NCBI RefSeq assembly: GCF_030164465.1
Contig: NZ_JASNJE010000009.1
Span: 1-64,000 of the forward strand
Length of the DNA stretch: 64,000 bases
Source of the DNA: Sedimentitalea xiamensis
GTDB lineage: Bacteria > Pseudomonadota > Alphaproteobacteria > Rhodobacterales > Rhodobacteraceae
Reading direction: 5' to 3'
Positions 1 to 64,000 of this stretch are shown piece by piece. Made by a program: the position numbers and the translations under genes. The stretch's first letter is position 1. Each line of letters opens with the position of its first letter. Under the pieces are notes generated by a model. That model saw only the letters and a list, made by a program, of their open reading frames with translations. It made no database searches and was not told the origin of the DNA.

Positions 1-1
1 G

Positions 2-112
2 TCAGCCAGCCCGTGGGAAGTTGAAGATATCGTTGCCTTGATTGATGCGGCAGAGCCAGCACCGAAAAAGCGCGGCCCCTACAAGCCTCGCAAAAAAGAT
101 AATTCAAACTGA
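2..112 (+). CDS. C-terminal fragment of a possible transposase (partial)
   Basis: The window opens inside a reading frame that ends at a TGA at 110-112, leaving about 36 residues. The visible tail contains WEVEDIVALIDA followed by a lysine/proline-rich end, KKRGPYKPRKK. From memory this resembles the basic tails of some IS1-like transposases, but too little is present to be sure. It sits directly upstream of the denitrification island, so if it is a transposase it would be a boundary marker. The 5' part lies outside the window. Confidence 0.35.
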   Translation, partial: SASPWEVEDIVALIDAAEPAPKKRGPYKPRKKDNSN

Positions 113-137
113 CCCACTACCCAAAACCCCACCCCTG

Positions 138-151
138 TTGACTTTCGTCAA
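138..151. promoter_or_regulatory. NNR/FNR-type box upstream of the nos operon
   Basis: The 14-base sequence TTGACTTTCGTCAA is a perfect TTGAC-N4-GTCAA dyad. This is the classic half-site arrangement for Crp/FNR proteins of the NNR/Dnr type. Its centre is about 66 bases before the nosC start. A class-II position at -41.5 would put the -10 region near 174-179, where TAAGCA within CTTTAAGCA is read. The likely regulator is the NnrR-like protein at 28784-29491. Confidence 0.85.
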
Positions 152-210
152 GTCGCAATACCAGACTCACCTTTAAGCACGGAAGTGAACCCGCAACCGA
201 CGGATCTTTC

Positions 211-684
211 GTGAAACCTGCCGATTCCCTTTGCACCGGACGCACCGCCCTGAAACGGCGGCGGCTTCTGTGCGCGCTGATCGGAATCATGGCCTTGGTC
301 CTGCAAGTCTTTCCGCTGGCCTCCGCCCAGGCGTCGGGCAGCATGTGGGTCGAAATCTGTGGTGAATTCGGAGCGGAAACAGTGCTCCTGGATGTCTCGG
401 CCGAGGACGGCGCGCCCGTGGCTCCGGAAAGTTGCGAGGATTGCTGCCCCTGCGTTCTCGGCGGTCCGGTGCCGATGGCCGTTCCGCAAGCCGCGGTCGT
501 GGCTGTGACGGCACCCGGCGGCGCGGTCCGGCTTTATGGCGCCCAAGACGCCGATGTGCCGCAAGGCGCCGCCCGGTTCTGGCCAGACACGCGCGGCCCG
601 CCGCTTTGGCAGTCAATCCCTAACTCATTGGATCTTCCCCTCATGGTCCCGACACGATTCTCGGCAGGGGGGGCGTGGTCTTGA
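211..684 (+). CDS. nosC: NosC-like protein, first gene of nos operon
   Basis: This 157-residue protein has a basic N-terminus, one hydrophobic segment at about residues 20-40 and a cysteine cluster C75-C78-C79-C81 that fits CxxCxxC. In Paracoccus the nos cluster begins with nosC, a protein of unknown function with a CxxCxxC motif. The position and motif agree, so I use that name. The protein is probably exported or membrane-anchored with the cysteines outside; metal or redox binding is only an inference. Its stop at 682-684 lies inside the start of nosR, indicating translational coupling. A DUF2946-like protein is the alternative label. Confidence 0.6.
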   Translation: MKPADSLCTGRTALKRRRLLCALIGIMALVLQVFPLASAQASGSMWVEICGEFGAETVLLDVSAEDGAPVAPESCEDCCPCVLGGPVPMAVPQAAVVAVTAPGGAVRLYGAQDADVPQGAARFWPDTRGPPLWQSIPNSLDLPLMVPTRFSAGGAWS

Positions 685-2855
685 AACGCGCTGCTTCCCT
701 GTTCCTTTCCGCGATACTGCTTGCCGCCGCACTGGTCGGTCTGACCGCGCCCCGCGCCGATGCGGACACGCTCGCCAGTTTTCTCTCCGAACTTTCCCCG
801 GCCGATCTTGCGCCGGAGGCCGAGGCTTTCGGGGCGATCCGCGACGATATTCCCGTCGCGCCCGTCCTGCGGGGCGGCGAGACGGTCGCCTGGGCCTTCC
901 TGACCTCGGATTTCGTCGGCACCACCGGCTATTCCGGCAAGCCGATCCATGTGGTCGCGGCGATTTCGCCGGATGCGGTGCTGACCGGCGTGCAACTGGT
1001 CAAGCATTCCGAACCGATCGTTCTGATCGGCATCCCGAACTCGAAGATCGTGGCCCTGACGGAAGGCTATCGCGGCATGGATCTCGCGGCCGAGGCCGCC
1101 GCCGGCGGCGAGGCGCATGACCTGGACATCATCTCGGGCGCGACCGTCACCATCATGGTGATCGACGACAGCCTGGTGCGCGCCGGGATCAAGGTCGCCC
1201 GCGCGCTCAATCTCGGAGGGCTGGCCCCGGCGGACAGTGGCGGCCCGGCGCGCGAGATCGACATGGATCAGACGGACACGCGCGACTGGGTGACGCTTAC
1301 CGGTGACGGGTCGGTCCGCAGGCTGGCGCTGGACGTGGGGCAGATCAACGCGGCGTTCGAGGAAACCGGCGACGAACGCGCCATCGCGCGGCCGGAATCC
1401 GGCGCGCCGGAAGACACCTATATCGACATGCACGCCGCTCTGGTCAGCGTGCCCGCGATCGGACTCAGCCTGCTGGGGCCGGAAGAATACGCCAACCTGA
1501 CCGACCGGCTTCAACCGGGCGAACAGGCGCTGCTTCTCATGGCGCGGGGCAAGTATTCCTTCAAGGGATCGGGTTATGTGCGCGGCGGGTTGTTCGACCG
1601 GATCCAGTTGATCCAGGGTGACAACGCGGTGCGCTGGACCGACAAGCAGCACGAACGGCTGCGCACGCTCGCCGCGCCGGATGCCCCCAGTTTCACCGAG
1701 TTGGACATCTTCACGATTCCGGCCGATGCCGGGTTCGACCCGACCGAACCCTTCCGTGTCCAGTTGCTGGCGCAGCGGGCCATCGGCGCGGTGGAAAAGA
1801 CCTTTCTGACCTTCGACCTTGGCTATGACCTGCCGGAGAAATACCTGCTGCCGCTGCCCAAATCCGGGCCGGCCGTGGTCGAGGACGACGGCGCCGAGGC
1901 CGCGGCGAAGACGGCGCTGTGGCAACGGATCTGGCGCGACCGGGTGGTGGAAATCGCCATTCTCCTCGCCATGCTGCTGACGCTGACCGGCATCTTCTTC
2001 TTCCAGTTCCAGGCCACCGCGAACGCGCGGGTTTTCTACTGGGTGCGCATCTCCTTCCTGACGATGAGCCTGTTCTTCATCGGCTGGTATGCCAATGCGC
2101 AACTGTCCGTTGTCAATCTGATGGCGCTCGCCGGTTCCCTGCGCACCGGCTTCACCTGGGATGCCTTCCTGCTCGACCCGCTGGTCTTCATCCAGTGGTT
2201 CGCCATCGCGGCCGCGCTGCTTTTCTGGGGACGGGGCGCCTATTGCGGCTGGCTCTGTCCGTTCGGCGCGTTGCAGGAACTCACCAACCAGATCGCCCGC
2301 GCTCTGAAAGTGCCGCAGTGGGAACTGCCCTGGAGCCTGCATGAACGTCTCTGGCCGATCAAGTACATGATCTTCCTGGGCCTCTTCGGCGTGTCGCTGG
2401 CGTCGATCCCGCTGGCCGAGAAACTGGCCGAGGTGGAGCCCTTCAAGACCGCGATCATCCTGAAATTCGTGCGCGACTGGCCCTTCGTCGTCTTCGCCGT
2501 GACTCTTCTGGTGATCGGTCTCTTCGTCGAACGGTTCTACTGCCGCTACCTCTGCCCGCTGGGCGGGGCGCTGGCGATCCCGGCGCGGATGCGGATGTTC
2601 GACTGGCTGCGCCGCTACAAGGAATGCGGCAGCCCGTGCCAGACCTGCGCCAACGAATGCCCTGTCCAGGCGATCCACCCGACGGGCGAGATCAACCCCA
2701 ACGAATGCGTCAACTGCCTGCACTGCCAGGTGCTTTACCAGTCCGACGCGAAATGCCCGGTGGTGATCCGGCAATTGAAACGACGCGCCGCTGTCGGAAA
2801 GGTCAGCGACGACATTCTCAAGAAGGGCCCGCCCCCGAAGCTGGCCAAAACCTGA
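675..2855 (+). CDS. nosR: NosR, flavo-iron-sulfur regulator/electron donor for N2O reductase
   Basis: This 726-residue membrane protein is required for nos expression and for electron supply to N2O reductase. It has a signal peptide (about 1-30) and a periplasmic FMN-binding domain with the covalent flavin motif SGAT at 154-157. Transmembrane helices carry CGWLCP and CRYLCP motifs. A C-terminal cytoplasmic two-cluster ferredoxin region begins [13 protein letters not shown] and ends with CVNCLHC. GTG at 675 is used; TTG at 681 is an alternative. It overlaps nosC by 10 bases. The flavin is probably attached by NosX, encoded downstream. NirI at 19439-21505 is a paralogue. Confidence 0.95.
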
Positions 2856-2877
2856 ATCCCAGAAGGAGGAACAGATC

Positions 2878-4791
2878 ATGTCAAAATCATTCAAGGAACT
2901 CGCCCTCACCCGGCGCGGTATGCTGGGCGCCACCGCGACCGGCGCGGTGCTGGCGGGAACCGGCATCGGCGGCGCGCTGCTGAACAGTTCGGGCACCGCG
3001 GCGCGGGCCGCCGGCAAGATCAATCTCGAACCCGGAGAGCTTGACGAATACTACGGCTTCTGGTCCTCGGGCCAGACCGGCGAGTTGCGCATCCTCGGCT
3101 TCCCGTCGATGCGGGAACTGATGCGGGTGCCGGTGTTCAACCGCTGCTCGGCCACCGGCTGGGGCCAGACCAACGAAAGCCTCAAGGTGCTGACCGAAGG
3201 GCTGCTGCCGGAAACCAAGGCATTCCTGGCCGCCAACGGCAAGACGACCTACGACAACGGCGACCTGCACCACCCGCACATGTCGTTCACCGACGGCACT
3301 TATGACGGGCGCTACCTGTTCATGAACGACAAGGCCAACACCCGCGTCGCCCGCGTGCGCTGCGACGTGATGAAATGCGACAAGATCATCGAGATCCCGA
3401 ACGCGCATGACATCCACGGCATGCGTCCGCAGAAATACCCGCGCACCGGCTATGTCTTCGCCAATGGCGAACACGAGGCGCCGCTGGTCAACGACGGAAC
3501 GATCCTCGACAAGCCCGAGGAATACGTGAACATCTTCACCGCCATCGACGGCGACGAGATGAAGGTCGCCTGGCAGGTGATCGTGTCGGGCAACCTCGAC
3601 AACACCGACTGCGACTATCAGGGCAAATACGCCTTCTCGACCAGCTACAACTCGGAAATGGGCATGAACCTGGCCGAGATGACCGCCAACGAGATGGACC
3701 ACTGCGTCGTCTTCAACATCAAGGCCATCGAAGAGGCCGTGGCCGCGGGCAATTTCCAGGAACTGAATGGCGTTCCGGTGGTCGACGGGCGCAAGAGCGC
3801 CAACAGCCAGTTCACCCGCTACATTCCGATCCCCAACAGCCCGCACGGCTGCAACACCGCGCCGGATGGCAAGCACGTGATGATCAACGGCAAGCTGTCG
3901 CCGACGGTTTCGGTGATCGACGTGACGAAGGTCGATGCGCTGTTTGACAGCGACGCCGACCCGCGGTCCTGTATCGTCGCCGAACCGCAGCTGGGTCTCG
4001 GCCCGCTCCACACCGCATTCGACGGTCAGGGCAACGCCTTCACGACGCTGTTCCTGGACAGCCAGATCGTCAAGTGGAACATCGACAAGGCCCTGCGCGC
4101 CTATGCCGGCGAAGACGTCGATCCGATCGAACAGAAGGTCGATGTGCATTACCAGCCGGGGCACAACTCGACCTCGATGGGCGAAACCAAGGAAGCCGAC
4201 GGCAAGTGGCTGATCTCGATGAACAAGTTTTCCAAGGACCGGTTCCTCAACACGGGTCCGCTCAAGCCGGAGAACGAGCAGATCATCGACCTGTCCGAAA
4301 GCGAACTGCGTGTCGTGCATGACGGGCCGACCTTTGCCGAACCGCATGACAGCATCATCGTGCGCGCCGACATCGTGAACCCGGTCGATATCTGGGACCG
4401 CAACGATCCGATGTGGGAAGACGCCCGCAAGCAGGCCGAAGCCGATGGCGTCGATCTGGACTGGGGCCACGAGGAAATCATCCGGGACGGCAACAAGGTC
4501 CGGGTCTACATGTCCTCGGTCGCGCCGGAGTTCTCGATGGAGAAATTCACCGTGCAGCAGGGCGACGAAGTCACCATCTATGTCACCAACATGGATGACA
4601 TCGACGACGTGACGCATGGCTTCTGCATGGCGAACTTCGGTGTCGCGATGGAGGTCGCGCCGCAGGCGACCGCCTCTGTCACCTTCATTGCCGCGCGGCC
4701 CGGCGTGCATTGGTATTACTGCCAGTGGTTCTGCCACGCGCTGCACATGGAAATGCGCGGCCGCATGCTCGTCGAACCGCGGGCAAGCTGA
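2878..4791 (+). CDS. nosZ: Nitrous-oxide reductase NosZ (clade I, Tat-exported)
   Basis: The 637-residue multicopper enzyme reduces N2O to N2 in the periplasm. A twin-arginine signal (TRRGMLGAT) marks it as the Tat-exported clade I type. The CuA site is intact near the C-terminus: C615, W617, C619, H623 and M626 in the [12 protein letters not shown] segment. Histidines expected for the CuZ centre are visible in DLHHPH, AHDIHG, NSPHGC, GPLHTAF, PGHNST and EPHDS. A strong ribosome site, AGAAGGAGGA, lies a few bases before the ATG. Length and domains (seven-bladed propeller plus cupredoxin) look complete. Confidence 0.98.
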
Positions 4792-4793
4792 CC

Positions 4794-6056
4794 ATGCGCT
4801 GGCCCCTGACAATTGCGCTGGTTCTGACCGCCCTGCCGCTTTGGGCGGCAGAGTGGGACGTGCCGCTCAGGCCGGGGGCCATTGCCGAAACCCTGGGCCG
4901 GGCCGCGCCGGGCGATACGCTCGCCCTGCGGCCCGGCACCTATTCCGAAACCGTTGTCCTGGACAAACCGGTGACGCTGGACGGGCAGGGCCATGCCACG
5001 CTGGACGGAGGCGGGCAGGGCAGCGTTGTCACAGTCACCGTGCCGGGCGTGGTGGTGCAGGGGCTGACCATCACCGGCTCGGGATCGGATCACGAAACAA
5101 TCGACTCTGGCGTGCAACTGAAAGAGGGCGCAACCGGCGCCGTCGTCCGTGACAACCTGTTGCTCGGCAATCTCTACGGGATCGACATCCACGGGGCGCG
5201 CGACGCGCTCGTGACCGGCAACCGTATCGAAGGACGGCAGGACCGCCGCATGAACGACCGTGGCAACGGCATCTATGTCTGGAACGCGCCGGGCGCGGTG
5301 GTCGACGGCAACGACGTGCGCTGGGGCCGCGACGGGATCTTCGTCAATTCCTCCAAGCGGAACGTCTTTACCGGCAACCGTTTCCGCGACCTGCGCTTCG
5401 CCGTGCACTACATGTATGCCAACCAGTCCGAAGTCAGCGGCAACGTCTCGATCGGCAACGATCTGGGCTATGCGGTGATGTTCTCCAAGCGGGTGAAAGT
5501 GATCGGCAACCTGTCGGTCAACGACCGTGAACACGGCATCATGATGAACTACACCAACAATTCCGAGATCAGCGGAAATCTTGTGCAGAACGGGCAGAAC
5601 CGCTGTGCGTTCCTGTACAATTCGAACAAGAACAGCTTTTCGGGCAACCGGTTCGAGGGCTGCGACATCGGCATCCACTTCACCGCAGGGTCCGCGGACA
5701 ACGAGATCACCGGCAATGCCTTTGTCGGCAACCGCACCCAGGTGAAATACGTCAGCACCCGATGGGACGAATGGTCCAGGGACGGAAAAGGCAATCACTG
5801 GAGCGACTTTGCCGCCTATGATCTGGACGGCAACGGAATCGCCGATGTGCCCTATCGCCCCAATGACGCGATGGATCATGTGCTCTGGACCCAGCCGGCC
5901 GCCAAGCTGCTGCTCGGCTCGCCCGCGGTGCAGCTCGTCCGCTGGTCGCAGGCGGCTTTTCCCGCGCTGCTGCCGGGGGGCGTCATGGACAGTTTCCCGT
6001 TGATGCGGCCCGCCCCGGTCGATGTGCCCGAGTTTGCAGGAGACCACAATGGCTGA
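4794..6056 (+). CDS. nosD: NosD, periplasmic copper-processing protein of nos cluster
   Basis: A 420-residue protein with an N-terminal signal peptide ending near LPLWA-AEW. It is followed by a right-handed parallel beta-helix made of many repeated N-rich turns (for example SGNVSIGNDLGY and FSGNRFEGCD). NosD works with the NosFY ABC transporter in maturing the CuZ centre of NosZ. The ATG at 4794 lies 2 bases after the nosZ stop and leaves a clean signal peptide; the longer upstream frame only overlaps nosZ. Its end overlaps nosF by 8 bases. Confidence 0.95.
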   Translation: MRWPLTIALVLTALPLWAAEWDVPLRPGAIAETLGRAAPGDTLALRPGTYSETVVLDKPVTLDGQGHATLDGGGQGSVVTVTVPGVVVQGLTITGSGSDHETIDSGVQLKEGATGAVVRDNLLLGNLYGIDIHGARDALVTGNRIEGRQDRRMNDRGNGIYVWNAPGAVVDGNDVRWGRDGIFVNSSKRNVFTGNRFRDLRFAVHYMYANQSEVSGNVSIGNDLGYAVMFSKRVKVIGNLSVNDREHGIMMNYTNNSEISGNLVQNGQNRCAFLYNSNKNSFSGNRFEGCDIGIHFTAGSADNEITGNAFVGNRTQVKYVSTRWDEWSRDGKGNHWSDFAAYDLDGNGIADVPYRPNDAMDHVLWTQPAAKLLLGSPAVQLVRWSQAAFPALLPGGVMDSFPLMRPAPVDVPEFAGDHNG

Positions 6057-6948
6057 CTCCATCTTAAGCATTGAAAACGCCGGAAAATCCCGCGGCGCGC
6101 TGCGGGTTCTCGATGACGTTTCCCTGCGAGCGGAACCCGGCCAGCGCATTGCCCTTCTGGGTCATAACGGAGCCGGAAAATCGACGCTGATGAAAGCGGT
6201 GCTCGGCCTCACGACGCTGGATGACGGCGCGATCACGATCGATGGGGCGCGACCGGGAAGCGCCCATGCCCGCACCGTCACCGCTTATCTGCCCGAGGCG
6301 GTCGCGTTTCACAAATCGCTCACCGGGCGCGAGCAACTGACCTTGTTCGCACGTCTGGCCGACTGCCCCGTGGCGCAAGTCGCGGGCTATCTTAACCGGG
6401 TCGGCCTGGCCGGCGCGGCCGACCGGCGCATCGGCACCTATTCCAAGGGCATGCGCCAGCGGCTCGGCCTTGCCCAGGTGCTTCTGGGGCGCCCGAAACT
6501 GGCGCTTCTGGACGAACCGACATCCGGGCTCGACCCGATCTCGCGCCACGAACTCTATGCGATCATCGACGAAATGGCCGATCACGGCACCGCCGTCGTG
6601 ATCGCCAGCCATACCCTGACGGAAGTCGAGGCCCGCACCGACCGCATCGCCATCCTGCGCGACGGACGATTGGTCGCCGACGACACGCTGGCCAACCTGA
6701 GCCTGCGCGCGGGTCTGCCGACGCGGCTGCGGGTCCGGGCACATGCCGACGCCGCCGACCGGATCGCCAGCGAGACCGGCGGCACGCGGGTCAACGGGGT
6801 CTCGGTCGACCTCCTTTGCACGCCGGACCGCAAGATGGCCGAATTGCGCCGCCTGTCCGCCATGGGCGAGGCGGTGGCCGACATCGAAATGCACCCGCCC
6901 CGGCTGGAAGATCTGTATCGCCATTATTCCAAGGGAGACGGCCAATGA
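6049..6948 (+). CDS. nosF: NosF, ABC transporter ATPase for NosZ maturation
   Basis: A 299-residue ATPase with Walker A GHNGAGKS (38-45), signature YSKGMRQ and Walker B LALLDEPTSGLDP. With NosY it forms the ABC transporter that, together with NosD, supplies a component (probably sulfur) for CuZ assembly. The ATG at 6049 overlaps the nosD stop and is preceded by a GGAG site. Its own stop overlaps the nosY start in an ATGA arrangement. Confidence 0.95.
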   Translation: MADSILSIENAGKSRGALRVLDDVSLRAEPGQRIALLGHNGAGKSTLMKAVLGLTTLDDGAITIDGARPGSAHARTVTAYLPEAVAFHKSLTGREQLTLFARLADCPVAQVAGYLNRVGLAGAADRRIGTYSKGMRQRLGLAQVLLGRPKLALLDEPTSGLDPISRHELYAIIDEMADHGTAVVIASHTLTEVEARTDRIAILRDGRLVADDTLANLSLRAGLPTRLRVRAHADAADRIASETGGTRVNGVSVDLLCTPDRKMAELRRLSAMGEAVADIEMHPPRLEDLYRHYSKGDGQ

Positions 6949-7769
6949 TCCGCCGCATCCTCGCCATCGCCCGGATCGAGGCGACCATCACCCGGCGCAA
7001 CCGCTGGCTGTTGATGGCGACCGTCATCATGGTGCTGTTCGCGGTCGCGCTGACGCTTGCGGGCAGCGCCCCGACGGGTTCGCTGGGTGTCAACATGCTG
7101 ACGGTTTCGGTCGCGTCCATGACCACCCTGTCGGTCTATCTCGCGCCCTTGCTGGCCCTGATGATGGCGTTTGATTCCATCGCCGGAGAGGCGGAACGCG
7201 GCGGGTTGGGCCTGCTCCTGTCCTATCCGGTCAGCCGGGCCGAGATCCTGCTGGGCAAGTTCCTGGCGCATCTGACAGCCCTGGGGTTTGCCATGACCAT
7301 CGGTTTTGGCACCGCCGGGGCGCTGGCGGCGTTTTTCGGAGGGGTCGACGCCGCCAGTCTGATCGCCCTGCTGCGCCTCGTCCTGACCTCGATCCTGCTG
7401 GGTGCGGCCTTTCTTGCCCTTGGCTACATGCTGTCGGCGCTTGCGGGCAGCGCGACGGGCGCCGCTGGGCTCAGTGCGGGGCTGTGGCTGGTCTTCGTCG
7501 TGCTCTACGACCTCGGGTTGCTGGGGGCCGTGGTCTTTGACGCCGGCGGATGGTTCACGCAGCAGGTTTTCCCCTGGCTGATGGCGGCCAATCCGGCGGA
7601 TGCCTTCCGGCTCTGGAACATCGCCGCATCCGACGGGGTCGCGATGGCAACCGGCCTTGGCGGTGCCGCCGCCGCGCTTCCGGCCTGGGTCGCGCCGGTG
7701 TCGCTGTCGGTCTGGCCTGCCCTCGGCCTGCTTCTGGCACGCCGTTTCTTCGCGAGGCTGGAGCCATGA
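6945..7769 (+). CDS. nosY: NosY, ABC transporter permease for NosZ maturation
   Basis: A 274-residue integral membrane protein with about six hydrophobic helices, and a conserved cytoplasmic loop near FDSIAGEAERGGLGLLLSYPVSR. This is typical of ABC-2-type permeases partnered with NosF. The ATG at 6945 is used because it overlaps the nosF stop (ATGA) and gives the family N-terminus, MIRRILAIARIEA. The next gene, nosL, again overlaps by 4 bases. Confidence 0.94.
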   Translation: MIRRILAIARIEATITRRNRWLLMATVIMVLFAVALTLAGSAPTGSLGVNMLTVSVASMTTLSVYLAPLLALMMAFDSIAGEAERGGLGLLLSYPVSRAEILLGKFLAHLTALGFAMTIGFGTAGALAAFFGGVDAASLIALLRLVLTSILLGAAFLALGYMLSALAGSATGAAGLSAGLWLVFVVLYDLGLLGAVVFDAGGWFTQQVFPWLMAANPADAFRLWNIAASDGVAMATGLGGAAAALPAWVAPVSLSVWPALGLLLARRFFARLEP

Positions 7770-8281
7770 GAACGCCCCTGATCCTCGCGCTCCTGCTCGT
7801 GGCGGCCTGCCGCGAAGACGTGGCCGACGCGCCGCCGCCGGCCAGCATGACCGAAGACGCCCTGAGTTTCTTCTGCCAGATGAACGTCTCCGAACACGGC
7901 GGTCCGAAGGGGCAGATCCATCTGGACGGCATGCCGGCGCCGCTGTTCTTTGCGCAGGTGCGCGACCTCGTCGCCTATCTGAAAAGCCCCGAGCGCAGTG
8001 CGGACATCGTGGCGATCTACGTGAGCGACATGGGGGTCGCGAAGGCGTGGAATGAGGTCGAACCTGACAACTGGATCGCCGCGCAAACCGCGCATTTCGT
8101 CGTAGACGCCGGCGTGAAGGGTGGCATGGGCGCGCCGGAAATCGTACCTTTCGCGGACGAGGCCGCCGCCCAGCGTTTCGTGCAGCGATACGGTGGCAGC
8201 ATCGTTGAACTGGACAGAATTCCGGATGCCGCGGCCTTGGCACCGGTCGATCTTGATGCTCCGTTGGAGGACCCGGCATGA
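7766..8281 (+). CDS. nosL: NosL, copper chaperone lipoprotein
   Basis: A 171-residue lipoprotein with lipobox LVAAC (lipidated C15). The mature part contains MTEDALSFFCQMNVSEHGGPKGQIHL, shown here only by its key residues: a Cys-x-Met pair and nearby His. In studied NosL proteins this region binds Cu(I) for delivery to NosZ. Translation is coupled to nosY (ATGA at 7766-7769) and to nosX (ATGA at 8278-8281). Confidence 0.93.
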   Translation: MRTPLILALLLVAACREDVADAPPPASMTEDALSFFCQMNVSEHGGPKGQIHLDGMPAPLFFAQVRDLVAYLKSPERSADIVAIYVSDMGVAKAWNEVEPDNWIAAQTAHFVVDAGVKGGMGAPEIVPFADEAAAQRFVQRYGGSIVELDRIPDAAALAPVDLDAPLEDPA

Positions 8282-9204
8282 CACCGAAACTGAACCGACG
8301 CCGTTTCCTGTCGATATCGGCAGCCACCGCGATGACGCTCTCGACCGGGGCGTCGGCCGCGCCTGTGGCCTACTGGACAGGCCACACGATGGGAGCGGGC
8401 GCTTCCATGAAACTCGCCGGTCTGACCGACGCCGAAGCCCGGCCCGTGTTCCGCGCCGTGGAACATGAGGCGGACCGGCTGGAACGGATATTCAGCCTGT
8501 ATCGGCCGGATTCCCAGCTCGTGCAACTGAATGAAACCGGCCTCGTGCGTGCGCCAGCTCCGGAACTTCTGGACCTGCTGAGCCTGTGTGACCGGTTGAA
8601 CCGTGCGACTGCGGGGGCTTTCGATCCGACGTTGCAGCCGATGTGGCTGTTGCGGGCAACCCGCGGCAGCGCCGCCACGGACCGGGAGATCGAGGCGGCG
8701 CAGTCGCTGGTCGGCTGGAACGGCGTGCGGTTCGACACGGAGGAGGCGCGGCTGGATCGCCCCGGTATGGCCCTGACCCTGAACGGGGTGGCGCAGGGCT
8801 ATGTCACGGACCGGATCGGAGCCCTGCTGACCGAGCGCGGCCTGCGCAACGTGCTGATCGATTTCGGCGAAATCGTCGCGATGGGGCGCCGTCCGGACGG
8901 CATGCCCTGGCAGGCGGGGATCGCCGCGCCCGACGGCGAGATCGTCCAGCGCGTGGTTCTCAGGGACCGTGCCGTCGCAACGTCGTCCCCGGCCGGAACG
9001 ATGCTGGTGCCCGCGGCCGGGATCGGCCACATTCTGGATCCGCGCAGCGCGGATGCCAAAGCGATCAACCGGCTGGTTTCGGTCTCTGCGCCGCAGGCGG
9101 CTGTCGCCGATGGCCTGTCGACCGCCGGGTGTCTGATGTCCCCGGCCGATTTGGCACATGCCATTGGAACCTTTCCGAATACTACGCTAGAAACACTGAT
9201 ATGA
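8278..9204 (+). CDS. nosX: NosX, ApbE-type FAD:protein FMN transferase
   Basis: A 308-residue member of the ApbE/NosX family, with a Tat-like signal (NRRRFLSISAA) for export. ApbE enzymes attach FMN covalently to a Thr/Ser of target flavoproteins; here the natural target is NosR (SGAT motif). The nearby NirI paralogue also has a likely flavin site (SRAT). No separate nirX is seen in the window, so NosX may serve both. The start overlaps the nosL stop. Confidence 0.93.
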   Translation: MTPKLNRRRFLSISAATAMTLSTGASAAPVAYWTGHTMGAGASMKLAGLTDAEARPVFRAVEHEADRLERIFSLYRPDSQLVQLNETGLVRAPAPELLDLLSLCDRLNRATAGAFDPTLQPMWLLRATRGSAATDREIEAAQSLVGWNGVRFDTEEARLDRPGMALTLNGVAQGYVTDRIGALLTERGLRNVLIDFGEIVAMGRRPDGMPWQAGIAAPDGEIVQRVVLRDRAVATSSPAGTMLVPAAGIGHILDPRSADAKAINRLVSVSAPQAAVADGLSTAGCLMSPADLAHAIGTFPNTTLETLI

Positions 9205-9224
9205 TTCCTAGGAGGACCTCGAAA

Positions 9225-9614
9225 ATGATCAAATCAATTCTTAGCTCGGCCACCATGCTCGTTGCGCTGTCCGCGCCGGTGTTTGCCGACGGAGACGCGG
9301 AAAAGGGTGAGAATGTCTTCAAGAAATGCAAGGCATGTCACGAAGTCGGCGCCGATGCGAAGAACAAGGTCGGTCCGACCCTGAACGGGATCGTCGGGGC
9401 CCCGGCGGCGCATCTGGGCGACGAGTTCAAGTATTCCGACGCGATGCTCGAAGCCGCGGCCGGCGGACTTGTCTGGGACGAAGACTCGCTGAAGGAATTC
9501 CTGGCCAAGCCCAAGGATTTCATGAAGGGCACCAAGATGTCGTTCGCGGGACTTCGCAAGGAAGACGACGTCGAAGACGTGATCGCCTATCTGCAGACCT
9601 TCCCGGCAGAATAA
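9225..9614 (+). CDS. Small periplasmic class I cytochrome c (c2/c550-like)
   Basis: A 129-residue protein with a signal peptide ending near PVFA-DG, one heme site C35-K-A-C38-H39 and a probable axial Met105 in KGTKMSFAG. Size and motifs match mitochondrial-like cytochrome c2/c550. It follows nosX by 20 bases with its own strong site (TAGGAGG). It is the last gene before a terminator. A role as electron carrier to NosZ or NirS is inferred from location only. The exact subfamily name is uncertain. Confidence 0.9.
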   Translation: MIKSILSSATMLVALSAPVFADGDAEKGENVFKKCKACHEVGADAKNKVGPTLNGIVGAPAAHLGDEFKYSDAMLEAAAGGLVWDEDSLKEFLAKPKDFMKGTKMSFAGLRKEDDVEDVIAYLQTFPAE

Positions 9615-9635
9615 GGCCGGCCCCAGGACTGTGCG

Positions 9636-9668
9636 AACGCCCCGCCGGTTTCGGCGGGGCGTTTCATT
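9636..9668. terminator. Bidirectional terminator between nos and nir operons
   Basis: An 11-base-pair perfect stem (9636-9646 with 9653-9663, loop GGTTTC) is followed on the plus strand by TTTCATTTT. It lies exactly where the nos operon (plus) and the nir operon (minus) converge. The stop of the minus-strand gene at 9664-9666 abuts the stem. Confidence 0.85.
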
Positions 9669-9903
9669 TTGTGCCGTCCGCCTCGTCCATCAGGCCGCGC
9701 ACCCAACGGGTCACGAGCCAATTGGCGGGCAGACCGAGCGGAATGCTCAGCAGCAGCGCGGTGGTTGGCGACAGGGCGGGCAATCCGATGGCCTGCCCCA
9801 TCAGCCCCAGCATGAAAAGGTTGATCGCGACTGCTCCGGCGGTGAACACGTAGAGCAACAGGAACAGTTTGCCGAAGGACAGGCCGGATGGCGCGTCGGT
9901 CAT
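9664..9903 (-). CDS. Small two-helix membrane protein at end of nir operon
   Basis: This 79-residue protein has two hydrophobic helices (about residues 12-35 and 45-66) and a charged C-terminus. I do not recognise a family with confidence; small nir-linked proteins annotated NnrT are one possibility. Its ATG overlaps the stop of the CbiX-like gene (ATGA at 9900-9903), so it is translated with the nir operon. A function in heme d1 synthesis or NO metabolism is a guess from context. Confidence 0.65.
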   Translation of the reverse strand: MTDAPSGLSFGKLFLLLYVFTAGAVAINLFMLGLMGQAIGLPALSPTTALLLSIPLGLPANWLVTRWVRGLMDEADGTK

Positions 9904-10646
9904 GCCGCCTCCAGCCGCCGGGCTTCGGCGTGCAGGGCCTGGGCCACGAGGGCCGGGATCGCCGGATGGGTTCCGACCGGTGCCAGCCTCAGGCCCCGGA
10001 AATCGGCGAGATCGAGCGCTTCCGGGATGTCGTCGGTCACATGCCCGCCTTCGGCCGCGAAGAACGGCAGGCAGATGGACTGTTCGGGCAGATCGAAAAC
10101 GATATCCCCGAGAAAGGGGCTTTCTTCGATATATCCGGTCCGCACGTCGGCAAAGGGCATGGCCGCCGTCAGCGCGTCGGTGAAACGCCGGGTATCGCGC
10201 GCCGAGTTCCGGCTCTTGCCAGAGCCATGAGAGGCCACGATCAGGGTGGTTTCACGGGCCTGCCAGCGTCTCGTCCGAAGTTCCTCCGCCAGCCAGTGGA
10301 CTGCCAGATCCGGCAGGGACGGATCGGTTCCCAGAGGCGCAAGGATATGCGCCTGCGCGGCGCCAAGACGTTTGGGCAAGGTCGTCTGCGTGAACCAGCC
10401 GTCGGTCATGAACAACGGGTAGATCAGGGCGTCGCGCCCGACCTCGGCGACGGCGGCGTCCAGCGCCCCGTGCTTGGCGAGCGTCGCGCTGGCCAGCCGC
10501 CAGCCGGGCATCAGCGCGGCGACCCGCGCCGTCAGATCCGCCAGAGCGCGTTCCGCCGGATCCGGATCGGACGGCTGGCCGTGGCTGACGATGATCGCCG
10601 ATCTAGTGGCTTGTGCCTTCAGAGAAGGTGATCTTGTTCCAGACAT
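9900..10646 (-). CDS. CbiX-like (sirohydrochlorin chelatase) protein at end of nir operon
   Basis: A 248-residue protein with two tandem CbiX-type halves. The first half starts AIIVSHGQPS (H22). At the place where the second metal His is expected there is MTDGWF (W84). The second half keeps LIVASHGS (H140) and GGHVTDDIP (H202), so only it has the full His pair. Family members insert Co, Ni or Fe into sirohydrochlorin. In a heme d1 operon, iron insertion to make siroheme is the attractive reading, by inference. ATG 10646 is the start I prefer; it overlaps the nirN end by 44 bases. Confidence 0.8.
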   Translation of the reverse strand: MSGTRSPSLKAQATRSAIIVSHGQPSDPDPAERALADLTARVAALMPGWRLASATLAKHGALDAAVAEVGRDALIYPLFMTDGWFTQTTLPKRLGAAQAHILAPLGTDPSLPDLAVHWLAEELRTRRWQARETTLIVASHGSGKSRNSARDTRRFTDALTAAMPFADVRTGYIEESPFLGDIVFDLPEQSICLPFFAAEGGHVTDDIPEALDLADFRGLRLAPVGTHPAIPALVAQALHAEARRLEAA

Positions 10647-12150
10647 TGTATTTCCCGGATGGTTTGCGCATCGGCAGGCGGCGGACCTCTTCCAGCGTGG
10701 CGGCGTCATAGACGATCACCGCGCCGTCGTCCTCCCATACCGAAACAAGAGCATAGCGCCCGTCGCGGGTGAATTCCACATGCGCGACGGTTGCGCCGGG
10801 TTCCGGGCGTAGCGTCCTGACGATTTCAAGCGACTGCTTGTCGATGACGTGCATGGCATCCTTGTTCGGGCCGAAGAACACGTCGGCCCAGAAATAGGGG
10901 GAATCCTCGTGGCTGCGCAGGAAGAAACCCGGCCCTTCGGTTTCGATCGTTTTCAGCACCGTCCAGTCTGTCGTATCGATGATCGACAGCTTGCCTTCCT
11001 TCAGGTGGGGCGTGGCCATGACGCGGCGCCCGTCCAGTTCCCAGCTTATGCCGGACCCCAGATGCGGCATGCCGGGCAGGGGCAGTTCGGCGATTTCACG
11101 CCCGACGTTCAGGTTGACGACGACACCGCGCGCGCCGTCCCGCGCCGCCCCGATCAGGTGGCGGTAGTCATCGGTGAAAAAGAAGTCGTCCAGCGGTTCC
11201 GCGGTCTCGATCCTCCGGCGCGCAAACAGGCCTTCGGACGAAGGGATCGCCTCGATCATGTCCTTTTCCTGGCTGTGGATGAACCCTTCGTAGACGGGAT
11301 CCGCATCGGGGTCGGTGGCGACTTCCCAGATCTCGGGCTGGTCCTTGAGCGCGAGAATGAAACTGTCCCGCTGCGGGGCCTGATAGACCGCGCTGACGCG
11401 GCTCTTGACGCCGGATTTGGAAATGACGGGCATCACCTTCTCCACGCTCAGATCGGCGGTGGACAGCAAGGTCAGCGTCATCGGCAGGTAGTTGGCCACC
11501 GCCAGATGCAGCCCGTCCTTGCTGATGGCGATATTGCGGCTGTTCAGTCCGGCGCGGACACGGCCGACCTGATGCAGCGACCAGATATCGTATTTCTGCA
11601 CCCATCCGTCGCGGGACATTATGAAGACATAGCGTCCGTCGGGGCTGAATTTCGGCCCGCCGTGCACGGCAAAGGGCGTTTCGAACCGGTCGAGCACCTC
11701 GAAGGTATCGCCATCCAGCACGCTGACGTGGTGATCGCCGGTTTCCACGACCAGCGTGATGTTCATCGGGTCGGCATCGAAGGCCGGCGCCTGCGCTGCG
11801 CTGTAGTCGGGATCGAACCACAGGGTTTCCGCGATCTGCTCAGGCCCCCAGTCCGGCACCGAGTCGAGCGGCGTTTGCAGGTATTCGGCCAGGGCAGCGA
11901 TGCGGTCCGCCCCGAGATCCTCGCCGAAGGCCGGCATCTGCGTCGCCGCCCGGCCCTGCGCGATCACGGATTCCAGGTTGGGTCCGCGCATCCGCCCCAG
12001 GGTTTCGGGGATGAGCGCCGGACCGGTGCCGCCCAGCCGCGTATCGCCATGACAGGACGCGCAGTTGTCGGCATAGTCCTGCGCGGGTTCCGCCGACGCC
12101 AGAGAGGCCAGAAGGACGAGGCTAGAGGCTGAAATCATGCGCCGGATCAT
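10603..12150 (-). CDS. nirN: NirN, c-type cytochrome/d1-binding protein of heme d1 biogenesis
   Basis: A 515-residue periplasmic protein with a signal peptide, an N-terminal cytochrome c domain (C30-A-S-C33-H34) and a C-terminal eight-bladed d1-type propeller similar to NirS. NirN carries out the last step of heme d1 synthesis (dihydro-d1 to d1) and hands d1 to NirS. The alternative start is the Met at residue 5. The gene overlaps nirJ upstream by 29 bases and the chelatase gene downstream. Confidence 0.92.
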
Positions 12151-13339
12151 GGCGTTTCCCCCGGAACGGTGTGACGGTCAGGCGTTCGGCCTCCTCGATG
12201 CCGATCTCCGCATTGGACAGGTAGCAGGCCGGGTCTTCGGCCCAGGGATCGCCGGTCAGTTGCAGCGCCCGGATGCGGGTGTTGCCGCCGCAGACAGACT
12301 GGAACGCGCAGGATCCGCAACGGCCCTTGAGCGGGCGCGGCCGGAGCCGCAACTGCGCCAGCATCGGATCGCCCCCTGTCCAGAGTTCGGAAAACGCGGT
12401 GTCCTTCACGCTGCCGATGGTGTAGTCGGACCAGTAGGTATCGGGATGCACCTTGCCCTGGTGGTCGATATTGGCGACGCCAAGCCCCGAGGAATTGCCG
12501 CCCCACGCTTCGAGATGGTCGCGCAGGTTGTCGAGCTTGTCCTGTTCGAACAGTCCGGCGGCCCAGTTCATCAGATAGACGGCGTCGGCGTCGTTGTTGC
12601 CGGTCACGATATCGAGCGGCCATCCCGTCCTCGCGTCGTTCCACGCCTTGTCGATGAGAATGTCCATGGCGCGGCGGGTATGGTCATGCACCGCGTCCTC
12701 GCCCCGGTTCTTGTCGCCCCGGCCGGCATAGACCAGGTGCGAGAGATAGAACTTGTCCACGCCTTCGTCGTCGCAAAGTTTCAGCAGGTCGGGCAACTGG
12801 CTTTCGTTGTCCCGTGTCAGCGTGAACCGCAGGCCGACCTTGATCCCCCGTTGCTTGCATTCGCGCACGCCGCGCACGGCATCGTCGAACGCACCGTCGA
12901 CTCCGCGGAACCAGTCGTTCGTCTCGCCGATTCCGTCGATGGAAATGCCGACATAGTCGAATCCGATCTCCGCCACCCGGTCCGCCGTGTCACCATGAAT
13001 CTTGGTGCCGTTGGTGGACAGCGCCAGCATCCGCACCAGCGGGCGGGCCTGCTTTGCGAGATCGAAGAAATCGAACCGGTCCAGCGGTTCCCCGCCCGAC
13101 AGGATCAGGGCCGGGATGCCGAACCGGCCAAGGTCGTCCAGAGTCGCGACCGCCTGGTCGTGCGACAGCTCTCCGGGGAAATGCACGTCGGCCGAAACCG
13201 TATAGCAGTGGCGGCATTTCAGGTTGCAGCGGCGGGTCAGGTTCCAGATCACCACCGGTTTGACCCCACCGCTGCCGCGCCGGGTGCGCACCGGGGTCGG
13301 GTGGACAAGCTGGTGCATGTATTCGGACAGGCGGAACAT
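12122..13339 (-). CDS. nirJ: NirJ, radical SAM enzyme of heme d1 synthesis
   Basis: A 405-residue radical SAM protein with C38-NLK-C42-RH-C45 for the SAM cluster. C-terminal SPASM-like cysteines ([12 protein letters not shown]) indicate an auxiliary cluster. NirJ removes the propionate side chains from the 12,18-didecarboxysiroheme intermediate in heme d1 synthesis. It lies in the cytoplasm between nirH and nirN in the usual order. Confidence 0.94.
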
Positions 13340-13343
13340 CGCG

Positions 13344-13832
13344 CTAACCTTTCTGGCTGCGCAACCGCAGCCCGGTCTTTTTCAGAATGCGTGTGGAATA
13401 GAGAATGTCATGCCCCCGGCAGGCATCGCCCAGGAGCGCGGCGATCCCGACACGCTGGGCTTCGACATCCTCGCGGCTGCCGCCATGCAGCATGGCGAAC
13501 AGGTTGTAGGGCCAGTCGGGCAGGGCGCGGGGCCGTTCGTAGCAATGGGTCACGCCATCCAGATTGCCGACCATCTGCCCGAGTTCGGCGACCCGGTCAT
13601 CCGCCACGTCCCAGACCGACATGCCATTGGCGGTCATGCCAAGCTTGTAGTGATTTGGGGCAACCGCGATCCGGCGAATGACACCGCTGTCCTGCATCGC
13701 GCGCAACCGGTCGCACAGGGCTGCCTCTGTCAGGCCCAGTTCGGCGGCGATCCGGGCATAGGGCTCGGACACGAGCGGAAGTCCCGCCTGGGTGGCGGCG
13801 ATGATCCGGCGGTCTGTGGCGTCGATCGTCAT
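13344..13832 (-). CDS. nirH: NirH, siroheme decarboxylase subunit
   Basis: This 162-residue Lrp/AsnC-like protein has an N-terminal winged helix ([12 protein letters not shown]) and an RAM-like C-terminal half. With NirD, NirL and NirG it makes the siroheme decarboxylase. The ATG at 13832 overlaps the nirG stop (ATGA), which decides the start over a longer frame. The split between NirG and NirH names rests on gene order. Confidence 0.85.
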
Positions 13833-14278
13833 GCGGCGACTCGGAACCCGATGAAGAATTCTTGCAGTTTCGGAAAGCAGAGGACCTTCAGCCCCGTTTC
13901 CAGCTCGATCGCTTCGGCCACCTGGTCGATCTCCTCGCGCGTTTCCGTCGCCAGAACGAACCACATGTTGAGCCGATGCGTGCGTTCATAATTGTGCGCC
14001 ACCTCGGGATGCGCATTGACTTTGGTCATGACGGTTTCGAAACGGTCTTCGGGAACCGCCATGGCGCAGAGGCAGAAGGCCCCGCCGATGGCGGCGGCGT
14101 CAAAGAACGGCCCGAACCGCGTGATCACGCGCGACTCCTTCATCCGGGCAAGCCTGTCCAGCAGGTCGGATTCCGCCAGCCCCAGTTCCTCGGCAACCAT
14201 ACGGTAGGGATGCGGAGCGATCGGAAATCCGTCCTGAAGGTGGTTCAGGATCCGGCAGTCGGTTTCATCCAGTGTCAT
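13829..14278 (-). CDS. nirG: NirG, siroheme decarboxylase subunit
   Basis: A 149-residue Lrp/AsnC-like protein. It starts MTLDETDCRILNHLQDG and carries the family motif around HNYERTHRLNMWFV, which holds a conserved His-Asn-Tyr-Glu-Arg segment seen in siroheme decarboxylases. It overlaps both neighbours by 4 bases. It is likely to act in a complex with NirDL and NirH rather than as a DNA-binding regulator. Confidence 0.87.
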   Translation of the reverse strand: MTLDETDCRILNHLQDGFPIAPHPYRMVAEELGLAESDLLDRLARMKESRVITRFGPFFDAAAIGGAFCLCAMAVPEDRFETVMTKVNAHPEVAHNYERTHRLNMWFVLATETREEIDQVAEAIELETGLKVLCFPKLQEFFIGFRVAA

Positions 14279-15267
14279 GCGACTTCCTTTGCCGGCTCAC
14301 TGACCAGCGCGCCGGTCTGTTTGAAACAATGCAGAGAGAACAGCGGGATATGCGGAACATCGGCGAATTCGGGCAGGGTGCAGACGCGGGTCAGAACATC
14401 CAGCGCGTCGGCGCGGCTGCGGGCGTGGATCATCGAATAGAGCCGGTAGGGCCAGAGACCCGCGACCGGCGTGCGTTCATAGCAAAGCGTGATGCCCGGC
14501 TGCGCCGCCAGCAGCGGACCGGCGGTGGTGATCTTGTCATGCGGCATGTCCCAGACCACCATCGCGTTGGACCGCCATCCCAGCGCCCTGTGGCGCACGA
14601 TGACGCCCAGCCGCGCGATGATCGCCGCCTCGCTGAGAACAGCGATACGCGCCAGAACATCCGCCTCGGTCCGGTCGAGCGTCGCCGCCAGGGCCGCATA
14701 GGGGCGCGGAACCAGAGGCAGCCCGCGCGTCAGCGCCTGAAGGATCGGGCGGTCGCCGGGCTGGAACACCGAGGCATCGACCGGCCGTTTTGCACTCTGA
14801 GCGGTGCCGTTGCGCCGCAGCGCGAAGCCCAGATCGACATTGAAGGGACGCACGAGCTGCAGGTCCATCACCCGCAGGCCGGTGCGCGCCGAGATCCGGT
14901 TCAGCGTGTTGTTCACATGGGCGCGGTCGGGTCCGGTGGCCACGAACCACAGGTTCCAGTCGTGTTCGCGCAGATAGGAATGGTTGATTCCGGCTTCTGC
15001 CCCGATCAGCGCCGCGACATCCTCGATCCGGTCTTCGGGGGCGGAGACGGCGGCGAGCGTGCTGGCCGAGACCGCATTGGGCGCGCAGGTGGCGCCGACG
15101 CGGGTGATCCGTCCGTTGTCCCGTTGGGTTTCCAGTCGTTCGATGACGTCGGATTCGGTCAGGCCGAGGGTTTCGGCGACCTTCAGAAAGGGGCGTTGCG
15201 TGATCGGGAAATCGCGCTGCCAGTCATCCAGAAGAGACTGCGTGATCCTGTCGGTGACACCATCCAT
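14275..15267 (-). CDS. nirDL: NirDL fusion, siroheme decarboxylase
   Basis: This 330-residue protein contains two AsnC-like repeats: residues about 1-160 (NirD-like, with NHSYLREHDWNLWFV) and about 165-320 (NirL-like, with CYERTPVAGLWPYRLYSMIH). NirD and NirL are separate in pseudomonads and fused in Paracoccus-type bacteria, as here. It decarboxylates siroheme to didecarboxysiroheme. It overlaps nirG by 4 bases and follows nirF after a 3-base gap. Confidence 0.9.
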   Translation of the reverse strand: MDGVTDRITQSLLDDWQRDFPITQRPFLKVAETLGLTESDVIERLETQRDNGRITRVGATCAPNAVSASTLAAVSAPEDRIEDVAALIGAEAGINHSYLREHDWNLWFVATGPDRAHVNNTLNRISARTGLRVMDLQLVRPFNVDLGFALRRNGTAQSAKRPVDASVFQPGDRPILQALTRGLPLVPRPYAALAATLDRTEADVLARIAVLSEAAIIARLGVIVRHRALGWRSNAMVVWDMPHDKITTAGPLLAAQPGITLCYERTPVAGLWPYRLYSMIHARSRADALDVLTRVCTLPEFADVPHIPLFSLHCFKQTGALVSEPAKEVA

Positions 15268-15270
15268 GGC

Positions 15271-16413
15271 CTACATCCCCGTCCTGTGCGCCCGTGCGGT
15301 AAAAAAGATGCCGGACGGGCTCTCGGCGTCGATCTCGCTGAGCTTCTCGAAGGTCTGGGTGTCATAGACCATGACCTTTCCGGCGTCGCGCACCGAAAGC
15401 CAGACCTCGCGCCCGCGCGGGGTGAATTCCATGTGCAGGACGCCGGGGCCGGGCTTGAATTCATGGACGACCTGTTTCGTGACGCTGTCGATCACCTGGA
15501 TCGTGTCGTTCAGCGGATGCGCGAAATTCACCCAGACATGCCGCCCGTCGGGGCGCGACATGGCAAAGACCGGCTGGCCGTAGGTTTCGGTGCGTCCGGT
15601 TTCCGTCAGGCTTCGCGCATCGACCCACAGGACCTCGTGTTGGCCGACGGCGGGCAGGACGAACTCGCCCCCCGCCTGCGCCCAGCCCTCGAGGTGCGGC
15701 ATCTTGTAGACCGGCAGGCCCTCGCGGCCTTTCGCATAACCATCCAGGATGGGTTTCGGTTCCGGCTGCGGCTGCCACAGATCCAGCGCCGTCAGGTGGT
15801 CGTCGCCGAACAGGCCGGCGATATAGGTCCGCCCGTCGCCGGTGACGAGCGCGTCATAGGGATTGCTGCCCATGCCCGGAATCCGGGTGATCCCGGGAGT
15901 CTCGCCGGACATGTCGGCGATCCAGGTTTCGCCTTCGTCCCACAGGCTGAACACGAATTTCGTGCCCGGAATGTCGACAAGGCCGATGGTTTTTGACCCG
16001 GTGGGAATATCCGCCACCATGTCCAGCGTGTCGGCATCGAAGATCCGGACGCCGCCGGGTTCGTAGTTCGACACGGCGACAAAGCGTCCGTCGTCGGAAA
16101 TCGCGCCGCCGATCGAATTGCCGGCCTGCATGACGCGGTTGACCACGGACTGTTCCAGAATGTCGACCTTGGTCAGCCCGCCGTCGCGTCCGAATACATA
16201 GGCGAACCGTTCATCGGGCGAATAGACCAGCGAGGCGTGCGACAGGTCGCCCAGCCCGGTGATGCGCCCGATCCGGGCGCGGTCGGACTGATCCACGACC
16301 AGAAGCGACCCGCTGGCCCGTTCGACGATCAGGCCAAGGTCCCCCGTCGGTTGCGCCAGGCTTGGCCCGGCGAGCGTCAGGCCGGTCAGTGCCGCGAGAA
16401 ATAACCGTTTCAT
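15271..16413 (-). CDS. nirF: NirF, heme d1 biosynthesis propeller protein
   Basis: A 380-residue protein with a signal peptide (MKRLFLAALTGLTLAGPSLAQ in outline) and a d1-type beta-propeller without a cytochrome c domain. NirF is needed late in heme d1 synthesis and interacts with NirN and NirS. ATG 16413 overlaps the nirC stop (ATGA) and is the only start giving a proper signal peptide. The longer frame to 16608 runs through nirC and is rejected. Confidence 0.92.
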   Translation of the reverse strand: MKRLFLAALTGLTLAGPSLAQPTGDLGLIVERASGSLLVVDQSDRARIGRITGLGDLSHASLVYSPDERFAYVFGRDGGLTKVDILEQSVVNRVMQAGNSIGGAISDDGRFVAVSNYEPGGVRIFDADTLDMVADIPTGSKTIGLVDIPGTKFVFSLWDEGETWIADMSGETPGITRIPGMGSNPYDALVTGDGRTYIAGLFGDDHLTALDLWQPQPEPKPILDGYAKGREGLPVYKMPHLEGWAQAGGEFVLPAVGQHEVLWVDARSLTETGRTETYGQPVFAMSRPDGRHVWVNFAHPLNDTIQVIDSVTKQVVHEFKPGPGVLHMEFTPRGREVWLSVRDAGKVMVYDTQTFEKLSEIDAESPSGIFFTARAHRTGM

Positions 16414-16718
16414 TCGGTTCCTCCGCTCAAGAGATAGGTAACCATCCAATCGACCTCTGCCTCGGTCAGAAGGGGACGCCAGGGCGGCATGGCGGTGCCG
16501 GGAATGCCGTCGAGGATGACGGCGGACAGGGATTGCGGATCGTAGTGGGACAGCGCCTCGGGCCGGATATCCGGCCCCAACCCGCCCTTGAGCGTCAGCC
16601 CGTGGCACGAGCCGCAGTCCTGCTGCACCAGCTGCGCCAGCGCCGGACCATTGACCGGCGCGGTGTCCGCGGCCATCGCGGCGCCGGTCAGGGACAGGTA
16701 GAGCAGGATCTTATTCAC
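16410..16718 (-). CDS. nirC: NirC, cytochrome c55x
   Basis: A 102-residue periplasmic monoheme cytochrome with a signal peptide and C35-GS-C38-H39; the axial Met is likely in GTAMPPW. NirC can donate electrons to NirS and is linked to heme d1 formation. It overlaps nirE by 8 bases and nirF by 4. Confidence 0.9.
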   Translation of the reverse strand: MNKILLYLSLTGAAMAADTAPVNGPALAQLVQQDCGSCHGLTLKGGLGPDIRPEALSHYDPQSLSAVILDGIPGTAMPPWRPLLTEAEVDWMVTYLLSGGTE

Positions 16719-17496
16719 CGGCCGCCACGGCAGGCGGGTGCCGTTCCTCGTGGATGGGGGCGTTCCCGGCCCGATACAGCGATACGACGCGGCCGATGAC
16801 GAAAAGGACCGGAGCCGGCATCGGTGTCGCCTGGATGTCCACTCCGATCTGGTCGAGTCGCGACACGATCCGGCGTTCGCGCGGCGTGGTGGCCGAACAG
16901 ATCGCCATGACCGGCAACGCGGCCGGCATGCCGTTTCGCATCAGGTTCAGGGAAATTTCGGAGATGTTCGCCGCGCCCATGTAGACCACGAGCGTCGTGT
17001 CGGGATCGGCGAGGCTGGCCCAGTCCAGATCGAGCGACTGGTCCGCGGCGCGATGTCCGGTGACATAGCGCACGCCTGTCGCCAGGCCGCGATGGGTGAG
17101 CGGCACGCCGGTCGCGGAGGCCATGCCCTGCGCCGCGGTGATGCCTGGGGCGTATTCGACCGCGATGCCGCGGTCCGCCAGATACGCGGCCTCTTCGCTG
17201 CCGCGGCCAAAGATCAGCGGGTCGCCGCCCTTGAGACGGGCGACGGTGAGCCCCTGGGCGGCCAGTTCGGCGAGGATTTCGTTGATCCGGTCCTGCGGGA
17301 CCGCATGGCACTTCGGGGCCTTTCCGACCGGGATCATCTGCGCGCCGGCGGGCGACAATCCAAGGATTTCGGGCGACACGAGACGGTCGTAGACCACCGC
17401 ATCCGCCTGGTTGAGCATGCGAACCGCACGCAGGGTCAGCAGGTCGGCGTCGCCGGGTCCGGCTCCAATCAGAAAAACTTTGCCTGTGGACGACAT
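16711..17496 (-). CDS. nirE: NirE, uroporphyrinogen-III C-methyltransferase
   Basis: This 261-residue SUMT/CobA-type enzyme makes precorrin-2 from uroporphyrinogen III using SAM. It starts with FLIGAGPGDADLLT; the methyltransferase motifs RLKGGDPLIFGRG and PGITAA are present. There is no CysG-like dehydrogenase/ferrochelatase domain, so oxidation and iron insertion need another enzyme. The ATG at 17496 has GGAG upstream. It is the second gene of the nir operon. Confidence 0.92.
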   Translation of the reverse strand: MSSTGKVFLIGAGPGDADLLTLRAVRMLNQADAVVYDRLVSPEILGLSPAGAQMIPVGKAPKCHAVPQDRINEILAELAAQGLTVARLKGGDPLIFGRGSEEAAYLADRGIAVEYAPGITAAQGMASATGVPLTHRGLATGVRYVTGHRAADQSLDLDWASLADPDTTLVVYMGAANISEISLNLMRNGMPAALPVMAICSATTPRERRIVSRLDQIGVDIQATPMPAPVLFVIGRVVSLYRAGNAPIHEERHPPAVAAGE

Positions 17497-17529
17497 GTGC
17501 TGGCTCCTGTTTCTGGCTCGCAACGGGTC

Positions 17530-17564
17530 TCGGGAAAATCCGGAGGCCGGATCACGGCCCCCGG
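17530..17564 (-). terminator. Terminator/attenuator-like hairpin between nirS and nirE
   Basis: On the minus strand, 11 bases after the nirS stop, 17556-17564 pairs with 17540-17548 (9 base pairs, one A-C mismatch, 7-base loop). The stem is followed by ATTTTCCC. This looks like a weak intrinsic terminator or a 3' stabilising stem. It would let nirS mRNA exceed that of the biosynthetic genes. Confidence 0.6.
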
Positions 17565-17574
17565 AATGCGCAGG

Positions 17575-19405
<1,831 letters not shown>

Positions 19406-19438
19406 GGCTCTCCCGGCGAGAGAGCGCGACAAAGGGTC

Positions 19439-21505
19439 ATGGTTCGCTTGGTCCTGATCCGCGGTGTCACCGTCGCGCTCATCATGCTCATATGTGGCGT
19501 CGCCTGGCCAGTCATGGCGCAGGCGATCCGGCCCGCGTCGGAAAATCGCATCGCTCCGGCCGAACCAACGCCCGAAATAGCGGCAGAAATCTTCGGACTG
19601 GACGCCGCGCCGGTGCTGATCCGCGAAGAAGGCGATGTGCCGGGCTGGTCGGTGCAAGGCCAGGACGGTCTCCTGGGGTATGTCGCGTCGACCTGGGAAA
19701 TCGCGCGGTCGGTCGGCTATTCCGGCCGCCCGCTGGATGTCCTCGTGGCCATCGACCTCGATGGCCGGCTGATCGGCGCGCGATTGATGCGTCACAGCGA
19801 ACCGATCCTGACGCTCGGCCTTTCGGATGCGGACATTGCCCGGTTCGTGGGCGGGTTCGCCGGGATCGACCTGACAAATCCGGGTGGAGCCGGTTCCGGA
19901 CCGGACATGCCGGACATCATTTCGCGGGCGACTGTATCGACCGGGGTGATCCGGGATTCGATTCTTCGCACGGCGCGCACCCTGGCGATCGGTCGCGGGC
20001 TGATTGCGGGCGGCGGGATCGACCGTGTCGGGTTCGAACCCGCCACATGGGCAGCGCTTCAGGCAGGGGGAGCCCTTTCGCACCGCCGCGTATCGATGGA
20101 CGAGGCGCGGGCGCAATTGCCTGGCGCCAGGCCGCCGCTCCCCGAGGGAGACGATGCCTTCGTCGAACTGTGGGCCGGGCTGGCCGACCCGCCCACGATC
20201 GGGCGCAATATCCTGGGACAGCAGCAATTTTCCCATGCGGTGGGGGTCCTGGGACCCGATGAAGTGGTGCTGTTCGTCGCGTCGCGCGGGCTGTATTCGC
20301 ACCGGGGTACGGACTGGCGGCGCAGCGGTGTCTTTGACCGGCTGACGGTGGTGCAGGGGGCCTTGCGGCTGCCGCTGGCCGACGACGGCTACATCCGGAT
20401 CGACAAGCTGCCGCTGGCGGATGCGCCGGATCTGAAGGAACGCAGCCTGTTCCGGCTGGGCGGACCCGGTTTCGACCCGACCAAGCCCTTCGTTCTGGAA
20501 CTGACGGCGTCGCGAACCACCGACAGCGGCGAAGACGTGTCTTTCGTCCTCTCGCTGCCATATGCCTTGCCCGACGCCTTTATCGTCGCGCCGCCGCCGG
20601 AACCCGCCCCGCTGTGGCAACAGTCCTGGCAAGACAAGAAATACGCCGTTCTCAGCGTGGCCGCGATGCAGGTGCTTCTGACCCTGATCCTGTTGTTCCA
20701 GGAAAGCCTCGTGCGGCGGCCGAAGCTCTGGCGGCGGGTGCGCACGGGATTCCTGACGGTCACGCTGGTCTGGCTTGGCTGGGGGCTGAACGGGCAGTTG
20801 TCGGTTGTGCAGGTGGTGGCGTTCCTGCAATCTCTCCTCACCGGCTTTCACTGGGAAACGTTCCTGATCGAACCGGTCATTTTCACGCTCTGGGCCGGGG
20901 TCGCACTGGGGCTGCTGTTCTGGGGGCGCGGGGTGTTCTGCGGCTGGCTGTGCCCGTTCGGAGCGCTTCAGGAGCTTGCGAACCAACTGGCGCAGAAGCT
21001 GGGCGTGCGCCAGATCGCCGTGCCGCATGCGCTGCACGAGCGGCTGTGGATCATCAAGTACTCGCTGTTCATGGCGATCCTGGCGCTGTCCTTCTATTCG
21101 ATGAAGGACGCGTTGATCCTTGCCGAGGCCGAGCCTTTCAAGACCGCGATCTCGATGCGGATGATGCGGGCCTGGCCCTTCGTCCTGTTCGTGCTGGCGC
21201 TTTTGGCGGCGGGCCTGTTCATCGAGCGTTTCTATTGCCGATACATGTGCCCGCTGGGCGCGGCGCTGGCGATACCGGCGAAGCTGAAGATCTTTGACTG
21301 GCTGCATCGGCGGCCGCAATGCGGGCGCGAATGCCGGCTCTGCGAAACCAAGTGCACCGTCGGCGCGATCGACCCGCTGGGCCGCATCAACCCGAATGAA
21401 TGCGTGATGTGCCTGCGCTGCCAGGTGGTGATGAATGACGACAACACCTGCCCGGTCCTGAAGCGCCGCAAACGCCAGCCGGCGCCGGAAACGGCGGCCT
21501 CGTGA
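19439..21505 (+). CDS. nirI: NirI, NosR-like flavo-iron-sulfur protein of nir expression
   Basis: A 688-residue paralogue of NosR. It has a signal/TM start, a periplasmic FMN-binding domain with probable attachment motif SRAT, helices with CGWLCP and CRYMCP, and a C-terminal double cluster (CGRECRLCETKC and CVMCLRC...CP). NirI is required for nirS expression in Paracoccus, probably by redox or electron-transfer means. The second Pro of the usual ferredoxin CP is Thr here. It is divergent from nirS and overlaps the next gene. Confidence 0.92.
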   Translation: MVRLVLIRGVTVALIMLICGVAWPVMAQAIRPASENRIAPAEPTPEIAAEIFGLDAAPVLIREEGDVPGWSVQGQDGLLGYVASTWEIARSVGYSGRPLDVLVAIDLDGRLIGARLMRHSEPILTLGLSDADIARFVGGFAGIDLTNPGGAGSGPDMPDIISRATVSTGVIRDSILRTARTLAIGRGLIAGGGIDRVGFEPATWAALQAGGALSHRRVSMDEARAQLPGARPPLPEGDDAFVELWAGLADPPTIGRNILGQQQFSHAVGVLGPDEVVLFVASRGLYSHRGTDWRRSGVFDRLTVVQGALRLPLADDGYIRIDKLPLADAPDLKERSLFRLGGPGFDPTKPFVLELTASRTTDSGEDVSFVLSLPYALPDAFIVAPPPEPAPLWQQSWQDKKYAVLSVAAMQVLLTLILLFQESLVRRPKLWRRVRTGFLTVTLVWLGWGLNGQLSVVQVVAFLQSLLTGFHWETFLIEPVIFTLWAGVALGLLFWGRGVFCGWLCPFGALQELANQLAQKLGVRQIAVPHALHERLWIIKYSLFMAILALSFYSMKDALILAEAEPFKTAISMRMMRAWPFVLFVLALLAAGLFIERFYCRYMCPLGAALAIPAKLKIFDWLHRRPQCGRECRLCETKCTVGAIDPLGRINPNECVMCLRCQVVMNDDNTCPVLKRRKRQPAPETAAS

Positions 21506-22704
21506 TGGAGGGCTTCAAGCGCCTGTTCGGGGACGGGTTCCGGGCCTTTTTCATGGCGGCGGGGATTTTCGCCGTCGCCGCCGTCCTGGTCTGGGAGATC
21601 TGGCTGGGAACCCAGCTTTCGGACTCGACAGCGATTGCGCTGCCCGTCGCGATACCCGCTGCGCAATGGCATGCGCATGAAATGATCTTTGGCTATGCCG
21701 GCGCGGCGATCGGCGGTTTCCTGATGACCGCGGTGCCGACCTGGACCGGCAGCGCGGCCGATGCGCGCCGCTTCATCGTTGTCGCGGTGATGGTATGGCT
21801 TGCCGGTCGGATCGCGGTCGCGACATCGGGTGTCCTGCCGCCGGTTCTGGTCGCCGTCGTCGATCTGGCGTTCCAGCCGCTGGTCGCGGCGCGGATCGCG
21901 GCGCAGCTCGTCAAGCGCCCGAAACCACAGAACCTGATGTTTCTCCTTTTCGTCACGCTGCTCTGGACGAGCAACCTGCTGGTGCACCTGGAATGGACCG
22001 GTGCGACGCAGGGAACGCTGTTTCCCGGCCTGCGTGCCGGTCTGCTGTCGCTCTGCGCGATGATTTCCGTCCTGGGCGGCCGAGTGACGCCGGGTTTCAC
22101 CCGCAATGCGATGAAGCGCGACGGGGTGGACGAAAGCCTGTGGCCGCATCCGCCCCGCGCCGCCGCGCCCATCGCCAACGGCCTTACGGTCCTGATCCCG
22201 TTCCTGCTGCTCATTGGCGCTCCCGATCGGATCGTGGGCGTCGCGGCGCTGGCTGCGGGGATTGCGCAGCTTGTGCGGTTGTCCTGCTGGCGGTCGGCCT
22301 GGACCTGGCGCAGCCCGATCCTCGCCGCGCTGCACCTGTCGATGCTGATGCTGGGCGTCGGGCTTGCGCTCTGGGGGGGCGGATACATGGGGCTGGCGGA
22401 CGAAGTGGCGGGCCTGCATGTTCTGGGCATCGGCGCTGTCGGCGGCATGACCCTGGCGGTGATGAGCCGCGCCATTCTCGGTCACACCGGCCGCGCGCTG
22501 GTGGCGCCCGGACCGGTCGCGGTCGCCTATGGGCTGATCGCCCTGTCCGCGGTCTGCCGCTGGTTCGGTTCATACCTGGCCGGGACAGGATATCTCGCGA
22601 TGATGCTGGCGAGCGGCGCCATCTGGATCACCGCCTTCGCGCTGTTCCTGCTGGCGCTGGGTCCGGCGATGCTGGCGCCGCGCCTGGCGCGGCAGTCACC
22701 CTGA
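21505..22704 (+). CDS. nnrS: NnrS family heme-copper membrane protein
   Basis: A 399-residue protein with about 12 membrane helices and the NnrS signature around AQWHAHEMIFGYAGAAIGGFL. NnrS proteins bind heme and copper and help cells cope with NO and related stress. ATG 21505 is chosen; GTG at 21502 is equally possible and adds one residue. It is coupled to nirI (overlap at the stop). It fits the NO theme between nir and nor. Confidence 0.92.
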   Translation: MEGFKRLFGDGFRAFFMAAGIFAVAAVLVWEIWLGTQLSDSTAIALPVAIPAAQWHAHEMIFGYAGAAIGGFLMTAVPTWTGSAADARRFIVVAVMVWLAGRIAVATSGVLPPVLVAVVDLAFQPLVAARIAAQLVKRPKPQNLMFLLFVTLLWTSNLLVHLEWTGATQGTLFPGLRAGLLSLCAMISVLGGRVTPGFTRNAMKRDGVDESLWPHPPRAAAPIANGLTVLIPFLLLIGAPDRIVGVAALAAGIAQLVRLSCWRSAWTWRSPILAALHLSMLMLGVGLALWGGGYMGLADEVAGLHVLGIGAVGGMTLAVMSRAILGHTGRALVAPGPVAVAYGLIALSAVCRWFGSYLAGTGYLAMMLASGAIWITAFALFLLALGPAMLAPRLARQSP

Positions 22705-22733
22705 ACGTCTTTTTTGCACGATTGTCGCAAAAC

Positions 22734-22747
22734 TTGACTTTTGCCAA
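22734..22747. promoter_or_regulatory. NNR/FNR-type box upstream of the nor operon
   Basis: TTGACTTTTGCCAA keeps the left half-site fully and the right half as GCCAA. The centre is about 70 bases before the norC start, the same distance as at nirS and close to that at nosC. It is in the 106-base gap after nnrS. Confidence 0.8.
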
Positions 22748-22810
22748 GGATCGAATCCCGGCCCGCCGCCATTGTTGCCGGACAATCAACGCAGCGCAAA
22801 GGAGAGCGCA

Positions 22811-23263
22811 ATGCGCGAAGTCATGACCAAGAGCATGGCCCGAAACATCTTTTTCGGCGGGTCCTTGTTCTTTATCATCATATTTGTGGGGCTGACGGCC
22901 CATTCGCACCGATACATCGTCACCACGTCGACCGACCACGAGGGCATCACCGAAAGCGTTGCCCTCGGCAAGCATGTGTGGGAACGCCATGCCTGCATCA
23001 ACTGCCACAGCATCCTGGGCGAAGGGGCCTATTTCGCGCCTGAACTTGCCAATGTCATGACCCGCTGGGGGGTGCAGGACGACCCCGAGGCGGCCTTCGA
23101 CACGCTCAAGGGCTGGATGCAGGCGATGCCCACCGGCATCGAGGGACGCCGCCAGATGCCCTATTTCGATCTGACCGACGAGGAATTCCGCGCGCTCAGC
23201 GATTTTCTGCTGTGGACCAACACCATCGATGCACAGGGTTGGCCGCCCAACGATGCGGGCTGA
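22811..23263 (+). CDS. norC: NorC, nitric oxide reductase cytochrome c subunit
   Basis: A 150-residue membrane-anchored cytochrome c. It has one N-terminal helix (about 12-31), C62-IN-C65-H66 and a likely axial Met in GRRQMPYF. It passes electrons to NorB. The ATG at 22811 follows AAAGGAGAGC. It is the first gene of norCBQDEF. Confidence 0.97.
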   Translation: MREVMTKSMARNIFFGGSLFFIIIFVGLTAHSHRYIVTTSTDHEGITESVALGKHVWERHACINCHSILGEGAYFAPELANVMTRWGVQDDPEAAFDTLKGWMQAMPTGIEGRRQMPYFDLTDEEFRALSDFLLWTNTIDAQGWPPNDAG

Positions 23264-23278
23264 GAAAGGACCCACACA

Positions 23279-24676
23279 ATGAAATATCAATCTCAGAAAA
23301 TCGCATACGCCTATTTCGCCGTGGCGCTCGGGTTGTTTGCGGTTCAGATCCTCGGCGGGCTGCTGGCCGGCTGGGTCTATGTCATGCCCAACACCCTGTC
23401 CGAGCTGGTGCCGTTCAACATCATCCGCATGTTGCACACCAACAGCCTTGTCGTCTGGCTGCTGCTGGGCTTCTTCGGCGCGGCCTATTTCCTGATCCCG
23501 GAAGAGGCGGAGCGCGAGATCCATTCACCGACCATCGCCTACTTGCAGCTGATCATCCTGGTCGTCGGCACGCTCGGCGTCGTCGTGACCTATCTTTTCA
23601 ACCTGTTTGAAGGCAACTGGCTTCTCGGCAAGGAAGGCCGCGAGTTTCTCGAACAGCCCAAGTGGGTCAAGGCGGGCATTGTCGTTGCGGCCCTGATGTT
23701 CCTTTTCAACGTGACGATGACCGTTCTGAAGGGCAAGAAGACGGCGATCACCAACATCCTGCTGCTCGGCCTCTGGGGGCTCGCGCTGCTGTTCCTCTTT
23801 GCCTTCTACAACCCCGTGAACCTGTCGCTGGACAAGATGTACTGGTGGTATGTGATCCACCTCTGGGTCGAAGGCGTGTGGGAACTGATCATGGCGTCGA
23901 TCCTCGCCTATCTGATGCTCAAGCTGACCGGCGTGGACCGCGAAGTGGTCGAAAAATGGCTCTATGTCATCGTCGCGGCGGCGCTGTTCTCGGGCATCCT
24001 CGGGACCGGGCACCACTATTACTGGATCGGCGCGCCGGGCTACTGGCAGTGGATCGGTTCGATCTTCTCGAGCCTCGAGGTCATTCCCTTCTTCGCGATG
24101 ATGTCCTTTGCCTTCGTGATGGTCTGGAAAGGCCGCCGCGACCATCCCAACAAGGCCGCGCTGCTGTGGTCGCTGGGCTGCGCGACGCTGGCCTTCTTCG
24201 GTGCCGGCATCTGGGGCTTCCTGCACACGCTGCACGGGGTGAACTATTACACCCACGGCACGCAGATCACCGCGGCCCACGGCCACCTCGCGTTCTTTGG
24301 CGCCTATGTCTGCCTGAACCTCGCGATCATGAGCTATGCGATGCCGATCCTGAAACACCGCGACCCTTACAACCAGGTGCTGAACATGGCGTCTTTCTGG
24401 CTGATGTCCGGTGGCATGGTCTTCATGACCTTCACCCTGACCTTTGCCGGCACCGTGCAGACCCATATGCAGCGGGTTATCGGGGAATATTACATGGACG
24501 TTCAGGACAGCATCGCCATCTTCTACTGGATGCGGTTCGGTGCCGGAATCGCGGTGCTGCTGGGGGTCTTGCTGTTCCTCTACGCGATCTTCATGCCGCG
24601 TCGCGAAGTGGTCACGCCGGGGCCGATCGAGCGCCACCGTCTGGAAGAAGATCCTGACCACGTGCCTGCGGAGTGA
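23279..24676 (+). CDS. norB: NorB, nitric oxide reductase large subunit
   Basis: A 465-residue, roughly 12-helix heme-copper oxidase superfamily enzyme that reduces NO to N2O. Conserved His are seen in MLHTNSLVVW (heme), the WVEGVWE segment with the Glu near FeB, GTGHHYYWIG (two FeB His) and HGHLAFFGAY (hemes). It is the short, cytochrome c-dependent cNor type, since norC is adjacent and no quinol-oxidase extension is present. The site GAAAGGA lies upstream. Confidence 0.98.
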   Translation: MKYQSQKIAYAYFAVALGLFAVQILGGLLAGWVYVMPNTLSELVPFNIIRMLHTNSLVVWLLLGFFGAAYFLIPEEAEREIHSPTIAYLQLIILVVGTLGVVVTYLFNLFEGNWLLGKEGREFLEQPKWVKAGIVVAALMFLFNVTMTVLKGKKTAITNILLLGLWGLALLFLFAFYNPVNLSLDKMYWWYVIHLWVEGVWELIMASILAYLMLKLTGVDREVVEKWLYVIVAAALFSGILGTGHHYYWIGAPGYWQWIGSIFSSLEVIPFFAMMSFAFVMVWKGRRDHPNKAALLWSLGCATLAFFGAGIWGFLHTLHGVNYYTHGTQITAAHGHLAFFGAYVCLNLAIMSYAMPILKHRDPYNQVLNMASFWLMSGGMVFMTFTLTFAGTVQTHMQRVIGEYYMDVQDSIAIFYWMRFGAGIAVLLGVLLFLYAIFMPRREVVTPGPIERHRLEEDPDHVPAE

Positions 24677-25488
24677 TGGCGATGAACGCTTTCAGCAAAC
24701 TCGAGGGGGCGGCCGACGCCCCCTTCTACCTGCCCCAGGGCGATGAATGCAGCCTGTTTCAGGCCGCCAGCGCCAACAACCTGCCGATGCTCCTGAAAGG
24801 GCCGACGGGCTGCGGCAAGACCAGGTTCGTGGCGCATATGGCGGCGCGTCTGGGCCGGCCGCTCTATACGGTGGCTTGCCATGACGACCTGTCCGCCGCC
24901 GACCTGATCGGGCGCTACCTGCTCAAGGGCGGCGAAACCGTCTGGGTCGACGGGCCGTTGACCCGCGCGGTGCGGGAAGGCGCGATCTGCTATCTCGACG
25001 AGGTGGTGGAGGCCCGCAAGGACGTGACCGTGGTGCTGCACCCGCTGACCGACGACCGGCGCATCCTGCCGATCGACCGGACCGGCGAGGAACTGGAGGC
25101 CGCGCCCGGCTTCATGCTGGTGGCGTCCTACAATCCCGGCTACCAGAACATCCTCAAGACCCTGAAACCGTCTACCCGCCAGCGGTTTCTCGCGGTGGAG
25201 TTCGATTTCCCGTCGCCCGATCTGGAAGTACAGATCGTGGCGCGCGAAAGCGGTCTGGACGAAGAGAGGGTGAAGCCCCTGGTCCGTCTGGCCGGCAAGC
25301 TCCGGGCACTCAAGGGGCAGGATCTTGAAGAAGGCGTATCCACCCGTCTGATCGTCTATGCCGCGTCGCTGATCGCGCAGGGCATGCCCATTGACCGCGC
25401 GGTCGAGGCGGCGATGATCGAACCGCTGACGGACGACGCCGATGTGAAACGCGGGCTCCTAGATCTTGTTGCGGCCATCTTCGGGTGA
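24676..25488 (+). CDS. norQ: NorQ, MoxR-type AAA+ ATPase for Nor assembly
   Basis: This 270-residue AAA+ protein has Walker A GPTGCGKT (42-49), Walker B-like ICYLDEVVEA and an arginine-finger region STRQRF. With NorD it inserts or activates the non-heme iron FeB of NorB. ATG 24676 overlaps the norB stop; GTG at 24673 or ATG at 24682 are alternatives. Confidence 0.95.
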   Translation: MAMNAFSKLEGAADAPFYLPQGDECSLFQAASANNLPMLLKGPTGCGKTRFVAHMAARLGRPLYTVACHDDLSAADLIGRYLLKGGETVWVDGPLTRAVREGAICYLDEVVEARKDVTVVLHPLTDDRRILPIDRTGEELEAAPGFMLVASYNPGYQNILKTLKPSTRQRFLAVEFDFPSPDLEVQIVARESGLDEERVKPLVRLAGKLRALKGQDLEEGVSTRLIVYAASLIAQGMPIDRAVEAAMIEPLTDDADVKRGLLDLVAAIFG

Positions 25489-25491
25489 GGC

Positions 25492-27426
25492 ATGGCCGTG
25501 GGCAGGATTGAAATAGAGCCATGGGAACCCGAAGAAACCGTCGGGAAACTGTGGCACGCCTTTGCCAGCCGCCTGGATGCACCAGAGGTGCATCACGGAG
25601 CCAGCGTAGACCTTTCCGAGGTCAGCGGGCGGTTGGCCGTTTTCTTTCGCGGACTCGGCGGGGCGCATTCGGTCGAACTGCGCCCCGTCAGCGGTGAAGT
25701 CAGCCGCCACCGTCTGAGTTTCCTGCGCCGGCTGGGGGCCGAAGCGGAAATCCTCCCGCGCGCCAGCTTCGACGGCGAGGTGTTGCGCCTGCCCGAACGG
25801 CTGGCAGTGTTTCCGACGCGTGAAGCCAATGGCGCGCTCTATCTCTGGCTCACCGCCGCCGCCGCCAATGCCGGCGAACACATGACCCATTCGGACCCGT
25901 TGCGCGCCGATCTTGCGGCGATTGCATCCGCGCGCGCCATGGTCGAATCCGCTTTGGAACAGGCACCCGGTCTTGCCGACCTCTACCGGACTCTGTGCGA
26001 TGCGACCTTGCATCAGCGGCGGACCACGAGCGGGCTGCCCAGGGTCGAGGCCGCCGTCGAATCGCTCGTGCGCCATGCGCTGGGCGATACAGCGCCGCTG
26101 TCGGATCATGCGCTCCAGTTGCAGCAGGCGCACCCGTCGAACCTGAAGGCTCCTGGAAAATACCAGCCTTTCCACCCCGTGGCCATCTGGCCCGACCTGC
26201 GCGAACTGGCGTTCAGCGCATCCGACAGTGTAGAAAGCCGGGACGCCGACGGGTCGCCCGAGGAAGGCGGCGACGGAACCCATCGCGCCCGCCGTCGGCA
26301 GGCTGACCAGGCGCAACGCGCCGATAGCCTGATCCTGCACAAGTTCGAGGCGATCCTCAGCTGGGCCGAGTTCCTGAACCTGAACCGCCGGGTCGATGAC
26401 GACGATCCGGACAACGCCAAGAAGGCCGCCGACGATCAGGACGAGATCGGGCTGGGCCAGATATCCAAGGCCCCCGCGACCCGCCTGAAACTGCATCTGG
26501 ACCTCGCGCCCGAAGATGTGGACCGCGAACGCCTGTCCGGTGTGCATACCTATCCTGAATGGGATGCGCGATCCGGCGCCTACCTGCCCGATCACGTCCG
26601 GGTTCTTCACAGCATCGCGGAAGCGGGTGATTGCGTCCCCTCCTTTCGCGAAGATCCGCGCGCCATGCGCCGCATTCGACATGTCAAACGTCAGTTCGAG
26701 GCATTGCGTCCCGGCCGCGTCTTCGTGCCCGGTTGCCTTGACGGGGATGAACTCGACATGGAAGCGGTCGTGCGCGCGCGGGTCGACATTCTGGCCAATG
26801 GCGCGGGCAGCAACCGGATCTGGCGGCAATCGCTGCCGCAGGCCCGCGATCTGGCGGTGTCGATCCTGCTGGATGTGTCGCGGTCGACCGAAAGCGCCGT
26901 GACCGGCCGGGCGGTGATCGACATCGAACGCGAGGCTCTGGCGGCCCTGTCCTGGGGGCTGGACGCCTGCGGCGACGATTTCTCGATCCACGCGTTTTCC
27001 TCGCTGAAGCGCGACCGCGTCTACATCCAGCAATGCAAGGCCTTCGGGGAACCGATGACTGCCGCCGTCGAGGACCGGATCGGGGCCTTGCGCCCCGGTT
27101 TCTACACGCGCCTGGGCGCGGCGATCCGCCATGCGTCGGTGGACCTGGCGCGCCAGAGCAAGAAGCGCCGGTTGCTGCTGGTGATCACCGACGGCAAGCC
27201 CAACGATCTGGACCACTACGAAGGACGCCACGGCATCGAAGATACCGCGATGGCCGTGCGCGAGGCGCGTCGGGCCGGTCATTCCGTGTTCGGCGTCACC
27301 ATCGACAAGCAGGCCAAGACGTGGTTTCCGCGCCTGTTCGGACGCGGCGGCTTCCACGTCATTCCGCATCCCGACAAGTTGACCGAGGCATTGCCGCTCA
27401 TCTACCGGGAACTGGTAGGCGCATGA
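25492..27426 (+). CDS. norD: NorD, VWA-domain activator of nitric oxide reductase
   Basis: A 644-residue protein with a C-terminal von Willebrand A domain. Its metal-ion site DVSRSTES begins at D461 and continues with the ITDGKPND strand. The middle (about 250-320) is charged and Asp-rich, probably flexible. NorD pairs with NorQ as chaperone for FeB loading. It starts 3 bases after norQ and overlaps norE by 4. Confidence 0.95.
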   Translation: MAVGRIEIEPWEPEETVGKLWHAFASRLDAPEVHHGASVDLSEVSGRLAVFFRGLGGAHSVELRPVSGEVSRHRLSFLRRLGAEAEILPRASFDGEVLRLPERLAVFPTREANGALYLWLTAAAANAGEHMTHSDPLRADLAAIASARAMVESALEQAPGLADLYRTLCDATLHQRRTTSGLPRVEAAVESLVRHALGDTAPLSDHALQLQQAHPSNLKAPGKYQPFHPVAIWPDLRELAFSASDSVESRDADGSPEEGGDGTHRARRRQADQAQRADSLILHKFEAILSWAEFLNLNRRVDDDDPDNAKKAADDQDEIGLGQISKAPATRLKLHLDLAPEDVDRERLSGVHTYPEWDARSGAYLPDHVRVLHSIAEAGDCVPSFREDPRAMRRIRHVKRQFEALRPGRVFVPGCLDGDELDMEAVVRARVDILANGAGSNRIWRQSLPQARDLAVSILLDVSRSTESAVTGRAVIDIEREALAALSWGLDACGDDFSIHAFSSLKRDRVYIQQCKAFGEPMTAAVEDRIGALRPGFYTRLGAAIRHASVDLARQSKKRRLLLVITDGKPNDLDHYEGRHGIEDTAMAVREARRAGHSVFGVTIDKQAKTWFPRLFGRGGFHVIPHPDKLTEALPLIYRELVGA

Positions 27427-27971
27427 GCGAAGCAACGGTGCTGGACGAGTTGCCAGGGGATCTGATGATGTGGGTGCTGATCGTCAGCGAACTGCTGGTG
27501 TTCGGCGCCGGGTTGGCGGCGTTCCTTGCCGTGCGCGCCACCGATCCGGCCGGTTTTGCCGAGGCGCAGTCCTTTCTCAACCGGTCCGCCGCCGGCCTGA
27601 ATACGGTGATCCTCGTGACCAGCGGATTTCTCGCGGCGCTGGCCCTGCCGCTGCGTGAAGCGGGCCGGAGCGGGATCTCGCGGCTGGCCCTGGTTGCCGC
27701 ATCGCTTCTGGGGGTGCTGTTTCTTGTCATCAAGGCCGTGGAGTATTCGGACAAGTCGGCGCTCGGCATCGGCTGGGACAGCCATCCGTTCTTCACGTTC
27801 TACTACCTGCTGACCGGTTTTCATGCCGCCCATGTGGTGGCGGGTATCGTGATCCTGCTGCTGGTCGGCTGGCGCAATGCGCCGCGCAACATCGAAGTCG
27901 GCACCGCGTTCTGGCACATGGTCGACCTGGTCTGGGTGCTGCTGTTTCCTGTGATCTACCTGCTGCGATGA
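27423..27971 (+). CDS. norE: NorE, cytochrome c oxidase subunit III-like
   Basis: A 182-residue protein with five hydrophobic helices and the subunit III hallmark YYLLTGFHAAHVVAG. NorE proteins help maximal NO reductase activity or stability but are not catalytic. ATG 27423 overlaps the norD stop (ATGA). It overlaps norF by 4 bases. Confidence 0.93.
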   Translation: MSEATVLDELPGDLMMWVLIVSELLVFGAGLAAFLAVRATDPAGFAEAQSFLNRSAAGLNTVILVTSGFLAALALPLREAGRSGISRLALVAASLLGVLFLVIKAVEYSDKSALGIGWDSHPFFTFYYLLTGFHAAHVVAGIVILLLVGWRNAPRNIEVGTAFWHMVDLVWVLLFPVIYLLR

Positions 27972-28237
27972 CGACACAAGCCCTGATAACCGGCTGGCTG
28001 GCCCTGCTCGTCTTCAGCTTTGTCTCGACGCTGATTGCGGTCTGGCCGATTCCGGCGCACTGGCAGGCCCTGGCCGGGGCCGCGATCCTGACCCTGGCCT
28101 GGCTGAAGGCGCGGGTGATCCTGGGGCGCTACCTCGGGCTTGCGCAGGCGCCCTTCTGGGCGCGGGGCTTCGGAGTGTCGCTGGCGCTGTTCTGTGCGCT
28201 GCTGCTGGGGCTTTACCTGATTCCGGTCATGCTTTGA
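27968..28237 (+). CDS. norF: NorF, small membrane protein of nor operon
   Basis: An 89-residue protein with three hydrophobic helices. It is placed last in norCBQDEF as in Paracoccus, where NorF is needed for full NO reductase activity. Its end overlaps the end of the convergent DUF4202 gene by 11 bases. No terminator is visible between them. Confidence 0.87.
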   Translation: MTTQALITGWLALLVFSFVSTLIAVWPIPAHWQALAGAAILTLAWLKARVILGRYLGLAQAPFWARGFGVSLALFCALLLGLYLIPVML

Positions 28238-28787
28238 ACGCGGCGGCCAGCGCGTCAGGCAGTTCGAACTCCTTCAACACCCGTACGCGCCCTTCCGCGG
28301 ACATCTTGCGCGCCGTCTTTTCCACGATTCGCTGCATCTTGTCCGGGTCCTGCGTGGTCGAGAACGGCGCGAAATACCATTTCAGGAATACGAAGCAGAT
28401 CACGTCCTCAAGCGCCTGAACATCCGGGTCGCGCTTGATCCCTTCCTTGCGGATCATCTTGCCCGCCGCCTCGGCGGAGTCCTGGTCATAGCCGGCGGCG
28501 GCCATGATCTCGCCCACCCGGTCCGCGTGATGGCGGGCCAGATCCCGCCGCCAGGTCAGATACCCTTCGCGCCCCTGCGGATAGTCGGCCCGTTTCAGGA
28601 TCCAGCGTTCGATGTGCTGCCCGCGCGCGGCGATCTGCAAGGGTTCGGAGGCATCGGGAAACAGCCGCGCCAGTTCCTCGGTCATCCGCCGACCGTAAAG
28701 CTGCGCCGCCGGGTCGCCTTCGGACCTGTCCGGATCGTGGGCATTGGCGGCGTCAATGGCGGCAAGGGCCGCGGCCAGATTTTTCAT
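28227..28787 (-). CDS. DUF4202 family protein
   Basis: A 186-residue cytoplasmic alpha-helical protein that I assign to DUF4202 from motifs such as AARGQHIERWILKRADYPQGR and CFVFLKWYFAPF. The family has no established biochemical role that I can state. ATG 28787 overlaps the stop of the nnrR-like gene (ATGA), so the two are co-translated. This suggests a link to NO or denitrification control. Confidence 0.8.
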   Translation of the reverse strand: MKNLAAALAAIDAANAHDPDRSEGDPAAQLYGRRMTEELARLFPDASEPLQIAARGQHIERWILKRADYPQGREGYLTWRRDLARHHADRVGEIMAAAGYDQDSAEAAGKMIRKEGIKRDPDVQALEDVICFVFLKWYFAPFSTTQDPDKMQRIVEKTARKMSAEGRVRVLKEFELPDALAAAFKA

Positions 28788-29491
28788 AGGGCCTTGTTCC
28801 ATGCTGAGGCCGGATCTTCGTCGGCATAAGTGCGCAACTGTTCGATATTCTCGATCGCCGCGTGGTTCTTGGCGATGCGGACCCCGTGCGGACGCAGCTT
28901 GGAGAAAGCACGGGACAGGCTTTCCGGCTTCATGCCCAGACGCCCGGCAATCAGGACCTTGTCATAGGGCAGGGTCACGACGCAACTGCCCGTCTCCTGG
29001 TTGCACAGGCCAAGCAGGAATTCCGCCACCCGCTGCGCCCCGGTCTGCGCCTTGATCTGTTCGATCTGTCCGACCAGCGCCTGAAGATGCTGAAACGTCG
29101 CCGACAGAACCGACAGGCAGATTTCCGGGTTAGCGCGCATCATCGTGGTGAAGGTCGTGGCGGAGATCTGCAACAGGGTGCAATCCGTGACCGCCTCGGC
29201 CGACACAGGATATTCGCCATGGCGAAAGGCGACGGCTTCGCCAAAGCTGCTGCCGCGGGTGAACACGTTCACCACCGCTTCGTTGCCGTTCGGAGAAATG
29301 CGGTACAACTTGACCCACCCGTCCAGCACGACGTGGATGACCTGCGCGATTTCACCCTGCAGGAAAAGGGTTTCTCCCCGGCCGGCCTGCCGCGTGACCG
29401 CACCCTTGAGCAGCGCGTCGGCGACGTCCTTGGGCATGCTCTTCAGCAGCAGCGAATTGCGCGCGATGCTCGTGTCCCGGTCTGCAATCAT
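28784..29491 (-). CDS. nnrR: Crp/FNR-family regulator, NNR/NnrR type
   Basis: A 235-residue regulator with an N-terminal cyclic-nucleotide-like sensor (about 15-125), a dimer helix (130-150) and a winged helix. The recognition helix has PESLSRAF (E190, S193, R194), matching the E-x-x-S-R that reads TTGA half-sites. It has no N-terminal cysteine set for an oxygen-sensing Fe-S cluster; its only cysteines are C104, C125, C163 and C170. That fits NO-responsive Nnr/Dnr/NnrR proteins. It probably acts on the four boxes in this window. The exact subfamily name is tentative. Confidence 0.82.
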
Positions 29492-29628
29492 GATGTTCCT
29501 GCTCTTTCCCGTGGCCCAGCTCTCTGGCGCATCGAAATTTCCTCTACCAGAGCTGGTTTACACGAGAGCGTCGCGAAACTTAACAGCGGATTTGCCCATC
29601 GCGACAGGGGGACGCATTCGGCGATGGC

Positions 29629-29642
29629 TTGATCATTGTCAA
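29629..29642. promoter_or_regulatory. FNR/NNR box upstream of hemA
   Basis: TTGATCATTGTCAA combines an FNR-like left half (TTGAT) with an NNR-like right half (GTCAA). The centre is about 65 bases before the hemA start, with a possible -10 (CTAGGC) at 29665-29670. It is 145 bases from the nnrR start, so hemA is the likelier target. Confidence 0.8.
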
Positions 29643-29699
29643 GGATGGACGGGTCCGGTCCGGACTAGGCTCATGCCAAACGTCAGGAAAGGGTCGCGG

Positions 29700-30923
29700 A
29701 TGTCGTATGAGGCTTATTTTCAGGAGCGGTTGGCGCGGCTGAAGGACGAAGGCAACTATCGTGTCTTCACCGATCTGATGCGGCAGCGCGGTGCTTTTCC
29801 GAAAGCCACCCGTTTCAAGGAGTCGGAAACCGGCGACGTGACGGTCTGGTGTTCCAACGACTATCTCGGCATGGGCCAGCATCCCGCGGTCCTCGCGGCC
29901 ATGCACGACGCGCTGGACACGTGCGGCGCGGGCGCGGGCGGAACCCGCAACATCTCGGGCACGACCCATCACCATGTGCTGCTGGAACAGGAACTGGCCG
30001 ATCTGCACGGCAAGGAAGCCGCTCTGCTTTTCACTTCGGGCTACGTGTCGAACTGGGCGGCTTTGGGAACGCTGGCTTCGGAAATTCCCGGCTGCATCGT
30101 GTTCTCCGACAGCCTGAACCACGCCAGCATGATCGAAGGAATCCGCCATTCGCGCGCCCAGAAGGTGATCTGGAAACACAACGACCTGGCTGACCTGGAA
30201 ATGAAACTGGCCGCCGCGCCCGCCGATGCGCCGAAACTGATCGCCTTTGAATCGGTCTATTCGATGGATGGCGACATCGCTCCGATCGCGGAAATCTGCG
30301 ATCTGGCGGATCGATATGGGGCGATGACCTACCTGGACGAGGTTCATGCCGTCGGCATGTATGGTCCGCGTGGCGGCGGGATCGCCGAACAGGAAGGGCT
30401 GATGCACCGGCTGACCGTCATCGAGGGCACCCTGGGCAAGGCGTTTGGCGTCGTCGGGGGATACATCGCCGCCTCCGCCGCCCTGTGCGACTTCGTGCGC
30501 AGTTTCGCCAGCGGGTTCATATTCACGACCGCATTGCCGCCCGCCGTCGCGGCGGGAGCCGCCGCCTCGGTCCGGCATCTGAAGGCCAGCGCCAGCGAGC
30601 GCCGGCTTCAGCACCAGAGGGTCGCCGAACTGCGGGCGCGGCTGGACGAAATCGGAATCCCGCACATAAAGAACCCCAGCCACATCATTCCGGTGATGGT
30701 AGGCGACCCGGTCAAGTGCAAATACATCTCCGATCTGCTTCTGGACCGGTTCGGGATCTACATTCAGCCGATCAACTACCCGACGGTTCCAAAGGGCACC
30801 GAACGGCTGCGTATCACGCCGTCGCCGGTTCATTCCGCCGAGGACATCGACCGGCTGGTGTCGGCCCTTGCCGAATTGTGGAGCGCCTGTCAGCTGGCCC
30901 GCCGCCCGATGGCCGCCCAGTAA
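29700..30923 (+). CDS. hemA: 5-aminolevulinate synthase (ALAS)
   Basis: A 407-residue PLP enzyme condensing glycine and succinyl-CoA to 5-aminolevulinate, the first step of heme synthesis in alphaproteobacteria. The PLP lysine is K247 in TLGKAFG; the glycine-loop motif [12 protein letters not shown] and the [12 protein letters not shown] segment are intact. ATG 29700 gives the family N-terminus MSYEAYF. Its placement behind an FNR/NNR box at the end of the denitrification island suggests induction to supply heme c, b and d1. Confidence 0.96.
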
Positions 30924-30950
30924 GGGGAATTCGGACGCCGGAACCCGCGA

Positions 30951-31541
30951 TCAATCGGGTTTTGCCGACGAGTCCAGGCTCAGTTTTCCGGTGCCGCGTC
31001 CGAGAACGCGCAGAAGCCCCGTTACCTGATGCGGCGGCACGGACAGGTAGGTGACGCGTTTGCTATCGACGATCACTGAGGTCCCCGACCAGGCCGACGG
31101 CGCACCCGGCAGAAAAACCACCGACCGGTCGTCAAGCCGTTCGACCTCGAAAGCGATCTGGTGGACATCGTCCAGCCGTATCAGGACCGGCTGCAACAGC
31201 GATTCGACAGAGGTGTCGCCCATCAATCCGGCCAGCGTGCTTTTCAGGACCGCATAGCCGGGCACGACCGAGATCAGCACCCTTTCGATCCGCGCCACCG
31301 GTTTTGCCAGCACCTTTCCGCGCGCGACGAGGCCCGCGAGATAGGAAACGAAAAGGATCAGGCCCACGGCGAGGATGTCCGAAAGGGCGACGCCGGCGAT
31401 GCGATCCATGGGAAACACGCGTCCCAGGGGAACCGCCAGGGTCCGGCTGAATTCGAAAGCTTTTGACAGGATGAAGATCAGGACGACAAGCGGGGCCAGA
31501 AAGAGCAGCCCGCCGAGAATCGTTGTTTTCAATGTTTTCAT
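30951..31541 (-). CDS. DUF502 family membrane protein
   Basis: A 196-residue protein with two N-terminal hydrophobic helices (about 8-28 and 48-70) and a beta-rich soluble tail containing VFLPGAPSAWSGTSVIV, typical of DUF502. The function is unknown. The start at 31541 gives MKTLKTTILGGLLF; longer frames lack support. It converges with hemA; a short 6-pair stem lies around 30942-30961 but is weak. Confidence 0.85.
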   Translation of the reverse strand: MKTLKTTILGGLLFLAPLVVLIFILSKAFEFSRTLAVPLGRVFPMDRIAGVALSDILAVGLILFVSYLAGLVARGKVLAKPVARIERVLISVVPGYAVLKSTLAGLMGDTSVESLLQPVLIRLDDVHQIAFEVERLDDRSVVFLPGAPSAWSGTSVIVDSKRVTYLSVPPHQVTGLLRVLGRGTGKLSLDSSAKPD

Positions 31542-31590
31542 TCGGTTGTCCAGGCATGGTTGTGGACGGCGCCAGCCAGGGACGCCGCGG

Positions 31591-32619
31591 TCAGTCGAAT
31601 GTGCCGGCAACCCGCCCCAGAAGCATGAAGGCGCGCGCCGTCCGTGTTTCGCCCAACGCAGCAATGTCGGCATCGGACGCGCCCGTCTCGAAGGCCGCAA
31701 AACTGCGGTCGAACAGGCGCAGGAAATGGTGCGCGGCGTCACGAAAGATCGGGTCCTGTTTCATCCGTCCGGCGGTCAAGGCCAGCGACGTGCGGTCCCG
31801 GACACCGCCGAGCGTCGAAATGGCGCGCCCGCGGGCGCCCTGCGCGAACTGGCGCCAGATTTCCGGCCGGGCCATGTCGGGACGCAGGTCGTCCATGTAG
31901 ATACCGTCCTGGCTGAGCAGGGTCAGGACATCCTGGCTGGCCTGAATCAGCTGGGCTGCCCGGCGGTCCCGCATGGCGCGGCGCAGCGCGGCGAACCCCG
32001 GTTCGTCTTCCGCCGTCTCCGGAAAATTCAGCGCGCGGATAAAATCGTCTGTCGGAAGCGGCGGCGACAGCGCCTCCGCCGGGGTGCCGAGTGCCAGCAA
32101 GCCCTGATCCGCCGGCATCTCGGAGCCATGCGACGCGGGCGGCCTGACGCCGGCCGGGCCGGTTTCCCGCCGCGTCGAGAAGGTCGCCAGCGCGGTTTCG
32201 GTCTTGCGCGCGGCGGCGGCGATTTCATCGAGCTTGCGGGCCATGGAAGCGTCCGACCCGCCCATGCCGCGTTGCGCCTGGGCGACATAGGCCTGGCGGA
32301 TGCTGTCGATGGCCGTTTGCAAGCGCTGGCTTTCCTCTCGCATCACGCGGTTGGATCGTGCGGCGGTGGCCGCGACCCAGATCATGGCCACGGGCATGAA
32401 GACAGTCAGGATGGTCGTCGCGATCTGCGATCCGCCCTGCCCGGATTCGCCGTCTTCGGGGGTCATGACGAAGAACAGGAACGATCCGGCGAGCCACAGG
32501 ACAGAGAGGACGATCGCCGCGATTTCTATGCCCGTCACGGCCTGCAGGCTCGGCCTGTCATAGATCCCGAGTGATGTCGTCCGGTTCTTTTCCTGGTGGC
32601 CTGGCTCGGGACCTGACAT
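31591..32619 (-). CDS. Hypothetical two-helix membrane protein with coiled coil
   Basis: A 342-residue protein I cannot assign. It has a polar N-terminus, two hydrophobic segments (about 30-52 and 66-85), then a predicted coiled-coil stretch (about 90-145, rich in Arg, Gln, Ala). A proline-rich linker and a helical C-terminal domain follow. It is probably anchored in the inner membrane with a large cytoplasmic part. It lies 11 bases downstream of greA and may share its transcript. Confidence 0.65.
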   Translation of the reverse strand: MSGPEPGHQEKNRTTSLGIYDRPSLQAVTGIEIAAIVLSVLWLAGSFLFFVMTPEDGESGQGGSQIATTILTVFMPVAMIWVAATAARSNRVMREESQRLQTAIDSIRQAYVAQAQRGMGGSDASMARKLDEIAAAARKTETALATFSTRRETGPAGVRPPASHGSEMPADQGLLALGTPAEALSPPLPTDDFIRALNFPETAEDEPGFAALRRAMRDRRAAQLIQASQDVLTLLSQDGIYMDDLRPDMARPEIWRQFAQGARGRAISTLGGVRDRTSLALTAGRMKQDPIFRDAAHHFLRLFDRSFAAFETGASDADIAALGETRTARAFMLLGRVAGTFD

Positions 32620-32630
32620 GGGGCGGTCTT

Positions 32631-33101
32631 TCAGGAATAGGCGATGCTGACGACCTCATACGACCGGTCGCCGCCCGGCGTGCGCACTTCGACGCTGTCG
32701 CCTTCCTCTTTGCCGATCAGCGCGCGGGCAATCGGCGACTTGATGTTGAGCAGGCCGCTTTCGATGTTGGCTTCGTATTCGCCGACGATCTGCCAGGTCT
32801 TTTCCTCGTCGGTATCTTCGTCCACCAGCGTGACCGTCGCGCCGAACTTGATCGGGCCGGACAGCTTGGCGGGATCGATCACGTCGGCCAGCGACAGCAC
32901 ACCTTCGATTTCCTTGATCCGGCCTTCGATGAAAGACTGTTTTTCCCGCGCGGAATGATACTCGGCGTTCTCCGACAGGTCGCCATGCTCGCGGGCCTCG
33001 GCGATTGCCTTGATGATGGCAGGACGCTCGACGGACTTCAGCTGCTTGAGTTCCTTTTCAAGCGCGTTGTGTCCTGCCGGCGTCATCGGGATTTTTTCCA
33101 T
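32631..33101 (-). CDS. greA: Transcription elongation factor GreA
   Basis: A 156-residue protein with an N-terminal coiled coil bearing D41 and E44 in GDLSENAEY, the residues that hold the catalytic Mg in backtracked RNA polymerase. A C-terminal FKBP-like domain follows. It stimulates transcript cleavage. Length and motifs are standard. Confidence 0.97.
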
Positions 33102-33521
33102 GACTTGTCATCCATACTAAAACAGGTCGCCCCGACGCGATATGCGCCGGGACGATCCGATGATTTGGCGTTTACCTGACCCAAACCCGCGCCGGATTGC
33201 AAGGGGCAGTGCAAGAACCGGGTGGCGGTATTCGGCCTGAGCGGAATGCCGGCTCCCGCGTTTCAGTCCGTGGCGATCATCGCGATCGAACCGTCCGGCA
33301 GTTTCGGGGACCGCATGATCGGCAGTCTGAACCGCGGCATTCTTGGCGTCGTTCCGGATCTCCGCCATGATCCTGGCGCGCCGTGGTGTCGGGCAACGGT
33401 TTTTTGGGGGAATCGCCAGTCTGTGCTAGTCTCCTTGGCGGAACCGGCGCCGACATCGCAGGCGCGCCCATGACAACCAAGACATACTGCCAAGACTATT
33501 CACAAGAACAGGGAGAGGAAG
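33102..33521. other. Noncoding stretch between greA and iorA remnant
   Basis: These 420 bases hold the greA promoter side (minus) and the leader of the iorA/iorB remnant (plus), whose ribosome site is GGGAGAGGAAG just before 33522. Short frames in both directions look like shadows. I see no clear hairpin with a T-run, no dyad operator and no small gene I can support. Confidence 0.6.
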
Positions 33522-33590
33522 ATGACACTATTGACAGTGAATGGCGCCGAGATCGAAGTGGAGGCGGACCCGCTGATGCCCTTGCGTTGG
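33522..33590 (+). pseudogene. iorA: 5' remnant of iorA (2Fe-2S subunit of a molybdenum hydroxylase)
   Basis: A well-placed ATG with a GGGAGAGGAAG ribosome site begins MTLLTVNGAEIEVEADPLMPL-RWV. This is the normal start of the small 2Fe-2S subunit of isoquinoline 1-oxidoreductase-type enzymes. After about 23 codons the similarity stops and the frame runs into iorB sequence out of frame, ending at 33708-33710. All cluster-binding cysteines of the subunit are missing. The gene is therefore broken by a deletion. Confidence 0.75.
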
Positions 33591-33646
33591 GTGTCTACGC
33601 GACACGCGGCGATGCCTTTCCGAAATGGCCGACCGGCGGCGAACAG

Positions 33647-35785
33647 ATGCCGCATGGTCTGCGTGACGATCCGCTCGTGTTCGTCAGTATCGACGCTGAC
33701 GGCACGGTGACGCTGGTTGCGCATCGTTCCGAGATGGGCACCGGCAGCCGGACGTCGCTGCCGATGATCATGGCGGACGAGATGGAAGCCGACTGGGGAC
33801 GTGTCCGCATCGTTCAGGCCGAAGGCGACGAGCCGAAATACGGCAACCAGGATACCGACGGCTCGCGCAGCCTGCGCCATCATATCCAGGCCGCGCGCAA
33901 GATCGGCGGTTCGGTCCGGCACATGATGCAGGCCGCCGCAGCGCAGGAATGGGGCGTCGATGCGGGCGATGTGGTGGTCGAAAACCACATGGCCCGGAAC
34001 GGTGACAGAACGCTGGGATTCGGAGAACTGGCGGCGGCGGCGATGGCGTTGCCGGTCCCGACGCATGAAGAGATTGCCTACAAATCGGAGGACCAGTTCC
34101 GCTACATCGGCAAGGGCGAGGTGCAGATCTACGATATCCACGACATCACCACCGGCAAGGCTGTCTACGGTGCGGATGTGACCCTGCCCGGCATGAAGTA
34201 TGCCGTTGCCGTGCGTCCGCCGGTGGTCGGCGGCAAGGTCGTGTCCTTTGATGCGACCGAGACGCTGGCAATGCCGGGAGTCGTCGGTGTCTATGAGCTG
34301 CCGCATTCGATTCCCCCGGCGAAATTCGCCCCGCTGGGCGGCGTGGCCGTGGTTGCCGACAGCACCTGGGCCGCGATGCAGGCGCGGGACAAGCTGACGA
34401 TCGAATGGGACGATGGCCCGCATGCGGGCTACAATTCCGGCCCGTTCATGGAAGAAATGAAAGCCACGGCAGAGCAACCGGGCCAGGTCCTGCGCAAGCA
34501 GGGCGACCCGGATGCGGCCTTCGCGGGCGCCGCGCGTGTGTTCGGGCAGACCTATACGCAGGATCACATGGCGCATATCCCGATGGAACCGCCGGTGGCG
34601 CTGGCCAGCTATACTGCGGAGGGCCTGGAAATCTGGGCCCCGGTTCAAAGCCCCTATGCGGCGCGGGTCGATACCGCCGTGGCGCTGGGTCTGGAACCGG
34701 AAAAGGTGCGGGTCAACGTGACGCTTCTGGGCGGCGGGTTCGGCCGGAAATCCAAGGCGGACTACGTGACCGAGGCCGCGCTGCTCAGCCGCGAGGTGGG
34801 CGCGCCGGTCCGCATGCAATGGACCCGCGAAGACGACGTGCGCCACAGTTTCTACCACACCACGTCGGCGGAGCGGATCGAGGTCGCGCTGGATGACGCG
34901 GGCAAGGTCACGGGATGGCGGCACAATTCCGTCGCGCCGTCCATCGTGACCACCTTCGCGCCGGACGGCGGGCACCAGTTCTTCATCGAGAACGGCATGG
35001 GGCATGTGGACATGCCCTTTGCCATCCCGAACGTGAGCGTCGAGAACGGCGAGGCCTTTGCGCATACGCGGATCGGCTGGTTCCGGGCCGTGTCCAACCT
35101 GCCGCGCGCCTTTGCCATCGGATCCTTCGTCGGCGAGCTTGCGGCGGACCTTGGCAAGGACCAGCGCGAAATGTGGCTGGAGTTGATAGGGGCGCCGCGC
35201 AAGGTGGACCCGGTCGCCGAAGGCTATCCGGAGAATTTCTGGGATTACGGTGAGGTCTATGACGAATTCCCGATCGACACGGGGCGTCTGGCGCATGTGC
35301 TGACCGTGGCGGCGGACGGGATCGGTTTCGGCAAGGAGCTACCCGAGGGCGAAGGCATCGGGCTTGCCGTGCATCGAAGTTTCGTGTCCTACGTCGCCTG
35401 CGCCGCCCATGTGAAGGTTGTCGACGGCCGAATCACGGTGCCCGAAATGCACATGGCGATCGACTGCGGTTTCGCTGCGAACCCGGAACGCATCCGGAGC
35501 CAGATCGAAGGGGCGTCGGTGATGGGAATGACCGTGGCGCTGCATTCGTCGATCACCTTCGAGAACGGTGCCGTCATGCAGAGCAACTACAACGACTATG
35601 ACGTGGTGCGCTCCGACAATTTCCCCGGAAACGTGGTCACGCATATCGTGCCGCATCCGTTCAGCGTCCATTCCACGGGAGTCGGAGAACCTGGCGTGCC
35701 GCCGGTCTCCCCGGCGATCGCGAACGGCCTGTTCGTGGCGACGGGGCAGCGCATGCGCGCCCTGCCTCTGGGTCCCACGGTTTGA
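33647..35785 (+). CDS. iorB: N-terminally truncated xanthine dehydrogenase-family molybdopterin subunit (IorB-like)
   Basis: The conserved sequence resembles the large subunit of isoquinoline 1-oxidoreductase-type aldehyde/xanthine oxidoreductases. It begins near ALALGVYATRG (about 33575-33607) and continues to 35785. The molybdopterin motifs LLGGGFGRKSKADY and GVGEPGVPPVSPAIANG are intact. The usual Tat signal and the partner 2Fe-2S subunit are missing. In this frame the first Met inside native sequence is at 33647; ATG 33470 or GTG 33383 give foreign leaders. Without partner and export signal it is probably non-functional, although the remaining 700 residues show no stop. Confidence 0.7.
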   Translation: MPHGLRDDPLVFVSIDADGTVTLVAHRSEMGTGSRTSLPMIMADEMEADWGRVRIVQAEGDEPKYGNQDTDGSRSLRHHIQAARKIGGSVRHMMQAAAAQEWGVDAGDVVVENHMARNGDRTLGFGELAAAAMALPVPTHEEIAYKSEDQFRYIGKGEVQIYDIHDITTGKAVYGADVTLPGMKYAVAVRPPVVGGKVVSFDATETLAMPGVVGVYELPHSIPPAKFAPLGGVAVVADSTWAAMQARDKLTIEWDDGPHAGYNSGPFMEEMKATAEQPGQVLRKQGDPDAAFAGAARVFGQTYTQDHMAHIPMEPPVALASYTAEGLEIWAPVQSPYAARVDTAVALGLEPEKVRVNVTLLGGGFGRKSKADYVTEAALLSREVGAPVRMQWTREDDVRHSFYHTTSAERIEVALDDAGKVTGWRHNSVAPSIVTTFAPDGGHQFFIENGMGHVDMPFAIPNVSVENGEAFAHTRIGWFRAVSNLPRAFAIGSFVGELAADLGKDQREMWLELIGAPRKVDPVAEGYPENFWDYGEVYDEFPIDTGRLAHVLTVAADGIGFGKELPEGEGIGLAVHRSFVSYVACAAHVKVVDGRITVPEMHMAIDCGFAANPERIRSQIEGASVMGMTVALHSSITFENGAVMQSNYNDYDVVRSDNFPGNVVTHIVPHPFSVHSTGVGEPGVPPVSPAIANGLFVATGQRMRALPLGPTV

Positions 35786-35795
35786 ACACGGCGCA

Positions 35796-35828
35796 CGGGC
35801 GGCAATTTCGCCGCCCGCGCGGCTTTTC
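35796..35828 (+). terminator. Terminator after iorB remnant
   Basis: An 8-base-pair stem (35796-35803 with 35810-35817, loop AATTTC) lies 10 bases after the stop and is followed by CGCGGCTTTTC. The T-run is short and separated from the stem, so strength is moderate. Confidence 0.55.
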
Positions 35829-35962
35829 AGAGCGCATTTTCATCATCCGAACGACCATCTGACGCGGTGTTTTGATTGACGCTTGGCCCCGCCAAACGGT
35901 ATCAGCCGCGAAACAGTTTTGCGCCTGCGAGGGTTGCTGGGATCTAGCCAAGGAGCGCCGGG

Positions 35963-37612
35963 ATGGCCGAAATCGAACGCGAAGCGATGGAATACGATGT
36001 TGTGATCGTCGGGGCAGGTCCGGCCGGTCTGTCCGCGGCGATCCGTCTGAAACAGCTGGATGCGGATCTGAATGTCGTCGTTCTGGAAAAGGGCAGCGAG
36101 GTCGGCGCTCATATCCTGTCCGGCGCGGTGCTCGACCCCTGCGGGCTGGATGCGCTGATCCCCGACTGGAAGGAAAAGGGCGCGCCGCTGAACGTGCCGG
36201 TGAAAGAAGACAATTTCTACATGCTCGGCGAGGCGGGCAAGCTGCGGGTGCCGAACTGGCCGATGCCGCCCCTGATGAACAACCACGGCAACTACATCGT
36301 CAGCATGGGCAATGTCTGCCGCTGGATGGCCGAGCAGGCCGAGGCATTGGGCGTGGAAATTTTCCCCGGCATGTCCTGTTCCGAACTGGTCTATGGCGAC
36401 AAGGGCGAGGTCAAGGGCGTCGTGGCGGGCGTCTTCGGGCTGGAGCCGGACGGTTCCTACGGCCCCAACACCGAGCCGGGGATGGAACTGCACGGCAAGT
36501 ATGTCTTCCTGTCCGAAGGCGTGCGCGGATCGCTCTCAAAGGAAGTGATCGCGAAATACGACCTGAGCCAGGGTCACGAGCCGCAGAAATTCGGCATCGG
36601 CATGAAGGAAATCTGGGAAATCGACCCGGCCAAGCATCGGGAAGGCACTGTCACCCACACCATGGGCTGGCCGCTGGGCGGCAATGCCGGGGGCGGGTCG
36701 TTCATCTACCATCTGGAAAACAACCAGGTCTACGTCGGTTTCGTCGTGCACCTGAACTACAAGAACCCGCATCTCTTCCCCTACATGGAATTCCAGCGGT
36801 TCAAGCATCACCCGATGGTGGCGGACCTGCTGAAGGGCGGCAAGCGCGTGGCCTATGGGGCGCGGGCGATCTCCGAGGGCGGCTATCAGTCGATGCCAAA
36901 GATGGTTGCGCCCGGTGTCGCGTTGCTCGGCTGTTCGGTGGGGATGGTCAACGTGCCGCGCATCAAGGGCAACCACAATGCGATGCTGTCGGGCAAGGCG
37001 GCGGCCGAAGCGGCCTTTGCCGCCATTCAGGACGGGCGCGGCGCCGACGAACTGACGGCCTATGAGGACGAGGTGAGGGGCGGCGCCATCGGCCAGGACC
37101 TGAAGAAGGTCCGCAACGTCAAGCCGATGTGGTCGAAATGGGGTCTGCTTCCGTCGCTTGCCCTTGGCGGGTTCGACATGTGGACCAATACGCTGGGCTT
37201 TTCGCTGTTCGGCACGATGGGACATGGCAAGACGGACGCAGAGGCGACGGAAGAGGCGAGCAAGCATGCGCCGATCGATTATCCCAAGCCCGATGGCACC
37301 CTGTCGTTCGACCGCCTGACCAACGTCGCGTTTTCCTTCACCAATCACGAGGAAAGCCAGCCCTGCCACCTGCGCCTGACCGACCCGGATGTGCCGGTCG
37401 AGGTGAACCTGCCCAAGTTCGCAGGCCCCTCGGCGCGCTACTGCCCGGCCGGCGTCTACGAGTTCGTGCAGGAGGATGGCAAGGACGCGCGCTTCGTGAT
37501 CAATTTCCAGAACTGCGTGCACTGCAAGACCTGCGACATCAAGGACCCCAGCCAGAACATCACCTGGGTCACACCGCAGGGCGGGGACGGCCCGAATTAT
37601 CCCAATATGTAG
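35963..37612 (+). CDS. etfD: Electron transfer flavoprotein-ubiquinone oxidoreductase
   Basis: A 549-residue membrane-associated enzyme carrying electrons from ETF to ubiquinone. It has an N-terminal FAD-binding motif (VIVGAGPAGLSAA) and the ubiquinone-binding middle. The C-terminal 4Fe-4S site is formed by Cys in ARYCPAGVYEF and NCVHCKTCDIKDPSQNI. The length matches the family. It stands alone with a small hairpin downstream. Confidence 0.96.
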   Translation: MAEIEREAMEYDVVIVGAGPAGLSAAIRLKQLDADLNVVVLEKGSEVGAHILSGAVLDPCGLDALIPDWKEKGAPLNVPVKEDNFYMLGEAGKLRVPNWPMPPLMNNHGNYIVSMGNVCRWMAEQAEALGVEIFPGMSCSELVYGDKGEVKGVVAGVFGLEPDGSYGPNTEPGMELHGKYVFLSEGVRGSLSKEVIAKYDLSQGHEPQKFGIGMKEIWEIDPAKHREGTVTHTMGWPLGGNAGGGSFIYHLENNQVYVGFVVHLNYKNPHLFPYMEFQRFKHHPMVADLLKGGKRVAYGARAISEGGYQSMPKMVAPGVALLGCSVGMVNVPRIKGNHNAMLSGKAAAEAAFAAIQDGRGADELTAYEDEVRGGAIGQDLKKVRNVKPMWSKWGLLPSLALGGFDMWTNTLGFSLFGTMGHGKTDAEATEEASKHAPIDYPKPDGTLSFDRLTNVAFSFTNHEESQPCHLRLTDPDVPVEVNLPKFAGPSARYCPAGVYEFVQEDGKDARFVINFQNCVHCKTCDIKDPSQNITWVTPQGGDGPNYPNM

Positions 37613-37629
37613 GCGAAAACGAACGGAAA

Positions 37630-37652
37630 GGCGCAGCAAAACACGCTGCGCC
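37630..37652 (+). terminator. Hairpin after etfD
   Basis: GGCGCAGC pairs with GCTGCGCC (8 base pairs, loop AAAACAC) starting 18 bases after the etfD stop. No clear T-run follows, so it may be a Rho-dependent or mRNA-end stem rather than an intrinsic terminator. Confidence 0.4.
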
Positions 37653-37713
37653 ATTGCCTCCCCTCTCCGGAGAGCCTAGTTTCCCCGTCACAGCAAACGG
37701 CGAGGCAGGTTCC

Positions 37714-39435
37714 TTGGGTCTTTCATCTTTGCGCAACGCGGTTCTTATTGCCGTTTCATTGTCCTTCGCGGCCCCTTTCGTCTGGGCAGCCGACACCTCG
37801 GCCGGATCGTATCTTGCCGGTCGCCAGGCGATCAACGACAATAACTTCGAGGCAGCCGCCGAATATTATTCGCGCGCCTTGGCACGGGATCGGGACAATC
37901 CTGTCCTGATGGAAAATGTCGTCCTGGCGCAACTGGCGGTCGGCCAGGTCGATCGCGCCTTGCCGGTGGCCGAATACATGGAAGAACTCGGCCTGCGCAG
38001 CCAGGTCGCGCATATGGTCGTGGTGGCGAACCTGGTTGCCAGTGACAAGTATGACGAACTTCTGGCGCGCGATCCGCAGACCAAAGGCATCGGCCCGCTG
38101 GTCGACGGCCTGGTGATCGGCTGGGCGCATATGGGCGCCGGATCGGTGGCGCAGGCGCTGGAACAGTTCGAAAAAGTGGCCGAAGAAAACGGGCTGCGCA
38201 GCTTTGCGCTCTACCACAAGGCGCTGGCGCTGGCGTCGGTCGGTGACTTCGAAGGGGCCGAGGCGATCTTTGCCGACGAAGACAGCGGCCTCTCCGCGAT
38301 GTCGCGCGGGGCTGCGACGGCCCGGGTCCAGATCCTGTCGCAGCTGGAACGCAACGACGATGCGCTGGCCTTTCTGACCGATGTCTTCGGGGAACGGCTG
38401 GACCCCGGTTTGCAGGACATGGCCGACCGCCTCGCGGCGGGCGAAAAACTGTCCTTCGATCAGGTCACGTCGCCGCATGACGGGATCGCCGAGGTTTTCT
38501 ATACCATCGGTCAAGCCCTGACCGGCGAAACCGCGGACAATTACGCGCTGGTCTATGTGCGCGTCGCCACCTACCTGCGTCCGGATCATGTCGAGGCCCT
38601 GCTGCTGAGCGCGCAATTGCTGGATGCGCTGGGGCAGGACGAACTCGCCGTCGAAACCTACAAGAAGATACCCAAGTCCAGCCCGGAATATCATGCCGCA
38701 GAGATGGGCCGCGCCGAAGCCCTGCGGCGGGCGGCGAAACCGGATGCGGCGATCGAGGTCCTGGAGCAACTGGCGCAGGTTCAGCCGACGCTGGCGCCGG
38801 TCTACTCCGCACTCGGCGACCTGCAACGCCAGCAGGAAAACTATCCCGCGGCGGTCGCCGCCTATGACAGGGCGCTGGAATATTCCGACGAAGAGGCCAA
38901 TGCCCGATGGTTCCTCCTCTATGCCCGCGGGATCAGCCATGAACGGCTGAAACAATGGGACCAGGCCGAAGCCGATTTCCGCGCCGCGCTGGAGATCAAT
39001 CCGGAACAGCCGCAGGTCCTGAACTATCTTGGATATTCGCTGGTCGAGCGCCGCGAAAAGCTGGACGAGGCTCTGGACATGATCGAACGCGCCGTGGCGG
39101 CGCGGCCGGACAGCGGCTATATCGTGGACAGCCTCGGCTGGGTCCTCTATCGGCTCGGCCGCTATGAAGAAGCCGTCGATCACATGGAAACGGCGGTCGA
39201 ACTGATGCCGGTCGATCCGGTCGTCAATGACCACCTGGGCGATGTCTACTGGGCCGTCGGTCGCTACCGCGAGGCGGAATTCCAGTGGAAGCGGGCGCTG
39301 TCTTTCATCGACCCGGAGGACACGGATGGCGAAGCCGACCCGGAGCGAATTCGCCGCAAGCTCGAGATCGGGCTGGACGAGGTGCTGGCGCAGGAAGGAT
39401 CCGACCCGCTGAAGGTGGTCAATGACGGCGGCTGA
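37714..39435 (+). CDS. Exported tetratricopeptide repeat protein
   Basis: A 573-residue protein with a signal peptide (LIAVSLSFAAPFVWA-AD) and about ten TPR-like repeats, clearest at 50-85 and in the C-terminal third (for example YPAAVAAYDRALEYS, RYEEAVDHMETAVELMPVDP). TTG at 37714 is the best in-frame start; upstream sequence is non-coding or etfD. It overlaps ispE by 14 bases. It is likely a periplasmic or outer-membrane-linked scaffold; the partner is unknown. Confidence 0.85.
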   Translation: MGLSSLRNAVLIAVSLSFAAPFVWAADTSAGSYLAGRQAINDNNFEAAAEYYSRALARDRDNPVLMENVVLAQLAVGQVDRALPVAEYMEELGLRSQVAHMVVVANLVASDKYDELLARDPQTKGIGPLVDGLVIGWAHMGAGSVAQALEQFEKVAEENGLRSFALYHKALALASVGDFEGAEAIFADEDSGLSAMSRGAATARVQILSQLERNDDALAFLTDVFGERLDPGLQDMADRLAAGEKLSFDQVTSPHDGIAEVFYTIGQALTGETADNYALVYVRVATYLRPDHVEALLLSAQLLDALGQDELAVETYKKIPKSSPEYHAAEMGRAEALRRAAKPDAAIEVLEQLAQVQPTLAPVYSALGDLQRQQENYPAAVAAYDRALEYSDEEANARWFLLYARGISHERLKQWDQAEADFRAALEINPEQPQVLNYLGYSLVERREKLDEALDMIERAVAARPDSGYIVDSLGWVLYRLGRYEEAVDHMETAVELMPVDPVVNDHLGDVYWAVGRYREAEFQWKRALSFIDPEDTDGEADPERIRRKLEIGLDEVLAQEGSDPLKVVNDGG

Positions 39436-40348
39436 CGCCCAAGTCCGAGGCGCCGTCCGGGAATTCGCGCCCGCCAAGATTAACCTTACCCTCCATGTGA
39501 CCGGCCAGAGAGGCGACGGGTATCACATGCTCGACAGTCTCGTGGTCTTCGCCGATGTCGGCGACTGGATCACGGTTTCCCCATCCGAGGCGCTGCGGCT
39601 GCGCATCACCGGTCCCTTTTGCGCCGGTGTTCCGGTCGATCATGGCAATCTTGTGCTGCGCGCGGCGGCAGCGGTGAATGTCGCAACCGCCGACATCCTG
39701 CTTGAAAAGAACCTGCCTTCGGCCGCCGGTATCGGCGGTGGGTCGTCCGACGCCGCCGCGCTGCTGCGCGCGGTGAGGCGCAGCCATGGCGTTGCTGCGC
39801 TCTCGCTCGCCGAAGCACTGTCGCTGGGCGCGGACGTGCCCATGTGCCTGGAGCCGGGCGCGGTCCGGGTGTCGGGGATCGGGGATCGGTTGCAACGGGT
39901 GAATGATATCCCGCCTCTGCCCGCGGTCTTGGTGAACCCCGGTGTTGCGGTGCCTACGGGCGAGGTGTTTCGCGCGTTGACGGCAAAGGGAAATCCCCCC
40001 ATGCCGCCGTTCACGACCGGGTCGTCCTTTGGTGACACGATCGGCTGGCTGCGTCGTCAGCGCAACGATCTGCAACCGCCCGCGATCCTGCAGGCACCCG
40101 TCATCGCCGAGGTTCTGAAGGCGCTGGACGGAGAGGGGGCGCTGCTGTCGCGGATGAGCGGGTCCGGGGCGACCTGTTTCGGGCTGTTTGACAGCGCCGA
40201 AGCGGCGCAAAAGACGGCGGACAGACTGAAACGTACCTGTGTTGGCTGGTGGGTTGCAAGGACGACGCTCAACCCCGGAAGGGGCATTGCCAGCCCGGAC
40301 CCCGAAATTGCGCGAACCGCTCCTCAGGACAGGCGGGACACCACGTAG
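39422..40348 (+). CDS. ispE: 4-diphosphocytidyl-2-C-methyl-D-erythritol kinase
   Basis: A 308-residue GHMP kinase of the non-mevalonate isoprenoid pathway. It starts FAPAKINLTLHV and carries the ATP loop PSAAGIGGGSSDAAA (about 99-113). It overlaps the TPR gene and converges with ispB, overlapping its end by 25 bases. Together with ispB this makes a small isoprenoid pair, on opposite strands. Confidence 0.95.
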   Translation: MTAADAQVRGAVREFAPAKINLTLHVTGQRGDGYHMLDSLVVFADVGDWITVSPSEALRLRITGPFCAGVPVDHGNLVLRAAAAVNVATADILLEKNLPSAAGIGGGSSDAAALLRAVRRSHGVAALSLAEALSLGADVPMCLEPGAVRVSGIGDRLQRVNDIPPLPAVLVNPGVAVPTGEVFRALTAKGNPPMPPFTTGSSFGDTIGWLRRQRNDLQPPAILQAPVIAEVLKALDGEGALLSRMSGSGATCFGLFDSAEAAQKTADRLKRTCVGWWVARTTLNPGRGIASPDPEIARTAPQDRRDTT

Positions 40349-41322
40349 TCGGTCAGGTCTTCGAGCATGTCGCGAATGGGGTCCTGCGGCAGTTTCGCGA
40401 GCGCGAGGCGCGCCTTTTCGGCCCAGTCCAATGCATCGGCGCGGGTCGCGTCCAATGTGCCGTATTTCGCCATGATCGCCAGCGCCGTTTCCAGATCTCC
40501 GGGCGTTTGCCGACCGTCCTCGATCGTGCGTTTCCAGAACGACAGTTCCTCCGGCGTCGCCTGTGCCACCGCCTTGATCACCGGCAGGGTGAGCTTGCGC
40601 TCGCGGAAATCGTCGCCGACATTCTTGCCCGTCGCGGAAGCATCGCCGGTGTAGTCGAGAAGGTCATCGGCGATCTGGAACGCGATCCCGAGCGCATCGC
40701 CATAGTTAAACAGCGCCTGCACCTGGGCTTGCGGCGCGCCGGCGATCACACCGCCGACTTCGGTCGCCGCCGAAAACAATGCCGCTGTCTTGCCGCGCAC
40801 CACTTGCAGGTAGACGGCTTCATCGGTCGCAAGGTTCTGCGAGGCGGTCAGTTGCAACACTTCGCCTTCGGCAATGGTGGCGGCGGCGTTGGCGAGGATG
40901 TCCAGAACCCGCAGGGATCCGGTTTCGACCATCAATTGAAAACTGCGGGCGAACAGGTAATCCCCGACCAGGACACTGGATTTGTTGTCCCACAGGAGAT
41001 TGGCGGTCGGGCGCCCCCGGCGCTGGCCGCTTTCATCCACCACGTCGTCATGCAGCAGGGTCGCGGTGTGGATGAACTCCACCGTGGCGGCAAGATGGAT
41101 GTGAAATGGCCCGGAGTATCCGCACAACCGCGCCGCCGCGAGCGTCAGCATCGGCCGCAGGCGCTTGCCGCCGGCCTCGACCAGGTGGGCCGTCACTTCG
41201 GGAATGCGCGGCGCGTGTTTGGACGCCATGCGCCGCCGGATCAGGTCATTGACCGCCGTCATCTCTTCCGAGAGCGTGTTCGCCAGCGCATCATGCGGTT
41301 TTGTCACGATACCCGTATCCAT
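40324..41322 (-). CDS. ispB: Polyprenyl (octaprenyl-type) diphosphate synthase
   Basis: A 332-residue trans-prenyltransferase with the first aspartate-rich motif HDDVVDE (D92, D93, D96) and the second DDLLDYTGD. It makes the long side chain of ubiquinone. The chain length cannot be read from sequence alone; in this order UQ-10 (decaprenyl) is common, so the octaprenyl label is provisional. Confidence 0.92.
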   Translation of the reverse strand: MDTGIVTKPHDALANTLSEEMTAVNDLIRRRMASKHAPRIPEVTAHLVEAGGKRLRPMLTLAAARLCGYSGPFHIHLAATVEFIHTATLLHDDVVDESGQRRGRPTANLLWDNKSSVLVGDYLFARSFQLMVETGSLRVLDILANAAATIAEGEVLQLTASQNLATDEAVYLQVVRGKTAALFSAATEVGGVIAGAPQAQVQALFNYGDALGIAFQIADDLLDYTGDASATGKNVGDDFRERKLTLPVIKAVAQATPEELSFWKRTIEDGRQTPGDLETALAIMAKYGTLDATRADALDWAEKARLALAKLPQDPIRDMLEDLTDYVVSRLS

Positions 41323-41378
41323 TTCACCCCTGAAACAAGGCTCGACATCCGCGGAACCTTGCCCTTACATCCCCTGAT

Positions 41379-41594
41379 ATGAAAGAACTTTTGCGCAGCA
41401 CCGACCCGACCATCATGGCTTTCGCATCCGCTCTTTTACAGGGCGAGGATATAGACTGCTTTCAGATGGACGTAAACATGAGCATCCTCGAAGGCGGCAT
41501 CGGAATCTTTCCGCGCCGGATGATGGTGCGCTGCGACGATTATGACCGCGCGGTCCGCGTCATGCGGGACAATGACATACCCTTGGGGCAATGA
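41379..41594 (+). CDS. DUF2007 family small protein
   Basis: A 71-residue protein with the DUF2007 pattern: MKELLRSTDPTIMAFASALL, then DVNMSILEGG and the IFPRRMMV strand. It is described in databases as a putative signal-transducing protein, without a proven role. It diverges from ispB and overlaps the methyltransferase gene by 4 bases. Confidence 0.88.
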   Translation: MKELLRSTDPTIMAFASALLQGEDIDCFQMDVNMSILEGGIGIFPRRMMVRCDDYDRAVRVMRDNDIPLGQ

Positions 41595-42364
41595 GCCTTT
41601 TCGCCGACAGTGAGCTGACGCGGGACGCTTTTCTGGGCGGACGGCTTCATCTGTTGCAGCCAAGGCACGGCTACCGGGCGGGTATCGATCCCGTGCTGCT
41701 TGCGGCGAGCGCGCCTGCCAGGGCCGGTCAATCGGTCCTGGACCTGGGGTGCGGGGCGGGGGCGGCCCTGTTCTGTCTCGCGGCGCGCATGCCGGGGTTG
41801 ACGCTTTGGGGCGTCGAGTTTCAGCCGGCCTATGCCGAACTCGCGCGGCGCAATGCAGAGATCAACGAAATCAGCGCCCATATCGTGACGGCCGACCTGA
41901 CCGCGCTCCCGGCGGGATTGCGCCAGATGGCATTCGACCATGTGCTTGCGAACCCGCCCTATTTTCGACCTGCATCCCATTCTTCGGCGCGGGACACGGG
42001 GCGCCGCCTGGCCTTGGGGGAATCCGCCACGCCCCTTGCCGACTGGGTTTCCGTCGCGGCCCGCAGGCTGGCCCCGAAGGGCTACCTGCACATGATTCAA
42101 CGAACCGACCGCCTGCCCGATCTGCTTTTGGCCTGCAAAGACAGCCTCGGGTCGGTCGAAGTTCTACCCCTTTCGGCGCGACCGGGACGTGCGCCGGATC
42201 TGGTGATTCTGCGCGCCCGCAAGGGCGGGCGGGCTGCGTTCCGGTTGCATGCCCCCTGCATCCTGCATGAGGGCGCGCGGCACACCGCCGATCGGGACAG
42301 CTACACGGCTTCTGTTGCGGCAGTTCTGCGCGATGCCGCGCCTCTGGCCTGGGGGCGGCATTGA
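41591..42364 (+). CDS. TrmN6-like SAM-dependent N6-adenine methyltransferase
   Basis: This 257-residue class I methyltransferase has SAM motif VLDLGCGAGAA (49-59) and the amino-methylating motif NPPYF (121-125). It matches the tRNA1(Val) A37 N6-methyltransferase group (TrmN6/YfiC). The true substrate is inferred from family resemblance. It is translationally coupled to the DUF2007 gene. Confidence 0.88.
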   Translation: MSLFADSELTRDAFLGGRLHLLQPRHGYRAGIDPVLLAASAPARAGQSVLDLGCGAGAALFCLAARMPGLTLWGVEFQPAYAELARRNAEINEISAHIVTADLTALPAGLRQMAFDHVLANPPYFRPASHSSARDTGRRLALGESATPLADWVSVAARRLAPKGYLHMIQRTDRLPDLLLACKDSLGSVEVLPLSARPGRAPDLVILRARKGGRAAFRLHAPCILHEGARHTADRDSYTASVAAVLRDAAPLAWGRH

Positions 42365-42418
42365 CGCCGCGCCAGGGCCATTTCACGAGCCGGCGATCTG
42401 CTATCAGAGGATTGTGAA

Positions 42419-42430
42419 TGTCACGTGACA
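42419..42430. promoter_or_regulatory. 12-base perfect palindrome upstream of DUF465 gene
   Basis: TGTCACGTGACA is a perfect inverted repeat 54 bases before the start of the next gene, and GAATAT just downstream could be a -10. It may be an operator for an unknown dimeric regulator. No second copy was found in this window. Confidence 0.4.
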
Positions 42431-42484
42431 GGGAGCAAAGAATATGCTCAACTTCATGTGCAACTTATTCAGAGGAGGACTGCC

Positions 42485-42649
42485 ATGAGCCTGAGCTCGC
42501 ACCTGATTGAACTGAAGAAGAAGCACGAACACCTGAGTTTCGAGGTCGAGCAAGCCCAGCGTGCGCCGGGTGTGGACGGCTTGCATCTGGCTGAACTCAA
42601 GAAGCGGAAGTTGAAGCTGAAAGAGGAAATCGAGCGGCTATCCGCCTGA
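42485..42649 (+). CDS. DUF465 (YdcH-like) small protein
   Basis: A 54-residue highly charged coiled-coil protein (LIELKKKHEHLSFEVEQAQ and KKRKLKLKEEIERL). This fits DUF465. The ATG at 42485 follows a strong AGAGGAGG site, which decides it over an upstream ATG at 42425. The function is unknown. Confidence 0.88.
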   Translation: MSLSSHLIELKKKHEHLSFEVEQAQRAPGVDGLHLAELKKRKLKLKEEIERLSA

Positions 42650-42715
42650 TCGGGGCTCTTTCGGGCCGTCACTCCACCCGAAATTCCGACCAAACATTCC
42701 GAAGGGTTTTGAGGA

Positions 42716-43711
42716 TCATTCCGGTCGTTGCCGGGGCGTAGGGCTGTCGAGAGCCGCCTTGGGCAGAACGTCTTCGACCGGGATGATCGTCAGGCTTTCG
42801 GAAACCGAGGCCGTCTTTTCGATCTCGCGCAGCATCCAGTCGCGGAACGCGCGTATCTGCGGGCGGTCTTCTGCGCCCTTGGGGCAAAGAAACCTGAAAT
42901 GAGCCTTGGTTCTGAGGGCAATCCCGTAGGGCGCGACGAGGCGTCCCTCGTGTAGATCCTTCACCACCAGCGCACGTCTTCCCAGAACGACGCCGACGCC
43001 CGCCAGGGCCGCATCGACAGCATGATCGGCCTGTGAAAAACGCGCGCCATGCGTCGGGTTGAAGTCGATTCCCGCAGCGCGAAACCAGGTCTCCCAGTCG
43101 CAGGGCGGTCGCAGCAGGTGATCGACCGATGTATCGAACAGGATCGGCGCGTGTCGCAGATCCTCCGCGGTCGGGTATTGCGCCGCCAGTTGCGGGGTCA
43201 GGACCGGCGTCAGCCATTCAAAGGCCAGAGGCAGGGCAAACAAGTCCGGGTCGGGGCCGTATCCGAAACGGATTGCGACATCGACCTCGTCCCGGTCGAA
43301 ATCCATCATCCTGAGGCTGGCGGAAAACCGCAGTTCGATGTCCGGGTTCGCCTGGGCGAATTCATAGAGACGGGGCGCCAGCCATTTCGCCGTGAAAGCA
43401 GGCCCCGCCGTGACTGTGAGGGTCTTGTCGTCCTGCAACCGCCTAGCCGCCCGCCACGCGGCGCTCAGCGTCTGAAACCCCTCCGCCGCACCGGGGGCTA
43501 GAACCCGGCCCGCTTCGGTCAGTTCGACGGACCGGTTCAGCCGGTGAAACAACGGCTGGCCTAGGTGCTCCTCAAGCGACTTGATCTGAAAGGACAGGGC
43601 CGCCGGCGTCACGTTCAATTCCGCCGCCGCGCGGGCAAAGGACATGTGCCTCGCGGCAGCATCGAATGCCCGAAGGGCGGTCAGAGGTGGCAGCCTGTCT
43701 GTCATGGTCAC
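42716..43711 (-). CDS. LysR-family transcriptional regulator (GcvA-like)
   Basis: A 331-residue regulator with an N-terminal winged helix (LRAFDAAARHMSFARAAAELNVTPAALSFQI region, about 13-45) and a substrate-binding domain. The sequence style (FARAAAELNVTPAALS) is that of GcvA-type LTTRs. An alternative start is the Met at residue 3. It diverges from the small gene at 43818, a possible target. The effector is unknown. Confidence 0.92.
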   Translation of the reverse strand: MTMTDRLPPLTALRAFDAAARHMSFARAAAELNVTPAALSFQIKSLEEHLGQPLFHRLNRSVELTEAGRVLAPGAAEGFQTLSAAWRAARRLQDDKTLTVTAGPAFTAKWLAPRLYEFAQANPDIELRFSASLRMMDFDRDEVDVAIRFGYGPDPDLFALPLAFEWLTPVLTPQLAAQYPTAEDLRHAPILFDTSVDHLLRPPCDWETWFRAAGIDFNPTHGARFSQADHAVDAALAGVGVVLGRRALVVKDLHEGRLVAPYGIALRTKAHFRFLCPKGAEDRPQIRAFRDWMLREIEKTASVSESLTIIPVEDVLPKAALDSPTPRQRPE

Positions 43712-43817
43712 TCAAGTAATACTTATCCGAAGGCGTGAAAAGTCTCGTTTGTCAGTAATTTTCCAAGGGCGCATATTCGGTGTCAGAACAGAATTGCTGA
43801 ATACGAAGGAGACTAGG

Positions 43818-43937
43818 ATGCTGGAATGCACGACCAACCCTGACACCCGTCGCACCTTTCAGGTCGCGCATGAAGAAAGGTCCCGCGCGATCAAGGATGC
43901 GTGGAACTGGCTGTTTTCGCTGCGCAAGCGGACCTGA
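43818..43937 (+). CDS. 39-residue small protein, divergent from LysR gene
   Basis: A short frame with a strong ribosome site (GAAGGAGACTAGG) directly before the ATG, encoding MLECTTNPDTRRTFQ and ending WNWLFSLRKRT. It has its own terminator at 43955. The amphipathic, Trp-rich C-terminus is reminiscent of small alphaproteobacterial peptides, but I do not recognise a family. The frame, the ribosome site and the terminator together support it as a gene. Confidence 0.65.
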   Translation: MLECTTNPDTRRTFQVAHEERSRAIKDAWNWLFSLRKRT

Positions 43938-43954
43938 TCGGAACACGAAGCACC

Positions 43955-43987
43955 AAAAAGGACCGGTCTTGACGACCGGCCCTTTTC
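43955..43987. terminator. Bidirectional terminator between small gene and phaB
   Basis: CCGGTC and GACCGG (6 pairs) are extended by AAAAGG/CCTTTT across one mismatch, with loop TTGAC. On the minus strand the stem is followed by TTTTT, giving a good terminator for phaB. On the plus strand CCTTTTC ends the 39-residue gene. Confidence 0.8.
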
Positions 43988-44010
43988 AGGTTTCCGCGTG
44001 ACTTTTCGGA

Positions 44011-44733
44011 TCAGCTGAAGAACTGCGCGCCGTTCGCGCTGATCGTGGATCCGTTGACGAAGCTGGCCTCGTCGGAGGCCAGGAAGACCACGCAACGGGC
44101 AATCTCTTCGGGTTCGCCCAGACGCCCGGCCGGGATCTGCGCAATGATGCTTTCGCGCACCTTTTCCGGCACCGCCATCACCATCTCGGTCGCGATATAA
44201 CCCGGACAGACCGCATTGGCCGTGATGCCGGCGCGGGCGCCTTCCTGCGCGAGCGATTTCACGATCCCGAGATCGCCGGCTTTCGTGGCGGCATAGTTGA
44301 CCTGCGCGAACTGGCCTTTCTGTCCGTTGACGGAACTGATGACGATCACGCGTCCGAACTTGCGTTCGCGCATGCCGGGCCAGACCGGGTGGACGGTGTT
44401 GAAAACGCCGGTCAGGTTGGTATCGATGACCTGGTGCCACTGTTCCGGGGTCATCTTGTGGAACGGCGCATCCTTGGTGATGCCCGCATTGGCGACGACC
44501 ACGTCGATCGGGCCGAGATCGGCTTCGACCTTGGCGATGCCGGCCTTGCTCTCGTCGTAATCGGCCACGTTCCATTTGTAGGTCTTGATGCCGGTTTCCT
44601 CGGTAAAGGCCGCGGCGGCTTCGTCATTGCCGGCATAGGTTGCGGCGACGGAATAGCCGGCGGCTTTCAGGGCTTTGGAAATGGCGGCGCCGATCCCGCG
44701 GCTGCCTCCGGTTACAAGAGCTGTTCGGGACAT
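44011..44733 (-). CDS. phaB: Acetoacetyl-CoA reductase
   Basis: A 240-residue short-chain dehydrogenase reducing acetoacetyl-CoA to (R)-3-hydroxybutyryl-CoA with NADPH for polyhydroxybutyrate. It has the nucleotide motif TGGSRGIG (8-15), catalytic Ser near 133-134, and Y147 and K151 in VNYAATKAG. The ATG at 44733 is chosen since it gives MSRTALVTGG. It follows phaA after 82 bases that include a hairpin. Confidence 0.95.
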   Translation of the reverse strand: MSRTALVTGGSRGIGAAISKALKAAGYSVAATYAGNDEAAAAFTEETGIKTYKWNVADYDESKAGIAKVEADLGPIDVVVANAGITKDAPFHKMTPEQWHQVIDTNLTGVFNTVHPVWPGMRERKFGRVIVISSVNGQKGQFAQVNYAATKAGDLGIVKSLAQEGARAGITANAVCPGYIATEMVMAVPEKVRESIIAQIPAGRLGEPEEIARCVVFLASDEASFVNGSTISANGAQFFS

Positions 44734-44780
44734 TCTGGTCTCCAATTGGTGCTTGGGCAACTTAGTTGCAGGAAATTGTG

Positions 44781-44809
44781 TCGGGTGCGCAATTATCTTG
44801 CGCACCCGA
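44781..44809 (-). terminator. Perfect 12-pair hairpin between phaA and phaB
   Basis: TCGGGTGCGCAA (44781-44792) and TTGCGCACCCGA (44798-44809) are exact inverted repeats around a 5-base loop, starting 6 bases past the phaA stop on the minus strand. No strong T-run follows, so it could be a partial terminator or an mRNA-stabilising stem that sets the phaA:phaB ratio. Confidence 0.65.
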
Positions 44810-44815
44810 TTCCGT

Positions 44816-45991
44816 TTAGTCGCGTTCGACGCAGAGGGCAACACCCATACCGCCACCGATGCACAGGGTGGCGAGACCTTTCTTGGCATCGCGGCGCTTC
44901 ATCTCGAACAGCAGGGTGTTCAACACGCGCGCGCCCGAGGCACCGATCGGGTGGCCGATGGCGATGGCGCCGCCGTTGACGTTGACGATGGCCGGATCCC
45001 AGCCCATGTCCTTGTTCACCGCGCAGGCCTGGGCGGCAAAGGCTTCGTTGGCTTCGACCAGGTCGAGGTCTTCGGCCTTCCAGCCGGCCTTTTCCAGCGC
45101 CTTGCGCGACGCGTAGATCGGTCCGACGCCCATGATCGACGGGTCCAGGCCGGCTGTCGCGTAGGAGGCGATGCGCGCGAGCGGTTCGATGCCGCGCTTC
45201 TCGGCGTTCCCGGCGGACATCAGCAGCGTCGCCGCCGCGCCGTCGTTCAGGCCCGATGCGTTGGCGGCCGTGACCGACCCGTCCTTGGTGAAGGCGGGGC
45301 GCAGCTTTGCCATGGCTTCCATGGTGGCGCCGTGACGGATGTATTCATCCTTGTCCATCACGACGTCGCCCTTGCGGGTCTTGATGATGAAGGGCACGAT
45401 TTCATCCGCGAACTTGCCGGCCTTCTGCGCGGCTTCGGCCTTGTTCTGGCTGGCGACGGCGAATTCGTCCTGCTGTTCGCGCGAGATCTGCCATTTCTCG
45501 GCCACGTTTTCGGCTGTCTGGCCCATGTGGTAGCCGTTGAAGGCGTCCCAGAGACCGTCGCGGATCATCGTGTCGATGTATTTCATGTCGCCCATCTTGT
45601 GCCCGGCGCGCAGGTTTGCGGCATGGGGCGAGAGGGTCATGTTCTCCTGTCCGCCGGCGATGACGATGTCGGCGTCCCCCAGCGCGATATGCTGTGCGCC
45701 GAGCGCGACGGCGCGAAGGCCCGATCCGCAAACCTGGTTGATGCCCCAAGCTGCGCTTTCCTGCGGAAGGCCGGCGTTGATATGGGCCTGGCGGGCCGGG
45801 TTCTGTCCCTGCGCGGCCGTCAGGACCTGACCGAGAATGGTCTCGCTGACTTCGGATTTTTCGATACCCGCGCGTTCCACCACGGCTTCGAGAACGGCCG
45901 CGCCAAGATCATGCGCCGGCGTATTGGCGAAAGAACCGCCAAAACTGCCGACACCGGTCCGCGCTGCTGATGCAATTACTACGTTTGTCAT
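44816..45991 (-). CDS. phaA: Acetyl-CoA acetyltransferase (beta-ketothiolase)
   Basis: A 391-residue thiolase condensing two acetyl-CoA to acetoacetyl-CoA. Catalytic residues are visible: C88 in [11 protein letters not shown]347 in [10 protein letters not shown] and C377 in CIGGGMG. With phaB it feeds polyhydroxybutyrate synthesis; phaC is not in the window. Confidence 0.97.
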
Positions 45992-46207
45992 TCTGTGAAT
46001 CCTTTGCCAGCATTAATGTCGGGGAGTGCGTCGGGCCGGTCCTTCCCGCAGGATGGCATCGGTCCGGGAATCCCCTCCTTGCGGGCTTGGACATAGCGGA
46101 TTGTCGCAATTGCAGCAACGGACAGTGTGTCTCATGCGATGCAGGCGGCGCAACCGGATGCGCCGAGCACCGGATGCAGGGGCAGGTAGAGCATGATGGT
46201 TCCGGGG

Positions 46208-47047
46208 CTAGCCGGCAGCGCGGTCGTCGGCCTGAGGAATCCAGGGTGGCCGTACGGTCGGAGCGCCGAAGAGATAGCCCTGCAGGCAGTCCACGCCGAT
46301 GGAGACGAGGAATTCCGCATCCTTCACCGATTCGACGGACGGCGCGACGACCAGCATGTCGAACTGTTTGGCAACGGACACCAGCGCCCGCGCCACGACC
46401 TGGTTGTCGCTGTTCGCGTGGATTCCGCGAATGAACTGGCCGTCGATCTTGACCGCGTCAAAGAAGAATTCCTTGAGATATCTGAACGAGGTCATCCCAC
46501 CGCCGAAATCGTCCAGGGCGAAGCTGATGTTGCGGTCCTGCAGCCGGTCCATGAAATCGATGGTCAGTTCCGGAACCGTCATCGCCGATGTTTCGGAGAT
46601 TTCCAGCAGCAGCCGTTCGCCCAGGGTTTCATCCTTCTTGAGGTGCCGGTCGAGAATGCGCATCCAGCGCTGATAGCCGATGGAGCGCGCCGACATGTTC
46701 ACCGACAGGCGGACCGACGGATTCGCGGTCAGCGTCTTCATGGCCATTTCAAGCGTCAGGCAGTCGATCTCGCGGCCAAGTTCCGTCTTTTCGACCAGGT
46801 GCATGAAATTGCGGGCCGGGATCACCCGGCCGGTGCCGTCCAGAACGCGGATCAGCCCTTCGTGGAACGCGGTCCGGTGCGGAGGCTGGGCCTGCATCAC
46901 CGGTTGATAGGCGAGCATCGTCTGGCGATGGCGGACCGCTTGCGTCACCATGTCCAGGGTGTCGTCGTCGCGGCCGGCGACGGCGGAGTCGAGCGGGCTT
47001 TGTCCGCCCTCCGGCATATCGGCCTGCATTTTTCGACGTGTCAGCAT
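46208..47047 (-). CDS. EAL-domain protein with altered active site
   Basis: A 279-residue protein that is almost only an EAL domain. It keeps EGLIR (for EALLR), SVNMSA, LEISET, LDDFGGG (for DDFGTG), VKIDGQFI and CLQGYLFG. The loop AEGVE, which carries the catalytic base Glu in active c-di-GMP phosphodiesterases, reads APSVE, so hydrolysis is probably lost. It may act as a c-di-GMP-binding or protein-protein effector. The start at 47047 is the most plausible; no membrane helix. Confidence 0.82.
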   Translation of the reverse strand: MLTRRKMQADMPEGGQSPLDSAVAGRDDDTLDMVTQAVRHRQTMLAYQPVMQAQPPHRTAFHEGLIRVLDGTGRVIPARNFMHLVEKTELGREIDCLTLEMAMKTLTANPSVRLSVNMSARSIGYQRWMRILDRHLKKDETLGERLLLEISETSAMTVPELTIDFMDRLQDRNISFALDDFGGGMTSFRYLKEFFFDAVKIDGQFIRGIHANSDNQVVARALVSVAKQFDMLVVAPSVESVKDAEFLVSIGVDCLQGYLFGAPTVRPPWIPQADDRAAG

Positions 47048-47196
47048 GTGGTCCCCGCAGGAGCAAGAAATCCGATTCCGCCGATCCCGAAGGAATCGCG
47101 GTCCGTCCAGATTGGCAGGCATGCGTAAATCCGGACTTAACTTTCGAAATCGGTTCGGGTTTGATCGAAATCGGTATCATGCGGAAGGAGGCACAA

Positions 47197-47772
47197 GTGG
47201 AGCGTTGTGGCTGGGCCGGGTCCGAACAGATTTACGTGGACTATCACGACACGGACTGGGGGGTGCCGGAATACGACAGCCGCGCGCTGTGGGAAAAGCT
47301 GGTGCTTGACGGGTTTCAGGCCGGTCTGAGCTGGATCACGATCTTAAAGAAGCGCGACAATTTCCGGTCTGCGTTCAGCGGGTTCGATCCGGACGTGATC
47401 GCCACCTGGTCGGAACCGGAGGTTCGGCGCCTGTTGCAGGATCCGGGCATCGTCCGTCATCGCGGCAAGATCGAAGCCACGATCGGAAATGCGCAGGCCT
47501 GGCAGAGGCTGGAGCGCGACAAGGGCTTTGACAGGTTCCTGTGGGACTATGTCGGGGGCAAGCCGATCCAGAACCGGTGGCGGGACATGTCGGAGGTTCC
47601 GGCCTTCACGCCGCTGTCACAGCAAATCTCCCGCGATCTCAAGAAGGCGGGGTTCCGTTTCTGTGGCCCCACGATCGTCTACGCGTTCATGCAGGCGGTC
47701 GGGATGGTCAATGATCATCTTGTGACCTGTCCGCGCCATGCGGAGGTCGCGAAACTGGGCGTATCGACCTGA
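47197..47772 (+). CDS. tag: DNA-3-methyladenine glycosylase I
   Basis: A 191-residue base-excision enzyme removing 3-methyladenine. The GTG at 47197 is chosen: AAGGAGG lies 6 bases upstream and it yields MERCGW, identical to the start of E. coli Tag; an ATG at 47179 is weaker. Zinc ligands C4 and H17 are present, with the C-terminal pair in HLVTC. The residue matching E. coli Glu38 is Asp38 (LDGFQAGLSW). Confidence 0.95.
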   Translation: MERCGWAGSEQIYVDYHDTDWGVPEYDSRALWEKLVLDGFQAGLSWITILKKRDNFRSAFSGFDPDVIATWSEPEVRRLLQDPGIVRHRGKIEATIGNAQAWQRLERDKGFDRFLWDYVGGKPIQNRWRDMSEVPAFTPLSQQISRDLKKAGFRFCGPTIVYAFMQAVGMVNDHLVTCPRHAEVAKLGVST

Positions 47773-47796
47773 ACCGCGGGGAAGGGGGCGCCGGGC

Positions 47797-48354
47797 CTAT
47801 GGCGTGAGTATCGCCGCCAGGATCGCCCTTGCGCTGTCGGAATTCCAGTCGGCATCGCCGCGAAGACGGGCGATTTCCGCCCCGTCCGGGTTCAGGATCA
47901 CGGTGATCGGCAGCCCCAGCACGGCCATGTCGCGGGCGACCGCCTGTTTCGGATCCTGATGGCGGGGGAGATTGTCGACACCGATCTCGTCAAAGAACTT
48001 CTGGATGCCGACCGGCGAATTACGCCCGGTGGCCAAGGTCACCACCTGGAAATCGTCGCCGCCGAATTCCGCCTGAAGCTCTGACAGCATCGGCATTTCC
48101 TTGCGGCAGGGCGCGCACCAGGTCGCCCAGAAGTTCAAAAGCACGTATTTGCCACGATAGTCGGCAAGCGTGCCGGTTCCGGCCCCGTCTTCCAGATCGA
48201 ATTCGGCGGTGCTTGCCGGTTCGGGCGTGTCGTGAAACACCAGCTTCTTCATGTCGCCGTCGCGCAGCGCTTCCCATTCGGCGATATCTGCGGCGGCAAT
48301 GTTTGCACCCATCGCGAGGGCCGTATAAACGAACGCGAGCAACAGATTTCTCAT
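47797..48354 (-). CDS. TlpA-like periplasmic thioredoxin
   Basis: A 185-residue protein with a signal peptide and a thioredoxin fold whose active site is C80-A-P-C83 in [14 protein letters not shown]. TlpA-type proteins reduce disulfides for cytochrome c or oxidase copper-site assembly. It diverges from argH by only 23 bases; the two gene ends with tag converge with 24 bases between. Confidence 0.88.
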
Positions 48355-48377
48355 GTCCCCTCCGAAGGGTTTTCCAT

Positions 48378-49766
48378 ATGACAGATACGACCTCGAACCA
48401 GATGTGGGGTGGCCGGTTCTCCGCCGGTCCGGACGCGATCATGGAGGCGATCAATGCCTCGATCGGGTTCGATCGGCGGATGGCGGCACAGGATATCGCC
48501 GGGTCGCGCGCCCATGCGGCGATGCTCGCCGCGACGGGTGTGATAACCGATAGCGATGCCGAGGCGATTGGAAAAGGCCTGCTCACTGTTTTGTCAGAGA
48601 TCGAAACCGGGACTTTCGCGTTTTCCACCGCGCTCGAAGACATCCACATGAATGTCGAGGCGCGGCTGAAGGAGATCGTTGGAGAACCGGCAGGCCGGTT
48701 GCACACCGGACGCAGCCGCAATGACCAGGTGGCGACCGATTTCAAGCTGTGGGTGCGCGACCAGCTGGATGCGGCGGAGACCGGGTTGATCGCGCTGATT
48801 CGGGCGCTGTTGGGGCAGGCCGAGGCGGGCGCCGGCTGGGTCATGCCGGGGTTCACCCATTTGCAGACCGCGCAGCCCGTGACCTGGGGCCACCACATGA
48901 TGGCCTATGTGGAAATGTTCGGGCGCGACCTCAGCCGGGTGCGGGACGCGCGGGTGCGGATGAACGAATCGCCTCTGGGCGCGGCGGCGCTGGCGGGAAC
49001 AAGTTTTCCGATCGACCGCGAAATGACCGCAACCGCGCTCGGGTTCGACCGTCCCGCCGCCAATTCGCTGGATGCCGTCAGCGACAGGGATTTCGCGCTG
49101 GAGTTCCTGGGCGTGGCCAGCATCTGCGCGATCCACCTGTCGCGCTTCGCCGAAGAACTGGTGATCTGGTCCTCGGCGCAGTTTCGGTTTGTCACGCTGA
49201 GCGACCGGTTTTCGACCGGCTCCTCGATCATGCCGCAAAAGAAGAACCCGGATGCGGCCGAGCTGATCCGCGCAAAGGTCGGACGCATCTTCGGTGCGAA
49301 TACCGCGCTGATGATGGTGATGAAGGGACTGCCGCTGGCCTATTCCAAGGATATGCAGGAAGACAAGGAACAGGTCTTCGACGCCGCCGACAACTGGATG
49401 CTGGCGCTGGCTGCGATGGAAGGCATGGTGCGCGACATGACCGCGAACCGCGACAGTCTCGCCGCCGCCGCCGGGTCCGGGTTCTCGACGGCGACCGACC
49501 TGGCCGACTGGCTCGTTCGGGTGCTCGGGCTTCCGTTCCGTGACGCCCATCACGTCACCGGATCTCTGGTCGCCAAGGCCGAGGCGCGCGGGTGCGACCT
49601 GCCCGACCTGACGCTTGCGGACATGCAGTCGGTGCATCCGGACATCACCGCCGGTGTCTTCGATGTGCTGGGCGTGGAGAATTCGGTCAATTCACGCATG
49701 TCCTATGGCGGCACGGCCCCGGCGCGGGTTCGCGAACAGATCGCCCGCTGGAGGCAGGCGCTGTGA
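48378..49766 (+). CDS. argH: Argininosuccinate lyase
   Basis: A 462-residue fumarase/aspartase-superfamily enzyme making arginine and fumarate. The signature loop [11 protein letters not shown] starts at G281, and [13 protein letters not shown] and [10 protein letters not shown] are present. ATG 48378 gives [14 protein letters not shown], the family start. Two tiny lipoprotein genes follow, the first overlapping its stop. Confidence 0.97.
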
Positions 49767-49966
49767 TCCGGCCGCTGCTGATCTGTGCCGGATTGATGGC
49801 GCTGAGCGCCTGCGATCCGGTCGATACGCCGTCACGGCGACCCGAGCCAACCTCTACGATCGGTGGCGTCGGGGTCTCCGGAGATGTTCGGATGGGCGTG
49901 TCCCTGTCCATGCGCAACGCGGTCGACCCGGCGGCCGTTTCGGGCTATCATCAGGTTCTGCCGTGA
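49763..49966 (+). CDS. Small argH-linked lipoprotein
   Basis: A 67-residue protein starting at a GTG that overlaps the argH stop (GTGA). Lipobox LSAC gives lipid-modified C17. The mature part has a Pro-rich stretch and then a Gly/Val/Ser strand-like end ([18 protein letters not shown]). Probably an outer-membrane or periplasmic lipoprotein; the function is unknown. Confidence 0.75.
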
Positions 49967-49994
49967 AGATGTGTAGCAGATCGGGATTTCGGGC

Positions 49995-50165
49995 ATGAAG
50001 AAGATCGTGGTTGTACTGGCCGTCTTTCTCGCGGGATGCGGAGTCGATGGCGAGCCGGTGCAGCCTTCGATGAATGTCGGTATCGGGGTCGGTTCCGGCG
50101 GGATGCACACCTATGGCGCGCTCGGCGTTCACCAGGGGCCGATGTCGATCTACCTGGGGTTCTGA
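49995..50165 (+). CDS. Second small lipoprotein
   Basis: A 56-residue protein beginning MKKIVVVLAVFLAGCG, lipidated at C15, with a Gly-rich tail (MNVGIGVGSGGMHTYGALG) ending IYLGF. Its build mirrors the preceding lipoprotein, suggesting an old duplication. It is 28 bases after that gene and 3 bases before the DUF2834 gene. Confidence 0.72.
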   Translation: MKKIVVVLAVFLAGCGVDGEPVQPSMNVGIGVGSGGMHTYGALGVHQGPMSIYLGF

Positions 50166-50168
50166 TTC

Positions 50169-50486
50169 GTGTCATCGCTCCGGAAGGTCTATCTCGCCCT
50201 GGCGGTCTGGGGCGCGGTGCATCCGATGTATTATTTCCTGCAATGGTTCGGCGCGAACGGTCTGGATCTCGCCGGACTGATGGACGCCTGGCATGCCAAC
50301 GCCGCCAGCAGCGGGCTGGTCTGGGACCTGACAATCGCCGCCGTGACGCTCACCGTTTTCGTGATTGCCGAAGTCGCGGTGCGGCGAAACTGGATCGGGC
50401 TGATCGCGATACCGGCAACCTTTGGCATCGGCGTCAGCTGCGGCCTGCCGCTCTACCTGTTCCTGCGCACGCGCCCGGTTGACTGA
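50169..50486 (+). CDS. DUF2834 family membrane protein
   Basis: A 105-residue protein with three hydrophobic helices and the DUF2834 pattern (LRKVYLALAVWGAVHP and GVSCGLPLYLFLR). GTG 50169 lies 3 bases past the lipoprotein stop. The function is unknown; it is part of an argH-lipoproteins-DUF2834-lysA run. Confidence 0.82.
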   Translation: MSSLRKVYLALAVWGAVHPMYYFLQWFGANGLDLAGLMDAWHANAASSGLVWDLTIAAVTLTVFVIAEVAVRRNWIGLIAIPATFGIGVSCGLPLYLFLRTRPVD

Positions 50487-50535
50487 GCTGACGAATCCGT
50501 TTGATCCGCCCTCGGGATCGGTTTAATCGCGCGGC

Positions 50536-51801
50536 ATGGATCATTTCCTTTACAGAAACGGCAGCTTGCATGCCGAAGACGTGCCGGTCAGCGATATTGC
50601 CGCTGCCGTGGGCACGCCGTTCTACGTCTATTCCACGGCAACCTTGCTGCGTCACTTCAGCCTGTTCGACGAGGCGCTGGCGGGCACCGACCATCTGGTG
50701 TGCTACGCGATGAAGGCGGCCAGCAATCAGGCGATCCTGAAGACGCTGGCGCAGGCCGGCGCGGGGATGGACGTGGTGTCCGTCGGCGAATACCTGCGGG
50801 CCAGGGCGGCGGGCGTGCCGGGAGAGCGGATCGTGTTTTCCGGCGTCGGCAAGACCGCCGAGGAAATCCGCACCGCGCTGGAAGGCGGCATCCGCCAGTT
50901 CAACGTCGAATCCGAGCCGGAACTGGAGGTTCTGAACGCGGTGGCCCTGTCGCTGGGCAAGATCGCGCCGATCACCATCCGTGTGAACCCGGACGTCGAC
51001 GCGAAGACCCACGCAAAGATCGCAACCGGAAAGTCCGAGAACAAGTTCGGAATTCCGATCGCCCGCGCCCGCGAGGTCTATGCGCTGGCCGGGGCGATGC
51101 GCGGTCTCGACGTGATCGGGATCGACGTGCATATCGGCAGCCAGTTGACCGATCTTGCACCGTTCGAGCAGGCCTACCTCAAGGTGGCGGAACTCACGAC
51201 CCTGTTGCGCGCGGATGGGCACGACATCCGGCGGCTCGATCTTGGGGGCGGGCTGGGTATCCCGTACGAACGCAGCAACAGCGCGCCACCCCTGCCGCTG
51301 GATTACGGCGCGCTGATCAAGCGCACGGTCGGCCATCTCGGCTGCGAGATCGAGATCGAACCGGGCCGGCTGATCGCGGGCAATGCCGGGATCATGGTCT
51401 GCAGGGTGATCTATGTGAAACAGGGCGAAGGACGCGATTTCCTGATCCTGGACGGGGCGATGAACGATCTGATCCGACCGGCGATGTATGATGCGCACCA
51501 TGATATCGTGCCGCTGGTCGAACCGGAACCGGGTGTCGAGACGCGGCCCTATGACATCGTCGGCCCGGTCTGCGAAACAGGCGACACATTCGCGAGGCAA
51601 CGGGCCATGTCGCCGCTCGCGGCGGGCGACACGATCGCCTTTCGCAGCGCCGGGGCCTATGGCGCGGTGATGGCCAGCGAATACAACACCCGCCCGCTGA
51701 TCCCGGAAGTTCTGGTGAAAGGGGATCAATTTGCGGTTATTCGGCACCGTCCGACCTTTGACGAAATCATAAATCGCGATACCATCCCCGAATGGCTGTG
51801 A
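50536..51801 (+). CDS. lysA: Diaminopimelate decarboxylase
   Basis: A 421-residue PLP enzyme (alanine racemase fold type III) making lysine from meso-diaminopimelate. PLP lysine K60 is in CYAMKAASN; HIGSQLTD and GPVCETGD are present. It lies in the common rhodobacterial order argH-lysA-TIGR02302. Confidence 0.97.
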   Translation: MDHFLYRNGSLHAEDVPVSDIAAAVGTPFYVYSTATLLRHFSLFDEALAGTDHLVCYAMKAASNQAILKTLAQAGAGMDVVSVGEYLRARAAGVPGERIVFSGVGKTAEEIRTALEGGIRQFNVESEPELEVLNAVALSLGKIAPITIRVNPDVDAKTHAKIATGKSENKFGIPIARAREVYALAGAMRGLDVIGIDVHIGSQLTDLAPFEQAYLKVAELTTLLRADGHDIRRLDLGGGLGIPYERSNSAPPLPLDYGALIKRTVGHLGCEIEIEPGRLIAGNAGIMVCRVIYVKQGEGRDFLILDGAMNDLIRPAMYDAHHDIVPLVEPEPGVETRPYDIVGPVCETGDTFARQRAMSPLAAGDTIAFRSAGAYGAVMASEYNTRPLIPEVLVKGDQFAVIRHRPTFDEIINRDTIPEWL

Positions 51802-51835
51802 CGCGCTTCCGCGTCGCGGCCCTTCGGAGACCCTG

Positions 51836-54400
51836 ATGGCCAAACCCACCGGCACGATCCCCGTCCTGAGCGATCTGCGCCTGCCTCTGTTCCTCACCCG
51901 TTGCGGCCTGCTGGCCGAAAACGCCGTGCGCAGCTTCTGGCCCTTTGTCAGCGTGGCGCTGCTGGCGCTGGCCCTGCTGATGCTCGGCGTGCAGGATCAT
52001 TTGCCGGTCAGGATCGTCTGGGGCGGCGCGGCGCTGTCCGGACTGGCGCTGCTCGGGACAGTCGCGATCGGGCTGCGGCAGTTCCGCTGGCCGACACGGG
52101 ACAAGGCGTTGGCGCGGCTCGATGAAACCCTGCCGGGCCATCCGATCCAGGCGCTTCTCGACGATCAGGTGATCGGCACCGCCGACCGCGACTCGATGGC
52201 CGTCTGGCAGGCGCATCAGACGCGCATGGCCAGACGTGCCGCCACCGCCCGCGCGCCCGCCCCGGATCTTCGCGTGGCCCGGCGTGATCCCTTCGCGTTG
52301 CGCTATGCGGCCTTGCTGGTGTTTCTCGTGGCGCTGCTGTTCGGTTCGATCTGGCGCGTCGGGACCATGGCCGCCATGGCGCCGGGCGGGATCGATCTCG
52401 CCGGTGGCCCGACATGGGAAGGCTGGGTCGAGCCGCCGCGATACACGGGCAAACCGACGATCTATCTGAACGACGTGTCCGCGCCGATGATGCAGGTACC
52501 CGAAGGCAGCCGGATCACTCTGCGCTTTTATGGCGAGATCGGCGCCCTCACGCTGGCCGAAACCGTCTCCGGCCGCATCGGGGAAACCCCGCCCGCAAGC
52601 GATCCGATCCAGGACATCACCGTCGCGCGGGACGGGGAATTACGGATCGACGGACCCGGCGGGCGGACCTGGGACCTGCGGGTGCTCGCGGACATGCCGC
52701 CGCAGGTGGCTATCGCGGGACCGGCGGAGGCCGAGGCCACCGGCGAAATGCTGCTGCCCTTCGCGGCCTCCGACGACTATGGCGTGGTGTCCGGGCAGGC
52801 GCGGATAACGCTCGACCTGGGGGTCCTGCCAAGACGCCACGGCCTGGCGGTGGACCCGGACCCGCGGGACGAGGTGATCGTGCAATTGCCGATGCCGATT
52901 GCCGGGGACCGGACCGATTTCACCGAAACCCTGGTCGAGGATTTTTCCAGGCACCCCTGGGCGCATCTGCCCGTGACCGTCACGCTGTCCGCCGAAGATG
53001 CCGCGGGTCACGTGACCGAGGCCGAGCCGCGGCCGATGCTGCTGCCGGCCCGCCGGTTCTTCGATCCGATGGCCGCGGCGGTGGTGGAGCAGCGGCGCGA
53101 CCTGCTTTGGTCGCTGGACAACGCGCGGCGGGTGGCGCAGGTGCTTCGGGCCATTTCCCATCGTCCGGACGAGGTTTTCCGCTCCGAAACCAGCTATTTG
53201 CGTCTTCGGGCGATCCTGCGTCGGCTGGAATTGATGACGGACCATGGCCTGACCGGAGACCATCAGGCCGAACTGGCCCAGGCCATGTGGGATCTGGCGA
53301 TCCTCCTGGAAGAAGGTGACCTGGGCGATGCGCTCGAACGGCTGCGCCGGGCGCAGGAACGGCTGAGCGAGGCGATGAAGAACGGCGCCAGCGACCAGGA
53401 GATCGCCGACCTGATGCAGGAATTGCGTGAGGCGACGGACGACTACCTGCGGCAACTGTCGCGTCAGGCGCAGCAGCAAGGCCAGCAGGGCGACCAGCAG
53501 CAGGCGCAGAACGGGATGCAGATGACGCAGGACGACCTGCAACGCATGATGGACCGCATCCAGGAATTGATGGAACAGGGCCGCATGGCCGAGGCCGAAC
53601 AGGCGCTGCGGGAATTGCAGCAGATGATGGAAAACATGCGCGTGACCCAGGGGCAGGGTCAGGGCGGCCAGTCCGAAGGTCAGCAGGCGATGGAAGGGCT
53701 TGCCGAAACCCTGCGCGAACAGCAGGGTCTGTCCGATCAGGCGTTCCGCGATCTTCAGGAACAGTTCAATCCGGGTGCCCAGTCCGGGGAAAACCGGGGC
53801 AACGAAGGCCGCAATGGCGGCCAGGGGCGCGGCCAGAGCCACGAGGGACAGGGTCAGGGGCGCGCCGACGGGCAGGGCCAGCCGGGCAGCAACGGGCAGC
53901 CGGGATCGGAACAGTCGCTGGCGGACCGGCAGCAGGCGCTGCGCGATGAACTGGCCCGCCAACAGGGCAGGTTGCCCGGCGCGGGCACGCCCGAAGGCGA
54001 TGCCGCCCGCGATGCGCTGGACCGGGCCGGGCGCGCGATGGAAGGGGCCGAGCAATCCCTGCGGCAGGACGACTACGCCGGCGCCATCGACCAGCAGTCC
54101 GAAGCCATGGAGGCGCTGCGCGAAGGCATGCGCGCGCTGGGCGAAGCGATGGCGCAGCAACAGCAGAACCAGACCGGGCAGGGTATGACCGAAGGCGACA
54201 TGCGGGCGCAGAACCGCGATCCGCTGGGCCGGAACAGCGGATCGAACGGATCCCTTGGCACTCAGGAAAACCTGTTGCAGGGCGAGGACGTGTATCGCCG
54301 GGCCCGCGAACTGCTGGACGAAATCCGGCGGCGGTCAGGTGAAGCCGAGAGGCCCGAAGTCGAACGGGATTACCTGCAAAGGCTGCTTGATCGTTTCTGA
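51836..54400 (+). CDS. TIGR02302/DUF4175 family membrane protein
   Basis: An 854-residue protein with N-terminal membrane helices (about 30-80 and 155-180), a periplasmic beta-rich middle, and a long helical C-terminal half. Residues about 540-695 are dominated by Gln, Gly and Met-rich coiled segments. The family (TIGR02302, aProt_lowcomp) is restricted to alphaproteobacteria and often sits near lysA; the function is unproven. The site GGAG precedes ATG 51836. Confidence 0.88.
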   Translation: MAKPTGTIPVLSDLRLPLFLTRCGLLAENAVRSFWPFVSVALLALALLMLGVQDHLPVRIVWGGAALSGLALLGTVAIGLRQFRWPTRDKALARLDETLPGHPIQALLDDQVIGTADRDSMAVWQAHQTRMARRAATARAPAPDLRVARRDPFALRYAALLVFLVALLFGSIWRVGTMAAMAPGGIDLAGGPTWEGWVEPPRYTGKPTIYLNDVSAPMMQVPEGSRITLRFYGEIGALTLAETVSGRIGETPPASDPIQDITVARDGELRIDGPGGRTWDLRVLADMPPQVAIAGPAEAEATGEMLLPFAASDDYGVVSGQARITLDLGVLPRRHGLAVDPDPRDEVIVQLPMPIAGDRTDFTETLVEDFSRHPWAHLPVTVTLSAEDAAGHVTEAEPRPMLLPARRFFDPMAAAVVEQRRDLLWSLDNARRVAQVLRAISHRPDEVFRSETSYLRLRAILRRLELMTDHGLTGDHQAELAQAMWDLAILLEEGDLGDALERLRRAQERLSEAMKNGASDQEIADLMQELREATDDYLRQLSRQAQQQGQQGDQQQAQNGMQMTQDDLQRMMDRIQELMEQGRMAEAEQALRELQQMMENMRVTQGQGQGGQSEGQQAMEGLAETLREQQGLSDQAFRDLQEQFNPGAQSGENRGNEGRNGGQGRGQSHEGQGQGRADGQGQPGSNGQPGSEQSLADRQQALRDELARQQGRLPGAGTPEGDAARDALDRAGRAMEGAEQSLRQDDYAGAIDQQSEAMEALREGMRALGEAMAQQQQNQTGQGMTEGDMRAQNRDPLGRNSGSNGSLGTQENLLQGEDVYRRARELLDEIRRRSGEAERPEVERDYLQRLLDRF

Positions 54401-55177
54401 CTATTTCGGAAGATAGGTGTTGAGCGTGGAATCCAGCCAGACGCGCATCTGGTTCACATTGGCGACATAGCTGTCCAGGGCCGGGGCCGCCTGCGGAACG
54501 CTTTCAGAAATGCGGTCGGCCCAGGAATAGACGAGGACAAGGACCGACGCCACGGCGATCACCAGCGCGAAACCGCGCGCGAAACCGCCCGCGTTTCCGG
54601 TTCCCGAAGCCGCCGATAGCGCGGGTGGCACGTTCGGCGAAACGTCATCCGGCGCGTCGGGTTCCGGTCCGGCAAGCTCCGGCAGAGCGTCGCGCCCGGG
54701 CTTTGTCCGCGTGTCCACGGGGGGGGATTCGGCCCCGTCGGCGGCGGCATCGTCCGGTTCTGGTCCGGGATCGGCAGCCGTCTCTGTCGCGCCGCTTTTC
54801 TCGGCCGCGCGCAGTCTTACCTCGCGTTCCGCTTCCGCGCGCAGGATTTCGATAACGACCGGATCGATGTCCCGCCTTGGAGGAAGGGTGTCGTCTTCCT
54901 CGGCCCCTTCCAGGTCATCTTCGTCCTCATCCACGTCTTCGCCGGTCTGCGCGATGTCGCCGCCTCGTGCCGGCCCGTCGCGCGGATCGTCATCGCGGAC
55001 CGCGTCGTTCCGCTCCACGGATTCGAGCTTCCCGGACGTGTCCTGCCGGGGATGATCCGGATGGGCGTGGAACCACAGGTTACCGCAATTTGAACACTGG
55101 ACTTCGCGGCCTTCGGCCGGAATTGCCGCATCCGGCACTTCGTACTGGGCATCGCAATTCGGGCATGTCAGCCGCAT
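54401..55177 (-). CDS. MJ0042-type zinc-ribbon membrane protein
   Basis: A 258-residue protein with an N-terminal zinc ribbon: CPNC and CSNCG (residues about 5-8 and 33-37). A long acidic/proline-rich linker follows, then one hydrophobic helix (about 205-225). The MJ0042/zinc_ribbon_5 family is widespread in alphaproteobacteria; its role is unknown. It converges with the TIGR02302 gene, ending one base past its stop. Confidence 0.85.
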   Translation of the reverse strand: MRLTCPNCDAQYEVPDAAIPAEGREVQCSNCGNLWFHAHPDHPRQDTSGKLESVERNDAVRDDDPRDGPARGGDIAQTGEDVDEDEDDLEGAEEDDTLPPRRDIDPVVIEILRAEAEREVRLRAAEKSGATETAADPGPEPDDAAADGAESPPVDTRTKPGRDALPELAGPEPDAPDDVSPNVPPALSAASGTGNAGGFARGFALVIAVASVLVLVYSWADRISESVPQAAPALDSYVANVNQMRVWLDSTLNTYLPK

Positions 55178-55359
55178 ACTCCGCCTCCTGATCCTGTCCG
55201 CTGCCTGTGCGTCTACTGCTTGTTTTGCGGAACCATAGGTTGTCGGACCCGGTTGGAAAAGGACAATCTGGCCCCCGGCGGCGTCGTGCCGCCGGGGCGG
55301 GCGAAGGGCCATTGAAACCTGTCATTCGGTCAGGCAAAAGGCACCCGAGTGTCAGGGGG

Positions 55360-56043
55360 ATGGCCGTGATCAGTCTGGAACAGGTGGGCTACAGCTACAG
55401 CGGCAAGGAACTGCTGAGCGATGTGTCGGTCGATCTGTCTCCGGGGTCGTTCCATTTCCTGACGGGGCCATCGGGGTCCGGCAAGACCACCCTGATAAAG
55501 CTGTGTTACGGGGCGCTTCTTCCGACCGTGGGACGGGTCCGGGCGTTTGACGCGGATCTGGCGGCGCTGGACCGCGACCAGACGGCCCTGTTGCGCCGGC
55601 GGGTCGGTGTCGTGCATCAGGATTGCCGGTTTCTGGATCATCTGCCGCTGGCGGACAACATTGCCCTGCCGCTGATCGTTTCCGGGCGCGACATGGGGCA
55701 AGAGAACACCAACCTGACCGACCTCATGCACTGGGTCGGATTGTCCGCGCGGGCGGATGCCCTGCCGCCGGAACTGTCGGGCGGCGAACGCCAGCGTGCG
55801 GCGCTGGCCCGCGCCGTGATCATGTCGCCGGACGTCATACTCGCCGATGAGCCGACCGGGAACGTGGATTGGGACATGTCGCAACGGTTGCTGAAACTGC
55901 TCGTGGAACTCAACCGGATGGGCAAGACGGTGCTGGTCGCCAGCCACGATCTGGCCCTGATCCGTGCCGCGAAGAACCAGGTGCAGGCCCGCGTGCTGCG
56001 CATTTCCGAAAAGCGGCTGCAACTGGCGGGGGCGGACCTGTGA
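55360..56043 (+). CDS. ftsE: FtsE, cell-division ABC ATPase
   Basis: A 227-residue ATPase with Walker A GPSGSGKT (36-43), signature LSGGERQR and Walker B VILADEPTGN. With FtsX it signals to septal cell-wall hydrolases. ATG 55360 with an AGGGGG-like site is used; GTG 55366 is an alternative. It overlaps ftsX by 4 bases. Confidence 0.94.
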   Translation: MAVISLEQVGYSYSGKELLSDVSVDLSPGSFHFLTGPSGSGKTTLIKLCYGALLPTVGRVRAFDADLAALDRDQTALLRRRVGVVHQDCRFLDHLPLADNIALPLIVSGRDMGQENTNLTDLMHWVGLSARADALPPELSGGERQRAALARAVIMSPDVILADEPTGNVDWDMSQRLLKLLVELNRMGKTVLVASHDLALIRAAKNQVQARVLRISEKRLQLAGADL

Positions 56044-56939
56044 AAAAGGGCGACATCCGCGAATTGCTCGCCGGCGATGTCCAGGCGGACCGGCTCGTTC
56101 CTCCGAGCGGTCTTACAGCCCACCTGACGATCTTTGTCAGTGGCGCGATGGCATTCCTGGCGGTGTTCGCCCTGGCGCTGTCCCTGGCGTCGGGACGGCT
56201 GGCGGATCGCTGGGCCGACGAACTGGCCCGCAGCGCCACCCTGCGCATTTCGGCCTCGGCCGATCAGCGGGCGGTGCTGACCGAGGCGGCGCTGGCGATC
56301 CTTGAGCAGACTCCGGGCGTCGCAAGCGCCCGCGCCATGACCCCGGAAGAACAGGCCGCCCTTCTGGCGCCCTGGTTCGGGGCATCGTTGCCGCTGGACA
56401 GCCTGCCTGTCCCACAACTGATCGAGGTTGTGGCGGACGGGCCGGGCTATGACGCAGAGGGCCTGCGCCTGCGCCTGAGCGCCGAGATTCCGGGCGCGGT
56501 GCTGGACGATCACACGCGCTGGCGTGAACCGCTGGTCCGGGCGGCAGGGAGCCTGCGGACGCTGGGAGTCTTTTCTGTCCTGCTGATCGGCTGCGCCATG
56601 GCGGCGATGATCACCCTGGCTGCCCATGCGGGGCTGGCGGCGAATGCGCAGGTGATCGAGGTTCTGAGACTGGTCGGGGCGCAGGATCGCTATATCGCGA
56701 ACGCCTTCGAGCGCCGTTTCACCCTGCGCGCGCTGATTGGCGCCGCCGGGGGCATGGCACTGGGCGTGTTCGGGGTGGCGCTGCTGCCGTCGGCGGGCGA
56801 TGCGGACGGGTTTCTCACCGGGCTGGGGTTTCAGGGCGCGGGGTGGCTCGTGCCATTGCTCGTCCCGCTTCTGGGCGCGGGCGTCGCCTTCGCGGCTACA
56901 AGGGCGGCGGCGCGTCGCAGATTGGAGCGTTTGCAATGA
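56040..56939 (+). CDS. ftsX: FtsX, cell-division membrane subunit
   Basis: A 299-residue protein with an N-terminal helix (about 27-48), a periplasmic loop and three C-terminal helices ending in a basic tail. This is the FtsX layout. It starts at GTG 56040, overlapping the ftsE stop. It overlaps plsC by 4 bases. Confidence 0.92.
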   Translation: MKKGDIRELLAGDVQADRLVPPSGLTAHLTIFVSGAMAFLAVFALALSLASGRLADRWADELARSATLRISASADQRAVLTEAALAILEQTPGVASARAMTPEEQAALLAPWFGASLPLDSLPVPQLIEVVADGPGYDAEGLRLRLSAEIPGAVLDDHTRWREPLVRAAGSLRTLGVFSVLLIGCAMAAMITLAAHAGLAANAQVIEVLRLVGAQDRYIANAFERRFTLRALIGAAGGMALGVFGVALLPSAGDADGFLTGLGFQGAGWLVPLLVPLLGAGVAFAATRAAARRRLERLQ

Positions 56940-57679
56940 TCCGGGATGGTATCCAATGGCTGCGGTCGCTGCTGTTCGTTGGCCAGATCTATCTGATGAT
57001 GCCGATCGTCGGGCTGGCGTTCGCGCCCTGGGCGCTGTTCAGCAAGCATGGCGCGCGGGTCTGCTGCAAGACCTATTCGCGCTGGGTGTTCTGGTCGGCG
57101 CGCTGGATGGTCGGCATCCGGTGCGAAGTGCGGGGCACGCCGCCCGCGGGCGAGGCTCTGGTCGCTGCCAAGCACCAGTCGTTTCTGGACATCATGATGA
57201 TCTTCACCGCCTTGCCGACAGCCAAGTTCATCATGAAAAAGGAAATCCTGCGCACGCCGGTGATCGGGCAATATGCCAAGCTTCTGGATTGCGTGCCGGT
57301 GGATCGCGGCAAGCGCGGCGCGGCCATCGACAAGATGGTGCGCGATGTTCATGCGGGGCGGCAGGAGGCCGGGCAGCTGGTGATCTATTCGCAGGGCACC
57401 CGCGTCGCGCCGGGTGTGAAGGCGGATTACAAGGTCGGCACCGGGATTCTCTATGAACAGCTTGGCCAGACCTGCGTTCCGGTGGCGACGAACGTCGGCG
57501 TGCTCTGGCCGCGCAAGGGTATCATGCGCCGCCCCGGTGTCGCGGTGGTGGAGTTTCTTGATCCGATCGAGCCGGGCATGTCCCGCGTCGCATTCATGAC
57601 CGAACTGGAACGCCGGGTCGAAGCCCGGTCCGACGCATTGATGCGCGAAGCGGGGTTCGACCCGGACGCCGGATCCTGA
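56936..57679 (+). CDS. plsC: 1-acyl-sn-glycerol-3-phosphate acyltransferase
   Basis: A 247-residue membrane enzyme making phosphatidic acid. The catalytic HxxxxD motif is H80-QSFL-D85; substrate-binding SQGTRVAPG replaces the usual EGTR. The N-terminal helix (about 10-35) anchors it. It forms an overlapping operon ftsE-ftsX-plsC. Confidence 0.92.
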   Translation: MIRDGIQWLRSLLFVGQIYLMMPIVGLAFAPWALFSKHGARVCCKTYSRWVFWSARWMVGIRCEVRGTPPAGEALVAAKHQSFLDIMMIFTALPTAKFIMKKEILRTPVIGQYAKLLDCVPVDRGKRGAAIDKMVRDVHAGRQEAGQLVIYSQGTRVAPGVKADYKVGTGILYEQLGQTCVPVATNVGVLWPRKGIMRRPGVAVVEFLDPIEPGMSRVAFMTELERRVEARSDALMREAGFDPDAGS

Positions 57680-57721
57680 GGGCCGGACGGTCGGTGTGTC
57701 CGCCACTGGTGGCACGCGGAG

Positions 57722-58315
57722 TCACGCCGCGGCGGCGCCGATCTTTTCCACCTGGCCGAACCAGCGTTCGATCATCCCCGGCTTCGGGTCGCTGGCGCCG
57801 GCGAAATAGGTGAAGCGAGTCGGCTTGATGCCGACGAAACCGAGGATCTGGCCGCGCATCTGCCAGATCAGCGCGCGGCGATACATCAGCCGCATGATCC
57901 AGCCCGGCGTGTCTGATGTCAGGATCACCCGCGCCGACCGCCCGGTCAGCATCGGCGCGGGCATTCCGCCCAGTTTCGGATTGCGCGGATCGAAAGCGCG
58001 CCCCGGCACGAAGGCGCGGTCGATCAGACCCTTGAGCCGCGCCGGCAGGCCGCCCCACCACATCGGCGTGGTCAGAACCATGTGGTCGCTCCATTCTATG
58101 TCGTCCATCACGGATTGAAGCGCAGGTTCCAGAGGTTTGAAATCATTGTAGTTCCCGCGTCCGAAATCGTCGTCGAAATCGAGATCCGAAAGGTGGGCGA
58201 TGCGCACGTCATGACCCGCGCGCCGCGCCGCGCCGGCGTAGCGTTCGGCAAAGGCGCGCGACAGGCTGGTCTCGGCCGGATGGCCGTCAAGGATGAAGAT
58301 CTTCTTGGCAGGCAT
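57722..58315 (-). CDS. NAD(P)H:quinone oxidoreductase, flavodoxin-like fold
   Basis: A 197-residue flavoprotein of the NQO1/MdaB/KefF-like group, with IFILDGHP at the start and TTPMWWGGLPARLKGLIDRAF around 80-100. It probably reduces quinones or electrophiles by two electrons. The ATG at 58315 is chosen; upstream Met codons lie in the operator zone. It is divergent from the TetR gene that likely represses it. Confidence 0.87.
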   Translation of the reverse strand: MPAKKIFILDGHPAETSLSRAFAERYAGAARRAGHDVRIAHLSDLDFDDDFGRGNYNDFKPLEPALQSVMDDIEWSDHMVLTTPMWWGGLPARLKGLIDRAFVPGRAFDPRNPKLGGMPAPMLTGRSARVILTSDTPGWIMRLMYRRALIWQMRGQILGFVGIKPTRFTYFAGASDPKPGMIERWFGQVEKIGAAAA

Positions 58316-58331
58316 GGTGATTCTCCTAAAA

Positions 58332-58397
58332 ATGACCGTAGTCATTTATTTGTATATAAAATGACCACGGTCAATAAAAAAATTTGACCGTGGTCAG
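58332..58397. promoter_or_regulatory. Three TetR-type operators between quinone reductase and tetR genes
   Basis: Three near-identical 12-base dyads occur: TGACCGTAGTCA (58333-58344), TGACCACGGTCA (58362-58373) and TGACCGTGGTCA (58385-58396). The last two are perfect palindromes. Centres are 29 and 23 bases apart. They fill an AT-rich divergent promoter and are the probable sites of the adjacent TetR protein, controlling both genes. Confidence 0.85.
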
Positions 58398-58412
58398 AAA
58401 AAATGCGAAGAC

Positions 58413-58997
58413 ATGCTCATGAGCAAACCGGTTCAACAACGCACCCTGCGCACACGGGCGAAATTGCTGGACGTGGCGGAGACACTGGTGCGGGAGGCCG
58501 GCTACGAGGCGCTGCGGGTGGAAGAGGTGGTGGCGCGCGCCGGGGTGGCGAAGGGCACATTCTTCGCGCATTTCCGCGACAAGGACGCGTTGATGGAGAT
58601 CCTGATCGGGCAGGAACTGGACGCGCTGCTGACGCAGGCCGGGGCGCTGCCCGCGCCCGCCGATATCGCCGGGATCTGTGCGCGGCTGTTGCCGGTACAC
58701 GGATTCATGACCTGCGAACGTTATGTGTTCGATCTGATCCTGCGCTATTCGGGGGCCGCCGCGGTTACCGAGATCGGGCCGATCGCGATGAGTTTCGATC
58801 GCTACGCGACGCTGGTGACGGGCTGGATGCCGGCCGGAGACTATCGCCGCGACGTGGATGACACCTTGCTGGCGGAAGGGGTGCAGGCCTTTGCAGTGCA
58901 GTCGATGGGGTTGCAGTTCTGCGCCTTGCATCAGGCGCAGAGTTTTCAGGACAGGTTCGAAACCTATCTCGCGGCCTGGCTGACCCCGGCGGTGTGA
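58413..58997 (+). CDS. TetR-family regulator
   Basis: A 194-residue regulator. The N-terminal helix-turn-helix (about 30-55) includes VEEVVARAGVAKGTFFAHF; the C-terminal helical domain presumably binds a ligand. ATG at 58413 or 58419. It is autoregulated and represses the quinone reductase gene through the three dyads, by inference. Confidence 0.9.
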   Translation: MLMSKPVQQRTLRTRAKLLDVAETLVREAGYEALRVEEVVARAGVAKGTFFAHFRDKDALMEILIGQELDALLTQAGALPAPADIAGICARLLPVHGFMTCERYVFDLILRYSGAAAVTEIGPIAMSFDRYATLVTGWMPAGDYRRDVDDTLLAEGVQAFAVQSMGLQFCALHQAQSFQDRFETYLAAWLTPAV

Positions 58998-59012
58998 CCG
59001 CCGGGGCTGCGA

Positions 59013-60401
59013 TCAGCTGTGGATCGGGCCGTCGCCGCAGGCCAGCGCCGCCTCTCGCACCGCTTCGGAATAGGTCGGGTGCGCGTGGCAGGTCATGGCG
59101 AGGTCTTCGGCGGAGGCGCCGAATTCCATCGCGACGCAGATCTCGTGAATCAGGTCGCCCGCGCCGGGGCCGATGATATGGGCGCCGAGGATGCGGTCGG
59201 TGTCCTTGTCGGCGAGGATCTTGACGAAACCGTCGGCGGCGAAATTGGCCTTGGCGCGGCCGTTGCCCATGAACATGAACTTTCCGGCCTTGTAGCTACG
59301 CCCCTGTTTCTTCAGGGTTTCCTCGGTCTCACCCACATTGGCGACCTCGGGCCAGGTGTAGATCACGCCGGGGATGACGCCGTAGTTCACATGGCCGTGC
59401 CTGCCGGCCACCTGTTCGGCGGCGGCCATGCCTTCGTCTTCGGCCTTGTGGGCCAGCATCGGGCCGTCGATGGCGTCGCCGATGGCGTAGATGCCCTTGA
59501 CGCTGGTCTGCCAGTCCTTGCCGGTCTTGATCTGTCCCCGCGGCGACATCTCGACGCCGAGCGCGTCGAGGCCGAGCCCGTCGGTATAGGGTTTGCGCCC
59601 GGTGGCGACGAGTACGACATCGGCGTCCAGAACGTGGTCGCTGTCGTCCTTCTTCAGCTTGTAATGCACCTTGGCCTGGGTTTTGGTCGCTTCGGTCTTT
59701 TGCACCGCCGCGCCCATGATGAATTTAAGCCCTTGTTTTTTCATAATTCTCTGGAAGGTCTTCTGCACTTCCGGGTCCATGCCGGGGGTTATGGCGTCGA
59801 GATATTCCACCACCGTCACCTCGGCGCCGAGGCGGGAATAGACGCTGCCCAGTTCCAGCCCGATCACGCCGGCGCCGATCACCACCATCTTCTTCGGGAT
59901 CTTGCCCAGTTCGAGCGCGCCGGTGGAGGTGACCACCACCTTTTCGTCGACCTCGACGCCGGGCAGGGAGGAGGGTTCGGAGCCGGTGGCGACGATGATG
60001 TTCTTCGCCTCGTGGACCTCGTCGCCGACCTTGACCTTGCCCGGTTCCGGGATGCTGCCCCAGCCCTTGAGCCAGTCTATCTTGTTCTTCTTGAACAGGA
60101 ATTCGATGCCCTTGGTGTTGCCGTCGATCACATCCTGCTTGTAGGCCTGCATCTGTTTCCAGTCGACCGTGGGGGCCTTGCCCTTGAGGCCCATGGCGGC
60201 GAAATTGTGCTGGGCCTCGTGCAGCTGGTGGGAGGCGTGCAGCAGCGCCTTGGACGGAATGCAGCCGACGTTGAGGCAGGTGCCGCCGAGGGTGTCGCGG
60301 CTTTCGACGACCGCGGTTTTCAGGCCCAGCTGGGCGCAGCGGATGGCGCAGACATAGCCGCCGGGGCCGGCGCCGATGATGATGACGTCATAGTTTGCCA
60401 T
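59013..60401 (-). CDS. lpdA: Dihydrolipoyl dehydrogenase (E3)
   Basis: A 462-residue FAD enzyme reoxidising dihydrolipoamide. The redox disulfide is C42/C47 in [13 protein letters not shown]; the NAD motif [11 protein letters not shown] and C-terminal His-Glu dyad in [11 protein letters not shown] are present. Its place after sucA-odhB marks it as the E3 of 2-oxoglutarate dehydrogenase, although a MAPEG gene and a foreign-looking gene intervene. ATG at 60401. Confidence 0.96.
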
Positions 60402-60563
60402 GGGAGTCTCCTGTGGGAATTCGGGCTGTGCCGGGCGTACATACGCCGTGCATACCGCGTGCATACGCGTCGTGCAGATTGCCGGGGTGCGAGGGGCGGG
60501 GGAGGGGCTCTGCCCCTCGGCGCTGGCGCGCCTCACCCCGGAGTATTTTCGCAAAGATGAAGG

Positions 60564-60953
60564 TCATGTGAGCGCCGCCAGCAGCATAAGGAGGGTGGCG
60601 AGGAAGCCGGCGAACCAGATCAGCGAGCGCCAGGGGGTGAGGCCGAGGGCGTAGGCGGGGACGTAGAGGAGGCGGGCGGCGAGATAGGTCCAGGCGCAGG
60701 CGGCGGTGAGGTCGGTGGACTGGTCCGAGAGGGTGATGACGGTGCAGGCGATGGTGAAGAGGATCAGCCCTTCGAAATGGTTGTTCATCGCCCGTTGCAG
60801 CCGGCCCGCCATGCCGGTGAGCTGGACGGGCGTGTCGCGGGGGCCGAGCGCGGTTTTCGGGCCGACCTGCCGGTTGGCGGCAATGGAGTAGGCCGCGAAC
60901 TGGAGGGTTTGCAGCAGGGCGGCGAGGGTGAGGGCGGTGAGTTCGGGGGTCAT
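60564..60953 (-). CDS. MAPEG family membrane protein
   Basis: A 129-residue protein with four hydrophobic helices and the MAPEG pattern (RLQRAMNNHFEGLILFT). Bacterial MAPEG proteins are related to eicosanoid/glutathione enzymes; the substrate is unknown here. It lies 162 bases upstream of lpdA and its start is 2 bases after the stop of the gene at 60956. Confidence 0.87.
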   Translation of the reverse strand: MTPELTALTLAALLQTLQFAAYSIAANRQVGPKTALGPRDTPVQLTGMAGRLQRAMNNHFEGLILFTIACTVITLSDQSTDLTAACAWTYLAARLLYVPAYALGLTPWRSLIWFAGFLATLLMLLAALT

Positions 60954-60955
60954 GG

Positions 60956-61393
60956 TTAAACAACAGGCCGTGACTTGTAATTGCTCATTGCGCTAGTGCG
61001 TTTTGCCCGTTCTTCTTCCTTGGCCAGTTTGTTTCTTGTTTCCGCGTTGCTGGCAGGCAAAGTGATTGGAATAGCGAACTTTACGCGACTAATCTCCTCT
61101 CCCTTACGTGCGTGCGAGCCATTCAAACCTGCATCAAAGGACATTATCCTTAAACCGGCTTTTCCGCCTCCCTTAGTCTCCTTTGTGGCAGTAACTGCTA
61201 CGTCAAATTCAACCTCATGGATGCGTCTCACAGTATGATCAGGGCTGCCTTCTTCGAATTTTGAGGTACCTTCTAGGCCGTATGATGTTGGTGGGTTGAT
61301 AATCACGCCCTGCTCTTCATATGCATCACGGAGTTCACTGGTGGCCTCTATAATGCCCCCGATCGTTTCTTTAATGAAATCTTTCAAGTCCAT
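60956..61393 (-). CDS. Trypsin-co-occurring domain (trypco2)-like protein, probably acquired
   Basis: A 145-residue protein starting MDLKDFIKETIGGIIEAT, followed by a polar loop with NPP, then strands EVEFDVAVTATK and ISRVKFAIPITLP. This order resembles the trypsin-co-occurring domain 2 family, found with proteases in bacterial conflict systems; the assignment is from memory. Base use differs sharply: 61201-61260 has 28 G/C of 60, whereas surrounding genes are near two-thirds G/C. No protease partner is next to it. ATG 61393 is used; an upstream Met at 61444 is less likely. Confidence 0.65.
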   Translation of the reverse strand: MDLKDFIKETIGGIIEATSELRDAYEEQGVIINPPTSYGLEGTSKFEEGSPDHTVRRIHEVEFDVAVTATKETKGGGKAGLRIMSFDAGLNGSHARKGEEISRVKFAIPITLPASNAETRNKLAKEEERAKRTSAMSNYKSRPVV

Positions 61394-61480
61394 TTCGACG
61401 ATCTCCAAGTCCGTGACATTAGATGGCCGACGGACGCCGGCCATGCGAAAAGAGCCTAGCTTCAGTCTGTCATGTGTTCA

Positions 61481-62974
61481 TCACAAATCCATCAGCAACC
61501 GCCGCGGATCTTCCAGCGCCTCTTTCACCCGGACGAGGAAGGTCACGGCGCCCTTGCCGTCGACGATGCGGTGGTCGTAGGACAGCGCCAGATACATCAT
61601 CGGGCGGATGACGACCTCTCCGTTGATCGCCATGGGCCGGTCCTGGATCTTGTGCATGCCGAGGATGCCGGATTGCGGCGGGTTGAGGATCGGGGAGGAC
61701 ATCAGCGAACCGTAGACGCCGCCGTTGGACAGGGTGAAGGTGCCGCCCTGCATTTCCGCCATGGAGAGCTTGCCGTCGCGGGCGCGGCGGCCCTTTTCGG
61801 CGATGGCCTTTTCGATCTCGGCGAAGGACATGCTGTCCGCATCGCGGATCACCGGCACCACGAGGCCGGTGGGGGTGCCGGCGGCGACGCCCATGTGGAC
61901 GAAGTTCTTGTAGACGATGTCGGTGCCGTCGATCTCGGCATTGACCTCGGGGACTTCCTTCAGGGCGTGGCAGCAGGCCTTGGTGAAGAAGGACATGAAG
62001 CCGAGGCGGACGCCGTGCTTCTTTTCGAACTCGTCCTTGTAGCGGTTGCGCAGGGCCATCACCTCGGTCATGTCCACCTCGTTGTAGGTGGTGAGCATGG
62101 CGGCGGTGTTCTGGCTGTCCTTCAGGCGCTTGGCGATGGTCTGGCGCAGGCGGGTCATCTTGACCCGTTCCTCGCGCGCGGCGTCATCGGCGGGCACCGG
62201 GGCGCGCGGAATGGAGGCGGGGGCGGGCGCGGGCTGCGCCGCGGCGGCGACGGCGCGGGCGACGTCGTCCTTCATCACCCGCCCGTCGCGGCCGGTGCCG
62301 GTGACCTGATCGCGGGAGATCCCGGCTTCGGCCATCGCCTTTTTCGCGGAGGGCGCATCCTCGATATCGCCGGTTCCCCTGGCGGGGGCGGCGGCCGGCG
62401 CCTCCGGGCGCGGGGCGGGTTCGACCGCGCCATCGGCGGCGCCGGCGATCACGCCGAGCCTGGCGCTGGCATCGACGGTGGCGCCTTCGGGCGCGGTGAT
62501 CTCGGTCAGCACCCCGGCGGCGGGGGCGGGCACCTCGACGCTGACCTTGTCGGTTTCCAGTTCGCAGAGCATCTCGTCCTGCGAGACGCTGTCGCCCACG
62601 GCCTTGAACCAGGTGCTGACGGTCGCCTCGGTGACGGATTCCCCGAGGGTCGGCACCATGATGTCGACAGCGCCGTTGCCGGCCTTGGCGGGCCTGGCCT
62701 CTTCCGTTCTGGCCGCCGGTTCCGGGGTGGCGTCGCCGGTTTCGGCGATATTGGCCAGCAGCGCATCGACGCCGACGGTTTCGCCTTCGGCGGCGACGAT
62801 GTCGGCCAGCTTGCCGGCGGCGGGGCTGGGCACCTCGACCGTCACCTTGTCGGTTTCCAGCTCGCAGAGCATTTCATCGACGGCGACGATGTCGCCGGGC
62901 TTCTTGAACCAGGTGGCGACGGTGGCTTCGGTCACGGATTCGCCCAGGGTCGGGACACGGACTTCGGTGGTCAT
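61481..62974 (-). CDS. odhB: 2-oxoglutarate dehydrogenase E2 (dihydrolipoyl succinyltransferase) with two lipoyl domains
   Basis: A 497-residue E2. It has two lipoyl domains with lipoyl-lysines K43 and K143 in LCELETDKV, exactly 100 residues apart. A peripheral-subunit-binding domain (about 210-245) and a catalytic core ending with [16 protein letters not shown] follow. Many homologues carry only one lipoyl domain. It succinylates CoA within the sucA-odhB-lpdA complex. Confidence 0.96.
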
Positions 62975-62980
62975 GTTCAG

Positions 62981-64000
62981 TTATCCTTCGATGGTCAGCG
63001 CTTCGTTCACGAGCGCGGCTTGTTGGGCTTTGTGCTGGCTGGCGAGGCCGGTGGCGGGCGAGGCCGAGGTGGCGCGCCCGGCATAGACGGGGCGCTTGTG
63101 CTTGGCCTTGATCCGGTTCAGAACCCATTCGATATTGGGTTCGATGAAGGTCCAGGCGCCCTGGTTCTTGGGTTCTTCCTGGCACCAGATCATCTCCGCG
63201 CCCTTGAAGCGTTCCAGTTCCTTGACCAGGCTGAGCGCCGGGAAGGGGTAGAACTGTTCGATGCGCAGCAGGTAGATATCGTCGATGCCGCGGGCGTCGC
63301 GTTCTTCCAGCAGGTCGAAATAGACCTTGCCGGAGCACATGACCACGCGCCTGATCTTCTTGTCGGCGACCAGACTGGTGTCGGAATTGCCCTTTTCCGC
63401 GTCATCCCAGAGCACCCGGTGGAAGCTGGAGCCGGTGGTGAAATCCTCGGCCGCGGAAATGGCGAGCTTGTGGCGCAGGAGCGATTTCGGCGTCACCAGC
63501 ATCAGCGGCTTGCGGAAGCTGCGGTGGATCTGGCGGCGCAGGATGTGGAAGTAGTTCGCCGGCGTCGTGCAGTTGGCGACGATCCAGTTGTCCTGGCCGC
63601 ACATTTGCAGGAAGCGTTCCAGCCGGGCGGAGGAGTGTTCCGGCCCCTGGCCTTCATAGCCGTGCGGCAGCAGGCAGACGAGGCCCGACATGCGCAGCCA
63701 CTTGCTTTCGCCCGAGCTGATGAACTGGTCGAACATGATCTGCGCGCCGTTGGCGAAGTCACCGAACTGGGCTTCCCAGAGCACGAGCGCGTTGGGTTCC
63801 GCCAGCGAATAGCCGTATTCGAAGCCGAGCACCGCGTATTCGCTGAGCATGGAGTCGATGACTTCGTATTGCGACTGCCCGGCGCGGACGTGGTTGAGCG
63901 GGTAGTAGCGTTCCTCTGTGTTCTGGTCGATCAGCCCGGAATGGCGCTGGCTGAAGGTGCCGCGGGTCGCGTCCTGTCCGGCCAGCCGCACCGGGTAGCC
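62981..64000 (-). CDS. sucA: 2-oxoglutarate dehydrogenase E1 (C-terminal part, runs off window)
   Basis: The last 340 codons of the thiamine-diphosphate E1 are visible, beginning GYPVRLAGQDATRGTFSQRHS and ending QAALVNEALTIEG. Motifs such as WEAQFGDFANGAQIMFDQFI and CLLPHGYEGQGPEHSS are those of the E1o C-terminal half. The start lies beyond 64000. The gene is 6 bases upstream of odhB. Confidence 0.96.
   Translation of the reverse strand, partial: GYPVRLAGQDATRGTFSQRHSGLIDQNTEERYYPLNHVRAGQSQYEVIDSMLSEYAVLGFEYGYSLAEPNALVLWEAQFGDFANGAQIMFDQFISSGESKWLRMSGLVCLLPHGYEGQGPEHSSARLERFLQMCGQDNWIVANCTTPANYFHILRRQIHRSFRKPLMLVTPKSLLRHKLAISAAEDFTTGSSFHRVLWDDAEKGNSDTSLVADKKIRRVVMCSGKVYFDLLEERDARGIDDIYLLRIEQFYPFPALSLVKELERFKGAEMIWCQEEPKNQGAWTFIEPNIEWVLNRIKAKHKRPVYAGRATSASPATGLASQHKAQQAALVNEALTIEG

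Follow-up and report, generated by a model that had tools for sequence, protein, structure and literature searches.

A Trypco2-like gene of probable phage or satellite origin in a variable slot of the 2-oxoglutarate dehydrogenase operon of Sedimentitalea xiamensis

The 64,000-nucleotide stretch of Sedimentitalea xiamensis DNA analysed here (the window) exhibits a small gene of foreign composition within the 2-oxoglutarate dehydrogenase (2-OGDH) operon. We consider it probable that this is an accessory gene of phages or satellites, horizontally acquired, lodged in a variable slot of the operon and expressed by read-through, for which we propose a role in immunity. The operon has the layout sucA-odhB-slot-MAPEG-lpdA, with the following features:

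59013..60401, minus strand: lpdA (dihydrolipoamide dehydrogenase), the next operon gene; an ORF conserved in congeners
60564..60953, minus strand: MAPEG-family gene, downstream flank of the slot (PF01124, E-value = 3.8 × 10-27)
60954..61480, no strand: variable slot, from the odhB stop to the MAPEG start; 527 bp here, GC 0.49
60956..61393, minus strand: Trypco2-like gene in the 2-OGDH operon, 145 aa, likely start ATG at 61393
61481..62974, minus strand: odhB (2-oxoglutarate dehydrogenase E2), upstream flank of the slot; alignment identity 83-85% in congeners
62981..64000, minus strand: sucA (E1), 3' part, truncated by the window end

The longest frame of the Trypco2-like gene extends from 60956 to 61444 on the minus strand (162 aa), and this ORF is a genuine gene. 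The ATG at 61393, with GGAG ahead of it, is common to the homologues and yields a product of 145 aa beginning with MDLKDFIKET. The composition of the gene is clearly foreign. Its coding sequence exhibits a GC content of 47.6% and a GC3 of 0.46, against a GC3 of 0.90 for odhB, 0.92 for MAPEG, 0.87 for lpdA, 0.86 for sucA and 0.82 for tetR. In a 500-bp profile of the interval from 50 to 64 kb, GC drops under 0.55 at this gene alone (0.484). The initial annotation had reported about 47% G/C for positions 61201-61260 and a gene of foreign composition in the 2-OGDH operon; our recount (28 of 60, 47%) and the GC3 range of the neighbours (0.82-0.92) bear this out. Its description of a break in the sucA-odhB-lpdA run needs a correction: the Trypco2-like gene does lie inside the run, but the MAPEG gene (60564-60953) also stands between odhB and lpdA. 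Homologues with intact frames occupy the same slot in the genomes G003 (about 57% identity) and G381 (53-55%). Differences between the window genome (G000) and G003 amount to 0.35, 0.25 and 0.65 at the three codon positions, falling mostly on the third, so that the frame appears to be under protein-level selection. Judging from such comparisons, it behaves as a selected protein in G000, G003 and G381.

The initial annotation also proposed a likeness to Trypco2, to be checked with the family profile. Against PF19631 (Trypco2) the window protein scores 21.9 bits (E-value = 2.1 × 10-4), and the version with the shorter start (145 aa) 22.2 bits, both less than the gathering cut-off of 24.2 bits. 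The alignment covers profile positions 25 to 67 of 78, corresponding to the core of the domain. This match is the sole one in its own genome, and 11 of 37 aligned relatives, distant ones included, reach an E-value of 10-3. The similarity along the core thus stands while the family cut-off is missed; at the sequence level we regard the resemblance as real, though sub-threshold. The AlphaFold model of the protein, of moderate confidence (mean pLDDT 74.8, pTM 0.57), predicts helices at the N-terminus (residues 3-25) and the C-terminus (116-140) and, between them, strands at 58-69 and 100-111; the loop at 73-95 is poorly modelled. This model has no PDB match with an E-value <0.001. The protein matched no known defence family in PADLOC at an E-value of 0.1, and no NCBIfam family.

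The gap between odhB and lpdA is a variable slot. We compared 66 related genomes, represented by 60 fetched odhB-to-lpdA intervals, the loci of G001-G004 and G381, and the window. With classes defined by thresholds of our own (empty, <200 bp; low-GC, filled with DNA 8 or more GC points under the flanks), 19 slots are nearly empty, 19 are low-GC and 28 are otherwise filled. The empty site that the initial annotation had suggested looking for in relatives is therefore present. Slot ORFs were called mechanically; among the 19 low-GC slots, 18 have their longest frame on the operon strand, one of these (G004) by a near tie (78 versus 77 codons). Several long ORFs of GC-rich slots are probably spurious and were left out of the analysis. 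Five congeners (G000-G004) hold four unrelated small genes in the slot: the Trypco2-like gene in G000 and G003, a gene for a 167-aa protein in G001, one for a hydrophobic protein of membrane type (called by eye) in G002, and one for a short protein in G004. Families of 230 aa and 240 aa also recur, as does a HEPN-like ORF in which an RDKLIH motif was recognised by eye. Ten slot proteins searched against Pfam, six of them also against PADLOC, gave no convincing match. The 230-aa family occurs mainly, and a 160-aa family only, in the odhB slot, so movement between slots is shown for the Trypco2-like genes only. We detected no scar of a mobile element at the odhB slot; the route of insertion is therefore a guess.

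A single-sequence search finds the gene in 5 of 395 genomes of the family, and a profile built from seven relatives finds it in 15 (16 counting G003). This is far from a gene of normal composition present in all relatives, the outcome that the initial annotation had named as contrary to its reading. Three of the 16 copies are in the odhB slot, two follow rplP in the S10 operon, four lie between the sarcosine oxidase beta and delta genes and four lie next to a dihydropyrimidinase gene or the hydrolase gene that partners it; the others are found at an ABC transporter locus, at a LysR gene and in a capsid-bearing element (one each). The names sarcosine oxidase, dihydropyrimidinase and transporter are our own reading of the sequences, made without profile scans. 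One of the S10-operon copies (G394) contains an internal stop. The gap between the sarcosine oxidase genes varies as well: of 40 such gaps, 11 are shorter than 100 bp, and several more contain GC-poor genes overlapping their neighbours by a few bases. What follows rplP in the S10 operon likewise differs between genomes, a TIGR02466 gene being common there. In the loci L215-L234, 0.9-3.7 kb of variable content separates rplP from rpmC in this ribosomal operon.

Relatives are also encoded on 37 IMG/VR contigs. One of these contigs (L109) carries this same protein, and at about 22-43% identity most viral copies are only distantly related. Some are located directly downstream of a phage repressor; in a Bacteroides phage genome the copy starts 6 bp after a repressor-type transcriptional regulator. 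In Bacteroides phage BS-TP2 the Trypco2-like gene (L108:5001-5390) bears the GenBank label PhnM, a name that looks mistaken. Among 67 neighbouring ORFs, a Pfam scan returned a few families of the Cro/CI-type HTH, S24, resolvase and integrase kinds. The capsid-bearing element (genome G096, about 9.5 kb, L041:8562-17978) has the Trypco2-like gene as its terminal gene, opposite the integrase end. It encodes an integrase, a replication-initiator-like protein, an HNH protein, a terminase, a head protein, a head protease and three further ORFs without an assignment, and no match to a tail family was found in it. It is possibly a capsid-forming satellite; with head genes and no tail family we term it satellite-like, not a proven satellite. 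We also considered a plasmid origin and discarded it, as 72,556 plasmid records contain no relative.

A phylogenetic analysis unites the odhB-slot copies in one clade (support 100/100) with the copy of the G096 element and the S10 copy of G243, the latter two being nested beside G381 (95/90). Copies of one lineage are thus found in a metabolic operon, in a ribosomal operon and in a phage element. The sarcosine-slot copies form a separate clade (100/92), the dihydropyrimidinase copies a third, weaker one (72/83), and the other S10 copy, that of G394, clusters with G331 and one viral copy. This tree was obtained from a short domain, and many of its deeper branches are weakly supported.

The foreign GC3, the empty or differently filled slots, the sense orientation and the relatives in the S10 operon and the phage element lead us to read the gene as cargo. 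An old, vertically inherited gene of the 2-OGDH operon, with a metabolic or regulatory role, evolving fast and lost in many lineages, would account for the same site and orientation in three genomes and for the protein-level selection. We find this quite unlikely, given the GC3, the phage relatives and a clade that includes S10-operon and phage-element copies; moreover, the identity to a congener and to another genus is alike 56%, whereas odhB exhibits about 85% and 75%. Phage derivation could also hold without any immunity function, the gene being a selfish or addictive element, a protein regulating lysogeny, or neutral baggage at a permissive intercistronic site. The copies directly following phage repressors fit such a reading, as do the many unrelated uncharacterised genes, membrane proteins included, that the slots also house; the selection seen among G000, G003 and G381 speaks against pure baggage. 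On balance we regard it as unlikely.

The initial annotation had viewed the gene as a possible orphan of a protease-bearing conflict system. In the literature, Trypco2 is associated with trypsin-like peptidases or termed an adaptor (PMC7159879; PMC10907252), and the window protein, with its sub-threshold match, shares the same strand core (PF19631; eLife 2020, PMC7159879). It could be an orphan component of a Trypco2-trypsin system (VMAP/MoxR-vWA type), an adaptor for a protease encoded elsewhere. However, a motif scan of 54 loci with relatives reveals no trypsin-like ORF, and the window neighbours include no trypsin-like peptidase, as initially stated. Unlike in the published systems (PMC7159879), no trypsin-like, MoxR or vWA partner was recognised beside the window gene, and genes of this type stand single in operons and phages. 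A VMAP-C search gave no match in its own genome, but none in any control genome either. With the family cut-off also missed, the conflict-system proposal does not hold up well and we judge it very unlikely; the absence of a trypsin-like ORF from the 54 loci therefore favours a stand-alone, phage-derived accessory protein. An integron-type cassette at a secondary site, suggested by single, sense-oriented small genes of odd composition, is extremely improbable: the stop codon of the Trypco2-like gene lies 2 bp ahead of the MAPEG start and the low-GC sarcosine-slot genes overlap the next start. We rejected it since no room is left for a 3' attC site.

According to the cargo reading, an accessory gene from a phage or satellite gene pool would have entered the operon between odhB and MAPEG, where it would be transcribed by read-through from the metabolic operon and not from a promoter of its own. 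Once brought in by a phage or satellite, it may have passed from species to species through recombination within the conserved genes on either side. The small protein, either by itself or together with proteins of the host, would defend against competing phages or confer superinfection immunity to them, an action needing no dedicated protease partner. This anti-phage or superinfection-immunity role is the least certain step, and from the present comparisons we would give it roughly equal chances of being right or wrong. Similar arrangements of variable accessory genes at a fixed place are known from the P2/P4 and satellite hotspots of antiviral systems (PMC9122126), which the Trypco2-like copy terminating a capsid-bearing element also recalls. 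In contrast to these, the slot belongs to a chromosomal core operon, not to a mobile element, and its function is putative. The core defense hotspots of Pseudomonas aeruginosa (PMC10250203) likewise exhibit variable content between conserved chromosomal genes, but they carry recognised defence systems, whereas the odhB slot mostly holds single uncharacterised genes in a co-directional operon.

We put forward, as a tentative and rather doubtful generalisation, that housekeeping operons of this bacterial family (2-OGDH, S10, sarcosine oxidase, dihydropyrimidinase) may act as fixed sites of expression for single-gene immunity modules that are interchangeable, lack promoters and shuttle between chromosomes and phage satellites, the Trypco2-like gene being one protease-independent module. 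A literature search turned up no account of defence slots nested in operons of the family. Much of the search for defence genes surveys islands and mobile elements, and single genes nested in core operons would be missed in this way. Reading the odhB-lpdA interval across genomes is a simple way to collect such genes, and the slot gene offers a test of Trypco2-like protein function without a protease.

Some minor observations concern the slots and their gene families. The 230-aa slot family has a distant relative (L166:1495-3656, G297) near an ORF that reads as SLOG-type plus membrane segments and has no NCBIfam match. The genome G024 holds low-GC genes in both the odhB slot (L077) and the sarcosine oxidase slot (L208). 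Both proteins exhibit an R-X4-H motif like HEPN RNases (RDKLIH and RDCFAH, seen by eye, with no family match). GC-rich stem-loops, which we do not propose as insertion sites, are found at the 5' end of some filled odhB slots. One also directly follows odhB in most empty slots (mean z of -2.4 over 18 slots), with no obvious T-run (for instance in L048, L057, L067 and L078).
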